From Pseudomonas fluorescens NCIMB 11764 (GTDB taxonomy: Bacteria; Pseudomonadota; Gammaproteobacteria; Pseudomonadales; Pseudomonadaceae), in contig NZ_CP010945.1 in assembly GCF_000293885.2 (NCBI RefSeq), forward strand, positions 62,001 through 126,000: a DNA stretch of 64,000 bases, given 5' to 3'. The position numbers and the translations under genes are program-made. Each line of letters opens with the position of its first letter. Position 1 is the first letter of the stretch. The notes under the pieces are model-generated. The model was not told the DNA's origin, did no database searches, and saw nothing but the letters and a program-made list of their open reading frames with translations. This document shows, piece after piece, positions 1-64,000 of the stretch.

Positions 1-378
1 ACTATCGGTTTGCTCGGTGCAGTCCTCGCTGGCGGCATGATGTTGACCGGCTCCGCTTTTGCTTCGCAGCCTTTGACTCAGGGCTACCTGCTGGCCTCGG
101 CCGAACAGGTGGTGAAAACCCCTGAAGGCAAATGTGGCGAAGGCAAGTGCGGCGATGCATCGATGGCAAAAACCGACACCGACGGTGACGGCAAGGTGTC
201 CCGCGCCGAATTCCAGAAAGTTGCGCCTAAGTCCAACTTCGACAAGATCGACACCAACCACGACGGCTTCATCGACGAGCAAGAGGCTTACGACAACGTC
301 AAAGCCAACTTCGAAGCCAACGGCAAGAAAATGCCAAAAGGCCTGTTTGAGCACTTGAAGGACCAGGACGGCGCTTAA
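1..378 (+). CDS. EF-hand protein with a doubled EGKCG motif (HvfA-like), 5' end outside the window
   Basis: The reading frame is open to the left edge, so the start and part of the leader are missing. The visible part begins in a hydrophobic signal-peptide-like stretch ending near ...GSAFAS, so the product is probably exported. Visible residues 42-51 (nt 124-153) read EGKCGEGKCG, two overlapping EGKCG repeats. Two canonical calcium-binding EF-hand loops follow: DTDGDGKVSRAE and DTNHDGFIDEQE, each with Asp at 1, Asp/Asn at 3, Asp at 5, Gly at 6 and Glu at 12. EGKCG is the modified core motif of HvfA-type precursor peptides, whose cysteines are converted by DUF692 (MNIO) enzymes. Inference: this is an EF-hand variant of such a precursor. 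The partner genes would lie upstream, outside the window. Any role in metal stress is unproven. Confidence 0.8.
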   Translation, partial: TIGLLGAVLAGGMMLTGSAFASQPLTQGYLLASAEQVVKTPEGKCGEGKCGDASMAKTDTDGDGKVSRAEFQKVAPKSNFDKIDTNHDGFIDEQEAYDNVKANFEANGKKMPKGLFEHLKDQDGA

Positions 379-387
379 GCCTCCCAG

Positions 388-428
388 AAAAAAAGCCGCG
401 TTTCTCGATCGAGAAACGCGGCTTTTTT
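388..428. terminator. Bidirectional intrinsic terminator
   Basis: An AT-flanked perfect hairpin (AAAGCCGCGTTTCTC / GAGAAACGCGGCTTT) has A-runs on one side and T-runs on the other. It can end both the EF-hand gene (plus strand) and the convergent chemoreceptor gene (minus strand). Confidence 0.9.
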
Positions 429-439
429 GTCTGGCGGAT

Positions 440-2294
<1,855 letters not shown>

Positions 2295-2296
2295 GT

Positions 2297-2325
2297 AAAA
2301 AAAAGGCACCTTTGAAAGGCGCCTT
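2297..2325 (-). terminator. Internal terminator between tRNA-Lys and the last tRNA-Pro
   Basis: On the minus strand AAGGCGCC-TTTCAAA-GGTGCCTT forms a stem with one G-T pair, followed by eight T residues. The T-run ends about three bases before the 5' end of the downstream tRNA-Pro. It could instead act as an attenuating or processing hairpin. Confidence 0.7.
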
Positions 2326-2389
2326 CTGCGAACAGAGCTTTTGGCGTCTGATCTTAAGATTCGATTCCAGCGCTAACTGGTTTCAAAAA

Positions 2390-2465
2390 TGGTGGGTCGT
2401 GTGGGATTCGAACCTACGACCAATTGGTTAAAAGCCAACTGCTCTACCAACTGAGCTAACGACCC
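2390..2465 (-). tRNA. tRNA-Lys(TTT)
   Basis: A 76-nt cloverleaf on the minus strand. The acceptor is GGGTCGT/ACGACCC, the anticodon loop is GGCTTTTAACC with anticodon TTT, and CCA is encoded. It is third in the Asn-Pro-Lys-Pro transcript. Confidence 0.97.
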
Positions 2466-2470
2466 AAAAA

Positions 2471-2547
2471 TGGTCGGGGTAAGGGGATTCGAACTCCTGA
2501 CATCCTGCTCCCAAAGCAGGCGCGCTACCGGACTGCGCTATACCCCG
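2471..2547 (-). tRNA. tRNA-Pro(TGG), copy 1
   Basis: A 77-nt cloverleaf, same sequence as the copy at 2218-2294, with anticodon TGG and encoded CCA. It lies between tRNA-Asn and tRNA-Lys with only short spacers, so co-transcription is expected. Confidence 0.97.
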
Positions 2548-2556
2548 GTTTGAAAT

Positions 2557-2632
2557 TGGCTCCGTGACCAGGACTCGAACCTGGGACCCAATGATTAACA
2601 GTCATTTGCTCTACCGACTGAGCTATCACGGA
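2557..2632 (-). tRNA. tRNA-Asn(GTT)
   Basis: A 76-nt cloverleaf on the minus strand. The acceptor is TCCGTGA/TCACGGA, the anticodon loop is GACTGTTAATC with anticodon GTT, and CCA is encoded. It is the first tRNA of the cluster, nearest the promoter. Confidence 0.97.
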
Positions 2633-2720
2633 ACTACATATTTCAATTTACAACAGTGAAGCTTTACTGCGTTCTCTTCGACCCGTTCGCATCGCTGCGT
2701 TCGTGTGTCTGAGGCGCGCT

Positions 2721-2748
2721 ATTCTACAATCTTAAGCACCTCTGTCAA
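2721..2748 (-). promoter_or_regulatory. Sigma-70 promoter of the tRNA cluster, GC-rich discriminator
   Basis: On the minus strand a perfect TTGACA -35 box (2743-2748) is followed by a 16-bp spacer and TAGAAT (2721-2726), then the GC-rich AGCGCGCC. A GC-rich discriminator next to a strong promoter is typical of stringently controlled stable-RNA genes. It sits about 90 bp upstream of tRNA-Asn. Confidence 0.82.
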
Positions 2749-2881
2749 CCCCCTAAATTGCTTTCAAGTTAATGATTTGCAACTTATTTCAGATTCCTGC
2801 TTGGGGAGCGGGAACCCTTCAGGGCGACTTACTGCGGGGCGCACTTTACAAGCCTTTTCCTTTCAGTTCAACAACCTGACG

Positions 2882-2908
2882 AAAAAAAGGCCTCGCAATG
2901 CGAGGCCT
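2882..2908 (-). terminator. clpB terminator
   Basis: On the minus strand AGGCCTCGC-ATT-GCGAGGCCT is followed by a T-run, 25 bp after the clpB stop. Confidence 0.9.
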
Positions 2909-2932
2909 CTTCAATTTTGTTGCCGGCGTGGA

Positions 2933-5497
2933 TCAGGCGAAGACGATCTCGTCGTTTTCCACAACGCCTTTGGCGGTATCGCCGGGCATGAAACGACCCG
3001 ACAGAATGAGCTGCGCCAGCGGGTTTTCGATCCAGCGCTGAATGGCTCGCTTGAGCGGCCGTGCGCCATACACCGGGTCGTAGCCAACCGCGATCAGCTT
3101 GTCCATGGCCTCAGGGCTGAGTTCCAGCTTCAGTTCCCGCTCAGTCAGGCGACTGCGCAGACGACTCAACTGGATCTCGGTAATGCCCGCGATCTGATCC
3201 CGTGCCAGTGGCTCGAAGATCACCACTTCGTCGACCCGGTTGATGAACTCCGGCCGGAAGTGCGTGGAAATCGCATCCATCACCGCTGCGCGCTGCGCCT
3301 CACGATCACCGACCAGTTCCTGGATCTGTACCGAGCCCAGGTTGGAGGTCATGACAATCACGGTGTTCTTGAAATCCACCGTGCGGCCATGGCTGTCCGT
3401 CAGGCGGCCATCTTCCAGCACTTGCAGCAGGATATTGAAGACGTCCGGGTGGGCCTTCTCGACCTCATCCAGCAGGATCACCGAATAAGGCTTGCGACGC
3501 ACCGCCTCGGTCAGGTAACCGCCCTCTTCATAGCCCACGTAGCCTGGTGGCGCACCAATCAGTCGAGCCACGGAATGTTTCTCCATGAACTCGGACATGT
3601 CGATCCGCACCATCGCCTCTTCGGTATCAAAGAGGAACTCGGCCAACGCCTTGCACAGCTCGGTTTTACCGACACCGGTCGGGCCGAGGAACATGAACGA
3701 ACCGCTTGGACGATTCGGGTCGGACAACCCGGCCCGCGAACGCCGCACCGCGTTGGATACTGCGATCACCGCTTCGTCCTGGCCGATCACACGCTGGTGC
3801 AACAGGCTTTCCATCTTCATCAGCTTGTCGCGCTCGCCTTCGAGCATTTTCGACACGGGGATGCCGGTCCACTTCGACACGACTTCGGCGATTTCTTCCT
3901 CGGTCACCTTGCTGCGCAGCAACTGGTTTTCGCTTTTGCCATGCTGGTCGACCATTTGCAGGCTGCGCTCCAGGTCCGGGATCACCCCGTATTGCAGCTC
4001 GGCCATGCGGTTCAGGTCGCCTTTACGGCGCGCAGCTTCCAGTTCCTGACGGGACTGTTCGATTTTCTGCTGGATCTGCGCAGAACCCTGAACCTCGGCT
4101 TTTTCCGAGTTCCAGATTTCTTCGAGGTCCGAATACTCACGCTCGAGACGAACGATTTCTTCCTGGAGTTTTTCCAGACGCTTGATCGCCGCTTCGTCGC
4201 TCTCTTTCTTCAGCGCCTGGGACTCCACCTTCAACTGAATCAGACGACGCTCCAGACGGTCCAGCACCTCCGGCTTGGAGTCGATCTCCATGCGAATGCG
4301 GCTGGCGGCTTCGTCGATCAGGTCGATCGCCTTGTCCGGCAACTGACGGTCGGTAATGTAGCGATGACTGAGCTTGGCCGCGGCGATGATCGCGCCGTCG
4401 GTAATCGCCACTTTATGGTGAACTTCATAGCGTTCTTTGAGGCCACGCAGAATGGCGATGGTGTCTTCTTCGCTCGGCTCATCCACCAACACTTTCTGGA
4501 AGCGCCGCTCGAGGGCCGCGTCCTTCTCTATATATTGGCGGTATTCATTGAGCGTGGTTGCGCCGACGCAGTGCAATTCACCACGGGCCAATGCAGGCTT
4601 GAGCATGTTGCCCGCATCCATTGAGCCTTCGCCTTTACCGGCGCCGACCATGGTGTGCAGTTCGTCGATGAACAGAATGATCTGCCCTTCCTGCTTCGAC
4701 AGTTCGTTGAGCAGGGATTTCAGGCGTTCTTCGAACTCGCCACGGTACTTGGCACCGGCAATCAGTGCGCCCATATCGAGGGAAAGCAGGCGCTTGCCTT
4801 TCAGGCCGTCCGGCACTTCGCCGTTGATGATCCGCTGGGCCAGGCCTTCGGCGATGGCGGTTTTACCCACGCCAGGTTCACCGATCAATACCGGGTTGTT
4901 TTTGGTGCGGCGTTGCAGCACCTGAATGGTCCGGCGAATTTCGTCGTCACGGCCGATCACCGGATCGAGCTTGCCTTCTTCGGCGCGCTTGGTCAGGTCG
5001 ACGGTGTATTTATCCAGCGCCTGACGCGACTCCTCGTGGTTGGCGTCGTTGACCGCCTCACCGCCGCGCAGGTTGTTGATCGCGTTCTCCAGGGCTTTCT
5101 TGCTCACACCCTGGCCGAGCAACAATTTGCCGAGCTTGCTGTTCTCGTCCATGGCGGCGAGCAACACCAACTCACTGGAAATAAATTGATCGCCCTTCTG
5201 CTGGGCCAGGCGATCGGCCTGGTTGAGCAGGCGCGCCAGATCCTGCGACATGTTGACGTCGCCGGTGGGGTTCTGGATTTTTGGCAGCTGATCGAGCTGT
5301 TTGGTCAGCTCTTTGCGCAGGCTGTTGACGTCGAAACCGACCTGCATCAGCAGGGGCTTGATCGAGCCGCCCTGCTGCTCAAGCATGGCTTGCATCAAGT
5401 GCGCCGGTTCAATGCCGGGATGGTCAAGACCGACGGCCAGCGATTGGGCGTCGGATAGAGCTAACTGTAATTTGCTGGTTAAACGATCGATACGCAT
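2933..5497 (-). CDS. clpB: ATP-dependent disaggregase ClpB (854 aa)
   Basis: ClpB is a hexameric AAA+ chaperone that pulls proteins out of aggregates with the DnaK system in the cytoplasm. The order is: N-terminal Clp repeat domain (1-145); first AAA domain with Walker [14 protein letters not shown] and Walker B ILFIDELH; the coiled-coil middle domain (about 400-530, rich in E/K/Q); second AAA domain with [14 protein letters not shown] and [15 protein letters not shown]; and the C-terminal domain. The length of 854 residues is normal for the family. The start follows AAAGGAAGG and no shorter ClpB-delta start stands out. A sigma-32 type promoter lies immediately upstream and a strong terminator downstream, so it is largely an independent heat-shock unit. 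Confidence 0.98.
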
Positions 5498-5568
5498 GGG
5501 TCACCTTCCTTTTGAGCAGGCCGGACCTATAAAACATCCTGAATGAAGAAACCTGCCAGATACCGTTA

Positions 5569-5597
5569 TAGATGCGGTCGATTCTGGGAGTTTCAAG
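5569..5597 (-). promoter_or_regulatory. Heat-shock (sigma-32) promoter of clpB
   Basis: On the minus strand CTTGAAA (5591-5597) is followed after 13 bp by CCGCATCTA (5569-5577). This matches the RpoH consensus CTTGAAA-N13-CCCCATnT with a single change in the -10. It lies about 70 bp upstream of the clpB start, within the pgeF-clpB gap. Confidence 0.85.
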
Positions 5598-5627
5598 CGT
5601 CGTACAGTTGATGTAGATCAGAGAAGT

Positions 5628-6353
5628 CTAGCGTTCCAGCCAGACAAGGGAGGCAAACCGACCAGTGCGTGGACTGCGGCGGTAAGAAAAGAAGCGCGGA
5701 TCGGTCACGGAGCAGAAACCGCCGCCATAAACAGCGGTAACGCCGCGAACAGCCAGACGCAAGCGCGCCAGTTCGTAGATATCGGCCATGAACTTGCCGG
5801 CATTTGCACTGGGCACAAAGGCTTTGGCGGTTTCAGGCAGTTGCTCGACGAAGGTTTCGCGCACTTCCGGGCCGACTTCAAAGGCTTGAGGACCAATGGC
5901 CGGACCGAGCCAGACGAGCACTTCTTCCGACGGCACGGCCAGCGTGTCGAGCGTCGCTTCGAGCACACCCGCCGCCAGCCCGCGCCAACCGGCATGGGCG
6001 GCTGCGACACGAGTGCCGGCACGGTCGCAGAACAATGCTGGCAGGCAATCCGCCGTCATCGCCGCGCAGGCAATGCCGGGCGTCGCCGTCCAGCTGGCAT
6101 CGGCAGTTGCCACAACGCCTGGGTCCGCGTGAGCGACGACAATGCCGTGAACCTGCTTCAACCAGGCCGGCTGGATAGAGAAATGATCGGTGAGGCGACG
6201 GCGATTCTCGGCAACAGCGTCGGGGCTGTCGTCGACGTGATCGCCGAGGTTGAGGCTGTCGAACGGCGCCAGACTGACGCCGCCCGCACGGGTGGTCACA
6301 CAGGCTTTCACCCCGGCAGGCGCAGGCCAGTCGGGAATCAGCCAGTCACTCAT
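5628..6353 (-). CDS. pgeF: PgeF/YfiH-family multicopper polyphenol oxidoreductase (241 aa)
   Basis: A cytoplasmic enzyme of the YfiH/laccase-domain family. Members act on purine nucleosides or edit peptidoglycan precursors by removing wrongly added serine. The zinc-binding family signatures are visible: a His in LKQVHGIVVAHA, the Cys in AAMTADCLPALFCD and the His in VAAAHAGWRGLAAG. The start was set at 6353 (MSDWLIPDW) because its ATG overlaps the rluD stop as ATGA; the longer open frame upstream only antisenses or overlaps rluD. The gene is translationally coupled to rluD, and 130 bp separate it from clpB. Confidence 0.92.
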   Translation of the reverse strand: MSDWLIPDWPAPAGVKACVTTRAGGVSLAPFDSLNLGDHVDDSPDAVAENRRRLTDHFSIQPAWLKQVHGIVVAHADPGVVATADASWTATPGIACAAMTADCLPALFCDRAGTRVAAAHAGWRGLAAGVLEATLDTLAVPSEEVLVWLGPAIGPQAFEVGPEVRETFVEQLPETAKAFVPSANAGKFMADIYELARLRLAVRGVTAVYGGGFCSVTDPRFFSYRRSPRTGRFASLVWLER

Positions 6354-7312
6354 CCGATGAACGCCTCGCGGTCTTGCTTGAGCAGGGTCAGCAACCAGAC
6401 GAAGTCGTCCGGCAGTGGCGATTCCCAGCTCATGCGTACACCAGTGGTCGGGTGATCCAGCTCCAGGAACCGCGCATGCAGCGCCTGGCGTGGGAACGTC
6501 TTCAAGGAATCGACCATGGTCTGGCTGGCGGCTGGCGGGATTCGGAAACGACCGCCGTAGGCAGGATCTCCGACCAACGGGAAGTTGATGTAGGACATGT
6601 GCACCCGAATCTGGTGCGTACGACCGGTTTCCAGCTTCACCCGCACGTGAGTGTGGGAGCGGAAACGCTCGAGCACGCGGTAATGGCTGACGGCTTGCTT
6701 GCCACCTTCCATCACGGCCATGCGCTGGCGTTGCTGGCCGTGACGGCCAATCGGCGCATTGATCTTGCCGCCGGCAGTCACCACTCCGATCACGATGCAC
6801 TCGTAGATCCGGCTGACGCTGCGGCTCTGCAACTGTGTAACCAGCTGCGTCTGCGCCTGAATGGTCTTGGCCACCACCATCAGACCGGTGGTGTCCTTGT
6901 CCAGGCGATGCACGATACCGGCGCGGGGCACATTGACGATGTCCGGCACGTGGTGCAGCAAGGCGTTGAGCAAGGTGCCGTCAGCGTGGCCGGCGGCAGG
7001 ATGCACCACCAGGCCCGCAGGCTTGTTGATCACGAGGATGTCGTCATCTTCATAGACGATGTCCAGCTCGATGTCCTGAGCGATCCATTCGCCCTGAGCT
7101 TCCTGCTCGGCAGTCAGCTCAAGAATGGCGCCACCGTGAACGATGTCTCGCGGGCGGATTACCGCCCCATCCACAGTCAGGCGGCCGTCTTTGATCCAGG
7201 CGGAAAGGCGCGAGCGCGAGTGCTCAGCGAATAATTGTGCGGCGACTTGATCGAGGCGTTGGCCGCCCAATTCGGACGGCACCTCTGCGCGAAGTTCAAT
7301 TTTATCGGACAT
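6350..7312 (-). CDS. rluD: 23S rRNA pseudouridine(1911/1915/1917) synthase RluD (320 aa)
   Basis: RluD makes three pseudouridines in helix 69 of 23S rRNA. It has an N-terminal S4 RNA-binding domain (about residues 15-75) and the RluA-type catalytic domain. The signature [15 protein letters not shown] contains the catalytic Asp, followed by the conserved GRTHQIRVH segment. The start was set at ATG 7312 (MSDKIEL), giving 320 aa as in P. aeruginosa from memory. A GTG at 7333 would add seven residues and has a slightly better AAAGG site, so the start is not certain. It is divergent from bamD and overlaps pgeF by four bases. Confidence 0.95.
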
Positions 7313-7463
7313 GCTCGGACTAGGCGTCGGCACAGCCTTTGGTTTCGGCTGCGCGCTTGTGGTTAAATACGGCGTCTTTTGCCCCGAGGCTATTCAACGG
7401 GGCGCTCATCATAACAGGACGGCCCCGCCCAAGACAGCGGCCGTCATAGGGACGCAAGCCGCC

Positions 7464-8486
7464 ATGCAAGTGAAACACCTGCTGCTGATCGCCATCCTCG
7501 CATTGACCGCTGCTTGCTCATCGAAGGAAGTCGTAGACGAAAACCTGAGCGAAGTCGAGCTGTACCAGCAGGCACAGCGCGATCTGGACAACAATAGCTA
7601 CACCGCCGCCACAGCCAAGCTGAAGGCGCTGGAGTCGCGTTATCCGTTCGGTCGCTACGCCGATCAGGCTCAACTCGAGCTCATCTACGCCAACTATAAG
7701 AACACCGAGCCTGAGGCTGCGAAGTCTGCCGCCGAGCGTTTCATTCGTTTGCACCCACAGCATCCGAACGTGGATTACGCCTATTACCTCAAGGGTCTGA
7801 CCTCTTTCGACCAGGACGTCGGCCTGCTGTCGCGTTTCCTGCCGCTGGACATGACCAAGCGTGACCCGGGCGCTGCGCGTGACTCCTACAACGAGTTCGC
7901 CCAGCTGACCAGCCGCTTCCCGAACAGCCGCTACTCGCCGGACGCCAAGCAGCGCATGATTTACCTGCGCAACCTGCTGGCAGCCTACGAGATTCACGTC
8001 GCCGACTACTACCTGACCCGTCAGGCCTATGTCGCTGCCGCGAACCGTGGCCGTTACGTCGTGGAAAACTTCCAGGAAACCCCATCGGTCGGTGACGGCC
8101 TGGCGATCATGACCGAAGCCTACCAGCGTCTGCACCTGGACGACCTGGCGGCCACCAGCCTCGAAACACTCAAGCTCAACTACCCGAACCATCCAACCCT
8201 GGTGGACGGTCAGTTCGTGCCGACGGTAGATGAAGCCGACAACCGTTCGTGGCTGAGCAAGGCCACCCTGGGCCTGATCGAGTCCCGTCCACCGCTGCCG
8301 CCGGGCGAAACCCGCGCCAACCAGGACGTACAGAAGCAATTCCAGGACGCCAAGGACGCGATTCCTAACGATCTCAAGCCTAAAGATGAAAATGGCGACG
8401 TGATCGAAGAAGAGGAACACGAGTCCGAAGCCAACAACAGCGACCGCTCGTGGTTCAGCTACATGACCTTCGGCATGTTCGACTGA
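7464..8486 (+). CDS. bamD: Outer-membrane assembly lipoprotein BamD (340 aa)
   Basis: An essential periplasmic-side lipoprotein of the BAM complex, which folds beta-barrel proteins into the outer membrane together with BamA. The start ATG 7464 gives a lipoprotein signal with lipobox LTAAC (Cys18). The body consists of TPR-like repeats, including [17 protein letters not shown] and [20 protein letters not shown]-terminal acidic extension (about 295-340, [11 protein letters not shown]) is longer than in enterobacterial BamD, as in other pseudomonads. A terminator follows 15 bp after the stop. The upstream open frame that continues to the left has no start with a ribosome-binding site. Confidence 0.95.
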
Positions 8487-8501
8487 CACACCGGGTTGTG
8501 C

Positions 8502-8532
8502 AAAAAGGGAGACGCTTGAGTCTCCCTTTTTA
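8502..8532 (+). terminator. bamD terminator
   Basis: AAAAGGGAGAC-GCTTGA-GTCTCCCTTTTT is a near-perfect stem followed by T residues. Confidence 0.9.
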
Positions 8533-8610
8533 TTTCCGCGATTTATTACGCTGTGCGCCCGTCATGTCCTTGGCTAAACTGCAGAATCACTCGTCATAAA
8601 GCAGCTCACC

Positions 8611-8844
8611 ATGCTTCGTCTATTGTTCTGGATCGCCCTGATTGCCGTTGCGGTATGGTTCTGGCGCAAGTTCAAGGCTCAACCCTCTGTGCCCAAGTCC
8701 TCTGCCGAACTGGAAGCAGCGCCCATGGTCCGCTGCGCCCAGTGTGGCGTCCACCTGCCTCGCGACCGCGCGCTGAGCCTTCAACAACAATGGTATTGCA
8801 GCCAGGCTCACCTTGAGCAAGGCCCAAGCACCCGTGATCGCTGA
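8611..8844 (+). CDS. Small membrane-anchored zinc-ribbon protein, PP0621 family (77 aa)
   Basis: The N-terminus is one membrane segment (residues 2-19, LRLLFWIALIAVAVWFW). A short linker and a zinc-ribbon-like module follow, with CAQCG and, about 25 residues later, YCSQAH. I recognise this as the uncharacterised Pseudomonas family named after PP0621, always found before pilS. It overlaps the pilS reading frame by 32 bp, so the two are translationally coupled. A role next to the PilS sensor is a plausible inference from position only. Function unknown. Confidence 0.82.
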   Translation: MLRLLFWIALIAVAVWFWRKFKAQPSVPKSSAELEAAPMVRCAQCGVHLPRDRALSLQQQWYCSQAHLEQGPSTRDR

Positions 8845-10423
8845 GACGTCCAGTCCCGGCAGCAAACAGGCCCAGCGACTGCTGCGCCTTTATCATCTCT
8901 ACCGTTTAAGTGTCGGCATCACCCTGGTGCTGCTGATCTCCAGCAACCTCGACAACCAGTTGCTGACCTATTCCAATGACGACCTGTTGCGCAGTGGCAG
9001 CTGGTTGTATCTGGTCCTGAACATTCTGCTGGTGGTCTTCCTTGAGAACACCCGCCGTCCGGCACAACTGTTCAGCCTGGCGCTGATCGATGTCCTGCTG
9101 CTGTGCGGCCTGTTCTATGCCGCCGGTGGTGTCGCCAGCGCCATTGGCAACCTGCTGATCGTCTCGGTGGCCATCAGCAATGCCTTGTTGCGAAGTCGTA
9201 TCGGCCTGCTGATTGCCGCCGTCGGCGCACTCGGCATCGTCGGGCTGAGTTTTCTGCTGAGCTTCAGCCATCCCGCCACCCCTAACGATTACCTGCAAGT
9301 CGGTACGCTCGGTGCGCTGTGTTTTGCCGCGGCATTGCTGGTGCAAGGGCTGATCCAGCGGGTGGAAGTCAGCGAAACCCTCGCCGAGCAACGGGCCAGT
9401 GAAGTCGTGGGCCTGGAAGCCCTCAATGCGTTGATCCTGCAGCGCATGCGCACCGGCATCCTGGTGCTCGACGAACAGCGGCGAGTGCAACTGGCCAATC
9501 ACAGCGCCCAGGCCCTGCTGGGCCGGGACAACCTCGAAGGCCGAAGGATCGATGACTGCTCACCCGCTCTCGTCGAGCGCCTGCAACTGTGGCGGAATAA
9601 CCCGACGCTGCGCCCCCAAAGCCTGAAAATCACCAGCAGCGGCCTGGAACTGCAACCGAGCTTCATTGCGCTGGACCAAAGCCCGCACCACCAGACCCTG
9701 GTGTTTCTCGAAGACCTCGCGCAAATCGCCCAACAGGCTCAACAACTGAAACTCGCCGCCCTTGGCCGCCTGACTGCCGGTATCGCCCACGAAATACGCA
9801 ATCCGCTGGGCGCCATTAGTCATGCCGCCCAGCTATTGCGGGAATCCGAGGAACTGAACGGCGCGGACCGACGTCTGACCCAGATTATTCAAGATCACTC
9901 TCAGCGTATGAATCGGGTTATCGAAAACGTCCTGCAACTGTCCCGCCGCCAACAAGCCGCGCCGCAACGGCTCGATCTGAAGCCGTGGCTGGAACAATTC
10001 GTTGCAGAAAGTCGCGAAGGCGCGCTCGACCGCCAAAAAATTCATCTGCATATCGGCTCGGGCGACTTCAAAACACTGATGGACCCGAACCAGTTGACCC
10101 AGATTCTCGACAACCTGCTGCGCAATGCCTGGCGCCACAGCGCTCAAACCCATGATCAGGCGCAGGTCTGGCTTGATCTGTTCATCGACCCCGACACCCA
10201 GTTGCCCATCATCGAAGTGTTGGACGATGGCGCCGGTGTGGCGCCGGATCAGCAAGTGCATCTGTTCGAACCGTTTTTCACCACCAGCGCCCAAGGCACA
10301 GGTCTGGGGCTTTATCTGTCCCGTGAACTGTGCGAAAGCAACCAGGCCCGCCTAGACTTCAAGCCACGCCAAGGCGGCGGCTGCTTTCGCATCACCTTTG
10401 CTCACGGACGGAAACAGAGTTGA
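8813..10423 (+). CDS. pilS: Sensor histidine kinase PilS (536 aa)
   Basis: Kinase of the PilS/PilR system that controls major pilin transcription with sigma-54; in P. aeruginosa it senses pilin level in the membrane. About six hydrophobic helices lie in residues 30-190. A PAS domain (about 205-305, RMRTGILVLDEQRRVQLANHS) follows, then the HisKA box with phospho-accepting His326 in GIAHEIRNPLG. The ATPase domain has the N box (ILDNLLRNAWRHS) and G boxes (VLDDGAGV, GTGLGLYLSRELCES). The chosen start is TTG 8813 inside the preceding gene; GTG 8834 is an alternative. The pilR start overlaps the stop. Confidence 0.95.
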   Translation: MSKAQAPVIAETSSPGSKQAQRLLRLYHLYRLSVGITLVLLISSNLDNQLLTYSNDDLLRSGSWLYLVLNILLVVFLENTRRPAQLFSLALIDVLLLCGLFYAAGGVASAIGNLLIVSVAISNALLRSRIGLLIAAVGALGIVGLSFLLSFSHPATPNDYLQVGTLGALCFAAALLVQGLIQRVEVSETLAEQRASEVVGLEALNALILQRMRTGILVLDEQRRVQLANHSAQALLGRDNLEGRRIDDCSPALVERLQLWRNNPTLRPQSLKITSSGLELQPSFIALDQSPHHQTLVFLEDLAQIAQQAQQLKLAALGRLTAGIAHEIRNPLGAISHAAQLLRESEELNGADRRLTQIIQDHSQRMNRVIENVLQLSRRQQAAPQRLDLKPWLEQFVAESREGALDRQKIHLHIGSGDFKTLMDPNQLTQILDNLLRNAWRHSAQTHDQAQVWLDLFIDPDTQLPIIEVLDDGAGVAPDQQVHLFEPFFTTSAQGTGLGLYLSRELCESNQARLDFKPRQGGGCFRITFAHGRKQS

Positions 10424-11757
10424 ACACCAGCCCCCAGCAAAAAGTCCTGATCGTCGACGACGAACCGGATATCCGCGAACTCCTGGAAATCACCCTGGGA
10501 CGAATGAAACTCGACACGTTCAGCGCCCGCAACCTTGGCGAAGCCCAGACCTTGTTGAAGCGTGAAACATTCGATCTGTGCCTGACCGACATGCGTCTTC
10601 CGGACGGCACCGGCCTTGAGCTGGTGCAACACATTCAGCAACGCTATCCCCAACTGCCGGTTGCCATGATCACCGCTTATGGCAACCTGGAAACGGCGAT
10701 CAACGCGCTCAAGGCTGGTGCTTTCGACTTCCTGACCAAACCGGTGGACCTCGCCTGCCTGCGCGAACTGGTCACCAGTGCACTGCGTATGCCCGCGCCA
10801 GGCGCCACCGTCGATCGTCGTTTGCTGGGCGACTCGTTGCCCATGCGCAATTTGCGTAAACAGATCGACAAGCTGGCCCGCAGTCAGGCGCCGGTGTACA
10901 TCAGCGGCGAGTCCGGCAGCGGCAAGGAGTTGGTCGCCCGGCTGATCCATGAACAAGGGTCACGCGCCAACCAGCCGTTTATCCCGGTGAACTGCGGGGC
11001 AATCCCGTCGGAGCTGATGGAGAGCGAATTTTTCGGGCATCGCAAAGGCAGCTTCAGCGGCGCCATCGAAGACAAACCCGGACTGTTCCAGGCAGCCCAT
11101 GGCGGCACGCTGTTCCTCGACGAAGTGGCTGATTTGCCGCTGGCGATGCAAGTCAAACTGTTGCGGGCGATTCAGGAAAAAGCCGTTCGCAGCGTGGGCG
11201 GGCAACAGGAAACCGTGGTCGATGTGCGCATCCTCTGCGCCACTCACAAAGACCTCGCCGCCGAAGTCGCCGCTGAACGCTTTCGCCAGGATTTGTACTA
11301 CCGGCTCAACGTCATCGAACTACGTGTTCCGCCCTTGCGCGAACGCCGCGACGACATTGAATCGTTGGCCAGCCATGTTCTCATGCGTCTGGCAGCCCGC
11401 GCCGGCGAGCCCGCCACGAAACTCCAACCGCAAGCCCTTGAAGCGCTGAAAAACTATCGTTTTCCGGGCAACGTGCGCGAGCTGGAGAACATGCTCGAAC
11501 GGGCTCACACTTTGTGCGAAAACAAGCAGATCGAAGCCAGCGACCTGCGACTGGCCGAAGGCAACTGCACCGCAGACAGTGGGGTGCAGGACCTGACGCA
11601 GATCGACAATCTGGAGGTCTATCTGGATAACGTCGAACGCAAGCTCATCCTCCAGGCCCTGGAGGAAACCCGCTGGAACCGCACGGCGGCGGCTCAGCGG
11701 TTGAATTTGTCGTTTCGGTCGATGCGTTACAGGCTGAAGAAATTCGGGTTGGATTGA
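10420..11757 (+). CDS. pilR: Sigma-54-dependent response regulator PilR (445 aa)
   Basis: An NtrC-type activator of pilA transcription. The receiver domain (1-120) has phospho-acceptor Asp57 in CLTDMRLPDGTG. The AAA+ domain shows Walker A GESGSGKE, the sigma-54 contact loop ESEFFGHRKGSFSGA (GAFTGA variant GSFSGA) and LFLDEVADLP. The C-terminal Fis-type HTH reads WNRTAAAQRLNLSFRSMRYR. TTG 10420 overlaps the pilS stop as TTGA and gives 445 aa, the length I recall for P. aeruginosa PilR; a longer frame upstream is not needed. The GSFSGA variant at the loop is also seen in PAO1 PilR as GSFTGA. Confidence 0.95.
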   Translation: MNTSPQQKVLIVDDEPDIRELLEITLGRMKLDTFSARNLGEAQTLLKRETFDLCLTDMRLPDGTGLELVQHIQQRYPQLPVAMITAYGNLETAINALKAGAFDFLTKPVDLACLRELVTSALRMPAPGATVDRRLLGDSLPMRNLRKQIDKLARSQAPVYISGESGSGKELVARLIHEQGSRANQPFIPVNCGAIPSELMESEFFGHRKGSFSGAIEDKPGLFQAAHGGTLFLDEVADLPLAMQVKLLRAIQEKAVRSVGGQQETVVDVRILCATHKDLAAEVAAERFRQDLYYRLNVIELRVPPLRERRDDIESLASHVLMRLAARAGEPATKLQPQALEALKNYRFPGNVRELENMLERAHTLCENKQIEASDLRLAEGNCTADSGVQDLTQIDNLEVYLDNVERKLILQALEETRWNRTAAAQRLNLSFRSMRYRLKKFGLD

Positions 11758-11776
11758 GCGATCTTTTGATCTGCTG

Positions 11777-12877
11777 TCAGATCCGCCCGGCTGGCGCATA
11801 CGGCGCCGGATCAATGATCGGCGCCCTGCCCAGCATCACATCCACAAACAACTGGCACGACGCCGGCGCCAGCACCAGCCCGTTGCGGTAATGCCCGCAG
11901 TTGAGCCATAACCCATCGAACCCCGGCACCCGGCCGATGTAGGGAATCCCCTCCGGCGAACCCGGTCGCAGCCCGGCCCAGTGCCCGACCACCTCCGCCT
12001 CCGCCAGCGCTGGAATCAGCTCCACCGCAGAAGCCTTCAGGCTCTCCAGCGCAGACGCGGTCGGTGTCTTGTCGAAGCCTTCATGCTCCAGCGTACTGCC
12101 AATCAGAATGTGGCCATCCCGGCGAGGAATCGCGTAACGCCCCTTGGCCAACACCATGCTCGGCAGGAAGTCCGCCGCGCACTTGTACAGAATCATCTGC
12201 CCTTTCACAGGCTCGACCGGCAGCTCCAGCCCCAGGCTTTTGAGCAAATCACCACTCCAGGCGCCAGCCGTCAGCACCACTTGATCACCGTGGATGGCCC
12301 CCGTCGAAGTCTGCACGCCGACGACGTGATCGCCTTCACGAATAAACCCGCTGACCTCGCACTGCTCGTGAATCGTCACGTTCGGCAGCGCCAGCAAAGC
12401 AGCCTTGAGGGATTTCACCAGCCGCGGATTGCGCACATTGGCCACGTCGGCCATGTAGATCGCCCGAGAGAAACCGGCGCCCAGTACCGGCACGGCATCG
12501 TGCGCCGCCGAGATATCCACAGCCCGCAGCGGACGGTTTTCCCGCTCGGCCCAGGCCAGCGCCTCGGCCTCATCATCCAGATCCAGCCAGTACAGACCGG
12601 TGGTGTGAACCTCGGGATCAACCCCGGTCGCGGCAAACAGCCGCTCGCCCAGCTGTGGATAAAAATCCTGGGACCAATGGGCCAGCGCGGTGACCGCCGG
12701 ACTGTAGCGCCATGGGTAAAGCGGGGAAACGATGCCTCCGCCCGCCCAGGACGATTCCTGACCGACATTCGAACGGTCCAGTAGCACAACGCTCTGCACT
12801 TCGGACGCGAGATTGAACGCCGTCATCAAGCCAATCACACCGCCGCCGACAATCACCACTTGCTGTTGCATGGTCAT
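11777..12877 (-). CDS. thiO: Glycine oxidase ThiO, FAD-dependent (366 aa)
   Basis: A D-amino-acid-oxidase-fold flavoenzyme. ThiO oxidises glycine to the imine used to build the thiazole ring of thiamine. The N-terminal Rossmann motif VVIVGGGVIGLMTAFNLA binds FAD. ESSWAGGGIVSPLYPW and the C-terminal GHYRNGLVLAPAS with an active-site Arg are family signatures. ATG 12877 (MTMQQQ) has a GGATCGGA site at suitable spacing; TTG 12889 and ATG 12871 are alternatives. No other thiamine genes are adjacent; the position beside pilR matches PAO1. It ends 19 bp from pilR, convergent. Confidence 0.88.
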   Translation of the reverse strand: MTMQQQVVIVGGGVIGLMTAFNLASEVQSVVLLDRSNVGQESSWAGGGIVSPLYPWRYSPAVTALAHWSQDFYPQLGERLFAATGVDPEVHTTGLYWLDLDDEAEALAWAERENRPLRAVDISAAHDAVPVLGAGFSRAIYMADVANVRNPRLVKSLKAALLALPNVTIHEQCEVSGFIREGDHVVGVQTSTGAIHGDQVVLTAGAWSGDLLKSLGLELPVEPVKGQMILYKCAADFLPSMVLAKGRYAIPRRDGHILIGSTLEHEGFDKTPTASALESLKASAVELIPALAEAEVVGHWAGLRPGSPEGIPYIGRVPGFDGLWLNCGHYRNGLVLAPASCQLFVDVMLGRAPIIDPAPYAPAGRI

Positions 12878-12933
12878 GTTCCGATCCAAACCTTAAGTAG
12901 ACAGAGGGCACAAAAGGCGCCCGAAAAAGAAAC

Positions 12934-13332
12934 TCAGCGTCCCCAGCAATCCTTGGTGGTCAGCCCGGTCTTTGCTCCGACCATGCTTCTGACACCGGTG
13001 TTGGTGATAGTGAAGTCGCCACACTTGTCAGTGGCCATGCTGCCGGCCTTGCGTGTCGCGGTCAGCAGGAAGGTCTGGTCGGTCAGGGTCGGGGTGATCG
13101 TGTAATAGTCATTGCCGGTGCTCAGGCCGGTGGCACCGGTGTAGACATTACTCTTCGAGTAAAACCGTTCGAGAATTTGCGCCTGCTCGGAGAGCAGACC
13201 CGCCACTTCAGCCCGACGCCCCTTTTTCACGTATTCGGTGAGGCTCGGGTAGCCAATGGTGATGACGATCCCGATGATCGCAATCACGATCATGATTTCG
13301 ATCAGGGTAAAACCTCGGTTGGATCTGCGCAT
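12934..13332 (-). CDS. pilE: Type IV minor pilin PilE (132 aa)
   Basis: A pilin-like protein processed by PilD at MRRSNRG/FTLIE with the conserved Glu at +5 and a long hydrophobic helix IMIVIAIIGIVITIGYP. Two cysteines near the C-terminus (DKCGDFTIT and TKDCWGR) frame a probable disulfide D-region. It is the last gene of the fimU-pilE operon, 14 bp after pilY1. It is expected to sit in the initiation complex at the pilus tip. A major pilin PilA would be elsewhere. Confidence 0.92.
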   Translation of the reverse strand: MRRSNRGFTLIEIMIVIAIIGIVITIGYPSLTEYVKKGRRAEVAGLLSEQAQILERFYSKSNVYTGATGLSTGNDYYTITPTLTDQTFLLTATRKAGSMATDKCGDFTITNTGVRSMVGAKTGLTTKDCWGR

Positions 13333-13346
13333 GCCTCAACTCTCAC

Positions 13347-16300
13347 TTACTGAATTTGTCGCCACATGATGCGACGGCTGCCGCCGCCGCCCTTCTCGGT
13401 CAGCTTGGTCACCGTGGAACCGGTATCGGTCACGATCTTGCCGGTTCCACCGTTGGTAATGGCGCTCAAGAACGGCATCCCTCCAGTGAAAATCACCCCA
13501 CTGGATATCGTGTCCGCGCTGTCGACTACCCCGTCGTTGTTAGTATCGAGCACCGCGTAATTGAGCATCTTACCGCTGAACGCATCCAGTTCGACCAGTT
13601 TGCCGGTGCCGAAACTGGCACAAGGATCCGTGGTGTCGACGTTGGCTGTGGTAAATACGATTCGCCCCAACACCAGGGACGCCTGGCTGATCACCCGCTC
13701 ACCGGTCAGTACGTTGTTGTAGACCAGTGGCAGGTACCAGCCCTTCTCCGCCGGATAGGTCACTTCGTTCTGGCTGGTGGTGATGAATTGCCCCGAGCTC
13801 CCCGAGAACACGCCAGTCACCGATTGGGCCTGCAAACTGGAGGTGGTGATCTGCCCGGAACCGCCGTCCGCGTCCCACACCGCATAGAACGCCTGCAGAT
13901 CCTTGCTTGTCTTGTCGGCAGTCTCGTTGAACTTGCCGGTGCCGAAAAACACCACTTTGCCGCCCAGTGAATTGTCCGCCAGTAACGGCTGCGCAGTGAT
14001 GGGCTGGGTGGCGCCGCCCGCTGCCGTGAACAAAGGCTTGCCGGAAAACGCTACGCCCCAGGTATCCGTGCTGGTGCCGCTTAAATCAAATTTCCACAGC
14101 CTTCCTTTCAGATCGCCACCATAGGCGGCTTGCACCACATTCTGCGAGTTGACCTTGAGCTTCACCGACGACAAGCCGTTGGTAGTCTCCGTACTGTCGA
14201 CCACGATTTTCTTGATCAGCGACCCATCAAAGACATCCACCACGTACAACGCTGCCACGCCCGAGTTGCTGCCATAGCCGTTGGAGATGAACGCTGCCCA
14301 CCGCCCATTCGACAAGCGTGCCACTTCGGGACGGGCGTAGGCATAACCCAGATCATTGAAAACGTTCGTCGGGTTTGCAGTCGCGGGAGCACTGATTTCC
14401 CACAACGCCTTGATCACGTTACTGGGCGACGCGTCGAACAACTGCAGCGCGTAAAAAGTCTTGCCACCCGCCCCGGTCCCGCCGAGCGCCAGGGTTTTCC
14501 AGGCGCTGTTAAGTTGTGCATCGAATACGCCGACCTGACCGTCGACCAGAAACTTGTGGCTGACGCCGTTGATATAAGCGGTATCGGCGATATAGCGCAG
14601 CGATGGCAAGACACTGGAAGGCATGTAGGCATAGCGCCTCGCGCCGTTACCTGAGTTGATGACGCTGACAAACCCGTCGTTGGCATTGACCACCAGACTG
14701 GAGTTCATGCTGGTGGCTTTGGTCGCCAGATAGGTGCTGTAGCTGGTGTCGCTCACCAGATCCGATGCGGTTTTATCCGTCGGCGAGGCCAGCACCAGAG
14801 GCGAGTTGATGATATCGCCGAGCAGCACACTGCGCACTTTCAAGCCGGTTTTGTTGGTGCCCTTGCTCCACTCCACCAGGTCGCTGCCGGTGATGTCGGT
14901 GGGCAGTCCTTGACTCAACACCGTCCGCTGCGCCGGAGCGAAGCTGGTGTAAGCCAGGGGGACGGGAGCATTACTCACGGTGTTCCACGACTGGTAAACA
15001 GGCGCCGTTGCACCGGGTACGATGGCCGTGTCAGTGGTCCAGAGCACCGAGGCGGTATTGACCGCGCCACTGGCAGTGAACCCATAGGATTTGATGGTGC
15101 CGCGCCAGTCCTTCGGGTCGTAGCTGGTCTGGTAGTAAGCGGAACCGACCCCGACGATTGAGCTGCTGGTGGTGCCGCTCCCACCTGAACCGGCCTTAGT
15201 CGTGATGTCGCTCAGGGCGGATGCCAGCGCGGCGTTGAGGCCGACGCTGTCTGTTGCCTGATAATACTTGCCCTGCCCGTATCTGGCGGCGTCCGACAAC
15301 ATCTGATTCGCAGCAGTGAAGCCTACGGTGTAGGTGTTCATGTTCTGTGTGGGGAAATCTGTGGCGTTCCAGTTCTTGCCGGCGGCGTCGGTACCGGTGT
15401 TACGCATATCGATGTCGAAGGCGAATTTGGCAATGTCGTCCAGGTACAACGTATCACCCTCGCCATCACCGGAGAGGTTGTCGCCATCGTTCGCCCTGAT
15501 GCCGTCCCAGTTCGGCAAACGGCTGCCACCCAGCGGGTCGTTGGTCGGGAAGGTCCGGTCGAACGTAGGCAAGCCATCGGTGACCACCACGCCGTAGTTT
15601 TTCTGGCAGCGATACTGGATCGGGCTGGTGTAAGTGGTAGGTGTCGAGTTGTAGTAGGGCGCCATGCCGCGCATGTACCGCGTGATCTCGTAATAGGTTT
15701 CGGCCAATGGGGTATTGGCGATTGCACTCAAGCCCGTGATCGATGAAATCAGGGCCTCGAAGTTATCGTCCGCTTTATCTTGGGTAATGCTGCCAACGGG
15801 AGACAAATCACTGACTGCGCGGGCAATAAAACCACCAGGGCCGGAGTTAGAGCTCGTAGGCGGATTAAACGTCGACAGGCCGATACGCAGCGCGCGATTA
15901 CTGGTGACGAGTTTTTTGGACACCTCCTTCGCGACATTCATCCGGTAATCGTTGGGGATCGCTCCGGTGGTGTAATCCCGGTTTGCACCATTGGCCTGTG
16001 TTACCAGATAAGAGAGGTAATTAGCCGTGTAACGGGTGTTTTCATTGCCCACCGGGTCAGGCAACTTAAGACAAATCGATGACAGCCCCAAAAAACCCCT
16101 ATAAAAACCGTACCAATTGCCGTTGGTCGAACAACCGCCGCGATACAGGCTCGACAGAGCGATATTGGTATCGTCCATGTCCAGGCTCTGACCAGTGAAA
16201 CATGAGGAGTTGGAGCTGCAATTCGCAATTGGCGCTTGATTGGCTGCGGGATTGAAATCCGGTGCCCAAATGATGTTGTTCATGCTTCCCGAATCGTCGA

Positions 16301-16451
16301 TCAGCAGCATCACGTTTGGCGGGACCGCAGCAGCGCTCAGCAGGGGCGAGTCCGAGGGCGTAAACGCGTACGCAGGGGCTGACAGGTACAGGCCCAATGC
16401 AACGCCAGAAAGCAAACGCCAGATCCCGGAACACCTATCAGTACTTGGCAT
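13347..16451 (-). CDS. pilY1: Pilus tip adhesin/assembly protein PilY1 (1034 aa)
   Basis: A large secreted protein at the type IV pilus tip, with roles in adhesion, surface sensing and retraction. The start at 16451 (MPSTDRCSG) yields a signal peptide ending near SAPAYA. A von Willebrand A-like segment follows, with the MIDAS-type sequence VMLLIDDSGSMNN (about residues 50-65). The C-terminal half is a PilY1-type beta-propeller with a calcium-binding loop DTNNDGVVDSAD. Its start lies inside pilX (14-bp overlap). It is somewhat shorter than PAO1 PilY1 as I remember it, and no pilY2 follows. Confidence 0.93.
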   Translation of the reverse strand: MPSTDRCSGIWRLLSGVALGLYLSAPAYAFTPSDSPLLSAAAVPPNVMLLIDDSGSMNNIIWAPDFNPAANQAPIANCSSNSSCFTGQSLDMDDTNIALSSLYRGGCSTNGNWYGFYRGFLGLSSICLKLPDPVGNENTRYTANYLSYLVTQANGANRDYTTGAIPNDYRMNVAKEVSKKLVTSNRALRIGLSTFNPPTSSNSGPGGFIARAVSDLSPVGSITQDKADDNFEALISSITGLSAIANTPLAETYYEITRYMRGMAPYYNSTPTTYTSPIQYRCQKNYGVVVTDGLPTFDRTFPTNDPLGGSRLPNWDGIRANDGDNLSGDGEGDTLYLDDIAKFAFDIDMRNTGTDAAGKNWNATDFPTQNMNTYTVGFTAANQMLSDAARYGQGKYYQATDSVGLNAALASALSDITTKAGSGGSGTTSSSIVGVGSAYYQTSYDPKDWRGTIKSYGFTASGAVNTASVLWTTDTAIVPGATAPVYQSWNTVSNAPVPLAYTSFAPAQRTVLSQGLPTDITGSDLVEWSKGTNKTGLKVRSVLLGDIINSPLVLASPTDKTASDLVSDTSYSTYLATKATSMNSSLVVNANDGFVSVINSGNGARRYAYMPSSVLPSLRYIADTAYINGVSHKFLVDGQVGVFDAQLNSAWKTLALGGTGAGGKTFYALQLFDASPSNVIKALWEISAPATANPTNVFNDLGYAYARPEVARLSNGRWAAFISNGYGSNSGVAALYVVDVFDGSLIKKIVVDSTETTNGLSSVKLKVNSQNVVQAAYGGDLKGRLWKFDLSGTSTDTWGVAFSGKPLFTAAGGATQPITAQPLLADNSLGGKVVFFGTGKFNETADKTSKDLQAFYAVWDADGGSGQITTSSLQAQSVTGVFSGSSGQFITTSQNEVTYPAEKGWYLPLVYNNVLTGERVISQASLVLGRIVFTTANVDTTDPCASFGTGKLVELDAFSGKMLNYAVLDTNNDGVVDSADTISSGVIFTGGMPFLSAITNGGTGKIVTDTGSTVTKLTEKGGGGSRRIMWRQIQ

Positions 16452-16917
16452 AGATGCTCTCCACCACACTGCGAACGTTATTGCCGACGATGGCCACTGC
16501 CGTGACCCGATAAAGCGTCGCAGAGGTGTTGCTCGGTACATTCACCGCGTTCAACGTGGTGCCGATGTTCTGCACCCCGTAGAAACCGTTGGCGGCGGCG
16601 ATCCAGGTGACCCCCGAAGTGGAATTGAGACCGGCAGCCGTGATGGTCGATGACTCGGCGGGCGGCAAACATTGATTGCCGCTGCAAACCGGCAACGTAT
16701 AAGTACTCAGTTGCACCGCACTTTCACCGATGCGCAACGCAGCTTCGGCGATCTGGAACGACTGATTGCGCAGGGTCACGCTGGTGGCCATTTTTTCCTG
16801 GAGGGTGGCGTTCTGCATCGATGAAATGCCGATCAGGGTCAGCAACAGTAGGAACACCAGGCTGACCAGCAACGCCATGCCGCGCTGGGTGTGAGAGGTC
16901 ACGGAAGAGAAATTCAT
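16438..16917 (-). CDS. pilX: Type IV minor pilin PilX (159 aa)
   Basis: Residues 10-40 are a prepilin-type leader (HTQRG/MALLVSLVFLLLL) and helix. The residue at +5 is Val, not Glu, consistent with a specialised tip pilin. A PilX N-terminal signature and a short C-terminal region with two cysteines (PVCSGNQCLPP) follow. The start 16917 is fixed by a strong GAGGGGAGG ribosome-binding site five bases upstream; an ATG at 16932 has none. The gene lies 11 bp after pilW and overlaps the pilY1 start. Confidence 0.9.
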   Translation of the reverse strand: MNFSSVTSHTQRGMALLVSLVFLLLLTLIGISSMQNATLQEKMATSVTLRNQSFQIAEAALRIGESAVQLSTYTLPVCSGNQCLPPAESSTITAAGLNSTSGVTWIAAANGFYGVQNIGTTLNAVNVPSNTSATLYRVTAVAIVGNNVRSVVESIYAKY

Positions 16918-16928
16918 CGGCCCTCCCC

Positions 16929-17642
16929 TCATGGCAGGCGGTTGCGCAATGCTGCAACCGCGTTGAAGGTTTGCTCGCGAACGCGACTGTCCGGATCTCT
17001 CAGCGTCAGTGTCAGGCGCACGCTACGGATTCGCGCAGGGTCGGATGGGTTGGGGCTGTAACTGGAAGCGGCGGTATCGGTGGCCGACGCAGCGAGACCG
17101 AAGCTCACGTCGAATTTGCTGACATTGTCGATAAGTACCGCCTGAGCCGGCGTCCCGATGCCAGTGCCCATCGTCAATTGCCCGTTCTTGAGGCTGTAGA
17201 TCAGCCGCCGAATCGGAAACGCCAGCTGTCCCGTCGCAGGAGACTGCACATTGGAATAAGCCGTCGCCGTGTTTCGGCAATCGGAAACCACCGTCCAGGT
17301 CGGCGTGCCGCCGCCTGCTCCCACATCGGCCGTCACCAGGGTCAGCTTGAGCGTGGCATTGTCCCAACTGATCGGCGCTACCTGGCTGAGATAAAAACTT
17401 CCCCCCGCGCTGGCATCGGTAATCGTCCCCAGGCAACCAAACATCCCCACCATGCGGATTTCCTGAATCATCTTGCTCAGCACGAAACGCGCATCTTCCT
17501 GTATGTTCGCCGCCGCGTTCTGACTGACGTAGGTGTTCTTGGCGGCGATAAAAACCTGCGCCACGCCGAGTACCACGACCAGGCTCAACGCCAGGGCGAT
17601 CAGCATTTCGATCAGGCCGAAACCTCTGTTGAGCCGGTTCAT
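16929..17642 (-). CDS. pilW: Type IV minor pilin PilW (237 aa)
   Basis: The prepilin leader MNRLNRG/FGLIE has Glu at +5 and the helix MLIALALSLVVVLGVAQVF. The C-terminal domain is of PilW type, with cysteines in FGCLGT and SDCRNT. The start ATG 17642 overlaps the pilV stop as ATGA, showing translational coupling. The product is part of the minor pilin complex that primes pilus assembly with PilV, PilX, FimU and PilE. Confidence 0.92.
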   Translation of the reverse strand: MNRLNRGFGLIEMLIALALSLVVVLGVAQVFIAAKNTYVSQNAAANIQEDARFVLSKMIQEIRMVGMFGCLGTITDASAGGSFYLSQVAPISWDNATLKLTLVTADVGAGGGTPTWTVVSDCRNTATAYSNVQSPATGQLAFPIRRLIYSLKNGQLTMGTGIGTPAQAVLIDNVSKFDVSFGLAASATDTAASSYSPNPSDPARIRSVRLTLTLRDPDSRVREQTFNAVAALRNRLP

Positions 17643-18088
17643 GGCGTCGACACCGGATCGACCGCGGCACGACTGGTCAGCACAAAGCTGCGGCGGGAAT
17701 TGGCGGTGTTGGCTGCCCGGGAGTCGTCCCAGGTGATGGTGATGGTGTACACGCGCTGATTGAGCGTGACGCTGCCCGTGGCGGTGCTGCCGAGGAAATT
17801 GACGATGTTGGAGGTGAAGTCGTACAGGTCCTGATCCCGCGCGACACTCAGGTTGCCCGACGTCGGCGGCGTGACGGTGTAATCGGCGCCGGAGTTGGCG
17901 CGGATGCGGTCCATCATGTCGTAGGCGATGAAACTGGCCTGGCTGGTCATCCGCGAGCTGTCGGTGTACTTCAGCGCATTGAGCTGAAACGCCGCCGCCC
18001 CCAACAGGCCCACGCTCAGAATCAACAACGCCACCAGCACCTCGATCAGCGTCATGCCCTCCTGTGCACGCTTGCTCCATCCCCTCAT
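17639..18088 (-). CDS. pilV: Type IV minor pilin PilV (149 aa)
   Basis: The leader is MRGWSKRAQEG/MTLIE with Glu at +5, then the helix VLVALLILSVGLLGAAAFQ. The PilV-typical segment ANSGADYTV follows. The start 18088 overlaps the fimU stop as ATGA, and the next gene overlaps its own stop, so fimU, pilV and pilW form a tightly coupled block. No cysteine pair is visible in the body. Confidence 0.92.
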   Translation of the reverse strand: MRGWSKRAQEGMTLIEVLVALLILSVGLLGAAAFQLNALKYTDSSRMTSQASFIAYDMMDRIRANSGADYTVTPPTSGNLSVARDQDLYDFTSNIVNFLGSTATGSVTLNQRVYTITITWDDSRAANTANSRRSFVLTSRAAVDPVSTP

Positions 18089-18558
18089 CCGCAACTTCCA
18101 CCCAATAGAATTCGTCCGTTCAAACACACATTCAGCGTCCTGCTTTGCGCCCCCAGTACATAGCTGATCACCACCGTCGTGGACGGTGCCGACAGCCCCC
18201 CCAGATTGTTGAAATCGATGGCGGTCACTCCTGAGGTTAGTGTCAGAGTCGCGCCGCTGCTCATCGCTGGAACAACCCGCAATACATTGGCCGGCGTGCC
18301 AGTACTGTCGTAGACCGCCAGTTCCCCGGTCCAGACGCTACCGCCGGCCGTTGGCCGCACCCGGGTAGTAATGCCGCGGTCGATGGCTTCGAGTCGGGCG
18401 AAATTCAAAGCTCGCTGCAGATCGCCGATCTCGGTGTCTGCCTTGGTGCCTTGCACCGAACGGGTAAACGCCGGCACCGCCAGGGTAATCAGGATCAGAA
18501 AGACCGCGAGCGCGACCAGCAACTCGATCAGCGTGAAACCTTTTGTACGATGCCCCAT
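18085..18558 (-). CDS. fimU: Type IV minor pseudopilin FimU (157 aa)
   Basis: The leader is MGHRTKG/FTLIE with Glu at +5 and a GspH/FimT-type domain. Two cysteines lie at the C-terminal end (NVCLNGRILLGGSCG). The start 18558 is supported by GGAGG seven bases upstream; a longer frame to 18666 lacks this. It is the first gene of the minor-pilin operon, so the operon promoter should lie in the 130-bp gap to fimT. I could not pick out a convincing promoter there. Confidence 0.92.
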   Translation of the reverse strand: MGHRTKGFTLIELLVALAVFLILITLAVPAFTRSVQGTKADTEIGDLQRALNFARLEAIDRGITTRVRPTAGGSVWTGELAVYDSTGTPANVLRVVPAMSSGATLTLTSGVTAIDFNNLGGLSAPSTTVVISYVLGAQSRTLNVCLNGRILLGGSCG

Positions 18559-18689
18559 CGGTGCCCTCCGTTGCCGTCGGCTATACCTGCTGTTACACGC
18601 TAGAACATTCGACCGATAGATGTTCGGTTGTTTTGCCATTACTCGCGCAAGGATTGCGCGGGCCACCGCATTCCAGGGAGGGAGATTTC

Positions 18690-19238
18690 ATGCGCCAGCA
18701 GGGTTTCAGTCTGGTTGAACTGCTCATGGGACTGATGATTGTCGGAATTGTTCTACATTTGGTCAGTCCGGCGTTCGCAGCGCTTACGGAATCGAACCAT
18801 CGAGAAGCAGCAGCGCAGTCGTTGATCAACGGTATACGCAATGCCAGAACCCTCGCTATCTCGCGCAATCAGAGCGTTGTGATTCACGGCATCAACGGCG
18901 ATTGGGGTCAGGGCTGGCGAATCATTCTCGACATCAGTGGAAAAGGGTCGGAGGATCGCAGCAACCCGGTTGTGGTCGAGCACGCGAGCGGCACCGGGGT
19001 GCCGATTGTCGGCAATTGGTGGGTCAGGCGATACATACGTTTCAGCAGTCTGGGTGAGCCGCTGATGCCCAAAAAAGCTTTTCAAGCCGGAACGTTGCAC
19101 CTTTGCGATGCTCGTGCGCCGGTGAGCCAGCTTCAGGTGGTGCTGGCCGCAACCGGTCGAGTCAGCCTGCGCAGCGATAAGACGGCACAGGCATTGTGCG
19201 AGAAAGGAGAAAAATCAAAGCAGCGAACGAACGCGTAA
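18690..19238 (+). CDS. fimT: FimT/GspH-family pseudopilin (182 aa)
   Basis: The leader is [10 protein letters not shown] with Glu at +5, followed by a GspH domain. Type IV pilin proteins of this group bind DNA in some species or assist assembly. The start ATG 18690 has an AGGGAGGGAG site. It is divergent from fimU and convergent with ispH, whose 3' end overlaps it by 24 bp. The C-terminal tail is lysine-rich ([12 protein letters not shown]). Whether it acts in pilus formation or natural transformation is not known from sequence. Confidence 0.88.
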
Positions 19239-20162
19239 CTCTTTAGGCATGGAGAACGTGATGTTCTCCTCACGACCGGCCAGCTCATCGGCACTGGTAG
19301 CGCCCCAGGCCTGCAGTTGCTGAATCACGCCACGCACCAGCACTTCCGGAGCGGAAGCGCCCGCGGTGATGCCGATACGCTCGACACCATCGAACCAGCT
19401 TTTTTGCAGGTCTTCGGCACCGTCGATCAAGTAGGCCGGGGTGGCCATGCGCTCGGCCAGCTCACGCAGGCGATTGGAGTTGGAGCTGTTCGGGCTGCCG
19501 ACCACCAACACCACATCGCATTCGTCAGCCAGTTGCTTGACTGCATCCTGGCGGTTTTGCGTCGCGTAGCAGATGTCGTCCTTGCGCGGACCACCGATCG
19601 CCGGAAAGCGCGTACGCAGGGCGTCGATGACGCGGCTGGTATCGTCCATGGACAGGGTAGTCTGGGTGACGAACGCCAGTTTTTCGGGGTTGTGAACCTG
19701 CAACGCGGCAACGTCTTTTTCGTCCTCGACCAGATAGATCGCGCCACCATTGCTGCCATCGTACTGGCCCATGGTGCCTTCGACTTCCGGGTGACCGGCG
19801 TGGCCGATCAGAATGCATTCACGGCCATCGCGGCTGTAACGCGCGACTTCGATGTGCACCTTGGTCACCAGCGGGCACGTCGCGTCGAACACTTTGAGGC
19901 CACGGCCGGCAGCTTCGGTGCGTACAGCCTGGGAAACGCCGTGGGCACTGAAGATCACGATGACGTCGTCAGGCACCTGATCCAGTTCCTCGACGAAGAT
20001 CGCGCCGCGAGCACGCAGGTCTTCAACGACGAATTTGTTGTGTACCACTTCGTGGCGCACATAGATCGGCGGCCCGAAGACTTCCAGGGCGCGGTTGACG
20101 ATTTCGATCGCCCGGTCCACTCCGGCGCAGAAGCCACGGGGGTTGGCGAGTTTGATTTGCAT
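19215..20162 (-). CDS. ispH: 4-hydroxy-3-methylbut-2-enyl diphosphate reductase IspH (315 aa)
   Basis: The last step of the MEP isoprenoid pathway, a [4Fe-4S] enzyme making IPP and DMAPP. The three cluster cysteines are visible in [13 protein letters not shown] (Cys12), [11 protein letters not shown] and ICYATQNRQ. Length is as usual for the family. It is the last gene of the lspA-fkpB-ispH group on the minus strand, separated from fkpB by 76 bp that hold a REP-like palindrome. In this window ispB, which uses the product, lies 11 kb away. Confidence 0.97.
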
Positions 20163-20205
20163 GCTGTGCCTCGTGTCTTGCGCGCAAGAAAATTAAATCA
20201 TTGCA

Positions 20206-20229
20206 GGAACCGGCTTGCCGGCTCCCACA
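20206..20229. repeat. Single REP-like palindrome
   Basis: GGAACCGGCTTGCCGGCTCCC lies between fkpB and ispH. It matches the arm style of the other REP elements of the window but is unpaired. Confidence 0.5.
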
Positions 20230-20238
20230 GAAAAGCTT

Positions 20239-20691
20239 CTACAGCGATTTGACGCTGATGATCTCGACGTCAAAGGTCAATGTCTTGCCAGCCAGCGGAT
20301 GGTTGAAGTCGATGGTCACTTGCTCGTCATCGAACTCTTTCACAACGCCAGGCAGCTCAGTATTGGCCGCATCGTTGAAGATCACCAGCAAACCCGGTGA
20401 CAGTTCCATGTCCTTGAACTGCGAGCGCGGGATGATCTGTACGTTTTGCGGGTTCGGCTGACCAAAAGCGTTTTCCGGCTGAATCGTCAGCGTACGCTTG
20501 TCGCCCGCCTTGAAGCCGAACAGGGCCGCTTCGAAACCTGGCAACAGGTTACCGTCGCCGACCTTGAAGGTCGCCGGGGCTTTGTCGAAGGTGCTGTCGA
20601 CGGTGTCGCCGTTCTCCAGGCGCAGTGCAAAGTGCAAGGTGACTTCCGTGTTCTGGCGGATGCGTTGCTCAGCCAATACCTGTTCAGTCAT
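20239..20691 (-). CDS. fkpB: FKBP-type peptidyl-prolyl isomerase FkpB/SlpA (150 aa)
   Basis: A cytoplasmic proline isomerase/chaperone of the SlyD-SlpA group. It has an FKBP domain with an insert-in-flap: VTLHFALRLENGDTVDSTF, VGDGNLLPGFEAALFG and PENAFGQPNPQNVQIIPRS are the typical blocks. It lacks the His-rich tail of SlyD. It overlaps lspA by 8 bp, an arrangement shared with many gammaproteobacteria. Confidence 0.95.
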   Translation of the reverse strand: MTEQVLAEQRIRQNTEVTLHFALRLENGDTVDSTFDKAPATFKVGDGNLLPGFEAALFGFKAGDKRTLTIQPENAFGQPNPQNVQIIPRSQFKDMELSPGLLVIFNDAANTELPGVVKEFDDEQVTIDFNHPLAGKTLTFDVEIISVKSL

Positions 20692-21196
20692 GAACGGCTT
20701 CTCCGGTTTTCTTGGATTTGAACATGTCCAGCGCCAGCATCACCGCACCCACAGTAATCGCACTGTCGGCAAAGTTGAACGCCGGGAAGTACCAGCGGTT
20801 CTGCCAATGCACCAGAATGAAATCGATCACATGGCCCAGGGCAATGCGGTCATACAGATTGCCCAGCGCGCCACCGAGTACCAGGGCCAGCGCAATGGCC
20901 AGCCACGTTTCGTTGCGCCCCAGACGTTTGAGCCACACCACCAGCACCGCACTGACCACGACCGCGATCAGGGCAAACAGCCAGCGCTGCCAGCCCGAGC
21001 TGTCGGCCAGGAAGCTGAACGCCGCGCCGGTGTTATAGGCCAGGGTCCAGCTGAAGTAATCGGGGATCACCACGATCTGCTGATACATCTTCAGCGAGCC
21101 TTCAAAGTAGAACTTGCTGGCCTGGTCGATGACCAGGACCAGCAAACTCAACCAGAGCCAGCCCAGCCGTCCGAAACGGCCAATGGCATTAGGCAT
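20684..21196 (-). CDS. lspA: Lipoprotein signal peptidase LspA (170 aa)
   Basis: An inner-membrane aspartyl protease that cleaves the signal peptide of diacylated prolipoproteins. Four membrane helices are visible. The two catalytic aspartates are in [15 protein letters not shown] and FNFADSAI, with the conserved AYNTGAAFS loop. It overlaps ileS by 8 bp, the conserved ileS-lspA order. Several lipoproteins in this window (BamD and the products at 35261 and 43013) would be substrates. Confidence 0.96.
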
Positions 21197-24020
21197 AGTG
21201 ACGAACCTCGCCTGCGCCGCTGATGTTGTCGACGCAACGACCGCAGATTTCCGGGTGCTCCGGATTCACGCCGACGTCTTCACGGCAGTGCCAGCAACGG
21301 GCGCACTTGGCGAAGGCCGACTTGACGATTTTCAGCTTCAGGCCGCTGACTTCGGTGACTACCGCGTCCGCTGGTGCCTGAACAAAAGGTGCAACGCTGG
21401 CGGTCGAGGTGATCAGCACGAAGCGCAGTTCGTTGCTCAGCTTGGCCAGGTCGGCGCTCAGCGCGTCTTCGGCAAACAGCGTCACTTCGGCTTGCAGGTT
21501 GCCACCGACGGCCTTGGCCGCGCGCTGGATTTCCATTTCCTTGTTCACAGCGACCTTCACCGCCATGATCCGCTCCCAGTAGGCGCGGCCCAGCTCAACG
21601 TTTTCCGGCAGTTCGGTCAGGCCTTCGTACCAGGTGTTGAGCATCACCGATTCGTTGCGCTCGCCCGGCAGGTATTCCCACAGTTCGTCGGCGGTGAACG
21701 CGAGGATCGGCGCGATCCAGCGCACCAGCGCTTCGGAGATGTGGTACAGCGCGGTTTGCGCCGAACGGCGGGCCTTGCTGTTGGCGCCAGTGGTGTACTG
21801 ACGGTCCTTGATGATATCGAGGTAGAAACCGCCCAGCTCCTGCACGCAGAAGTTGTGGATCTTGGAGTAGACGTTCCAGAAGCGGTATTCGCCGTAGTGC
21901 TCTTGCAGCTCGCGTTGCAGCAGCAGCGTGCGGTCCACGGCCCAACGGTCCAGCGCGAGCATTTCTTCGGCCGGCAGGATGTCGGTGGCCGGGTTGAAAC
22001 CGGTCAGGTTGGAGAGCAGGAACCGCGCGGTGTTACGGATCCGCCGGTAGGCGTCCGCACTGCGTTGCAGGATCTGCTCGGACACCGCCATTTCACCCGA
22101 GTAATCGGTAGAAGCGACCCACAGACGCATGATGTCGGCACCCAGGGTGTCGTTGACCTTTTGCGGCGCGATCACGTTGCCCAGCGATTTGGACATTTTA
22201 CGACCGGACTCATCCACGGTGAAACCGTGGGTCAGCAGCTCGCGGTACGGCGCGTGGTTGTCGATGGCGCAACCGGTCAGCAGCGACGAGTGGAACCAGC
22301 CGCGGTGCTGGTCCGAACCCTCCAGGTACAGGTCGGCACGTGGGCCGGTCTCGTGGCCCATCGGGTGCGAACCGCGCAGGACGTGCCAATGCGTGGTACC
22401 CGAATCGAACCAGACGTCCAGGGTGTCGCTGATCTTGTCGTACTGCGGCGCTTCGTCACCGAGCAACTCGGCCGCGTCCATCTTGAACCAGGCTTCGATG
22501 CCTTCGACTTCGACGCGCTTGGCGACTTCTTCCATCAGCTCGGCGGTACGCGGGTGCAGTTCGCCGCTTTCCTTGTTCAGGAAGAACGGGATCGGCACGC
22601 CCCAGTTGCGCTGACGGGAGATGCACCAGTCCGGACGGTTGGCGATCATCGAGTGCAGGCGCGCCTGGCCCCAGGCTGGAACGAACTTGGTGTCTTCGAT
22701 GGCTTTGATCGCCCGCTTGCGCAGGGTTTCGCCGGTCGCAGGCTCTTTGTCCATGCCGATGAACCACTGCGCGGTGGCGCGATAGATCAACGGAGTCTTG
22801 TGACGCCAGCAGTGCATGTAGCTGTGTTCGATGATGGTGGTGTGCAGCAGCGCACCGACTTCGGTCAGTTTGTCGACGATGGCCGGGTTGGCTTTCCAGA
22901 TGAACTGGCCGCCGAAGAACTCCAGCGACGGTACGTAAACGCCGTTGCTTTGAACCGGATTGATGATGTCATCGTTGACCATGCCATATTTCTTGCAGGT
23001 CACGAAGTCGTCTACACCGTAGGCCGGCGAGGAGTGAACCACGCCGGTGCCGGCGCCCAGTTCAACGTAGTCGGCCAGGTAAACCGGCGACAGGCGATCG
23101 TAGAACGGGTGACGGAAGTTGATCAGTTCCAGTTCTTTACCGGTGGTGGTCGCGATGACCGAGCCTTCCAGGCTGTAACGGGCCAGGCAGGATTCGACCA
23201 GCTCTTCAGCCAACACCAGCAGTTTGTCGCCGACATCGACCAGGGCGTAGTTGAATTCCGGGTGAACGTTCAGCGCCTGGTTGGCCGGGATGGTCCACGG
23301 GGTGGTGGTCCAGATCACGATCGAAGCCGGTTTGGCCAGGGACGACAGACCGAAAGCGGCAGCCAGTTTGGCTTCATCGGCAATCGGGAACGCCACGTCG
23401 ATGGTCGAGGACTTCTTGTTCTCGTACTCGACTTCCGCTTCAGCCAGGGCCGAACCGCAGTCAAAGCACCAGTTCACAGGCTTGAGGCCCTTGAACACGA
23501 AACCGCCCTTGACGATTTCGGCGAGCGCGCGGATTTCACCGGCCTCGTTCTTGAAATCCATGGTCTTGTACGGGTTGGCGAAGTCGCCCAACACGCCCAG
23601 GCGGATGAACTCGGACTTCTGGCCTTCGATCTGCTCGGTGGCGTAGGCACGGCACAGTTCGCGGGTCTTGTCCGCGCCCAGGTTCTTGCCGTGGGTCACT
23701 TCGACTTTGTGCTCGATCGGCAGGCCGTGGCAATCCCAGCCCGGAACATAAGGCGCGTCGAAACCCGACAGGGTCTTCGAGCGAATGATCATGTCCTTGA
23801 GGATCTTGTTCAGCGCATGACCGATGTGAATCGTGCCGTTGGCGTACGGAGGACCGTCGTGAAGTACGAACTTCGGACGATCCTTGCCAATTTCGCGCAA
23901 CTTACCGTACAGGCCAATGCTGTCCCAGCGCTGCAGAATCTGCGGTTCGCGCTGAGGCAGGCCGGCCTTCATTGGGAAGGCGGTGTCCGGAAGGTTTAGC
24001 GTGGCTTTATAGTCGGTCAT
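21189..24020 (-). CDS. ileS: Isoleucyl-tRNA synthetase (943 aa)
   Basis: A class I synthetase charging tRNA-Ile. It shows the ATP-binding HIGH motif in [15 protein letters not shown], an editing CP1 domain, the KMSKS loop ([11 protein letters not shown]) and a C-terminal zinc site [11 protein letters not shown]...CGRC. Length is normal for the bacterial type (IleS1), the mupirocin-sensitive class. The stop codon of ribF immediately precedes its start, so the two genes are co-transcribed. No T-box leader is seen, as expected in pseudomonads. Confidence 0.98.
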
Positions 24021-24977
24021 TTATGGCTCTTCATTAGCGATTGGCGCTAGGTGCGACAGGGCACGGGCGGCGGCGACATCCGCATTGATCGCCGTCTTAA
24101 GCGCCTCCAGAGAGGCGAAACGCTGCTCTTCACGCAGCTTTTGGTGGAAAACCACCGTCAAACGCCGGTCATACAGATCGCCGGCAAAATCTAAAAGATG
24201 GACTTCGAGGTGGGCCTTGCCATCCCCTTGGACCGTTGGCCGCACGCCGATATTGGCGACGCCTGGCCAGGTCTTGCCGTCGATGTCGATGTCGATGTCG
24301 ACCAGGTAAACCCCGGACAACGGCACACGACGACGCTTGAGTTGAATGTTGGCGGTGGGCGTACCCAGTTGGCGCGCCAGCTTCTGGCCGTGCAACACGC
24401 GCCCGGTAATCTGGAACGGACGACCGAGCAGGCGTTCGGCCAAGGCAAAATCTGCAGCGGCCAGGGCATTTCGCACCTGCGTGCTGCTGACGCGAATACC
24501 CTCCAGCTCAACGGTTTGCGCCGCTTCGACAGTGAAGCCTTGCATGACGCCGGCCTGTTGCAGGAAATCGAAATCCCCTACCCGGTCACAGCCGAAGCGG
24601 AAGTCGTCACCGACCTCAAGGTGCTGGACGCCGAGGCCGTCCACCAGAATGGTATCGACGAACTCGCTGGCACTGAGCTTGCTCAGGCGCTGGTTGAAGG
24701 CCAGGCACAGAACCCGGTCGACACCTTCGGCAGCCAGCAGCTGCAGTTTGTCTCGCAGACGGGCCAGACGGGCCGGTGCCGTATCCGGGGCGAAAAACTC
24801 CCGCGGCTGCGGCTCGAAAATCACCACGCAGCTGGGTACGCTCAACTCGAGCGCTCGCTCACGCAGCCTCGCCAGGATAGCCTGGTGGCCACGGTGAACA
24901 CCGTCAAAGTTGCCAATAGTGGCGACACAGCCCCGATGCTGGGGGCGCAGGTTGTGGAGGCCTCGAACCAGCTGCAT
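24021..24977 (-). CDS. ribF: Bifunctional riboflavin kinase/FAD synthetase RibF (318 aa)
   Basis: Makes FMN then FAD from riboflavin. The N-terminal nucleotidyltransferase domain carries GNFDGVHRGHQAIL and the SSTQVRNAL segment. The C-terminal flavokinase domain carries GTPTANIQLKRR and NIGVRPTV. The start was placed at ATG 24977 (MQLVRGLHNL); upstream ATG 24995 would add six residues. An in-frame GATGTC triplication at 24284-24301 produces an IDIDID run within the kinase domain; this is polymorphic-looking but probably harmless. Confidence 0.95.
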   Translation of the reverse strand: MQLVRGLHNLRPQHRGCVATIGNFDGVHRGHQAILARLRERALELSVPSCVVIFEPQPREFFAPDTAPARLARLRDKLQLLAAEGVDRVLCLAFNQRLSKLSASEFVDTILVDGLGVQHLEVGDDFRFGCDRVGDFDFLQQAGVMQGFTVEAAQTVELEGIRVSSTQVRNALAAADFALAERLLGRPFQITGRVLHGQKLARQLGTPTANIQLKRRRVPLSGVYLVDIDIDIDGKTWPGVANIGVRPTVQGDGKAHLEVHLLDFAGDLYDRRLTVVFHQKLREEQRFASLEALKTAINADVAAARALSHLAPIANEEP

Positions 24978-25106
24978 AACGCGCTTCTTGCTCATAAAGT
25001 GGTCGATTATAACCACACCCGGCGGCCGACGACAGGCAACACCGTAACCCAAAGTGATCGAGCCGACAAAACCGCCGCCCCGCCCGTGTTTATCGAGGCC
25101 GAAGCC

Positions 25107-26645
25107 TCAGCTCAACGCCTTGCGATTGAAGTCGCGCAAACGGAAGCCCATCAACAGCAACATGCCGAAATACGAGACCACGCCAGCCCCTACCAGAGCG
25201 CCCAGCCGCAGGAATCGCTCAAGCATGTGGCCCTGATCCCAGGCCGGCATAAAGTGCATTCCGGCCAGCAACACCGCAGACATCACCGCAACCGCGACCA
25301 CCAGTTTGCCGCCAAACTTCGCCCAGCCTGGTTGCGGCTGATACATCTGCTGCTTGCGCAGTTGATAGAACAGCAGCCCGGCGTTGATGCAGGCACCAGC
25401 GCTGATCGCCAGCGCCAGACCGGCGTGGGCCAGCGGGCCGATCAGCACCAGGTTGAACAACTGCGTGACGATCAACGTGAAAATCGCGATTTTCACCGGG
25501 GTACGGATGTTTTGTTGCGCATAAAAGCCGGGCGCCAGCACTTTGATCACAATAATTCCGAGCAAACCGACCGAATAGGCGATCAGCGCCCGCTGGGTCA
25601 TGGAGGCATCAAACGCGCTGAACTGGCCGTACTGGAACAGTGAAACCGTCAGCGGCTCGGCCAGAATCCCCAGCGCCAGCGAGCACGGCAACACCAGCAT
25701 GAAGCACAGGCGCAGGCCCCAATCGAGAATCCGCGAATACTCGGCGCGGTCCTTGCTGGCATAGGTCTTGGCCAGGGTCGGCAGCAGAATCGTGCCCAAC
25801 GCCACGCCCAGGACCCCGGATGGCAATTCCATCAAGCGGTCGGCGTAATACATCCAGGACACGGAACCAGCAACCAGGAACGAGGCAAAAATGGTGTTGA
25901 TGATCAGTGAAATCTGACTCACCGAAACGCCGAGAATCGCCGGCAGCATTTGTTTCATGACCCGCCAGACGCCGCTGTCGCGCAGGTTCAGACGCGGCAG
26001 CACCAGCATGCCGATTTTTTTCAGGTGCGGCAGTTGGTAAAGCAATTGTGCCAGGCCACCTGCCAGGACCGCCCAGCCCAGGGCCATGACCGGTGGATCG
26101 AAGTACGGCGTCAGGAATACCGAAAAGATGATCATGCTGACGTTGAGCAAGGTCGGCACGAAGGCCGGCACCGAGAAGCGGTTATAGGTGTTGAGAATCG
26201 CCCCGGCCAACGAAGACAGGGAGATCAGCAATATATAAGGAAAGGTCACCCGCAACAGGTTGGCGGTCAGCTCGAATTTTTCCGGGGTGTCGGTAAAACC
26301 TGGCGCGGTCGCCCAGATTACCCATGGCGCCGCGAGCATGCCCAATGCAGTGACCAGGGCGAGCACCAGCGTCAGCAGACCGGAGACGTAGGCAACAAAA
26401 GTGCGCGTCGCCTCCTCGCCCTTCTGGTTTTTATATTCGGCAAGAATTGGCACGAACGCTTGGGAAAAAGCCCCTTCGGCGAAGATCCGGCGCAGCAGAT
26501 TGGGCAGTTTGAAGGCGATGAAGAAGGCGTCCGTCGCCATCCCCGCGCCAAATGTACGCGCAATGAGGGTGTCACGGACGAACCCCAGAATCCGGGAAAG
26601 CATCGTGATAGAGCTGACGGCGGCCAACGATTTGAGCAGATTCAT
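25107..26645 (-). CDS. murJ: Lipid II flippase MurJ (512 aa)
   Basis: A 14-helix MOP-superfamily membrane protein that flips lipid II across the inner membrane for peptidoglycan synthesis. The start at 26645 ([21 protein letters not shown]) is preferred over an upstream extension to 26792 that has no family resemblance. The family block [15 protein letters not shown] and the membrane arginine residues in it are present. Length is 512 residues, as usual. It is divergent from rpsT and upstream of ribF-ileS-lspA-fkpB-ispH on the same strand, with 129 bp before ribF. Confidence 0.96.
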
Positions 26646-26815
26646 TGAAAGAGTTTGTGCCTGTCGATAAACAGCAGGCGAACAACGCGCCCACTTATGC
26701 GATACTCCGCGCCGCAGCAGCACAGAGCCAAAGCTCGCGAGTTTACAGGTCAAGCGCCGGAAATAAATATCCCGCCTCTTTATACCTACCACTTAGCGGA
26801 ACGTCTCAACCGCCC

Positions 26816-26844
26816 TTGACAAGACATCAACTCATCGGCATGAT
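26816..26844 (+). promoter_or_regulatory. Probable rpsT promoter
   Basis: TTGACA (26816-26821), 17-bp spacer, CATGAT (26839-26844), 54 bp before the rpsT start. The -35 is perfect and the -10 is weak. Confidence 0.6.
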
Positions 26845-26897
26845 TCGCGGCCTATTTTGTTTGCTATTTCCTAAAAAGTCTTTCGAGGAGCTCGACG

Positions 26898-27176
26898 GTG
26901 GCCAACACACCTTCCGCCAAAAAACGTGCAAAACAGGCTGAGAAGCGTCGCAGCCACAACGCCAGCCTGCGTTCCATGGTTCGTACCTACATCAAGAATG
27001 TAGTTAAAGCCATCGACGCAAAAGACGCTGAAAAAGCTCAAGCTGCTTACGTTCTGGCCGTGCCAGTTATCGACCGTATGGCCGATAAAGGCATCATCCA
27101 CAAGAACAAGGCTGCTCGTCATAAGAGCCGCCTGAACGGTCACGTCAAGGCTCTGAACCTTGCTGTTGCCGCATAA
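26898..27176 (+). CDS. rpsT: 30S ribosomal protein S20 (92 aa)
   Basis: A basic small-subunit protein binding 16S rRNA. The sequence begins [17 protein letters not shown] and is almost entirely helical. It uses a GTG start after a CGAGGAG site; weak non-ATG starts are typical of S20 genes and take part in their feedback control. A clear terminator follows 15 bp after the stop, so it is monocistronic. Confidence 0.98.
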
Positions 27177-27191
27177 GCGATAAGCTTGTTG

Positions 27192-27219
27192 AAAAACCGA
27201 CCCCAGGGTCGGTTTTTTA
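27192..27219 (+). terminator. rpsT terminator
   Basis: AAAAACCGACCC-CAG-GGTCGGTTTTTT, stem plus T-run. Confidence 0.92.
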
Positions 27220-27253
27220 TTGCCTGTGATTTGGCAAACACAGGACAAAAAAA

Positions 27254-27343
27254 TGTGGGAGCGAGCCTGCTCGCGATGAGTGACTAACATTCAACATCTC
27301 TGCTGAATGAAAGTCCGCTATCGCGAGCAGGCTCGCCCCCACA
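27254..27343. repeat. REPIN (inverted REP pair)
   Basis: Two REP units of the GTGGGAGCGAGCCTGCTCGCGAT type face each other (27254-27280 and 27319-27343) around a 39-bp core, so the whole folds as one long hairpin. It is the same family as 37639-37728. It lies in the rpsT-creA gap. Confidence 0.88.
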
Positions 27344-27361
27344 ATTTGGATCTTCGCTAGC

Positions 27362-27826
27362 TTATTGAGCGTGCGTCCACGGCAGAATCGGAATCGCCGT
27401 CACCGCATTCTGAGGGCTGCCCTCGATCAAGCGATCGCTGTAGACCAGGTACACCAGCGTATTGCGCTTCTTGTCGAGGAACCGCACCACCTGCATGGTC
27501 TTGAACACCAGCGAGGTGCGCTCCTTGAACACCTCTTCACCATCCTTCAACTCGCCCTTGAAGTTGATCGGACCCACCTGACGACAGGCGATAGACGCTT
27601 CAGCGCGATCCTCAGCCAGGCCCAGACCACCCTTCACGCCCCCCGTCTTGGCACGCGACAGGTAGCACGTCACGCCCTCCACCTTCGGATCGTCAAATGC
27701 CTCGACCACGATGCGGTCATTCGGGCCGACGAACTTGAACACCGTCGACACCTGGCCAATCTCCTCGGCCGAGGCCAGCAGCGGCATTACCAACAGCAGA
27801 CCCAACAATCCTTTTGTCACGCGCAT
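27362..27826 (-). CDS. creA: CreA family periplasmic protein (154 aa)
   Basis: A conserved exported protein of unknown function. The signal peptide (1-20, [16 protein letters not shown]) is followed by a CreA domain with two cysteines ([12 protein letters not shown] and IACRQVG) and the [19 protein letters not shown] block. It is 12 bp downstream of proB and probably in the same transcript. In other Proteobacteria creA is unlinked to creBCD; here also no creBCD is nearby. Confidence 0.92.
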
Positions 27827-27838
27827 TCAGGTATTCCT

Positions 27839-28957
27839 TCAGACCAGGATCAGGTTATCGCGGTGAACCAGTTCCGGCTCCGCCATGTAACCCAACAGAC
27901 CGACAATCGCCTCAGACGACTGACCGATGATTTTCTGCGCTTCCAGCGCGCTGTAGTTGGCCAGACCACGGGCGATCTCACGACCGTCCGGCGCCACACA
28001 CACCACCATTTCGCCGCGACGGAAACTGCCCTGGACGAGCTTGACGCCGACCGGCAGCAGGCTTTTGTTGCCTTGGGACAACGCCGTCACCGCGCCCGCA
28101 TCCAGCACCAGCGTGCCGCGGGTTTGCAAATGGCCGGCCAGCCATTGTTTGCGCGCTGCCAGCATGCCGCGTTCAGGCGACAGCAAGGTGCCGATACGCT
28201 CGCCCGCCTTCAGGCGATCCAGGACACGCTCGAGGCGTCCGCCAACGATGATGGTGTGCGCACCGGAACGCGCCGCCAGACGCGCCGCGCGCAACTTGGT
28301 TTGCATGCCGCCGCGCCCCAACGCACCACCGGTACCACCCGCCACAGCGTCCAGCGCCGGGTCATCGGCGCGCGCTTCGTAAATCAGCTTGGCATCGGGA
28401 TTGTTGCGCGGATCGGCATCGAACATGCCGTCGCGATCCGTCAGGATCACCAGTAAATCAGCTTCGACCAGGTTGGCCACCAGCGCCGCCAGCGTGTCGT
28501 TGTCACCGAAACGGATTTCATCCGTCACCACCGTGTCGTTTTCGTTGATCACCGGGATCACTTTCAACTCGACCAAGGCACGCAAGGTGCTGCGGGCGTT
28601 CAGGTAGCGCTTGCGGTCGGACAGGTCGTCGTGCGTCAGGAGAATCTGCGCGGTATGTCGGCCATGCTCGGCAAAGCTCGATTCCCAGGCCTGAACCAGG
28701 CCCATCTGACCGATGGCGGCCGCCGCCTGCAACTCGTGCATCGCACTGGGTCGTACGGTCCAGCCCAGACGGCTCATGCCCGCTGCCACCGCCCCGGAGG
28801 ACACCAGCACCAGCTCAACGCCCGCCTCATGCAAGGCCACCATCTGTTCGACCCAGACACCCATTGCCGCGCGATCCAGGCCCTTGCCGTCCGCCGTCAG
28901 CAAAGCGCTGCCGATTTTCACGACCCAACGCTGCGCACCTGTCACCTTGCTCCGCAT
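27839..28957 (-). CDS. proB: Glutamate 5-kinase ProB (372 aa)
   Basis: The first step of proline synthesis, phosphorylating glutamate. The amino-acid kinase domain (1-260) has [22 protein letters not shown] and [11 protein letters not shown]. The C-terminal PUA domain (about 275-370) is present, as in E. coli. ATG 28957 (MRSKVTG) gives 372 residues as in P. aeruginosa from memory; ATG 28960 or 28966 are alternatives. It follows obgE across 123 bp with a terminator between, so it has its own promoter. Confidence 0.96.
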
Positions 28958-29035
28958 CATCTTCAACCTTAGCTTGAGGACAGCGCGACCCAGCGCTGCC
29001 CGTAACGTTATTCGTGACTACCGATTTCCAGATAC

Positions 29036-29063
29036 CAAAACGCCGCTCAATTGAGCGGCGCTT
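29036..29063 (-). terminator. obgE terminator
   Basis: On the minus strand the perfect palindrome CGCCGCTCAATTGAGCGGCG is followed by a short T-run, 18 bp after the obgE stop. Confidence 0.78.
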
Positions 29064-29080
29064 AAGTTTACTGCAACGAA

Positions 29081-30343
<1,263 letters not shown>

Positions 30344-30352
30344 CTAGACATA

Positions 30353-30440
30353 AGACTCTTGCAAAAATGAGCGCAGCGACCTCAATCAACGACCGCAAAT
30401 CCAGCGCTGGAGCCCATTACAAACAGCTTTGCAAGAGACT
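30353..30440. repeat. Inverted repeat in the rpmA-obgE gap
   Basis: AGACTCTTGCAAA at 30353-30365 is mirrored by TTTGCAAGAGACT at 30428-30440 (one unpaired base). The arms flank about 62 bp. It is not a REP of the kinds seen elsewhere in the window. Confidence 0.6.
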
Positions 30441-30453
30441 CACCCCACAAACG

Positions 30454-30482
30454 AAAAAGCCCCGTCGCAAGACAGGGCTTTT
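30454..30482 (-). terminator. rpmA terminator
   Basis: On the minus strand AAAAGCCCTGTC-TTGC-GACGGGGCTTTTT, 16 bp after the rpmA stop. It probably reduces read-through into obgE. Confidence 0.85.
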
Positions 30483-30497
30483 CCAGCAACCACGTAA

Positions 30498-30773
30498 TTA
30501 TGCCGCGACGACTTCAGTCTTCGGGACAATGCTTACGTAACGACGACCGAAGGCGCCCTTTACTTCGAACTTGATCACGCCGTCGATTTTAGCGAACAGA
30601 GTGTGATCTTTACCCATGCCAACACCGTAACCGGCGTGGAATTGGGTGCCGCGCTGACGCACGATGATGTTGCCCGGAATGATAACCTGGCCGCCATACA
30701 TCTTCACGCCAAGGCGTTTGGCTTCTGAGTCGCGACCGTTACGGGTACTACCACCAGCTTTTTTGTGTGCCAT
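30498..30773 (-). CDS. rpmA: 50S ribosomal protein L27 (91 aa)
   Basis: A basic protein near the peptidyl-transferase centre. It begins [21 protein letters not shown], with the exposed N-terminal tail of the gammaproteobacterial form. The ribosome-binding site is AGGAGAATTG. It is 35 bp downstream of rplU in the same transcript. Confidence 0.98.
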
Positions 30774-30808
30774 GAGTTCAATTCTCCTAGTGAGGAATTA
30801 GGCTGAAA

Positions 30809-31123
30809 TTAAGCCTGAATACCGGTGATTTTGATCTCGGTGTACCACTGGCGGTGGCCCATACGCTTCATGTGGTGCTTACGACGACGGAACTTGATGA
30901 TGCGGACTTTATCGTGACGACCTTGGGAGATCACTTCAGCCACAACGGTAGCGCCAGCAACAACTGGAGCGCCGATATTCACGTCATCGCCATTGGCGAC
31001 CAACAGAACGCGATCAAAAGTTACGGATTCGCCGGTAGCGATTTCCAGTTTTTCAATCTTCAGGTATTCACCTGGGGCGACTTTGTACTGCTTGCCACCA
31101 GTAACGATTACTGCGTACGACAT
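30809..31123 (-). CDS. rplU: 50S ribosomal protein L21 (104 aa)
   Basis: A large-subunit protein binding 23S rRNA. The start was set at 31123 ([15 protein letters not shown]) with a GGAGAAAT site; a longer frame to 31183 would add a tail with no family match. The C-terminal [18 protein letters not shown] block is typical. First gene of rplU-rpmA, with a promoter 130 bp upstream. Confidence 0.97.
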
Positions 31124-31255
31124 GGTATTTCTCCGATAATCCTGCTCACCCAGCTCTTTATAAGAAGAGGTATTGGCTGGCATGGCTGCATAAGGCTGGA
31201 AGGCCTGTTTGCAATTGCGTAAGGCAGGTGCTGCCCAGGAAGTTCAGGGTGCGCG

Positions 31256-31284
31256 ATTGTACGCAAGCTGCCGGGGCGATGCAA
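31256..31284 (-). promoter_or_regulatory. Probable rplU-rpmA promoter
   Basis: On the minus strand TTGCAT (31279-31284), 17-bp spacer, TACAAT (31256-31261), followed by CGCGCACCC. It implies a 5' leader of more than 100 nt. Confidence 0.65.
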
Positions 31285-31302
31285 GAGGCCGTCCATCGTG
31301 CC

Positions 31303-31331
31303 TTGACACCCGCCGACGTGGGTCCTAGCAT
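31303..31331 (+). promoter_or_regulatory. Probable ispB promoter
   Basis: TTGACA (31303-31308), 17-bp spacer, TAGCAT (31326-31331), 32 bp before the ispB start, leaving a short leader. It is arranged back to back with the rplU promoter. Confidence 0.72.
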
Positions 31332-31363
31332 GCCGCGCAACCCTTCTGGAGCAACTGTCGCTG

Positions 31364-32332
31364 ATGCAACCCCAAGCTTTCTACCGCGCGGTGGCGGACG
31401 ATTTTAGCGCCGTCGACGGCATCATCAAGAAGCAGCTGACTTCCCGAGTGCCGCTGGTATCGAAAATCGGCGACTACATTACCTCGGCTGGCGGAAAACG
31501 CCTGCGTCCTTTATTAGTGCTGTTGTGTGGCAAGGCCCTTGGCCGCGAAGGCGACGACCTGCGTCTGCTGGCCGCGACCATCGAGTTCCTGCACACCGCC
31601 ACCCTGCTGCATGACGACGTGGTCGACATGTCCGGCATGCGCCGTGGCCGCTCGACCGCCAATGCCATGTGGGGCAACGCTCCGAGTGTGCTGGTGGGCG
31701 ACTTCCTGTATTCGCGTTCCTTCGAAATGATGGTCGAACTGGGCTCCATGCCGGTGATGAAAATCCTTTCGCAGGCCACGCGCATCATCGCCGAAGGCGA
31801 AGTGTTGCAGCTGTCGAAGGTCCGCGACGCCAGCACCACCGAAGAAACCTACATGGAAGTCATCCGCGGCAAGACCGCGATGCTCTTCGAAGCTTCGACC
31901 CACAGTGCTGCAGCCCTCTGCGAAGCCACTCCGGAACAGGCAGAAGCCCTGCGCACCTTTGGTGATCACCTGGGCGTGGCTTTCCAACTGGTGGACGACC
32001 TGCTGGACTACAAGGGCGATGCGGAAACCCTGGGCAAGAACGTCGGCGACGACCTGGCTGAAGGCAAGCCGACCCTGCCACTGATCTACACCATGCGCGA
32101 AGGTACGCCGGAACAGGCGGCACTGGTGCGAAAGGCGATTCAGAAAGGTGGCATCGAGGACCTCGAAAGCATCCGCGAGGCCGTTGAAGCGTCCGGTTCC
32201 CTTGAGTACACGGCGCAACTGGCCCGTGATTATGTGGCCCGTGCGATCAAATGCCTCGATGCGCTGCCTGCCAGCGAATACCGCGATGCATTGGTGGAAT
32301 TGAGCGAGTTCGCAGTAGCCCGCACACACTAA
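31364..32332 (+). CDS. ispB: Polyprenyl (octaprenyl/nonaprenyl) diphosphate synthase IspB (322 aa)
   Basis: Makes the isoprenoid side chain of ubiquinone from IPP and farnesyl diphosphate. The first Asp-rich motif is LLHDDVVD (substrate Mg site) and the second is QLVDDLLDYKGD; GGKRLRPLL and GKTAMLFEAS are further trans-prenyltransferase blocks. Pseudomonads make ubiquinone-9, so a nonaprenyl product is likely, but chain length was not read from sequence. The start has only a weak ribosome-binding site. Confidence 0.95.
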   Translation: MQPQAFYRAVADDFSAVDGIIKKQLTSRVPLVSKIGDYITSAGGKRLRPLLVLLCGKALGREGDDLRLLAATIEFLHTATLLHDDVVDMSGMRRGRSTANAMWGNAPSVLVGDFLYSRSFEMMVELGSMPVMKILSQATRIIAEGEVLQLSKVRDASTTEETYMEVIRGKTAMLFEASTHSAAALCEATPEQAEALRTFGDHLGVAFQLVDDLLDYKGDAETLGKNVGDDLAEGKPTLPLIYTMREGTPEQAALVRKAIQKGGIEDLESIREAVEASGSLEYTAQLARDYVARAIKCLDALPASEYRDALVELSEFAVARTH

Positions 32333-32342
32333 AAGCAAGATT

Positions 32343-32418
32343 AAAAGATCGCAGCCTTCGGCAGCTCCTACGGGCGGACACAAAACCCCGCAGGAGCTGC
32401 CGAGGGCTGCGATCTTTT
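32343..32418. repeat. REP-like inverted repeat after ispB
   Basis: AAAAGATCGCAGCC at 32343 pairs with GGCTGCGATCTTTT ending at 32418; inner arms GGCAGCTCCT and AGGAGCTGCC also pair. This is a different REP sequence class from the GAGCGAGCC type. It may also end ispB transcription. Confidence 0.75.
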
Positions 32419-32492
32419 GCTGTCAGCTCCCTCGCCCGAAAAAACCCTATATAATGTGCGCTTTTTAGCGATCCTGAATCCAAGGAGCTTTA

Positions 32493-32834
32493 GTGAGCAC
32501 GTTGCCACCCTGCCCGAAATGCAATTCCGAATACACTTACGAAGACGGCGCTCAGCTGATCTGCCCCGAGTGCGCCCACGAGTGGTCCGCCAGCGGCGAA
32601 ACTGAAGCAGCGTCCGATGACACCGTGAAAAAAGATTCCGTAGGCAACGTCCTGCAGGACGGTGACACCATCACCGTGATCAAGGACCTCAAGGTCAAAG
32701 GCACGTCGCTGGTGGTCAAGGTTGGCACCAAGGTCAAGAACATCCGCCTGTGCGATGGCGACCACGACATCGACTGCAAGATCGACGGCATCGGGCCGAT
32801 GAAGCTCAAATCCGAGTTCGTCAGAAAAGTCTGA
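32493..32834 (+). CDS. yjdM: YjdM (PhnA) family zinc-ribbon protein (113 aa)
   Basis: A small cytoplasmic protein. The N-terminal zinc ribbon is [12 protein letters not shown]...CPECAHEW. The C-terminal PhnA domain contains [14 protein letters not shown] and [20 protein letters not shown]. The family was named after the E. coli phn locus but has no role in phosphonate breakdown that can be read here; function is unknown. The start is GTG 32493 after an AAGGAGC site. Confidence 0.92.
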
Positions 32835-32982
32835 GCCGTCTGCAATCCATCCCGCGCCCTGCGTGGGATGGTGCTTCGCCCTCCTCCGCTTCGCCCAGCA
32901 ATCCCTGGCAATAGCCAAACGCCAGCCGTTTTGACCTTACGCAATCTTTACCCGGAAAAAACCGCAAACCGCCAATAGGTCC

Positions 32983-33014
32983 TTGCTATTTGACGAATAA
33001 GAATTATTCTCATT
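32983..33014 (+). promoter_or_regulatory. Promoter with overlapping Fur-box-like site
   Basis: TTGCTA (32983-32988), 16-bp spacer, TATTCT (33005-33010). The A+T-rich stretch 32994-33014 (GAATAAGAATTATTCTCATT) resembles the Fur 19-mer GATAATGATAATCATTATC and covers the -10 region, as for an iron-repressed promoter. Confidence 0.62.
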
Positions 33015-33040
33015 GGAACAACCCAATGGAGATGAGAACC

Positions 33041-33298
33041 ATGACTTATTTGATCGATGCCTGGCTGGACCGCCCACACCCATACCTCAGGATCCTGCAT
33101 CGGGAAACCGGGGAAGTCTGCGCGGTGCTTGAAGAGGAAGCCTTGAACGAGTTGCAGGATCAGGGTGATCTGGACGTCAACGGCCTGAGTTCCAGCGAGC
33201 CGGTGGTGCTCAAGGAACTGGTACGCAATCTGTTTCTGTTCTGCTATGCCCGGGCGTTGCGCCCGACCAGTGAGCTGCACAACAAGCTTGAAGTATGA
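33041..33298 (+). CDS. Small conserved Pseudomonas protein, probably iron-regulated (85 aa)
   Basis: The sequence starts MTYLIDAWLDRPHPYLRIL; it is acidic, soluble and without a signal peptide. I recognise it as the orthologue of PAO1 PA4570, reported among iron-starvation genes. The start at 33041 follows GGAGATGAG; in-frame ATG at 33026 is less well placed. No domain of known function is seen. The Fur-like site above supports iron control here. Confidence 0.8.
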   Translation: MTYLIDAWLDRPHPYLRILHRETGEVCAVLEEEALNELQDQGDLDVNGLSSSEPVVLKELVRNLFLFCYARALRPTSELHNKLEV

Positions 33299-33314
33299 AT
33301 AGCGCCGTAAAAAC

Positions 33315-33398
33315 TGTGGGGCCAGCCTGCTGGCGAGGGTATCAACGCGGTCTTGAAGAAACCCGGTCGCTCCCATCGCCAGCAGGCTGGCTCCCACA
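33315..33398. repeat. REPIN, GCCAGC class
   Basis: TGTGGGGCCAGCCTGCTGGCGA at 33315 is mirrored by TCGCCAGCAGGCTGGCTCCCACA ending at 33398, around a 38-bp core. It lies between the iron gene and fklB. Confidence 0.85.
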
Positions 33399-33426
33399 TT
33401 AGACCGTCATGGTGACAGCCCAGACC

Positions 33427-34044
33427 TTACAGAACGTCGAGCAGCTCGACGTCGAAGACCAGTACGCTGTGCGGCGGAATGCTGCCAACGCCTTGAGCGC
33501 CGTAAGCCAGTTCGCTCGGCACGTACAGGCGCCATTTGCTGCCGGCGTTCATCAGTTGCAGGGCTTCGGTCCAGCCAGCGATCACGCCGCCAACCGGAAA
33601 CTCTGCTGGCTGACCACGATCGTAGGAGCTGTCGAACACAGTGCCGTCGATCAGAGTGCCGTGGTAGTGAGTACGCACGGTGTCTTCACGGGATGGCTTG
33701 GCGCCTTCGCCGGCAGTCAGCACTTCGAATTGCAGACCGGAAGCCAGGGTAGTGATGCCATCGCGCTTGGCGTTTTCAGCCAGGAATGCCAGGCCTTCGC
33801 CAGCAGCCGCTTCAGCTTTGGCAGCCGCTTCGGCTTGCATGATTTCGCGAATAACCTTGAAGCTCGCGGACATTTCTTCCTGACCCACACGGCTTGGCTT
33901 GCCGGCGAACGCGTCAGTCAGGCCTGCGAGGATCGCGTCCAGGCTAACGCCCGGCGGCGGGTTGTCGCGCAGTTGGTCGCCCAGCTGACGGCCAATACCG
34001 TAGCTGACGCGGGTTTCGTCGGTGGACAGATTTACTTCGGACAT
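33427..34044 (-). CDS. fklB: FKBP-type peptidyl-prolyl isomerase FklB (205 aa)
   Basis: An FkpA/FklB-type isomerase. The N-terminal helical dimerisation region (about 1-90) contains YGIGRQLGDQLRDN and a long Ala/Glu/Lys helix (MQAEAAAKAEAAAGEG). The C-terminal FKBP domain has VRTHYHGTLIDGTVFDSS, GWTEALQLM and ELAYGAQGVGSIPPHSVLVF. No signal peptide is visible with start MSEVNL (34044), which suggests a cytoplasmic FklB rather than periplasmic FkpA. Length is normal. Confidence 0.94.
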   Translation of the reverse strand: MSEVNLSTDETRVSYGIGRQLGDQLRDNPPPGVSLDAILAGLTDAFAGKPSRVGQEEMSASFKVIREIMQAEAAAKAEAAAGEGLAFLAENAKRDGITTLASGLQFEVLTAGEGAKPSREDTVRTHYHGTLIDGTVFDSSYDRGQPAEFPVGGVIAGWTEALQLMNAGSKWRLYVPSELAYGAQGVGSIPPHSVLVFDVELLDVL

Positions 34045-34165
34045 GACACTGCTCCGCTGTGCGGACGGCCCTGGAACTTGCCGTGCGTGCACAGCGCGTC
34101 CCGGAGCGCCCGGAACCAAAAGGGCCAGCAGACTAGCACAGATGTCGCTGCGCTGATGAGGGCTG

Positions 34166-34477
34166 TCAGCGCAGCCCTGTTGTACGGAAAGAGATCGGCA
34201 CCTTCAGACTTTCTCCAGCACTGCCGCCCAGACCGCACATTTCGTCATGAACCGAGGTATGCACCAGGTTGAACGGCAAGCTGGGGCAGGCATGGAGTAT
34301 TTCGCGTGCATGCTCGACCGAGCGCAGGTGAAACATCTGGCCGCGGGCGTCGCTCAAGGGGTACGCCGCGCCATGCATGCGCGCTTCCAGCAGGTAGATT
34401 CCACCTTCCATGGAGATCAGGTTCAACTCATCGACCTTCCCGGCGATGGCATAAGCATTCAGCTCTTGCAGGTTCAT
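34166..34477 (-). CDS. DUF6482-type small protein (103 aa)
   Basis: A soluble protein beginning MNLQELNAYAIAGKVDELNLIS. I associate it with the uncharacterised DUF6482 family found next to yqhA-type genes in Pseudomonas (PAO1 PA4573 region). No catalytic motif, signal peptide or membrane segment is apparent. It has a GTGAGGTGCG ribosome-binding site. Function unknown. Confidence 0.75.
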   Translation of the reverse strand: MNLQELNAYAIAGKVDELNLISMEGGIYLLEARMHGAAYPLSDARGQMFHLRSVEHAREILHACPSLPFNLVHTSVHDEMCGLGGSAGESLKVPISFRTTGLR

Positions 34478-34554
34478 GAACGCACCTCACACAGTGGCGA
34501 GCCAACATCCTTACAGGGATAGGCCTCACTGCATCAAAGCACAAGCCACAAACG

Positions 34555-34590
34555 ACACCGCCCGTCTGTTTCGCAACGGACGGGCGGTGT
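34555..34590 (-). terminator. Probable terminator of the YqhA-type gene
   Basis: A perfect 12-bp stem (ACACCGCCCGTC/GACGGGCGGTGT) 22 bp after the stop. The following T-run on the minus strand is short and broken, so termination may be partial. Confidence 0.5.
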
Positions 34591-34612
34591 AAAAAAGGCA
34601 AAAACGCAGCAA

Positions 34613-35101
34613 TCAGTGCTTGGTCAGCTTATCCAGATAACCCATGGCAAAGGCCGACACCACGAAAGTCATGTGAATGATCACGTACCACTTCAAATGC
34701 TCGGGATCGACGTTTTTGGCGTCCATGAAGATCCGCAACAGATGGATCGATGAAATCGCCACGATGGACGCCGCGACCTTCATCTTCAACGAAGACGAAT
34801 CCATGGTGCCCAGCCAGTTGAGTTTTTCCTTGCTGTCGTCGATATCCAGTTGAGAGACGAAGTTCTCGTAACCGGAAATCATCACCATCACCAGCAAACC
34901 GCCCACCAGTGCCATGTCGATCAACGACAGCAGCACCAGGATCAGGTCCGACTCAGCCATCGAGAACACGTTGGGAATGACGTGGAAGACTTCCTGGAAG
35001 AATTTCAGCGCCAGTGCCAGCAGACCGAGGGACAGGCCGAAGTAGATCGGCGCCAACAGCCAGCGGGAGGCGTACATTGCATTTTCGATAAAGCGTTCCA
35101 T
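34613..35101 (-). CDS. YqhA/UPF0114 family inner-membrane protein (162 aa)
   Basis: A TIGR00645-type membrane protein with about four helices (15-35, 55-75, 110-128, 135-155). The family blocks are [20 protein letters not shown] and [20 protein letters not shown]. Function is not known for the family. It is divergent from the lipoprotein gene at 35261 and 135 bp from the DUF6482 gene on the same strand. Confidence 0.9.
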
Positions 35102-35260
35102 TGAATCTCACATGTGGACTGGAAATGGCCGCGAGTATACCAGCCACCTGTTACAGCCAGAAACCATCGGGAAATCCGCCACCTGCACGTGTGTCACAAG
35201 GTTTTTCTGCTAGTGTCCAAACCATTGACAGCTCAGCGACAGCGGACAGGAAGACGGGAA

Positions 35261-37090
35261 ATGGGTGTGCGATTGCCTTTGATGAGCGCCGGGGTTTGCC
35301 TGGCCGTGCTGATGAGCGGCTGCTCGCCCAGCGATGACAAACGCCAGGTCAGCCTCGAGGAAAAAACCGCGCAGTTCGAGAAGGCCCTGGATGCCATTCA
35401 GGACCCGAAACTCAAGGATATCGTGGCCGAACTGGGTGGTTCGCTGCTGTTGCTCGAGCGCGCACAACTCAAACTGGACAGCAAACCCGTGGTCACCGAG
35501 TACGGTGAAGACGTCCTTGCGGTGCTCAAGCACTATCCCACGCCCCAGGCGCTGGTCGACACGTACATCAACGGCCTGATCGTGTTGCACAAGGACTCCA
35601 GCTCCGACTACCTGACCGACCTGCAGCCAGTGTTCCCCTTCAACTTCGACATTCCGGCCGCGTTTCTCTTTCCCCATGGCCTGGAATGGCAGTCGGTGAC
35701 CCTGAGCAACAAACGCGTGATCGCGTTCCAGCCGGAATGGTCGGAAACCGACCCCGGCATTCAGCTAAGCCCGTCGAGCTCCAACCTGACCAACCCCGAT
35801 GACCTGACAGTGACTTATCCGTTCATCGATGGCCTTGACGTCGACAACAAGCACCAACCGCAGCCGGTCAGCCTGCAAGGCAAAGTGGAGGTCATCGCAC
35901 CCCGCAGGCTTTATAGCTTCGACCTGACAAAAAAGGACGTGGGCCAGACCCGCACCAACGACAACCTCAGCGTCACCTTGCTTAAACTGACAAACAACTA
36001 CGCCGAGATCGAATTCAACAACAGCGCACCGCTGGCGCCCGAGGTGGGCGGAACGCCGCTCAACCCGCTGATCGTCCAGGCCAAAGACACCACCGGGCAA
36101 TTTCTTTCGCGCGCCGGCTCTATCAACGAAACCGCCGCGCAAATTGCCTTTTTTCAACAACAGCTCGCAAAAATGCAGCAACAAAAGGCCTGGAGCGAAA
36201 CGTTCGAAAAACAACTCTATGAAGAGCAACGCGCTTTTGAAAAGCAGCAAAAAAACCATTACTCCAAGGTGTACTTCAACGGGCCGATCGAGACCCTTGA
36301 AGTCAGCCTGCTCGACTTCTCGGCGGTCACGGTCACACGCAAGGACCTGGACCTGCCAGTCCGTCGCTTCGACCAGCACACCACCGATAAAACCATCCAG
36401 CCACTGACCTTGCCGGTGGTGGTGTACGACGATCAGGCCCCGACCTGGCTCAAAGGTGCGACGCTGACTGAGGAACAACTGAAAAAGAGCGTCAGCATCC
36501 GTCAAGCGGTGGAAGATCCTAGCGCGGCGCGCATCGAATTCGACCACGCCCGAAGTTTCAACGATGAATTGCTGGGGACGTCCTTCAACCCCGGGGACAG
36601 CCCGGTCAGCTTCTTTACCGAGGACAGCAGCGGTCAACGCGATGAGCCGATCGAGTTACCGCCGGAGGCGTTTCAGATCGATCCTCTTCGCGGCATCATC
36701 ACCTACGATCTGAACCTGTTTGCGCAAACGCCGGCCTACGCGGTGGGCTCCATGCCGCTGTTCCTGGCGACGGTCGACAAGCAGACACTCGATGCCCACC
36801 AACTGCCCAAAGGCCTGGAATTGAAAGGCAATGCGCTGGTGGTTGATCTGAAGCTGTTTCCCGCCCAGGACTGGCGCTTTTTCGCCAGGGACGATAGCGG
36901 TCACTATCTCAAGGAGATTCTTTCGGTCATTCACGACGCGAGCGCAGAAGGCCCGGCGTTATTCGGTGTGCATTACTTCTATGGCCAGCCCACTCATCTG
37001 GAAACCTATCAGCGAACCGACCTCACCACCGTGCAATACGGCTTCGAGGTCAAGCTCGACAAGGCTGACACGTCCAGCCTTGCCCAATAG
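35261..37090 (+). CDS. Large orphan lipoprotein with a Gln-rich helical segment (609 aa)
   Basis: The start ATG 35261 follows GGAAGACGGGAA and gives a signal peptide with lipobox LMSGC (Cys21); the longer frame to 35114 has no ribosome-binding site. The body shows a helical region (about 28-75), beta-rich parts and a charged coiled-coil-like segment at about 295-330 (FFQQQLAKMQQQKAWSE and EEQRAFEKQQKN). Apart from Cys13 in the signal and Cys21 I see no cysteines. I do not recognise a domain. Its neighbours are a YqhA-type gene (divergent) and a small conserved gene (convergent, 5 bp). The residue after Cys is Ser, consistent with outer-membrane sorting. Confidence 0.85.
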   Translation: MGVRLPLMSAGVCLAVLMSGCSPSDDKRQVSLEEKTAQFEKALDAIQDPKLKDIVAELGGSLLLLERAQLKLDSKPVVTEYGEDVLAVLKHYPTPQALVDTYINGLIVLHKDSSSDYLTDLQPVFPFNFDIPAAFLFPHGLEWQSVTLSNKRVIAFQPEWSETDPGIQLSPSSSNLTNPDDLTVTYPFIDGLDVDNKHQPQPVSLQGKVEVIAPRRLYSFDLTKKDVGQTRTNDNLSVTLLKLTNNYAEIEFNNSAPLAPEVGGTPLNPLIVQAKDTTGQFLSRAGSINETAAQIAFFQQQLAKMQQQKAWSETFEKQLYEEQRAFEKQQKNHYSKVYFNGPIETLEVSLLDFSAVTVTRKDLDLPVRRFDQHTTDKTIQPLTLPVVVYDDQAPTWLKGATLTEEQLKKSVSIRQAVEDPSAARIEFDHARSFNDELLGTSFNPGDSPVSFFTEDSSGQRDEPIELPPEAFQIDPLRGIITYDLNLFAQTPAYAVGSMPLFLATVDKQTLDAHQLPKGLELKGNALVVDLKLFPAQDWRFFARDDSGHYLKEILSVIHDASAEGPALFGVHYFYGQPTHLETYQRTDLTTVQYGFEVKLDKADTSSLAQ

Positions 37091-37095
37091 CCTTC

Positions 37096-37437
37096 TCAAT
37101 GGTCGGGGCGAAACTCGAAGCCGCCCAGGTTGCGGCAACGGCCACCATTGATTTCCCGCAGCTGGGCTTGCAGGTGCAGGCACCAGATTTGTGGATCGTC
37201 GGCCAGTTCGTAGCCGTGCAGGGTCAGGCTTTCAACAATGGTGTCGAGGATTGATTCAGCCACGAAAGGGCCATGAAACGGGCCCTGGGCCTTGATGGCT
37301 GACGGTTGTTCGCCGGCCATTCCGGCGGCAAACAGCAAGGTCCACATGCCCGTATCGCCAGCCAATGGCTTGATGGCGCATTCGATACGGGTCACAAGAC
37401 CCAGGCATTGACGGGTGAGGCAGAGGTTGCGCGACAT
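37096..37437 (-). CDS. Conserved Pseudomonas hypothetical protein, PA4575-like (113 aa)
   Basis: A soluble protein beginning MSRNLCLTRQCLGLVTRIECAI. I recall a close relative in P. aeruginosa next to the Lon-like protease gene. The ribosome-binding site is GAGGGTCG. There are five cysteines (residues 6, 11, 20, 85 and 100) but no clear zinc motif. Function unknown. Confidence 0.78.
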   Translation of the reverse strand: MSRNLCLTRQCLGLVTRIECAIKPLAGDTGMWTLLFAAGMAGEQPSAIKAQGPFHGPFVAESILDTIVESLTLHGYELADDPQIWCLHLQAQLREINGGRCRNLGGFEFRPDH

Positions 37438-37741
37438 GGCGGCGACCCTCGTTAGATCCGGTATTCAGCCCCCACGGGAGAGCTGTCTCGATCCAGTGAT
37501 TACTGTCGATATCCTTGAGCTCAGAATAGAAGAAAAGTCTGACCAGCACGTCAACTGAGACCAGAAGGCGCCGAATGGTCATTGTGTGAATATTGACGTC
37601 AGAGTGATGGCACTTTTTCAGGTCGACCCGAATACAAATGTGGGAGCGAGCCTGCTCGCGATTGCGGACTGACACTCAACATCTTCGTTGAATGTGAAGC
37701 CCTCATCGCGAGCAGGCTCGCTCCCACAGTTTTGTTGCGCG
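37438..37741. other. Intergenic region with REPIN, no gene
   Basis: A 300-bp gap between the PA4575-like gene and the Lon-like protease gene, both on the minus strand. Only the REPIN at 37639-37728 stands out. It lies within 15 bp of the protease stop and may end that transcript. Confidence 0.6.
37639..37728. repeat. REPIN, GAGCGAGCC class
   Basis: TGTGGGAGCGAGCCTGCTCGCGAT at 37639 and ATCGCGAGCAGGCTCGCTCCCACA ending at 37728 form a near-perfect long hairpin. The arms match those of the element at 27254. Confidence 0.9.
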
Positions 37742-40180
37742 TCAGGCCGGCTTGGCTTCGACCAAGGCTTCCTGCGCAGCTTCTTTCTCGGCCTCTTTCA
37801 GGTCTTCTTCGCTGATCATTTCCGCGATCACCCGCAAGCGCTCCACCACCCGCGCATTCACACTGCCCTCAGGGAATTCGCCATTTTCATCCGGCGCACC
37901 GGCAGGCTCGCCCACCAACAGGCTCAGCGCTTCGTCAGCCTGGCGCACTGCGTAAACGTGGAATTGACCTGCGCGCACGGCTGCCAATACCTTCTCATCG
38001 AGCATCAGCGTCGCCACGTTGGCGTGGGGAATGATCGCCCCCTGCTCGCCGGTCAGCCCGCGGGCTTCGCAGAGACGGAAGAAGCCTTCGATCTTCTCGT
38101 TGACCCCGCCTACCGCCTGCACTTCACCGAACTGGTTGATCGAACCGGTGATGGCAAAGCACTGCTTGAGCGGCGTTTTCGACAAGGCCGAGATCAACGT
38201 GCACGCCTCACCCAGCGACGCACTGTCGCCATCGACGTAACCATAGGACTGCTCCAGCGCGATACTCGCGGAAATCGCCAGCGGGAATTCCTGGGCGTAA
38301 CGGCTGCCCAGATACCCGGTGAGGATCATCACGCCTTTGGAGTGAATCGGCTGGCCGAGATTGACTTCGCGTTCGATGTCGACAATGCCGCTGCCGCCCG
38401 GATAGACCGTGGCGGAAATCCGTGCCGGCACACCGAACGCCGAGTCACCGACCTCCAGCACCGTCAGCCCGTTGCACTTGCCGACTGCCGCGCCATCGGT
38501 GTCGATCAGGATGATCCCGGCCAGCATGTCATCGAGAATCCGCGCCGAAACACGCCCGGTGCGGGTGGCCTTGGCTTTAAGCGCACGCTCGATGTGCCCG
38601 GCGTCGGTCATTTCGTCGCCCGCCAGATGACGAATGAAATCCGCCTCGCTGACCAGTTGGAACAGATCGCCGATCCGCGCCGACAAACGCCCCTGATGCT
38701 CGGCCAGACGCGCGCTGTACGTCGCCAGACGCGCCACCGCGTCGGCGGTCAGCGGCGCCATGCCTTCTTCGGAGGTGCGGGTTTTCAGTAGCTGGGCGAA
38801 CTGTTCCAGGCTCTCGTCGACCATCGGGATGTCTTCGTCGAAATCCACCAGGACGCGGAACATCTCCTGGAAGTCCGGATCAAGGTCTTGCAGCGTGTAG
38901 TACAGCTGTCGGGCACCGATGATGACGACTTTGACCTGCAACGGAATGTGCTGCGGTGTCAGGGTCACGGTGGCCAGGCGGCCCAACTCGCCCAACGGCG
39001 ATTCCATTTTCAGCTTGCGCGATTGCAGGGCGCGCTTGAGCGCATCCCACACAAACGGTTCGCTGAGCATTTTTTCCGCTTCGAGGATCAGAAAGCCGCC
39101 GTTGGCACGGTGCAGCGCGCCCGGGCGCAGTTGACGATACGTCGTGTAGAGCGCGCCCTGATCGGTGCTGTATTCGATGCGGCCAAACAGGTTTTCGTAA
39201 GTCGGGTGCGGTTCGAACACCACCGGCGCACCGCCGCTGGCCGAATGACCGACCATCAGGCTCGGCGCGTATTGCTCTTCCAGCATCTTGCGGGCAACGG
39301 CGTCGGCTTTGCTGTCGTCCACCAGTTGCTCGACCACGGTTTTCAGCAGATAGACCTGCATCGCTTGCAGGTAACCGCACACCGCCGCGTTCTCGGCGTA
39401 TTTCTCCGACAGCGGCGACAACAACGGTTGCAAGGCCAGGGTGATGGTTTCTTCGTTGAGGTGGCGCAGTTGATTGCTCGACTCGCGCTTCCATTGCGGC
39501 AGGCTGGCGAGCTCTTCGTTCAGGCGCTCCTCCAGACCGGAAATGTCATCGTGAAAACGCTCGCGATCGGCTTCCGGCAACTGGGCGAATTCCGCTTCAT
39601 CCAATGCCTTGCCTTCGCTCATCGGGGTAAACGCGATGTTGCTGGCATCGCGGTAAAGCGCGACTTCTTTCTCCAGCGCCAGGCGTTCGATGATGTCCAG
39701 CGCCTTGTCGTAGCGCTGGTTGAAAGCGCGGTCGATGGCGCTTTTCTTCTGCTGGTAGGACGGGTGTTCGAATACGGCCGGAAACGTCGCCAGCAGGTTG
39801 TCGATCAGCGCGTTGATATCACCGATGAACGCGCCAGCGGTGCCCGAGGGCAATTCCAGGGCGCGGGGTTCACGGGGCTCATCGAAGTTGTTGACGTAGA
39901 CCCAGTCCGCCGGGGTCTGCAGGCGTTTGCCTTCGGCCTTCAGGTAGCGTTTGACGAACGAAAACCGGCCGGTGCCAGGCTCGCCCATGACGAAGACGTT
40001 GTAACCGGGGCGTGGCATGGCCACACCGAACTGCAAGGCTTCGACCGCACGTTCCTGGCCAAGCACACCGCGGAAAGGCTCCAGATCATTGGTGGTAGAG
40101 AAGCTGAACTGTTCAGCGGAAAACGGACGGGTCAGCGCTTCGGGCGCTAGACGCAAGCTGGCAGCAACAGGATCAGGCAT
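37742..40180 (-). CDS. Lon-family (S16) ATP-dependent protease (812 aa)
   Basis: A LonB/YcbZ-like AAA protease, here the orthologue of PAO1 PA4576 by context; the paralogue AsrA (PA0779) acts in aminoglycoside stress. The order is an N-terminal domain, an AAA core and a C-terminal S16 domain. The catalytic Ser is in YVDGDSASLGEACTLIS and the Lys in VGGVNEKIEGFF. The N-terminal nucleotide site reads MGEPGTGRFSF, with Arg-Phe where a Walker A has Lys-Ser/Thr. An inserted helical region (about 130-260) is rich in Glu/Leu. It carries a C-terminal acidic helix (MISEEDLKEAEKEAAQ). Confidence 0.9.
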   Translation of the reverse strand: MPDPVAASLRLAPEALTRPFSAEQFSFSTTNDLEPFRGVLGQERAVEALQFGVAMPRPGYNVFVMGEPGTGRFSFVKRYLKAEGKRLQTPADWVYVNNFDEPREPRALELPSGTAGAFIGDINALIDNLLATFPAVFEHPSYQQKKSAIDRAFNQRYDKALDIIERLALEKEVALYRDASNIAFTPMSEGKALDEAEFAQLPEADRERFHDDISGLEERLNEELASLPQWKRESSNQLRHLNEETITLALQPLLSPLSEKYAENAAVCGYLQAMQVYLLKTVVEQLVDDSKADAVARKMLEEQYAPSLMVGHSASGGAPVVFEPHPTYENLFGRIEYSTDQGALYTTYRQLRPGALHRANGGFLILEAEKMLSEPFVWDALKRALQSRKLKMESPLGELGRLATVTLTPQHIPLQVKVVIIGARQLYYTLQDLDPDFQEMFRVLVDFDEDIPMVDESLEQFAQLLKTRTSEEGMAPLTADAVARLATYSARLAEHQGRLSARIGDLFQLVSEADFIRHLAGDEMTDAGHIERALKAKATRTGRVSARILDDMLAGIILIDTDGAAVGKCNGLTVLEVGDSAFGVPARISATVYPGGSGIVDIEREVNLGQPIHSKGVMILTGYLGSRYAQEFPLAISASIALEQSYGYVDGDSASLGEACTLISALSKTPLKQCFAITGSINQFGEVQAVGGVNEKIEGFFRLCEARGLTGEQGAIIPHANVATLMLDEKVLAAVRAGQFHVYAVRQADEALSLLVGEPAGAPDENGEFPEGSVNARVVERLRVIAEMISEEDLKEAEKEAAQEALVEAKPA

Positions 40181-40456
40181 CGGGCTTCCTTACATCAGGC
40201 GGGGCAGATAGCGGCATTCTGGCGCTGCCCGTACCCCACTGGCAAGGCGCGCCTTTAGCCAAAGCATAGCTAAACTGCTATCCCCAGGCGGACCGGGTCT
40301 AAATCAACGTTTTCAACGAATATTTCGCAAAATGTCACGGAACCCTTGGAACGTGCCTAAACTCCAAACTGCGCGGCTGGAACAATAACCGGCCCACTGG
40401 CGCCAGATCGGGCCAGACCCCTTGTCCATTGGTATGCACATAAAGAGAACAAAGCT

Positions 40457-40945
40457 ATGAAACGGATTCTTCTCGGTACTCTCTTCACCGCTGTATCCCT
40501 CAATGCCATGGCTCAGGCGCCAGGCGGCCCGGATTGCGGTTGGGGCAACATGCTGTTCGAAGGTCAGCGTGGCACCCCGGCTCACTTCCTGGCATCCACC
40601 ACCAACGGCACTTCCGGCAACGCAACCTTCGGTATGACCTCCGGTACCAACGGTTGCTCGACTAATGCGTCGCTGACCTATGGCGGCAAATCCTGGATTG
40701 CCATGAATGGCATGATGAACGAGCTGTCCGAAGACATGGCCAAGGGTCAGGGCGAAGCGCTGACCACTTACGCCGTGGTACTGGGCGTGGCGCCGGAAGA
40801 CCGTGCGCACTTCGCCGCCGTCACTCATGAGCACTTCCAGCAGATCTTCAGCAAGGCTGACGTGACCGCTGACGACGTGCATACCAACACCCTGGCCGTT
40901 CTGAAGAGCGATCCACGTCTGGCCAAGTACGCCACTCAAGCTTAA
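40457..40945 (+). CDS. DUF3015 family exported protein (162 aa)
   Basis: Signal peptide 1-19 (LLGTLFTAVSLNAMA/Q). The mature protein begins APGGPDCGWGNMLFEGQRG and contains the DUF3015 pattern FLASTTNGTSGNATFGMTSG. Two cysteines (DCGWG and NGCSTN) could pair. Function unknown. A terminator follows, so the gene is transcribed alone; the preceding 275-bp gap is expected to hold its promoter. Confidence 0.88.
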   Translation: MKRILLGTLFTAVSLNAMAQAPGGPDCGWGNMLFEGQRGTPAHFLASTTNGTSGNATFGMTSGTNGCSTNASLTYGGKSWIAMNGMMNELSEDMAKGQGEALTTYAVVLGVAPEDRAHFAAVTHEHFQQIFSKADVTADDVHTNTLAVLKSDPRLAKYATQA

Positions 40946-40949
40946 GCTC

Positions 40950-40987
40950 GACCCGCCCGTTCCTTTCGGGGAGCGGGTTTTGTTTTT
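40950..40987 (+). terminator. Terminator of the DUF3015 gene
   Basis: ACCCGC-CCGTTCCTTTCGGGGA-GCGGGTTTTG, stem followed by T-rich DNA. Confidence 0.8.
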
Positions 40988-41040
40988 TGGACCTGCCCCT
41001 TTTTTTGGGTCTTTATTCTCGAATCTCTAAGTTGCCCACT

Positions 41041-42894
41041 ATGCTCAAACGCCTTGCCTGGCTGGCGCTCTGTGTCTGCGCCCCGCTGTCCGCCGCGCCA
41101 CACATCGACAATCAACGTTTGCAGCAACTGGCCAATGACCCCTTCTGGATTTCCCTCGGTCATTACGAAACCGCCAAACTGGGCGGCTGGCGCAGCTATG
41201 TCAGCGACAGGAAATTCTTCCTGGCGCCCGACGGCAACGAACATCCCGACCGTGAACTGGCCGCCACCGTGCAAGCGCTGTACGCCCCGGCCACTGCCGG
41301 CGAGCAGCACGCGCAGTGCGTCTATCCGGCCCGTACTCGCTGGCTGAAAGCACAACTCAATCTGACCGACCTGCCTTCCCTGGACTGCGCCGAGTTCAAG
41401 CAATGGTTCAAGGATGTCTCACCCCATAGCGCGGTGATGATTTTCCCGGCGGCCTATCTGAACAGCCCGTCATCGATGTTCGGCCACACGTTGCTGCGGA
41501 TCGATCAGGCGGGTGTGCAGAGCGACAAGACGTCACTGCTCAGCTACGCGATCAATTTCGGCGCCTACATCGAAGGTTCGGACAACAGCATCCTCTACGC
41601 CTGGAAGGGCTTGATGGGCGGCTATCCGGGCCTGTTTGCGCTGGTGCCGTATCAGGAAAAACTCTCGGAATACCGCAGCCTCGAAAACCGCGACCTGTGG
41701 GAATACCGGCTGAACCTGACGCAGCAAGAAACCGAGCGCATGGTCGAGCATGTCTGGGAGCTCAAGCAGATCCAGTTCGATTATTTCTTCTTCGACGAAA
41801 ACTGCTCCTATCGCCTGCTGGAATTACTGCAAGTGGCGCGTCCGAGTTTGCGCCTGACCGAACAATTCCCGCTGACCGCGATTCCAACCGACACCGTCAA
41901 AGCCGTCAAAGAAGCCGGTCTGGTGGAGTCGATTGAGTATCGTCCGTCCCGCGAGCGTGAGCTGCTGAGCCGCGCCGAACCGTTGAATCCTGAAGAGCAG
42001 CAGTGGGTGCTGAAAGTCAGCGCCGACCAGAAACAATTGCAGGAGCCAGCATTCAAGGCGCAATCGCGCGAGCGTCAGGCGCTGATCATCGACGCGGCTT
42101 ACCGACTGGAACGCTACCGCGCCAACGGCCAGGAGCGCGACCCGCAACGGGCCCAACGCAGTTTCGAATTGCTGCGCGCGATCAACCAGAACCCGCCCCC
42201 CGAGCTGAACATTCCCCAACCCGGCCTGCCTGAAGACGGCCATGAATCGCGCACCTGGCAAGCCGGCATCGGCACCCGGGGCGACAAGGCGTTTGGTGAA
42301 TATGGCCTGCGCATGGCCTATCACGACCTCAACGACAACTCGGAAAGCTTCCCCCTCGGCGCGCAGATTGAAATCCTGCAGATGAAACTGCGCCAGTACG
42401 AAGGCAATCAATGGCAGTTGCAGCAACTGGACCTGGCGACCATTCGCTCCCTGACACCGCGTAATGAGTTGTTGCAGCCGCTGTCGTGGCAAGTCACGGG
42501 CGGCCTTGAGCGCGTACCGGGCAAACATGACGATGAAACCCTGGTCAGCCACGTCAACGGCGGTGGCGGCGGCACCTGGCAGTTGAGCGAGGACATGCTC
42601 GGTTTCGCCTTGGGCACGGTGCGCGTCGAGCACAACAATGACTTTGCCGGTTTCATCGCTCCGGCGGCGGGTTTCAACAGCGGCGTGCTGTGGAAGAACC
42701 CGCTGGGCAACTTCAGCCTTGAGGCCAAGGGAGATTTCTTCACCAATGGCGAAGTGCGTCGTAGCGTGAGCCTGAACCAGCAGTGGGAATTGTCGCGCAA
42801 CCTCGGTTTGCGCCTGAGTGCACAGCGTGAATTCAGCCACCTCGCCTCCCCTGAAAACGAAGTGATGCTTGAGGTGAAGTGGTATCACTACTGA
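41041..42894 (+). CDS. DUF4105 envelope protein with C-terminal barrel-like domain (617 aa)
   Basis: Signal peptide 1-18 (LAWLALCVCAPLSA/A). The DUF4105 region (about 120-290) contains SPSSMFGHTLLRID and YFFFDENCSYRLLELL, with conserved His and Cys residues of an apparent cysteine-type catalytic triad seen in this family; activity is unproven. The last 200 residues alternate polar and hydrophobic residues and end in ...VKWYHY, an aromatic C-terminus typical of outer-membrane beta barrels. The start at 41041 is 53 bp after the DUF3015 terminator. Confidence 0.87.
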   Translation: MLKRLAWLALCVCAPLSAAPHIDNQRLQQLANDPFWISLGHYETAKLGGWRSYVSDRKFFLAPDGNEHPDRELAATVQALYAPATAGEQHAQCVYPARTRWLKAQLNLTDLPSLDCAEFKQWFKDVSPHSAVMIFPAAYLNSPSSMFGHTLLRIDQAGVQSDKTSLLSYAINFGAYIEGSDNSILYAWKGLMGGYPGLFALVPYQEKLSEYRSLENRDLWEYRLNLTQQETERMVEHVWELKQIQFDYFFFDENCSYRLLELLQVARPSLRLTEQFPLTAIPTDTVKAVKEAGLVESIEYRPSRERELLSRAEPLNPEEQQWVLKVSADQKQLQEPAFKAQSRERQALIIDAAYRLERYRANGQERDPQRAQRSFELLRAINQNPPPELNIPQPGLPEDGHESRTWQAGIGTRGDKAFGEYGLRMAYHDLNDNSESFPLGAQIEILQMKLRQYEGNQWQLQQLDLATIRSLTPRNELLQPLSWQVTGGLERVPGKHDDETLVSHVNGGGGGTWQLSEDMLGFALGTVRVEHNNDFAGFIAPAAGFNSGVLWKNPLGNFSLEAKGDFFTNGEVRRSVSLNQQWELSRNLGLRLSAQREFSHLASPENEVMLEVKWYHY

Positions 42895-43012
42895 CTCAGA
42901 AGCACCTGCTCCCCTGTGATGTTGAATGGATTTTTCACAGAGCGACTACAAACGCCTCACGAATCCACTCCTAGACTTCACGTATAGGCCGTCGCACGGC
43001 CGGGAGTCCGAG

Positions 43013-43369
43013 ATGTGGCGTTGTGTAGGTATGGTGGTTGTGTTGATGTCGATCGCGGGCTGCCAGACCACCCATGAAGATTTGATTGCCAAGGGCTATC
43101 CACCGGCCTTCGCCGACGGCTTCGACGACGGCTGCAGCAGTGGCCGACAAGCTGCCGGGGCGATCACCGGTGAATTTCGCAAGAACGTGCCGCGTTATCT
43201 CAAGGACAAGCAATACGCCGAAGGCTGGAGCGATGGTTTTCGCCAATGCCAGGCCATGCGCGAAAGCGAAGATCGCGAGGACTATCGCAGCCACCATTGG
43301 GACGAGCGTGAAAGAGCCTGGCAGCACCAGAAAGACCAGGACGCCGCCCGTGCGTTTCGCTCGCAATGA
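43013..43369 (+). CDS. Small lipoprotein (118 aa)
   Basis: Lipobox MSIAGC (Cys17) after a hydrophobic leader; the start 43013 follows GGGAGTCCGAG and the longer frame to 42926 has none. The sequence YPPAFADGFDDGCSSGRQAAG and a second YAEGWSDGFRQCQAM show an internal GF-D-G-C-type duplication of about 60-residue spacing. The C-terminal part is charged. Similar small lipoproteins occur at this place in other Pseudomonas; function unknown. Confidence 0.82.
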   Translation: MWRCVGMVVVLMSIAGCQTTHEDLIAKGYPPAFADGFDDGCSSGRQAAGAITGEFRKNVPRYLKDKQYAEGWSDGFRQCQAMRESEDREDYRSHHWDERERAWQHQKDQDAARAFRSQ

Positions 43370-43439
43370 GTCGCTTCCAGACATCCGCCGAAACTAAAAG
43401 ACAGTGACCATGGCCCAAACCCTATAACGGGAGAAAACC

Positions 43440-45361
<1,922 letters not shown>

Positions 45362-45507
45362 TTATGAAATTAAATGGTGCGCTGGATATAAATAATGCGT
45401 GTTTAAGCCGTTCGTCGCACCTAAACAGGGATTCACAATTCAAGTATTGCACCGTCATGGAGATCGCTTTCACGAGCAAGGCGCGCCGCGGTCTTTCTGA
45501 GGCCCAT

Positions 45508-45541
45508 AAAAAAACGGAGCCTTCGGGGCTCCGTTTTTTTT
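45508..45541 (-). terminator. ettA terminator (possibly bidirectional)
   Basis: AAAAAACGGAGCC-TTCG-GGGCTCCGTTTTTTT, a UUCG-type tetraloop hairpin with T-runs on both strands, 20 bp after the ettA stop. Confidence 0.92.
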
Positions 45542-45559
45542 CATGCAGCCAACCCGATA

Positions 45560-47224
45560 TCAGGCCAGTTTTTTGTGCCGTACACGATGCGGCTGGGCAG
45601 CCGCTTCGCCGAGGCGTTTTTTCCGATCGGCTTCGTACTCGGTGTAGTTGCCTTCGAAGAACACCGCTTGCGAGTCGTCTTCGTACGCCAGGATATGCGT
45701 CGCCACACGGTCAAGGAACCACCGATCGTGAGAGATCACAATGGCGGCGCCCGGGAAGTCCAATAGGGCTTCTTCCAGGGAACGCAGGGTTTCAACATCG
45801 AGGTCGTTGGACGGTTCGTCGAGCAGCAGGACGTTGCCACCCTCCTTCAGGGTCAGGGCCAAGTGCAAGCGACCGCGCTCACCACCGGACAGGTCCTTGA
45901 CGAACTTCTGCTGATCGCCGCCCTTGAAGTTGAAGCGACCGACGTAGGTACGCGACGGAATCTCGTAGTTGCCGATGCGGATCTGGTCCGAACCGTCGGA
46001 GATCTGCTGGAACACGGTCTTGCTGCCGTCCAGGTCTTCGCGGCTCTGGTCGACGCACGCCAGTTGCACGGTTTCGCCGACTTCGATGCTGCCCGAATCC
46101 GGGGTTTCCTTGCCCATCAGCATGCGGAACAGGGTCGATTTACCGGCACCGTTACCGCCGATCACGCCCACGATGGCGCCCTTCGGCATCGAGAACGACA
46201 GGTTGTCGATCAACACGCGATCGCCGTAGCCCTTGGTGACGTTCTTGAACTCGATGACCTTGTCACCCAAGCGCGGACCGGCCGGGATGTAGATCTCGTT
46301 GGTTTCCGAACGCTTCTGGAATTCCTGCGATTGCATTTCTTCGAAGCGTTGCAGACGTGCCTTGGATTTGGACTGGCGGGCCTTGGCGCCTTTGCGCACC
46401 CACTCCAGTTCTTCCTTCATGGCTTTTTCGTGGGCCGACTGCTGCTTGGATTCGGCCGCCAGACGATCGGACTTGGCTTCGAGCCAACCGGAATAGTTGC
46501 CCTCGTAAGGAATGCCCGCGCCACGGTCGAGTTCAAGAATCCAGCCGGCAACGTTGTCCAGGAAGTAACGGTCGTGCGTGATCGCAACGACGGTGCCCGG
46601 GAAGTCGTGGAGGAAATGCTCCAGCCAGGCGACGGAGTCAGCATCCAGGTGGTTGGTCGGTTCGTCGAGCAGCAGCATGTCGGGGGCGGACAGCAGCAGG
46701 CGGCACAGGGCTACACGACGCTTTTCACCACCGGAGAGGAATTCGACCTTGGCGTCCCAGGCCGGCAGGCGCAACGCATCGGCGGCGACTTCCAGTTGGC
46801 GATCCAGGTTATGACCGTCGCTGGCTTGCAGGATGGCTTCGAGCTTGGCCTGTTCGGCTGCCAGCTTGTCGAAGTCGGCATCTTCATCAGCGTAAGCCGC
46901 GTAGACCTCGTCCAGGCGCGCCTGGGCGTTCTTGATCACGCTGACCGCTTCCTCGACCACTTCACGCACGGTTTTGGTCGGGTCCAGGATCGGCTCTTGC
47001 GGCAGGTAACCGATGTTCAGCTCCGGCATCGGACGGGCTTCGCCCTCGAACTCGGTGTCGACACCGGCCATGATTTTCAACAGCGTGGATTTACCCGAAC
47101 CGTTAAGGCCGAGCACGCCGATCTTGGCGCCAGGGAAGAAGGACAGCGAAATGTTTTTCAGGATTTCCCGCTTCGGCGGAACAACTTTGCCCAGCCGATG
47201 CATGGTGAAGACGTATTGAGCCAT
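45560..47224 (-). CDS. ettA: Energy-dependent translational throttle protein EttA (554 aa)
   Basis: An ABC-F ATPase that binds the ribosomal E site and gates the first peptide bond according to ATP/ADP ratio. Two ABC domains show Walker A GLNGSGKSTLLK and GGNGAGKSTLFR, signature motifs LSGGEKRRV and LSGGERGRL, and DEPTNHLD / DEPSNDLD. The linker between domains carries the basic-acidic helices (KEELEWVRKGAKARQSK) of EttA. No membrane domain is present. A single gene unit with its own terminator. Confidence 0.97.
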   Translation of the reverse strand: MAQYVFTMHRLGKVVPPKREILKNISLSFFPGAKIGVLGLNGSGKSTLLKIMAGVDTEFEGEARPMPELNIGYLPQEPILDPTKTVREVVEEAVSVIKNAQARLDEVYAAYADEDADFDKLAAEQAKLEAILQASDGHNLDRQLEVAADALRLPAWDAKVEFLSGGEKRRVALCRLLLSAPDMLLLDEPTNHLDADSVAWLEHFLHDFPGTVVAITHDRYFLDNVAGWILELDRGAGIPYEGNYSGWLEAKSDRLAAESKQQSAHEKAMKEELEWVRKGAKARQSKSKARLQRFEEMQSQEFQKRSETNEIYIPAGPRLGDKVIEFKNVTKGYGDRVLIDNLSFSMPKGAIVGVIGGNGAGKSTLFRMLMGKETPDSGSIEVGETVQLACVDQSREDLDGSKTVFQQISDGSDQIRIGNYEIPSRTYVGRFNFKGGDQQKFVKDLSGGERGRLHLALTLKEGGNVLLLDEPSNDLDVETLRSLEEALLDFPGAAIVISHDRWFLDRVATHILAYEDDSQAVFFEGNYTEYEADRKKRLGEAAAQPHRVRHKKLA

Positions 47225-47509
47225 GGAGAACCTTGGGTCAGTGACAGATGAATGATTAGGGCGCAGGCGATGCCTGGCCAGGCCGTGCGCGTCGCTCGAT
47301 TGAAAGCTATCAATATGTGCGCGCTGAAAAAGCCTGATTCTAGGAGCTGGAACGCTCCCGCGTAACCGGCAAAGCTACCTGAATGACGAGAGGCAGTCCA
47401 GCCGGGAGGGACTGGCACTTTGCCACAACTCAAGGCATGCTAGCCGCCCTCCGGGCGTCCGGCTTATAGTGCACGTCGCGCCAGTCCAGCCAAACCGCAG
47501 GATTACAGT

Positions 47510-50500
47510 TTGTCCAATGTCACTCCGCCCCTGATCCCCCGTGCACCGACTGTTGCGCCCGGCTCCCCCCTGCGCGGAACCTTGAAGGGTGCGCTGGCGA
47601 CACTGGTGTTGCTGCTGCTCGCCCTGCTGTTCTGGCAACTGCTGGATCAGCTGCGCGAAACCCAGAAAAACCAGCGTCAGTACACCATCGACTACACCGC
47701 CGATCTGGCCGCGCAAGTCAGCCTGAACATGGCACTCAACGCGCAGATCGCCCTCAATCTGCTACCGATCGTCGAACAGCCACAAAGCGCCGACGAACAG
47801 CAGGAGTTGCTTCGCAAGCTGCAAAAATCCTTGCCCGACCTGATCAGTCTTGCGCTGTTGAGTCCCTCCGGCAAAATCCTCAGTGACAGCGCCACCGACA
47901 GCGAGGACGCCGACTACCTCGCCGACCTGGTTCGTCACAGCCGTCGCCAGGCCCACTATTTCAGCAACGCCGATAACGGTTCGACGGTGCACTTGCTGCT
48001 GCATCAGTCCAGCGGCAGCACGCGTGGCTACTGGGCCCTGCGCCTGAAGCCGAGCTTTTTCTCGTCACTGACCAAACAGAACGAAACCGGCATCCGCCCA
48101 ATGTGGCTGGTGGAAAACCGCTTCAACCACCAAGTCATCAGTCGCGATGATTCGCGCCCCTCGGCCAAGCCGGGCGAGCTGACCGAAGAGGATGTGGCCA
48201 ACAGCGTGCTGACGGTTCCCCTGAGCAGCAGCGACTGGCAATTGCGCGGTTTGTTCGACCGCAAGCGCGTGATTGAGGAATTGTTACCGGCGTTCATCGG
48301 CAAATGCCTGTTGGGACTGGCGCTCTCCCTGCTGCCGCTGATTGCCCTGCTGAACATGCGCCGCCGTCAGCGCCAGGTGACTGAAGGTCGTCGGCGCTAC
48401 AAGGATATTTTCGAAGGTACCGGCGTGGCGCTGTGTGTACTTGACGTGTCGGGGCTCAAGCAGGCGTTCGACAAAGCCCGGTTGCACAGCAGCGAACAAC
48501 TGCGTGGCTGGCTGGAATCTGCGGAGCAACGGCAGCAATTGCTGCAGGAACTGCGCATCACCGAGGTCAACCAGGTTGCCCTGCAACTGCTCAACGTCAA
48601 CACCTGCGAACAAGCCTGGAAACTGCTGATCGACGGCAATCCGCTGGACGGCACTGCCATCGGCAATCAAGTGCTCGACGCGGTGCTCAACCAGCAGAAA
48701 CAGCTCGAGCTGGAGATAAAACTCCCGGACGCCAACGGTCGCGACCAGCACTTGTGGCTGGTGCTGCGCCTGCCGGAAGACCAGGATGACTATAAAGCGG
48801 TGATCCTGAGCATCAACGACATCACCAGCCGCAAGCTCATTGAATTGTCGCTGCTCGAGCGTGAAGGGTTCTGGTCCGATGTGGTGCGCACGGTGCCGGA
48901 TCATCTGTATGTGCAGGACGTGATCAGCCAGCGCATGATCTTCAGCAACCACCACCTGGGCCAGACACTCGGCTACAACCGCACCGAGCTGCACCAGATG
49001 GGCGAGTACTTCTGGGAAATCCTCCTGCACCCCGAAGATGCCGACCACTACCACCGTTCGCGCCAGACCCAGCGTCACGCCGGCTACACCCAATTGCTGC
49101 AATGCCAACTGCGCTTCCGTCATCGGAATGGCCAATGGCGGCGGTTCGACATTCGTGAGCAGGCGCTGGCGCGGGACAAACATGACCAGGTCACCCGTAT
49201 CATCGGTGTGGCCAAGGACATCACTGAGCAGATCGAAGCCAGCGAGTCCCTGCGCGACAGCGAGCAGCGTTACCGGATGCTGGCCGAAAGCATCAGCGAC
49301 GTGATCTTTTCCACCGACAGCAAGCTCTCGCTCAACTACGTCAGCCCGTCGGTGCAGGCCGTGCTGGGCTACGACACCGACTGGATCTTCCAGAACGGCT
49401 GGCAGACGACCATTGCCAACCCACAGCAATTGTCCGGTATCTACAGCCTGATGGACCGCGTCAGCAAGGCGCTGGACAAGCCCGACCAACTGGCGTTGCT
49501 GCGCAGTCAGGTGCAAACCCAGCTGTTCCTGTTCGATTGCCTGCGGGCCGACGGGCGCAAGATTCCTATCGAGCTGCGCCTGGTGCTGGTCTGGGATGAA
49601 CACGGCGCCTTCGAAGGCGTGCTCGGTGTCGGTCGCGACATCAGCCAACAACGCCGCGCAGAGAAAGACCTGCGCATGGCGGCCACGGTATTCGAACACT
49701 CGACCTCGGCGATTCTGATCACCGACCCGGCGGGCTACATCGTCCAGGCCAACGAAGCGTTCAGTCGCGTGAGCGGCTATGCGGTGGAGCAGGTGCTCGA
49801 CCAGTTACCGAACATGCTGACCGTCGACGAGCAGCAGGAAGCGCATCTGCGCTATGTGCTCAAGCAACTGAACCAGCACAGCACCTGGGAAGGCGAAGTC
49901 TGGCTCAAGCGACGCAATGGCGAGCATTACCCGGCGTGGGTCGGCATCACGGCGGTGCTCGACGACGAAGGCGATCTGGCCAGCTACGTGTGCTTCTTCA
50001 GCGACATCAGTGAGCGCAAGGCCAGTGAACAACGGATTCACCGCCTCGCCTATTACGACGCCCTGACCCACCTGCCCAACCGCACGCTGTTCCAGGATCG
50101 CCTGCACACCGCCTTGCAATCGGCGGAACGGCAGAAGTCCTGGGTGGTGCTGATGTTCCTCGACCTGGACCGTTTCAAGCCGATCAACGACTCCCTGGGC
50201 CACGCTGCCGGCGATCGCATGCTCAAGGAAATGGCCACGCGCCTGCTCGGTTGCGTCGATGACGACGACACCGTAGCGCGCATGGGCGGCGACGAGTTCA
50301 CCCTGCTGCTGCAACCGCGCATCAATCGGGAAATCGCCCTGAACCGGGCGATACACGTGGCGGAGCAGATCCTCGCCAGCCTGGTGAAACCGTTCGTGCT
50401 CGAAGGCCGCGAGTTTTTCGTCACCGCCAGTATCGGCATCGCCCTGAGTCCGCAGGACGGTAACGAACTCAGTCAGTTGATGAAGAACGCCGACACCGCG

Positions 50501-51358
50501 ATGTACCACGCCAAGGAACGCGGCAAAAACAACTTCCAGTTCTATCAGGCCGACATGAACGCCAGCGCCCTCGAGCGCCTGGAGCTGGAAAGCGACTTGC
50601 GCCACGCCCTGGAGCAAAACGAATTCGTTCTGTATTACCAGCCGCAGTTCAGCGGCGACGGCAAACGCCTGACCGGCGCCGAAGCCTTGCTGCGCTGGCG
50701 TCATCCACGCCGTGGCCTGGTGCCGCCGGGGGACTTCATTCCAGTGCTCGAAGAACTCGGCCTGGTGGTGGACGTTGGCGACTGGGTGATCAGCGAGGCG
50801 TGCCGTCAGCTCAAGTCCTGGCATCAGGCCAAGGTGCGGGTGCCGAAGGTCTCGGTGAACATCTCCGCCCGGCAGTTCTCCGACGGCCAGCTCGGCACGC
50901 GGATCGCCACCATTCTCAAGGAAACCGGCCTGCCGCCGGCGTGCCTGGAACTGGAACTGACCGAAAGTATCCTGATGCGCGAAGTCAGCGAGGCGATGCA
51001 GATTCTCGCCGGGCTGAAAAACCTCGGGCTGAGCATCGCGGTCGACGACTTCGGCACCGGTTATTCATCGCTCAACTACCTCAAGCAGTTCCCGATCGAC
51101 GTACTGAAAATCGACCGCACCTTTGTCGACGGATTGCCCTCAGGTGAACAGGATGCGCAGATTGCCCGGGCGATCATCGCCATGGCCCACAGCCTCAATC
51201 TTGCGGTGATCGCCGAAGGCGTGGAAACCCATGAGCAACTGGACTTCCTGCGTGAGCATGGTTGCGATGAGGTTCAGGGGTATCTGTTCGGGCGTCCGAT
51301 GCCGGCGGGCCGGTTTGAAGCGCAGTTCAGCAATGATGCGTTGTTCATGTTCGACTGA
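47510..51358 (+). CDS. morA: MorA-type membrane GGDEF-EAL protein with PAS domains (1282 aa)
   Basis: A dual diguanylate cyclase/phosphodiesterase regulator of motility and biofilm, in PAO1 next to glyA as here. Membrane segments lie at about 24-46 and 260-282, with a periplasmic sensor domain between. At least three PAS repeats follow (about 450, 585 and 725). The GGDEF domain starts near 845 ([18 protein letters not shown]) with an intact active site GGDEF (about 926). The EAL domain has EALLRWRHP (about 1057) and [10 protein letters not shown], so both enzyme sites look intact. The TTG start 47510 has an AGGA site nine bases upstream; the length agrees with P. putida MorA as I recall it. 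Regulated cell-cycle or surface roles are inferred. Confidence 0.9.
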
Positions 51359-51369
51359 AGCGCAATTAT

Positions 51370-51464
51370 TGTGGCGAGGGAGCTTGCTCCCGCTTGAGTG
51401 CGCAGCGCTCACAAGATTTTTGGGGCCGCTTCGCAGCCCAACGGGAGCAAGCTCCCTCGCCACA
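51370..51464. repeat. REPIN, GCGAGGGAGC class
   Basis: TGTGGCGAGGGAGCTTGCTCCC at 51370 pairs with GGGAGCAAGCTCCCTCGCCACA ending at 51464, around a core with its own GGCCGCTTCGCAGCC hairpin. This is a third REP sequence class in the window. It may terminate morA. Confidence 0.85.
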
Positions 51465-51593
51465 GGCCGGCATGATCACCGCTGATCCCGTCATGAAGCC
51501 CACTTGTCTGCGACATGATCTCCTTTCATATGCCATCTAAAACCCATTGGGTTAGAATGCCCCCCTTTTCTGCCCCGATCCTTGAGGACCGCC

Positions 51594-52847
51594 ATGTTCA
51601 GCCGTGATTTGACTATTGCCAAGTACGACGCCGATCTCTTTGCCGCCATGGAGCAAGAAGCTCAGCGCCAGGAAGAGCACATTGAGCTGATCGCTTCGGA
51701 AAACTACACCAGCCCTGCGGTGATGGAAGCTCAAGGCTCGGTACTGACCAACAAGTACGCCGAAGGTTACCCGGGCAAGCGCTACTACGGTGGTTGCGAG
51801 TTCGTCGACATCGTCGAGCAACTGGCTATCGACCGCGCCAAGGAGCTGTTCGGCGCCGATTACGCCAACGTTCAGCCACACGCCGGTTCGCAAGCCAACA
51901 GCGCCGTTTACCTGGCGCTGCTGCAAGCAGGCGACACCATCCTGGGCATGAGCCTGGCCCATGGTGGTCACCTGACCCACGGTGCCAGCGTTTCTTCCTC
52001 CGGCAAGCTGTACAACGCCGTTCAGTACGGCATCGACGCCAATGGTCTGATCGACTACGACGAAGTCGAGCGTCTGGCCGTTGAGCACAAGCCGAAAATG
52101 ATCGTGGCCGGTTTCTCTGCGTACTCGCAGATCCTGGACTTCCCGCGCTTCCGTGAAATCGCTGACAAGGTTGGCGCTTACCTGTTCGTCGACATGGCCC
52201 ACGTGGCCGGTCTGGTCGCCGCTGGTGTCTACCCGAACCCGGTTCCTTTCGCTGACGTGGTGACCACCACCACCCACAAGACCCTGCGCGGTCCACGTGG
52301 CGGTCTGATCCTGGCGCGCGCCAACGCCGACATCGAGAAGAAGCTGAACTCCGCGGTATTCCCGGGCGCCCAGGGTGGCCCGCTGGAGCACGTGATCGCC
52401 GCCAAAGCGATCTGCTTCAAGGAAGCCCTGCAACCTGAGTTCAAGGCTTACCAGCAACAAGTGGTGAAAAACGCCCAGGCCATGGCCAGCGTATTCATCG
52501 AGCGCGGTTTCGACGTGGTCTCCGGCGGTACTGAAAACCACCTGTTCCTGCTGTCGCTGATCAAGCAGGAAATCTCCGGTAAAGACGCCGACGCCGCTCT
52601 GGGCAAAGCGTTCATCACCGTGAACAAGAACTCCGTGCCAAACGATCCACGCTCCCCGTTCGTTACTTCCGGCCTGCGCTTCGGCACTCCGGCTGTGACC
52701 ACTCGTGGCTTCAAGGAAGCTGAGTGCAAAGAGCTGGCCGGCTGGATCTGCGACATCCTGGCTGACCTGAACAACGAAGCGGTGATCGACGCCGTTCGTG
52801 AGAAGGTCAAGGCCATCTGCAAGAAGCTGCCGGTGTACGGCGCTTAA
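51594..52847 (+). CDS. glyA: Serine hydroxymethyltransferase GlyA (417 aa)
   Basis: A PLP enzyme converting serine and tetrahydrofolate to glycine and methylene-THF. The PLP lysine lies in [16 protein letters not shown] and the conserved N-terminal [12 protein letters not shown] block is present. The start ATG 51594 follows TTGAGGACC. Length is as usual. Its expression-linked bases show strong codon bias (many CTG, GGT, AAG). A terminator follows 24 bp after the stop. Confidence 0.98.
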
Positions 52848-52871
52848 TCAGCCCGCTAAACCGCAGCAATG

Positions 52872-52903
52872 AAAAAACCGGCCAGCGATGGCCGGTTTTT
52901 TTT
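52872..52903 (+). terminator. glyA terminator
   Basis: AAAAAACCGGCC-AGCGAT-GGCCGGTTTTTTTT. Confidence 0.92.
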
Positions 52904-52955
52904 GACTGAAATTCCTGACGGCTAATCTGACGGCAGCTCCTACGGGACCAGCACC

Positions 52956-52970
52956 ACTGGTCAGACCGGT
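52956..52970. promoter_or_regulatory. FadR/PdhR-like operator 1
   Basis: ACTGGTCAGACCGGT is an almost perfect inverted repeat with core GGT-CAG-ACC, matching the TGGTnnnACCA type of FadR-subfamily GntR regulators. It is 152 bp before the symporter gene and about 86 bp from operator 2. Confidence 0.62.
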
Positions 52971-53042
52971 AATGCCAATTTGTCTGCTTACCCTTGTAAT
53001 CCTGAAAAAATCCAGCGTAGACTGCGCCTGCACTGGACATAC

Positions 53043-53053
53043 CGGTAAGACCA
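53043..53053. promoter_or_regulatory. FadR/PdhR-like operator 2
   Basis: CGGTAAGACCA has core GGT-AAG-ACC, the spacer being that of LldR/PdhR operators (TGGTAAGACCA), 69 bp before the symporter start. Confidence 0.62.
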
Positions 53054-53121
53054 CAATAATTAAGTCCTGAATCTGATGCGCCCCGCGCACGGCAGCCAGG
53101 ACACCGACCAGGATTCCTCCC

Positions 53122-54435
53122 ATGCTCAGATGGTGCTCGCGTTCAATCTTCCTCCAAGTGGTTCTCGGACTGGTGCTCGGCATCGTCTGCGGGCTGACCC
53201 TTCCCGAATATTCCGCCCAGCTCAAACCGCTCGGTGACGGCTTTATCAAGCTGATCAAGATGCTCATTGGTCTGATCGTGTTCTGCGTGGTGGTCAGCGG
53301 CATCAGCGGAGCCGGCGACCTGAAGAAGGTCGGGCGCATCGGCCTGAAATCGGTGATCTACTTCGAAGTGCTGACCACCATTGCCCTGGTGATTGGCCTG
53401 GTGTTCGCGTTCACCACCGGCATCGGCAGCGGCGCGAACATTCATCTGGAGCAGTTGTCCGCCGCCGACATGGGCGACATCGCCCAGCGCGGTCAGCATA
53501 TGCAAACCACCTCGCAGTTCCTGATGAACCTGATCCCGAGCTCGGTCATCGGCGCCTTCGCGGAGAACAACATTCTGCAAGTGCTGCTGTTTTCGGTGCT
53601 GTTCGGCAGCGCGCTGAACCTGGTGGGCGAAGCGGCATCGGGTATTTCCCGGTTGATCAACGAGCTCAGCCACGTGATTTTCCGCATCATGGGCATGATC
53701 GTGCGCCTGGCGCCGATCGGCGTGTTCGGCGCGATCGCTTTCACCACCAGCAAATATGGCCTGGATTCGCTGCAACACCTGGGCAGCCTGGTCGGTCTGT
53801 TTTACCTGACCTGCGTGGCGTTTGTGACACTGATTCTCGGCCTGGTGATGCGCCTTTCGGGCCTGAAGATGTGGCCCTTGCTCAAATACCTGCGTGAAGA
53901 ATTGCTGATCGTCATGGGCACCGCGTCGTCCGACGCCGTGCTGCCTCAAATCATGCGCAAGCTTGAGCATCTGGGCATCGGCAGCTCGACGGTGGGCCTG
54001 GTGATTCCAACCGGGTACTCGTTCAACCTGGACGGTTTTTCGATCTACCTGACCCTGGCCATCGTCTTCATCGCCAATGCCACCGGTACGCCGCTGGCCA
54101 TGACCGATCTGCTGACGATTCTGCTGGTGTCATTGATCACGTCCAAAGGCGCCCACGGGATTCCCGGCTCGGCGCTGGTGATTCTGGCGGCGACGCTGAC
54201 CGCGATTCCGGCGATTCCGGTGGCCGGCCTGGTGCTGGTGCTGGCGGTGGACTGGTTCATGGGCATCGGCCGCGCGCTGACCAACCTGATCGGCAACTGC
54301 GTTGCCACCGTGGCCATCGCACGCTGGGAAAAAGACATCGATATCCAACGGGCAAATAAAGTGCTTTCGGGTCAGGTCGGTTATACCTTCCAGCCGAAAA
54401 AACCGGTTGCCCCGGCGCATCAGCAGGAATTTTAA
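53122..54435 (+). CDS. Dicarboxylate/amino acid:cation symporter, DctA-like (437 aa)
   Basis: A DAACS-family inner-membrane carrier that imports C4-dicarboxylates or related acids with H+ or Na+. The family blocks are LKPLGDGFIKLIKM, SSDAVLPQIMRKLE, PTGYSFNLDGFSIY and TSKGAHGIPGSALVIL, and they resemble DctA more than GltP. About eight helices plus two re-entrant loops are expected. The substrate cannot be fixed from sequence. It is followed at 53 bp by a FadR-type regulator and then a second GntR regulator, forming a likely operon with operator-like sites upstream. Confidence 0.88.
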   Translation: MLRWCSRSIFLQVVLGLVLGIVCGLTLPEYSAQLKPLGDGFIKLIKMLIGLIVFCVVVSGISGAGDLKKVGRIGLKSVIYFEVLTTIALVIGLVFAFTTGIGSGANIHLEQLSAADMGDIAQRGQHMQTTSQFLMNLIPSSVIGAFAENNILQVLLFSVLFGSALNLVGEAASGISRLINELSHVIFRIMGMIVRLAPIGVFGAIAFTTSKYGLDSLQHLGSLVGLFYLTCVAFVTLILGLVMRLSGLKMWPLLKYLREELLIVMGTASSDAVLPQIMRKLEHLGIGSSTVGLVIPTGYSFNLDGFSIYLTLAIVFIANATGTPLAMTDLLTILLVSLITSKGAHGIPGSALVILAATLTAIPAIPVAGLVLVLAVDWFMGIGRALTNLIGNCVATVAIARWEKDIDIQRANKVLSGQVGYTFQPKKPVAPAHQQEF

Positions 54436-54488
54436 ACAACATGTGCCTGCCTGCGGGCGGGCACATTCATCGCGACTTGGAGCGAACA

Positions 54489-55193
54489 GTGATTACCTCG
54501 TCAACCGTCGTCAATTCAGTGGTAGAAAAACTTCGGGCCGCCCTGGCCCGTGGTCAGTGGCGCTCCGGCGAAATGTTGCCGGGCCAGCGTGAACTGGCCG
54601 AGCAACTGGGCATCAGCCGCCCTAGCCTGCGCGAAGCGGTGATCGTGCTGGAGACCCTCGGCCTGGTGCGTTCGATGCCCGGCAAAGGCGTGGTGGTGCT
54701 GGACGCCCATCTGAGTGACAGCCAAAGCCACGACAGCGCGGTGGCCGGTGCAAGCCTCGAAGATGTGCTGCAACTGCGCTACACCCTTGAGCCGTTTATC
54801 GTCGGCCTGGTGGCGCAATCCATCAGCAGCAAGGAAGTCGGGCAACTGCGCCTGACGTTGATGGACATGCGCGAAGCCCTGGAGGCCAACGACAGCGAGG
54901 CGGGCGTAAACGCCTACATCGCCTTCCACGAAGAGCTGTTCACCCTGACCTCGAACCCGATCTTCCAGAGCGTGGTGCAGCAGACGAGCAATGCCCTCAA
55001 GCAAAGCGCACAGGTGTTGCGCAACTCCCCCGAGCATCTGGCTGAGCGTCTGGAAGAGAACGAAGCCGTGGTGCGCGCGATTCGCAGCAAGAACAGCGCC
55101 CAGGCCAGTGCCGAAATGCGCCGCCATATCCTTCGCGAAGGAAAGCGGATGGGCATCGAATTGAATATTCCGGACGACAACCTCGGCAGTTGA
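54489..55193 (+). CDS. FadR-subfamily GntR transcription regulator (234 aa)
   Basis: The N-terminal winged HTH (about 1-70) reads PGQRELAEQLGISRPSLREA. The C-terminal FCD ligand-binding domain (about 80-225) has the His of FHEELF, but the usual second metal His is replaced: LEENEAVVRAI has Asn where a His normally stands. The metal-dependent effector site is therefore possibly lost. The start is GTG 54489 (MITSSTVVN) with GGAG; a longer frame upstream is less likely. Best candidate to bind the two operator sites before the symporter. Confidence 0.85.
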   Translation: MITSSTVVNSVVEKLRAALARGQWRSGEMLPGQRELAEQLGISRPSLREAVIVLETLGLVRSMPGKGVVVLDAHLSDSQSHDSAVAGASLEDVLQLRYTLEPFIVGLVAQSISSKEVGQLRLTLMDMREALEANDSEAGVNAYIAFHEELFTLTSNPIFQSVVQQTSNALKQSAQVLRNSPEHLAERLEENEAVVRAIRSKNSAQASAEMRRHILREGKRMGIELNIPDDNLGS

Positions 55194-55217
55194 AACCTAT
55201 AAAACCGGAGACAGGCC

Positions 55218-55907
55218 ATGAACAGCTTCGCTTCACCACACACTCTTGTCGCCCTGCCCTTTTCTCCGCCGGCGGATGATCTCTACTCGCGAGTCTTCGA
55301 CGCCATTCTCGAGCAACGCCTCCATGCTGCCAGCCGCTTTACTGAAGAGAGCCTGGCGCAAATGTTCGGTGTTCGCCGCAGTGAGATTCGCGGGGTGTTG
55401 ACGCAACTGTCCCATCAGCAGGTCATCGTCCTTCGGGCCAACCATCGCCCCCGCGTCGCCATGCTCGATAGCGAGTTGATTCGGCAGACACTGCATGCCC
55501 GGCGGTTGACTGAGACCATGGTGGTGCGGCTGGCGTGCCAGCAGCCCCGGTCACAGGACTTGAAATGTCTACGAGCCCTGATCGATAGCGAGCGTCACTG
55601 TGCAGCGCGTGGGTCGGCGATTCGGTTGTCGGGGGAGTTTCATCTGAAGTTGGCGGAAATGGCGGGGAATGCACCATTGGCGCATTTTCTGGGCAGCCTT
55701 GTGCCCCTGTCTTCGCTGGCGATTGCGCAGGTTGAGGTGCAGGTGGAGGGTTATTGCGATTGGCAGGTGCATGCAGGGATTCTGGATGCAGTAGAGCGTA
55801 GCGAGGCAGTCAAGGCGGTCATGCTGCTCAGCAGGCATCTGGATTATCTGGAGGAAACATTGCTGAGCACGGGACCGGGCCTGAGCCAGAATCGTGTTGC
55901 GGGTTAG
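55218..55907 (+). CDS. Second GntR/FCD-type transcription regulator (229 aa)
   Basis: The winged HTH region reads TEESLAQMFGVRRSEIRGV (about 42-60), a divergent GntR helix. The FCD domain keeps three His residues in FHLKLAEMAG, VHAGILDAVE and SRHLDYLEE, so metal binding is likely. The start has a GGAGACAGGCC site. It is 24 bp after the first regulator, so they are probably co-transcribed. The 3' half is richer in A/T than its neighbours. Confidence 0.85.
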   Translation: MNSFASPHTLVALPFSPPADDLYSRVFDAILEQRLHAASRFTEESLAQMFGVRRSEIRGVLTQLSHQQVIVLRANHRPRVAMLDSELIRQTLHARRLTETMVVRLACQQPRSQDLKCLRALIDSERHCAARGSAIRLSGEFHLKLAEMAGNAPLAHFLGSLVPLSSLAIAQVEVQVEGYCDWQVHAGILDAVERSEAVKAVMLLSRHLDYLEETLLSTGPGLSQNRVAG

Positions 55908-55913
55908 ATCGCC

Positions 55914-55933
55914 ATCGCGGGCAAGCCCGCGAT
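55914..55933. repeat. REP hairpin between the regulator gene and yjiA
   Basis: ATCGCGGGCAAGCCCGCGAT is a perfect palindrome with an AA interruption, 7 bp after the regulator stop. It could stop both converging genes. Confidence 0.65.
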
Positions 55934-55960
55934 AGCGTCATCACTGACGCTACACATATT

Positions 55961-56932
55961 TCAGCCCGCGGCCACCCGCGCAAAGCCCTCTCGAATTTTC
56001 TCTTCCGGCAGATCATCGGCGATAAACACGATCACGCTTTCACGCGCCTCGCCGTCCGCCCATTCCGTATCCCAATCGAATCCGTACAACTTCAGCACAC
56101 CCTGAAATACCATCCGCCGCGGCTCACCGAGAATGCTCAACACACCTTTGTAGCGCAGCAGTTGCTTGCCATGATCTTCCAGCAGTTCGTTCATGAACTC
56201 GCTGAGCTTGTCGATATCCAGCGGCTTGTCAGTGCGCAGCACCAGGCTGGAAATGCGGTCGATGGAAGGCGCCTTGCTGACCGGGCGCAAACTCACGCCG
56301 CCACCCAGGTCGGCATTGAGATTGAAACCACGCACGTCGAGCAATTCGGCCAGGTCGATCTTGCCGTGGTCGACCACGCGGATAGGCGCGCGACGGTTGA
56401 TGCGGGTCAGGCGTTCGCTTAATGCGGTGAACGTTGGCTCGTCCACCAGATCGCGCTTGCTCACCAGCAAGCGGTCGGCAAAACCGATTTGTGCCTGGGC
56501 GATGGTTTGGGTCAGATGAGTATCGGCATGCGCCGCGTCGACCAGGGTGATGATGCCATCGAGGATGTAACGCTCGCGCAATTCTTCGTCGATGAAAAAG
56601 GTTTGCGCCACGGGGGCCGGATCCGCCAGGCCGGTGCACTCGATCACCAGGCGGTCGAAGGCGATTTCACCGCTGTCCAGGCGTTCGAGCAACAGGTAAA
56701 GCGCCTTGGTCAGGTCAGTGTGAATCGTGCAGCAGACGCAGCCGTTGGACAGCGTCATCACTTGCACCGGCTCATCACCCAACAGTTGGGTGTCGATGCC
56801 GGCGTCGCTGAATTCGTTTTCGATCACGGCAATTTTCAGGCCGTGCTCGGTTTTGAGCAGGTGGCGCAGCAGCGTGGTCTTGCCGGCGCCAAGGAAGCCG
56901 CTGAGGATTGTTACCGGGATGGGAGAGGACAA
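55961..56932 (-). CDS. yjiA: YjiA-type CobW/COG0523 GTPase (323 aa)
   Basis: A P-loop GTPase of the metal-chaperone family. Walker A is SGFLGAGKTTLLRH, the metal-binding Cys motif is SNGCVCCTIHTDL, and the G4-type motif is VSKRDLVDE. A CobW C-terminal domain follows (about 225-320). In E. coli yjiA is adjacent to btsT/yjiX; here it lies next to ybdD-cstA, separated by a REPIN. A role in metal supply to or regulation of that transporter is an inference. Confidence 0.93.
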   Translation of the reverse strand: MSSPIPVTILSGFLGAGKTTLLRHLLKTEHGLKIAVIENEFSDAGIDTQLLGDEPVQVMTLSNGCVCCTIHTDLTKALYLLLERLDSGEIAFDRLVIECTGLADPAPVAQTFFIDEELRERYILDGIITLVDAAHADTHLTQTIAQAQIGFADRLLVSKRDLVDEPTFTALSERLTRINRRAPIRVVDHGKIDLAELLDVRGFNLNADLGGGVSLRPVSKAPSIDRISSLVLRTDKPLDIDKLSEFMNELLEDHGKQLLRYKGVLSILGEPRRMVFQGVLKLYGFDWDTEWADGEARESVIVFIADDLPEEKIREGFARVAAG

Positions 56933-56978
56933 ACTGGATCTCCTGTCTCACAAAGTTAAAGTATCAACACAAAATAAA

Positions 56979-57068
56979 TGTGGGAGCTTGCCTGCCAGCG
57001 ATGGCGGACTGTCAATCAACAAGGATGTTGAATGTTCAGCCGCCATCGCTGGCAGGTTAGCTCCCACA
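56979..57068. repeat. REPIN, GCCAGCGATGGCGG class
   Basis: TGTGGGAGCTTGCCTGCCAGCG at 56979 pairs with CGCTGGCAGGTTAGCTCCCACA ending at 57068; the inner arms GATGGCGGA / CCGCCATC also pair. It lies in the yjiA-ybdD gap, where the genes are otherwise co-directional. Confidence 0.87.
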
Positions 57069-57095
57069 GGGGTTGCTGCTAATCCGGCAACCGGG

Positions 57096-57293
57096 TCAAC
57101 AGCACTTGGGCCCACCCTTGCCACCGTAACGGGCTTCCTGACGTTCCCGGAAGAACATTTCGTAGCTCATCACCGGTTTGTCCGGGTGTTTGCTCTGCAT
57201 GTGCTCGACGTAGTTGTCGTAGTCGGGCATGCCGACCATCAGGCGCGCGGCCTGACCGAGGTATTTACCGAGGCGACTCAGGTCATTGAACAT
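57096..57293 (-). CDS. ybdD: YbdD/YjiX family small protein (65 aa)
   Basis: A short conserved protein, [20 protein letters not shown] at the start and GGKGGPKCC at the end. The family is found directly after cstA/btsT genes and is needed for their transport activity in E. coli. It is 14 bp after cstA and very likely co-transcribed with it. Confidence 0.94.
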
Positions 57294-57307
57294 CGTGCAT
57301 TCCTCGA

Positions 57308-59374
57308 TTACGCATCAGGCAGCGCCTGGAACGGTGCTTCTTTATCCGTACGCTCCTTGGTACCCCAGGCGGAAATACCGACCTTGAGCGCATAGAACAG
57401 GATACTGAAGACCACAAACAGGAACAGTGCCGTCAGCGTTGCGTTGGTGTAGGCATTGAAGATCACGTGTTGCATCTGAGTGATGTCCTTGGCCGGGGCG
57501 AGGATCTGACCGTTGGCCAGCGCATCGCTGTATTTCTTCGCCAGCGACAGGAAGCCGATCGCCGGGTTGGCGTCGAACAGCTTGATGAAGCCGGCCGTGG
57601 TGGTGCAGATCAGCAGCCATACTGCCGGGAGCATCGTGACCCAGACGTAGCGTTGACGTTTCATTTTGATCAGCACGACGGTGCCGAGCATCAGCGCGAT
57701 ACCGGCCAGCATCTGGTTGGATATACCAAACAGCGGCCACAAGGTGTTGATGCCGCCCAGCGGATCGATCACGCCCTGGTACAGCAACCAGCCCCACATC
57801 GCCACGCAACCGGCGGTGGCGATCAGGTTGGCCGTCCAGGATTCGGTGCGTTTCAGCGCCGGTACGAAGGAGCCAAGCAAGTCCTGGAGCATGAAGCGTC
57901 CGGCACGGGTACCGGCGTCTACCGCGGTCAGGATGAACAGCGCTTCGAACAGGATCGCGAAGTGGTACCAGAACGCCATGGTGTTTTCACCCGGCAGGAC
58001 ACTGTGCAGGATCTGCGCGATACCGACCGCCAGGGTCGGCGCACCGCCCGCGCGGGCCAGAATGGTAGTTTCACCGATGTCCTTGGCCACTGCTTGCAGC
58101 GCTTCCGGAGTAATTGCAAAACCCCAACTGCTGACGGTTTGAGCCACAGCCACCACATCACCACCGACGACTGCCGCTGGACTGTTCATGGCGAAGTAGA
58201 CGCCCGGCTCGATCACCGACGCGGCGACCATCGCCATGATGGCGACGAAGGATTCCATCAGCATGGCGCCGTAACCGATGTAACGGGAGTTGACTTCGTT
58301 ATCCAGCAGTTTTGGCGTGGTGCCGGACGAGATCAGTGCGTGGAAACCCGAGACCGCGCCACAGGCGATGGTGATGAACAGGAACGGGAACAGACCGCCC
58401 TTCCACACCGGACCAGTGCCATCGACGAACTGGGTCAATGCCGGCATTTTCAGCTCTGGCATGGTGATCAGGATGCCGATCGCCAGAGCCACGATGGTGC
58501 CGATTTTCAGGAACGTCGACAGGTAGTCACGTGGCGCCAGGATCAGCCAGACCGGTAACGAGGCGGCCACGAAACCGTAACCGACCAGCATCCACGTAAT
58601 CTGGACGCCATTGAAGGTGAACGCCTTGGCCCAGACCGGATCGGCAGCAATCTGCCCGCCCAGCCAGATCGACCCCAGCAGCAGCAATACGCCGACCACG
58701 GAGATTTCACCGATACGACCCGGACGGATGTAGCGCATGTAAATGCCCATGAACATCGCGATCGGGATGGTCGCCATCACCGTGAAAATACCCCACGGGC
58801 TCTCGGCCAGGGCTTTGACCACGATCAGCGCCAGCACCGCGAGGATGATGATCATGATCAGGAAGCAGCCGAACAGCGCGATGGTGCCGGGGATGCGGCC
58901 CATTTCTTCACGGACCATATCGCCCAGGGAGCGACCGTTGCGGCGGGTGGACATGAACAGGACCATGAAGTCCTGAACCGCACCGGCCAGCACCACGCCG
59001 GCAATCAGCCACAGCGTGCCGGGCAAGTAGCCCATCTGCGCCGCCAATACCGGACCGACCAGCGGACCTGCGCCGGCGATGGCCGCGAAATGGTGACCGA
59101 AGAGGATGTGTTTGTTGGTCGGTACGTAGTCCAGACCGTCGTTGTTGAGCACGGCGGGGGTGGCCCGTCGCGAATCGAGTTGCATCACATTGTTAGCGAT
59201 GAACAGACTGTAGTAACGGTACGCAACCAGATAAATGGCCACGGCGGCGACCACAATCCACAAGGCATTGATTGCCTCGCCGCGACGCAATGCCACTACA
59301 CCAAGGGCGCACGCGCCTACGATTGCCAGCAGCAGCCAGGGTAGGTGGCGTAGCAGGCTATTATTATTTTTCAT
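57308..59374 (-). CDS. cstA: Carbon-starvation pyruvate/peptide transporter CstA (688 aa)
   Basis: A large inner-membrane protein with about 16-18 helices. CstA-family members import pyruvate or peptides when carbon is scarce. The CstA block ([20 protein letters not shown]) and the C-terminal [20 protein letters not shown] region ([18 protein letters not shown]) are present. The start 59374 ([11 protein letters not shown]) has a GGAATAAAA site; the longer frame to 59446 lacks one. It forms the cstA-ybdD-(yjiA) unit on the minus strand. Regulation by the adjacent GntR genes is not shown. Confidence 0.95.
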
Positions 59375-59532
59375 TTTTTTATTCCAGCCAGGGTGGACAA
59401 GAAAGACAGCCACCCCGAGTTTAGCTCGGCTGACGGCAAAGGCCATACCCCGACGTTGGTCTGGACGCCCTCTGGGCTGGCAGGCTTTGACAATGCGGGT
59501 CTATAGTCAGCGAACATTCAGAGGATTGCGCC

Positions 59533-59901
59533 ATGAGTGAACACCCTGCCGATCGCCGCCGCTTCAAACGTATTGAGTTCGACGCCCGAACAGAGCTGTG
59601 CCAAGGGGACTTCATCTGGCCAGTGAAGTTGATTGACCTGTCACTCAAGGGGTTGCTGATCGAAAAACCCGAGCCGTGGCTGGGCGATCGGGCAAAGGCT
59701 TTTTCCGTCGACATTCATCTGAATAAAGACGTCGAGATCAAGATGGATGTGCAGCTAACGCACGACGATCACGGCCAGCTGGGTTTCGTCTGCCGACACA
59801 TCAGCCTGGATTCCATCGAGCGCCTGCGGCGGTTGATCGAACTCAATCTGGGGGATCAGAAGGCGATGGAGCGGGAATTGGGTGCGCTTATAGAGGTGTG
59901 A
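59533..59901 (+). CDS. PilZ-domain c-di-GMP receptor, MapZ-like (122 aa)
   Basis: A single PilZ domain with the c-di-GMP signatures RRRFKR (residues 8-13; RxxxR) and DLSLKGLL (DxSxxG). The PAO1 gene at this place, PA4608 (MapZ), inhibits the CheR1 methyltransferase when c-di-GMP is bound; the same role here is inferred from context and domain. The start follows GAGGATTGCGCC. It is divergent from cstA and convergent with radA. Confidence 0.88.
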   Translation: MSEHPADRRRFKRIEFDARTELCQGDFIWPVKLIDLSLKGLLIEKPEPWLGDRAKAFSVDIHLNKDVEIKMDVQLTHDDHGQLGFVCRHISLDSIERLRRLIELNLGDQKAMERELGALIEV

Positions 59902-59908
59902 ACATGCC

Positions 59909-59940
59909 ATTGCAGGAGCCCGCTTGCTGGCTCCTGCAAT
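59909..59940. terminator. Perfect hairpin between the PilZ gene and radA
   Basis: ATTGCAGGAGCC-CGCTTGCT-GGCTCCTGCAAT, a 12-bp perfect stem, 7 bp after the PilZ stop and 8 bp after the radA stop. It could end both transcripts or be a REP half. Confidence 0.55.
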
Positions 59941-59948
59941 GATGGAGG

Positions 59949-61316
59949 TTATTCGAACAATGCGTCGAGAGCCTGTTCCAGACGCGTCACGGCAATAATC
60001 TGCAACCCCGGCGGCGCCTCTTTCGGCGCGTTGCCCTTGGGCACAATGGCCCGTTTGAAGCCGTGCTTGGCGGCTTCCTTCAAACGCTCCTGACCGCTGG
60101 GCACCGGGCGCACTTCGCCAGACAAACCGACTTCACCGAACACCAGCAGATCATGGGGCAGTGGCCGGTTGCGCAAACTGGACATGACCGCCGCCATCAG
60201 CGCCAGGTCCGAAGCGGTTTCCAACACCTTCACGCCACCCACCACGTTGAGGAACACGTCCTGATCGTGGGTCGGAATGCCGCCATGGCGGTGCAGTACT
60301 GCCAGCAACATCGCCAGCCGGTTCTGATCCAGTCCCAGCGTGACGCGGCGCGGGTTGGCCAAATGGCTGTCATCCACCAGCGCCTGGACTTCCACCAGCA
60401 TCGGTCGGGTCCCTTCCCACGTCGCCATGACCACACTGCCCGGTACTTCTTCCTGAGCACGGGTCAGAAAAATCGCCGACGGATTGGACACTTCCTTCAA
60501 GCCCTTGTCGGTCATGCCGAACACGCCCAGTTCGTTGACTGCACCGAAACGGTTCTTCACCGCCCGCAACAAGCGCAAGCGACCGTCGGATTCACCCTCG
60601 AAATACAGCACGGTATCGACCATGTGCTCCAGCACGCGCGGACCGGCCAGCGCACCTTCTTTCGTCACGTGGCCAACCAGAAAAATCGCCGTGCCGCTCT
60701 GCTTGGCGTAGCGCACCAGCAATGCCGCGCTCTCCCGAACCTGGGACACGCCGCCCGGTGCCGATTGCAGTTGCTCGGTGAAGATCGTCTGAATCGAGTC
60801 GATCACCATGACCTTGGGCTTTTCGACCCGGGCAGTGGCGATGATGGTTTCGATGCAGGTTTCGGTCATGACGCGCAGTTGATCCTGCGGCAATCCAAGA
60901 CGCCGGGCGCGCATGGCCACCTGTTGCTGGGACTCTTCGCCGGTGACATACAGCGCCGGCATGCTTTTGGCGAGGTTGCACAAGGTTTGCAAAAGAATGG
61001 TTGATTTGCCGATGCCGGGGTCACCGCCGATCAGCACCACCGAACCGTCCACCAGACCGCCACCCAAGACCCGGTCCAGTTCACTGGACGCGGTGGAAAA
61101 GCGCGGTATTTCCTCGACGCTGACTTCGGCCAGGGTCTTGATCTGCGCCTGTTGGCCGGTCCAGCCGGTGCGACCGCTGGGGGCCGCAGCCCCGCCGCTC
61201 TCGACCATGGTTTCGGTCAAGGTGTTCCAGGCCCCGCACTCGCCGCACTGGCCGGCCCACTTGGGGAAGGTTGAGCCGCACTCGGTGCAGCCGTACATGC
61301 GTTTGGCCTTGGCCAT
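59949..61316 (-). CDS. radA: DNA repair protein RadA (455 aa)
   Basis: A RecA-like ATPase helping branch migration and D-loop processing during recombination repair. It has an N-terminal four-Cys zinc finger CTECGSTF...CGECGAW, Walker A GGDPGIGKSTIL, the RadA-specific KNRFGAVNELGVF, and a C-terminal Lon-like S16 domain without catalytic residues. The start 61316 was chosen over a longer frame; length matches the family. It is preceded by the A+T-rich gap that leads to mscL. Confidence 0.97.
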   Translation of the reverse strand: MAKAKRMYGCTECGSTFPKWAGQCGECGAWNTLTETMVESGGAAAPSGRTGWTGQQAQIKTLAEVSVEEIPRFSTASSELDRVLGGGLVDGSVVLIGGDPGIGKSTILLQTLCNLAKSMPALYVTGEESQQQVAMRARRLGLPQDQLRVMTETCIETIIATARVEKPKVMVIDSIQTIFTEQLQSAPGGVSQVRESAALLVRYAKQSGTAIFLVGHVTKEGALAGPRVLEHMVDTVLYFEGESDGRLRLLRAVKNRFGAVNELGVFGMTDKGLKEVSNPSAIFLTRAQEEVPGSVVMATWEGTRPMLVEVQALVDDSHLANPRRVTLGLDQNRLAMLLAVLHRHGGIPTHDQDVFLNVVGGVKVLETASDLALMAAVMSSLRNRPLPHDLLVFGEVGLSGEVRPVPSGQERLKEAAKHGFKRAIVPKGNAPKEAPPGLQIIAVTRLEQALDALFE

Positions 61317-61951
61317 CTGAACTCCCGGCAAAAAACGCGATGATAGCTCAGCTGGACTGATTCGGCGCGAAGCAGTTGCCCAATGAAACTTGGGCCGAAA
61401 CTTTTACGATTGCCGGGACTGTCGAGTGACGGCACACAAATCTGTACAACTTTGCGTATCGACACTCCCATTAAAATCCGGACGGCCCTTTCAACAACAT
61501 TGAAAAGCTGTACAAACCATTTAAATCTCGCTTGGAAAACGTACAACATATTCTTCAATATTATTGTCTTGGCAAGACACACCAACTTACTGGCAATTTA
61601 ACAGCATGTACAACTTGCCCTGAACCGACGGCTTATACACTCCAACTAACAATGTAAAACTTCAGAGCTCCTATTACTCAATACAACAAGTCGACATCCA
61701 TTCAACCGCTTCCCTTTCAAACTTTGAAACGATCCGACTATTAGCAGGCCGAACAGGCTGACACCGATAAAGCACGTCCCCGCAATGAAACGGTCACCAC
61801 GGACAGATCGCAAGGATGATGGCATTTTGTAAACTTTTTTTCGACGACCCGGTCGATAGCAGGCAAGCTCTGTAAGCAGTTGTTTCGGGCGAGAAGCCTT
61901 TGGCTGATTTACACTGCATTACCAACCTCATCTGTAACAAGGAAATAACCT
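61317..61951. other. A+T-rich divergent gap with repeated TGTACAAC words, no gene
   Basis: A 635-bp region between radA and mscL. It is visibly richer in A and T than its neighbours. It contains TGTACAAC (61443), TGTACAAA (61509), CGTACAAC (61540), TGTACAAC (61608) and TGTAAAAC (61653), all in the same direction. An open frame of 72 codons at 61383-61601 has no ribosome-binding site and no recognisable product. The mscL and radA promoters must lie here. Confidence 0.65.
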
Positions 61952-62368
61952 ATGGGCGTGATAAGTGAGTTCAAGGCCTTCGCGGTCAAAGGCAACGTGG
62001 TCGACATGGCCGTCGGGATCATCATAGGCGCCGCTTTCGGCAAGATCGTTTCGTCTTTTGTCGGCGATGTGGTCATGCCGCCAATCGGCCTGCTGATCGG
62101 TGGGGTGGACTTCAGTGACCTGGCCATTACGCTCAAGGCTGCCAACGGGGACATTCCCGCGGTGGTGCTGGCGTACGGTAAATTCATTCAGAGCATGATC
62201 GACTTCATCATCGTCGCGTTCGCGATCTTCATGGGCGTCAAAGCCATCAACCGCTTGAAGCGCGAAGAGGCCGTTGCGCCCACCCTGCCGCCTGTTCCGA
62301 CCAAGGAAGAAGAGCTGCTGGGTGAGATCCGCGATCTGCTGAAGGCCCAGAACAATCGGCCTGAATGA
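61952..62368 (+). CDS. mscL: Large-conductance mechanosensitive channel MscL (138 aa)
   Basis: A homopentameric emergency valve that opens under hypo-osmotic shock. It shows the N-terminal helix [21 protein letters not shown], the pore helix TM1 ([21 protein letters not shown]) and TM2 (about 75-100), followed by a charged C-terminal helix bundle. The start has AAGGAAATAACC. The terminator that follows is shared with fpr. Confidence 0.97.
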
Positions 62369-62379
62369 TCTGATGCACG

Positions 62380-62411
62380 CAAAAACGGCGCCTTCGTGGC
62401 GCCGTTTTTTT
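62380..62411. terminator. Bidirectional terminator of mscL and fpr
   Basis: AAAAACGGCGCC-TTCGT-GGCGCCGTTTTTT, with A-run/T-run symmetry. It reaches the fpr stop codon. Confidence 0.9.
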
Positions 62412-63186
62412 ACCAGTAGTTTTCCACTGCCACCTGCCCGGGGCGTCGGCTGAGGCTCAAGTGCATGTCGCGCTGTTTCAGCAGTTTTCGCGTTTCATCG
62501 ATCATCTGTGGGTTACCACAAAGCATGACCCGCGAATGCTCGGCCGTCAGCGCCACACCCGCTACCCGTTCAAGTTCGCCATTGTCGATCAGCGTTGTGA
62601 TCCTGCCATTCAAGGCACCCGGATGCTCCTCGCGCGTGACAGTGGCGATAAATTGCAGCTTGTGTGCGTACTCGGCCAGATAGTCACGTTGCGCCAACCC
62701 CGAGATCAGCTCCTGATAAGCCAGCTCCCTGGCTTCACGCACGCTGTAGACCAGGATGATTCTTTCGAATTTCTCCCAGACTTCGAAGTCCTGCAGGATT
62801 GACAAAAACGGCGCCACGCCGGTGCCTGTGGATAGCAACCAGAGATCACGTCCGTCAGCAAAACGGTCAAGCGTCAGGTAACCAAAGGCCTGACGGTCAA
62901 CCAGCAGGGTATCGCCCTCGCCCAACCGACTCAGCTCACTGGTGAATTCGCCGCCCGGCACCACAATGGAAAAGAACTCGAGGAATTCGTCATAGGGTGA
63001 AGAGACCATGGAATAAGCACGCCATACGGTGCTGCCATCGGCCTTGGTGACCCCTAGCCGGGCGAACTGTCCGGCACGAAAGCGAAAGCCTGGATCCCGA
63101 GTCGTGCGTAGAGTGAACAGGTTCGGGGTCAACGGCTGGACGTCGAGCAGGGTCTGGCGTGTGAATTTTTCTGCGCTGGCGGTCAT
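62410..63186 (-). CDS. fpr: Ferredoxin-NADP(+) reductase Fpr (258 aa)
   Basis: An FAD enzyme passing electrons between NADPH and ferredoxin/flavodoxin, important in oxidative stress. It has FAD-binding RAYSMVSSP, an NADP site with STGTGVAPFLSIL, and the C-terminal aromatic residue in ...VENYW. The start 63186 (MTASAEKFT) has GGAGCG six to seven bases upstream; longer options to 63243 are unlikely. No finR-like LysR gene is adjacent. Length is normal for the bacterial subclass. Confidence 0.93.
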   Translation of the reverse strand: MTASAEKFTRQTLLDVQPLTPNLFTLRTTRDPGFRFRAGQFARLGVTKADGSTVWRAYSMVSSPYDEFLEFFSIVVPGGEFTSELSRLGEGDTLLVDRQAFGYLTLDRFADGRDLWLLSTGTGVAPFLSILQDFEVWEKFERIILVYSVREARELAYQELISGLAQRDYLAEYAHKLQFIATVTREEHPGALNGRITTLIDNGELERVAGVALTAEHSRVMLCGNPQMIDETRKLLKQRDMHLSLSRRPGQVAVENYW

Positions 63187-63526
63187 GGGGCGCTCCATTG
63201 AACAGGTGGCTCCAGTGTCCCGCAAAACATGCGAATTAAACACGGACGATTTGTGGTGACTTTAATGCGCATTATCAACCCCCCCTATCACCGGAAACAT
63301 TAATTTTACGGACTATTCGGTTAATTCGGACGATTCAAATTAAGGCTGTCATTCAATATTACATCCTATGTAAATCGACATTTATTAGAACCAGATATTT
63401 AGTTTTTAACTTGTTTACAAAGCCAAAAAATCTCACCATGCATGTAGGAATCATCCTACACTCGTTGCGTGCTGGATCTCGGATCCAATTTGCACCCCAG
63501 AGAATATTGGATAATGGAGATACAAG
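63187..63526. other. A+T-rich divergent gap before the luxR-type gene, no gene
   Basis: A 340-bp gap between fpr and the luxR-type gene. It is clearly A+T-rich. Two inverted repeats stand out: TTACAT-CCT-ATGTAA at 63359-63373 and the 18-bp TGTAGGAATCATCCTACA at 63443-63460. No coding frame with a ribosome-binding site is seen. Promoters of both genes should lie here. Confidence 0.6.
63443..63460. promoter_or_regulatory. Palindromic operator candidate
   Basis: TGTAGGA-ATCA-TCCTACA is a perfect 7-bp inverted repeat with a 4-bp spacer, 66 bp upstream of the luxR-type start. It resembles both a lux-box (dyad with central spacer) and the TGTAAG-N6-CTTACA GacA site with one change per arm. Which, if any, applies is unknown. 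Confidence 0.45.
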
Positions 63527-64000
63527 ATGGAGCGATGGAAGGAATCACAACTCAATCAACTGTCGAAAACGACGGATATAGAAAACGCCTATCGGATCGC
63601 CCTTGGATTTGCGAAAAACATCGGGTTTAAATTTTTTGCCTTTTCAACTACTTATCAAACGAATAACAACCAGTTCAATACCGTACGACACAACAACTAT
63701 CCGGCCGACTGGAATCAGGAATATGAACGAAAGAATCTGAGATCAATCGATCCGGTAGTAGCCCATTGCAATCACTCCATGCTGCCCATTCTGTGGAGCG
63801 AAAACCTTTTCTCCAACGTTCCTTCACTGTGGGAGGCCCTTGTAGCGCAAGGTTTGGAGCATGGCTGGTCACAATCGTTTCACGACGAAAAGAGTGGTTT
63901 GTGCAGCATTCTGAGCCTGGCCAGGAGCCACTCTCCAATCACCGCATTGGAGGTGTATGAAAATTTTGGCTTCTCAATGCTCATGTCCAGTCATCTCCAT
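63527..64000 (+). CDS. LuxR-type autoinducer-binding regulator, 3' end outside the window
   Basis: The frame is open to the right edge; 158 codons are visible. The sequence starts MERWKESQLNQLSKTTDIEN after a GGAG site. It matches the N-terminal autoinducer-binding domain of LuxR-type regulators (PhzR-like in appearance). The residues that contact acyl-homoserine lactone in TraR all have counterparts: Trp and Tyr in ADWNQEYERK, Asp-Pro in SIDPVVAH, and Trp in PILWSE. The C-terminal HTH is not in view. No synthase gene is visible. The A+T-rich upstream DNA suggests transfer. Confidence 0.86.
   Translation, partial: MERWKESQLNQLSKTTDIENAYRIALGFAKNIGFKFFAFSTTYQTNNNQFNTVRHNNYPADWNQEYERKNLRSIDPVVAHCNHSMLPILWSENLFSNVPSLWEALVAQGLEHGWSQSFHDEKSGLCSILSLARSHSPITALEVYENFGFSMLMSSHLH

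Follow-up and report, generated by a model that had tools for sequence, protein, structure and literature searches.

The gene at the left end of the analysed window, a stretch of 64 kb covering bases 62,001–126,000 of a 7.0-Mb single-contig Pseudomonas genome, encodes EfhP1, a protein of a type already described; what is new is the dispersed arrangement of the system's genes. With a probability of about 70%, EfhP1 is an EfhP-type precursor that is modified in trans by the enzyme pair HvfBC encoded at 3.887 Mb, exported, able to bind metal and calcium, and co-regulated with its enzymes by a BfmR-type regulator. This reading was drawn from gene content, sequence conservation, co-occurrence across genomes and a promoter element shared by the unlinked genes.

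Structure of efhP1 and its product

The gene efhP1 was confirmed as real and covers positions 1..378 of the window on the forward strand, the stop codon ending at 378. Its ATG start codon (L002:9980) and the first seven codons (21 bases) are located to the left of window position 1, and the product comprises 132 amino acids in all. A putative Sec-type signal peptide with cleavage between AFA and S after residue 28 was recognized by eye, of which residues 8–28 are encoded at 1..63 (+). It is followed by a linker, the EGKCGEGKCG doublet at 124..153 (+) as the candidate HvfBC modification site, the seven residues DASMAKT, the first EF-hand calcium loop DTDGDGKVSRAE at 175..210 (+), a helix, the second calcium loop DTNHDGFIDEQE at 250..285 (+) and the C-terminus. 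The original prediction of a doublet followed by two canonical calcium loops is borne out by this layout. A terminator-like inverted repeat with a T run at 388..427 (+) was found by eye and is not listed by the sigma-70 scan.

EfhP1 matches Pfam EF-hand_5 twice (38.5 bits, cut-off 25.9) and passes the NCBIfam KCGExKCG domain model NF050137 (24.8, cut-off 19.5), and its score against the HvfA equivalog NF050188 (23.8 bits) is below the curated cut-off of 95. Two canonical EF loops together with EGKCG repeats are the features of EfhP, and a short EGKCG segment followed by two EF-hand_5 domains is the layout of Buf_EGKCG|EF-hand_5. The domain pair is that published class, for which PMC12452194 gives P. 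aeruginosa EfhP as example. The evidence agrees with the proposal that EfhP1 is a RiPP-type precursor combining calcium sites with a target site for a DUF692 enzyme, a class that has already been published (PMC12452194). In the named loci of P. migulae, P. mandelii and P. frederiksbergensis 38F7, EfhP1 is 97–99% identical, and the genome under study probably belongs to the P. fluorescens group.

Genomic neighbourhood of efhP1

Upstream of efhP1, a DUF1780 gene, a MOSC gene, a DUF3094 gene, a gene for a Pyr_redox_2 oxidoreductase, which by resemblance we take to be NDH-2, and an IS110 transposase gene are located in this order, and a chemoreceptor gene follows on the opposite strand. The DUF692, DUF2063 or DoxX genes that had been expected in the same operon do not adjoin efhP1. 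An unnoticed DUF692 operon beside efhP1 was likewise rejected: judged from the ORFs, none is contained in 10 kb of upstream or 9 kb of downstream sequence, and the only PF05114 match of the genome was found at 3.887 Mb. A MNIO gene beside the precursor, usual and not strictly required for the Buf_EGKCG|EF-hand_5 class, is accordingly missing here, as it is from the available flanks of all 18 named EfhP1-type loci (three with only ~0.2 kb downstream).

The order DUF1780-DUF3094-oxidoreductase-efhP1 was found in 17 of the 17 named EfhP1-type loci with an upstream flank (L010–L025, L052), a count from which L026 was left out due to its mere 399 upstream bases. Only in the genome under study is the IS110 element inserted between the oxidoreductase gene and efhP1. 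The transposase ORF (L002:8788-9750) ends 35 bases before the first box of the promoter element described below, so that this element was spared. The surroundings of efhP1 are the same as those described for P. fluorescens Pf0-1, where a homologue of EfhP is located beside DUF1780/DUF3094 genes without DUF692 ('group III' arrangement; PMC4053335).

The enzyme pair HvfBC and further EGKCG genes

By profile search, one PF05114 (DUF692/MNIO) enzyme was detected in the genome. It is of the HvfB type (NF003818, 419.9 bits, cut-off 360) and directly followed by an HvfC-family DUF2063 gene (NF050145, 261.3 bits, cut-off 142). A gene of the acetamidase/formamidase family (fmdA) precedes hvfB, and a two-component system with an OmpR-type regulator as well as a DUF2790 gene are located 2–5 kb downstream of hvfBC. 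The genome contains both the MNIO and the DUF2063 gene of the Buf_EGKCG|EF-hand_5 class, and equally the HvfB-type MNIO with PME1/HvfC partner of the captophorins, encoded in trans. A missing DUF692-type gene upstream of efhP1 had been proposed as refutation of the precursor hypothesis. There is indeed none upstream, but this is not decisive, because the only DUF692 enzyme and its DUF2063 partner are encoded at another locus that shares the promoter element.

Within the 14-kb stretch around hvfBC no EGKCG gene was found. In the whole genome, the doublet pattern was matched four times, and the matches fall into three genes: efhP1, an hvfA-like gene of 67 residues followed by DoxX/HvfX at 5.213 Mb, and efhP2 at 5.252 Mb, which encodes a second EF-hand protein with four EGKCG. 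None of the three adjoins hvfBC. In Pseudomonas sp. CFBP13508 and P. karstica (L049, L067), doxX, mnio, hvfC and efhP2 are located together, and in three genomes of the EfhP1 line (G053, G100, G328) an hvfA-like gene is located directly upstream of hvfB. These joined arrangements are most simply explained by an ancestral cluster that was later split up. At four further Pseudomonas loci (L072, L074, L075, L078), the precursors represent another layout of the class, with EGKCG motifs on both sides of the EF-hands, and the adjacent MNIOs are 79–81% identical to that of the genome under study.

A two-box promoter element shared by the unlinked genes

The alignment of the efhP1 upstream regions revealed two conserved blocks, and the element was defined as TGTRTC-N4-TGTATM and GAYACA-N5-GAYACA separated by a gap of 45/46 nt. 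In front of efhP1 it is located at L002:9786-9864, 116 to 194 bases before the ATG and left of the window; the 64-kb window itself contains no composite element. A sigma-70 scan found no promoter. One short search pattern used in the analysis proved to be near background.

For GAYACA-N5-GAYACA, six matches were found in the 7.0-Mb genome and one in the backwards control. Three of the six precede efhP1, hvfA and efhP2, in all cases with the inverted partner box TGTRTC-N4-TGTATM 45 or 46 bases ahead. The composite element, with up to 3 mismatches, was detected seven times at the 45-base gap, once at the 46-base gap and not at all backwards, and five of these eight matches precede efhP1, efhP2, hvfA, fmdA-hvfBC and hvfB. 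The sites of efhP1 (gap 46), hvfA and efhP2 (both gap 45) are free of mismatches, that of fmdA-hvfBC (gap 45) has one, and that of hvfB (gap 45) is degenerate with three. The other matches, all with a gap of 45, belong to a pair of a second bfmR-like gene and a DUF2790 gene (1 mismatch), to a Cys-free repeat protein with an HvfA-like signal peptide (1 mismatch) and to the upstream region of a cupin gene in opposite orientation (2 mismatches). A 44-base form with one mismatch is located between the first bfmR-like gene and its DUF2790 gene, the genome-wide scan having covered gaps of 45 and 46.

With the same tolerance of 3 mismatches, the element was found within 450 bases upstream in 18/18 named EfhP1-type loci, in 29/30 other Pseudomonas-type loci (one of them filed as Pantoea) and in 2/32 loci of other genera, nearly all of the latter having the enzyme next to the precursor. 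None of 1600 mononucleotide shuffles contained it. It is present somewhere in the stretch in all 30 whole-genome efhP1 loci, including that of the genome under study. For the 59 hvfB stretches of the EfhP1 lineage, 54 carry it within 450 bases upstream of hvfB (51 at 43–106 bases), four elsewhere only, and one not at all.

The upstream region of efhP1 has GATACA-type half-sites as in the BfmR regulon, and by sequence comparison the boxes match the published BfmR half-site. BfmR of P. aeruginosa is described to bind GATACAnnGC / TACAA-N3-GATACA and to activate efhP 11,268-fold (PMC8025907, PMC4148453). The OmpR-type regulator downstream of hvfBC (L003:12160-12897) is 84–96% identical to the regulators at 8 Pseudomonas loci with EGKCG and hvfBC genes and is a candidate orthologue of P. 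aeruginosa BfmR (PA4101).

The second bfmR-like gene (L208:1157-2456) is 90% identical to the copy near hvfBC and is accompanied by a DUF2790 gene with the element in between; the 3-kb stretch around it shows no intact gene for a kinase. The Cys-free protein (L209:1655-2041) consists of near-identical repeats behind its HvfA-like signal peptide, has no Pfam match and possibly belongs to the regulon as an uncharacterised member. The cupin gene downstream of a two-box element (L210:1002-1592, reverse strand) encodes a signal-like N-terminus. On a contig filed as Pantoea sp. Cy-639 (L027), a Pseudomonas-like efhP-hvfBC locus with the same element was found, either by transfer or in a misnamed genome.

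Conservation of the doublet

For the analysis of selection, 46 efhP1 loci were used. Of these, 30 came from the best-scoring of the 62 genomes with EfhP1, among them the genome under study, and 16 were named loci, some of which share a strain. The genes were located by their doublet, by which 0 of the 46 were lost, and 41 distinct coding sequences remained. Among these, none of the 10 doublet positions varies in amino acid, and silent changes are common (pS 0.49, pN 0). The pN/pS ratio is 0.000 for the doublet, 0.05 for each EF loop and 0.05–0.18 for the other segments. No other segment of EfhP1 is as constrained as the doublet. Two EGKCG copies are present in 38 of the sequences and three in 3.

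Co-occurrence of the doublet and HvfB in Pseudomonas

The survey comprised 398 Pseudomonas genomes, in which the doublet was searched as a DNA pattern for xGKCGxGKCG that finds adjacent doublets only. It was found in 172 genomes and, read backwards, in none, which is far above chance. A close relative of EfhP1 (at least 225 bits) is present in 62 of the genomes, own included, and some match at E ≤ 1e-3 in 174; contrary to the earlier view, the domain pair is not uncommon in the genus.

The presence of any MNIO, with PF05114 matches in 329 genomes, proved too unspecific as a test, and an HvfB-type protein was used as query instead. This query gave matches at E ≤ 1e-60 in 254 genomes, with sharply bimodal best scores (no exponent falls between 65 and 97). 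The high-scoring HvfB group consists of 173 genomes, and 81 genomes have low-scoring matches only, of which one (G011) carries the doublet. Doublet and HvfB occur together in 168 genomes, the doublet only in 4, HvfB only in 5 and neither in 221 (Fisher 1.9e-100, from counts that ignore shared descent). In all five genomes with HvfB only, hvfB is immediately preceded by an EGKCG-type gene that contains one to three GKCG.

HvfB is encoded in 59 of the 62 EfhP1 genomes. Just one doublet match was found in 27 of these 62, always on the strand of EfhP1, and those matches with listed positions fall inside EfhP1; 24 of these 27 have HvfB. An extra precursor with spaced or single motifs could still be present in the 27 genomes. 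The 59 hvfB stretches, which derive from 58 genomes with intact efhP1 and from G046, and some of which are cut by contig ends, all show hvfC adjacent to hvfB and contain an EGKCG gene in three cases. Including the genome under study, 57 of 60 stretches of the EfhP1 line have no EGKCG gene next to the enzyme pair. An ORF scan upstream of hvfB at 26 loci returned nothing for 10 and ORFs with two or more cysteines for 16. By eye, most of these resemble neighbouring genes read in antisense or with a shifted frame; the 27-residue ORFs in L155 and L156 may be a further Cys-containing precursor beside hvfB.

Two complete genomes, G183 and G233, encode an intact EfhP1 with the doublet and no full HvfB-type enzyme, and are real exceptions to the coincidence. 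In G183, what is left of hvfB is an N-terminal piece of about 55 residues immediately ahead of hvfC (L203, G183:C1:3948500-3952800), which looks as if most of the gene had been deleted. In G233, the HvfB query gives only weak matches of another class, and both genomes carry a MNIO of another class. G316 is 78% complete, with the C-terminus of hvfB at a contig edge and hvfC. In G011, HvfB is missing, HvfC gives only a weak match and efhP1 itself is broken; in G046, efhP1 is broken as well, and hvfB and another doublet are kept.

Proposed function and alternative explanations

The preferred model is that HvfB (DUF692/MNIO) and HvfC (DUF2063) probably convert both EGKCG cysteines of EfhP1 in the cytoplasm, in trans, before export. 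The product would be a thiol-bearing heterocycle as reported for EGKCG peptides, for which the newest report names a 5-thiooxazole (PMC12668002) and older work an oxazolone/thioamide. According to the same report, two EGKCG repeats are modified by FonBC and one repeat is not (PMC12668002), and binding of copper or a like metal has been reported for EGKCG peptides. After export, copper or another soft metal of this kind could be bound by the modified pair and calcium by the EF-hands, a calcium binding of 13.7 uM being reported for PA4107 (PMC9132961). The BfmR-type regulator near hvfBC would coordinate the supply of substrate and enzyme via the two-box element; with this element in front of all three precursor genes and hvfBC, one regulator may activate all parts. 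In the wider form of this model, which we hold at even odds, one HvfBC pair and three unlinked precursors form a dispersed captophorin regulon whose remaining tie is the BfmR-type element, and the EF-hand pair of proteins act as calcium-responsive metal buffers or sensors.

Points against the model are the two genomes G183 and G233 for modification in trans and, for co-regulation, the degenerate copy in front of hvfB (3 mismatches), though a copy with 1 mismatch precedes the adjacent fmdA, as well as the absence of the element upstream of 30/32 loci of other genera. The doublet left intact in G183 and G233 would also be expected if the EfhP1 cysteines stay unmodified, as free thiols or a disulfide acting for example as an iron or redox sensor beside the calcium loops, and an iron-sensing role of the EGKCG repeats has been suggested for P. 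aeruginosa EfhP (PMC11559002). This is unlikely, however, given an HvfB-type enzyme in 168/172 genomes with the doublet versus 5/226 without the pattern, the EGKCG-type gene upstream of hvfB in each of those five, and the retention of HvfB in 24/27 genomes in which EfhP1 provides the only doublet match.

A role of EfhP1 as a calcium-binding paralogue with a leftover doublet, only HvfA and EfhP2 being modified, agrees with the two other EGKCG genes of the genome and the conserved EF loops. It is rendered still less probable by the invariance of the doublet, more constrained than any other segment of the protein, and by the 27/62 EfhP1 genomes in which EfhP1 carries the only doublet match. Modification by another MNIO of the bufferin type, with HvfB co-occurring through shared descent only, is very improbable: PF05114 matches are widespread (329/398) and other-class MNIOs occur in G183 and G233, but the genome under study has exactly one MNIO, of the HvfB type, and among the 81 genomes on the low side of the bimodal HvfB scores only G011 has the doublet.

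Comparison with known systems

EfhP1 shares with the Buf_EGKCG|EF-hand_5 class, as described in PMC12452194, a short EGKCG segment that lacks 17-residue repeats, two EF-hand_5 domains at the C-terminus, and MNIO and DUF2063 genes in the genome. It differs in that the enzyme is unlinked and the parts are tied by the shared promoter element. Table 3 of that report lists Buf_EGKCG in 2583 genomes, 67 of them without MNIO, and modification from another locus is raised there as a possibility (PMC12452194). P. aeruginosa EfhP (PA4107) likewise has EGKCG repeats and two EF-hands and is predicted to be periplasmic (PMC4053335, PMC9132961, PMC11559002). It is a BfmR target, in line with the BfmR-type boxes at efhP1. 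It contains four EGKCG, as does EfhP2, and is encoded beside PA4106 (DUF692) and PA4105 (DUF2063), whereas EfhP1 contains two and its enzymes are unlinked.

EGKCG repeats and an HvfB-type MNIO with PME1 (DUF2063) are also common to the captophorins HvfA/oxazolin, fontiphorin and gonophorin (PMC12668002). Their precursors are clustered with the enzymes and their modification was shown experimentally, while EfhP1 is unlinked and a candidate substrate; the term 'EF-hand' is absent from the main text of that paper. With the BfmR regulon of P. aeruginosa, in which efhP-PA4106-PA4105 is a top target, the GATACA half-sites are shared (PMC8025907, PMC4148453). A fixed two-box arrangement with a 44–46 base gap in front of unlinked precursor and enzyme genes was not found in the available text of these two reports, nor was a link between BfmR and MNIO outside the P. 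aeruginosa operon, or a dispersed regulon, among the papers listed in searches of open-licence PMC.

The mining of RiPPs usually starts from an adjacent precursor and enzyme, and a large Pseudomonas lineage keeps both apart. The promoter element finds the scattered parts again, and the same search could assign orphan MNIO enzymes or precursors elsewhere. In EfhP, studied as a calcium sensor controlling iron uptake in P. aeruginosa, the cysteine segment probably forms a metal-binding site by modification, and calcium experiments with EfhP produced in the absence of HvfBC may overlook part of what the protein does.
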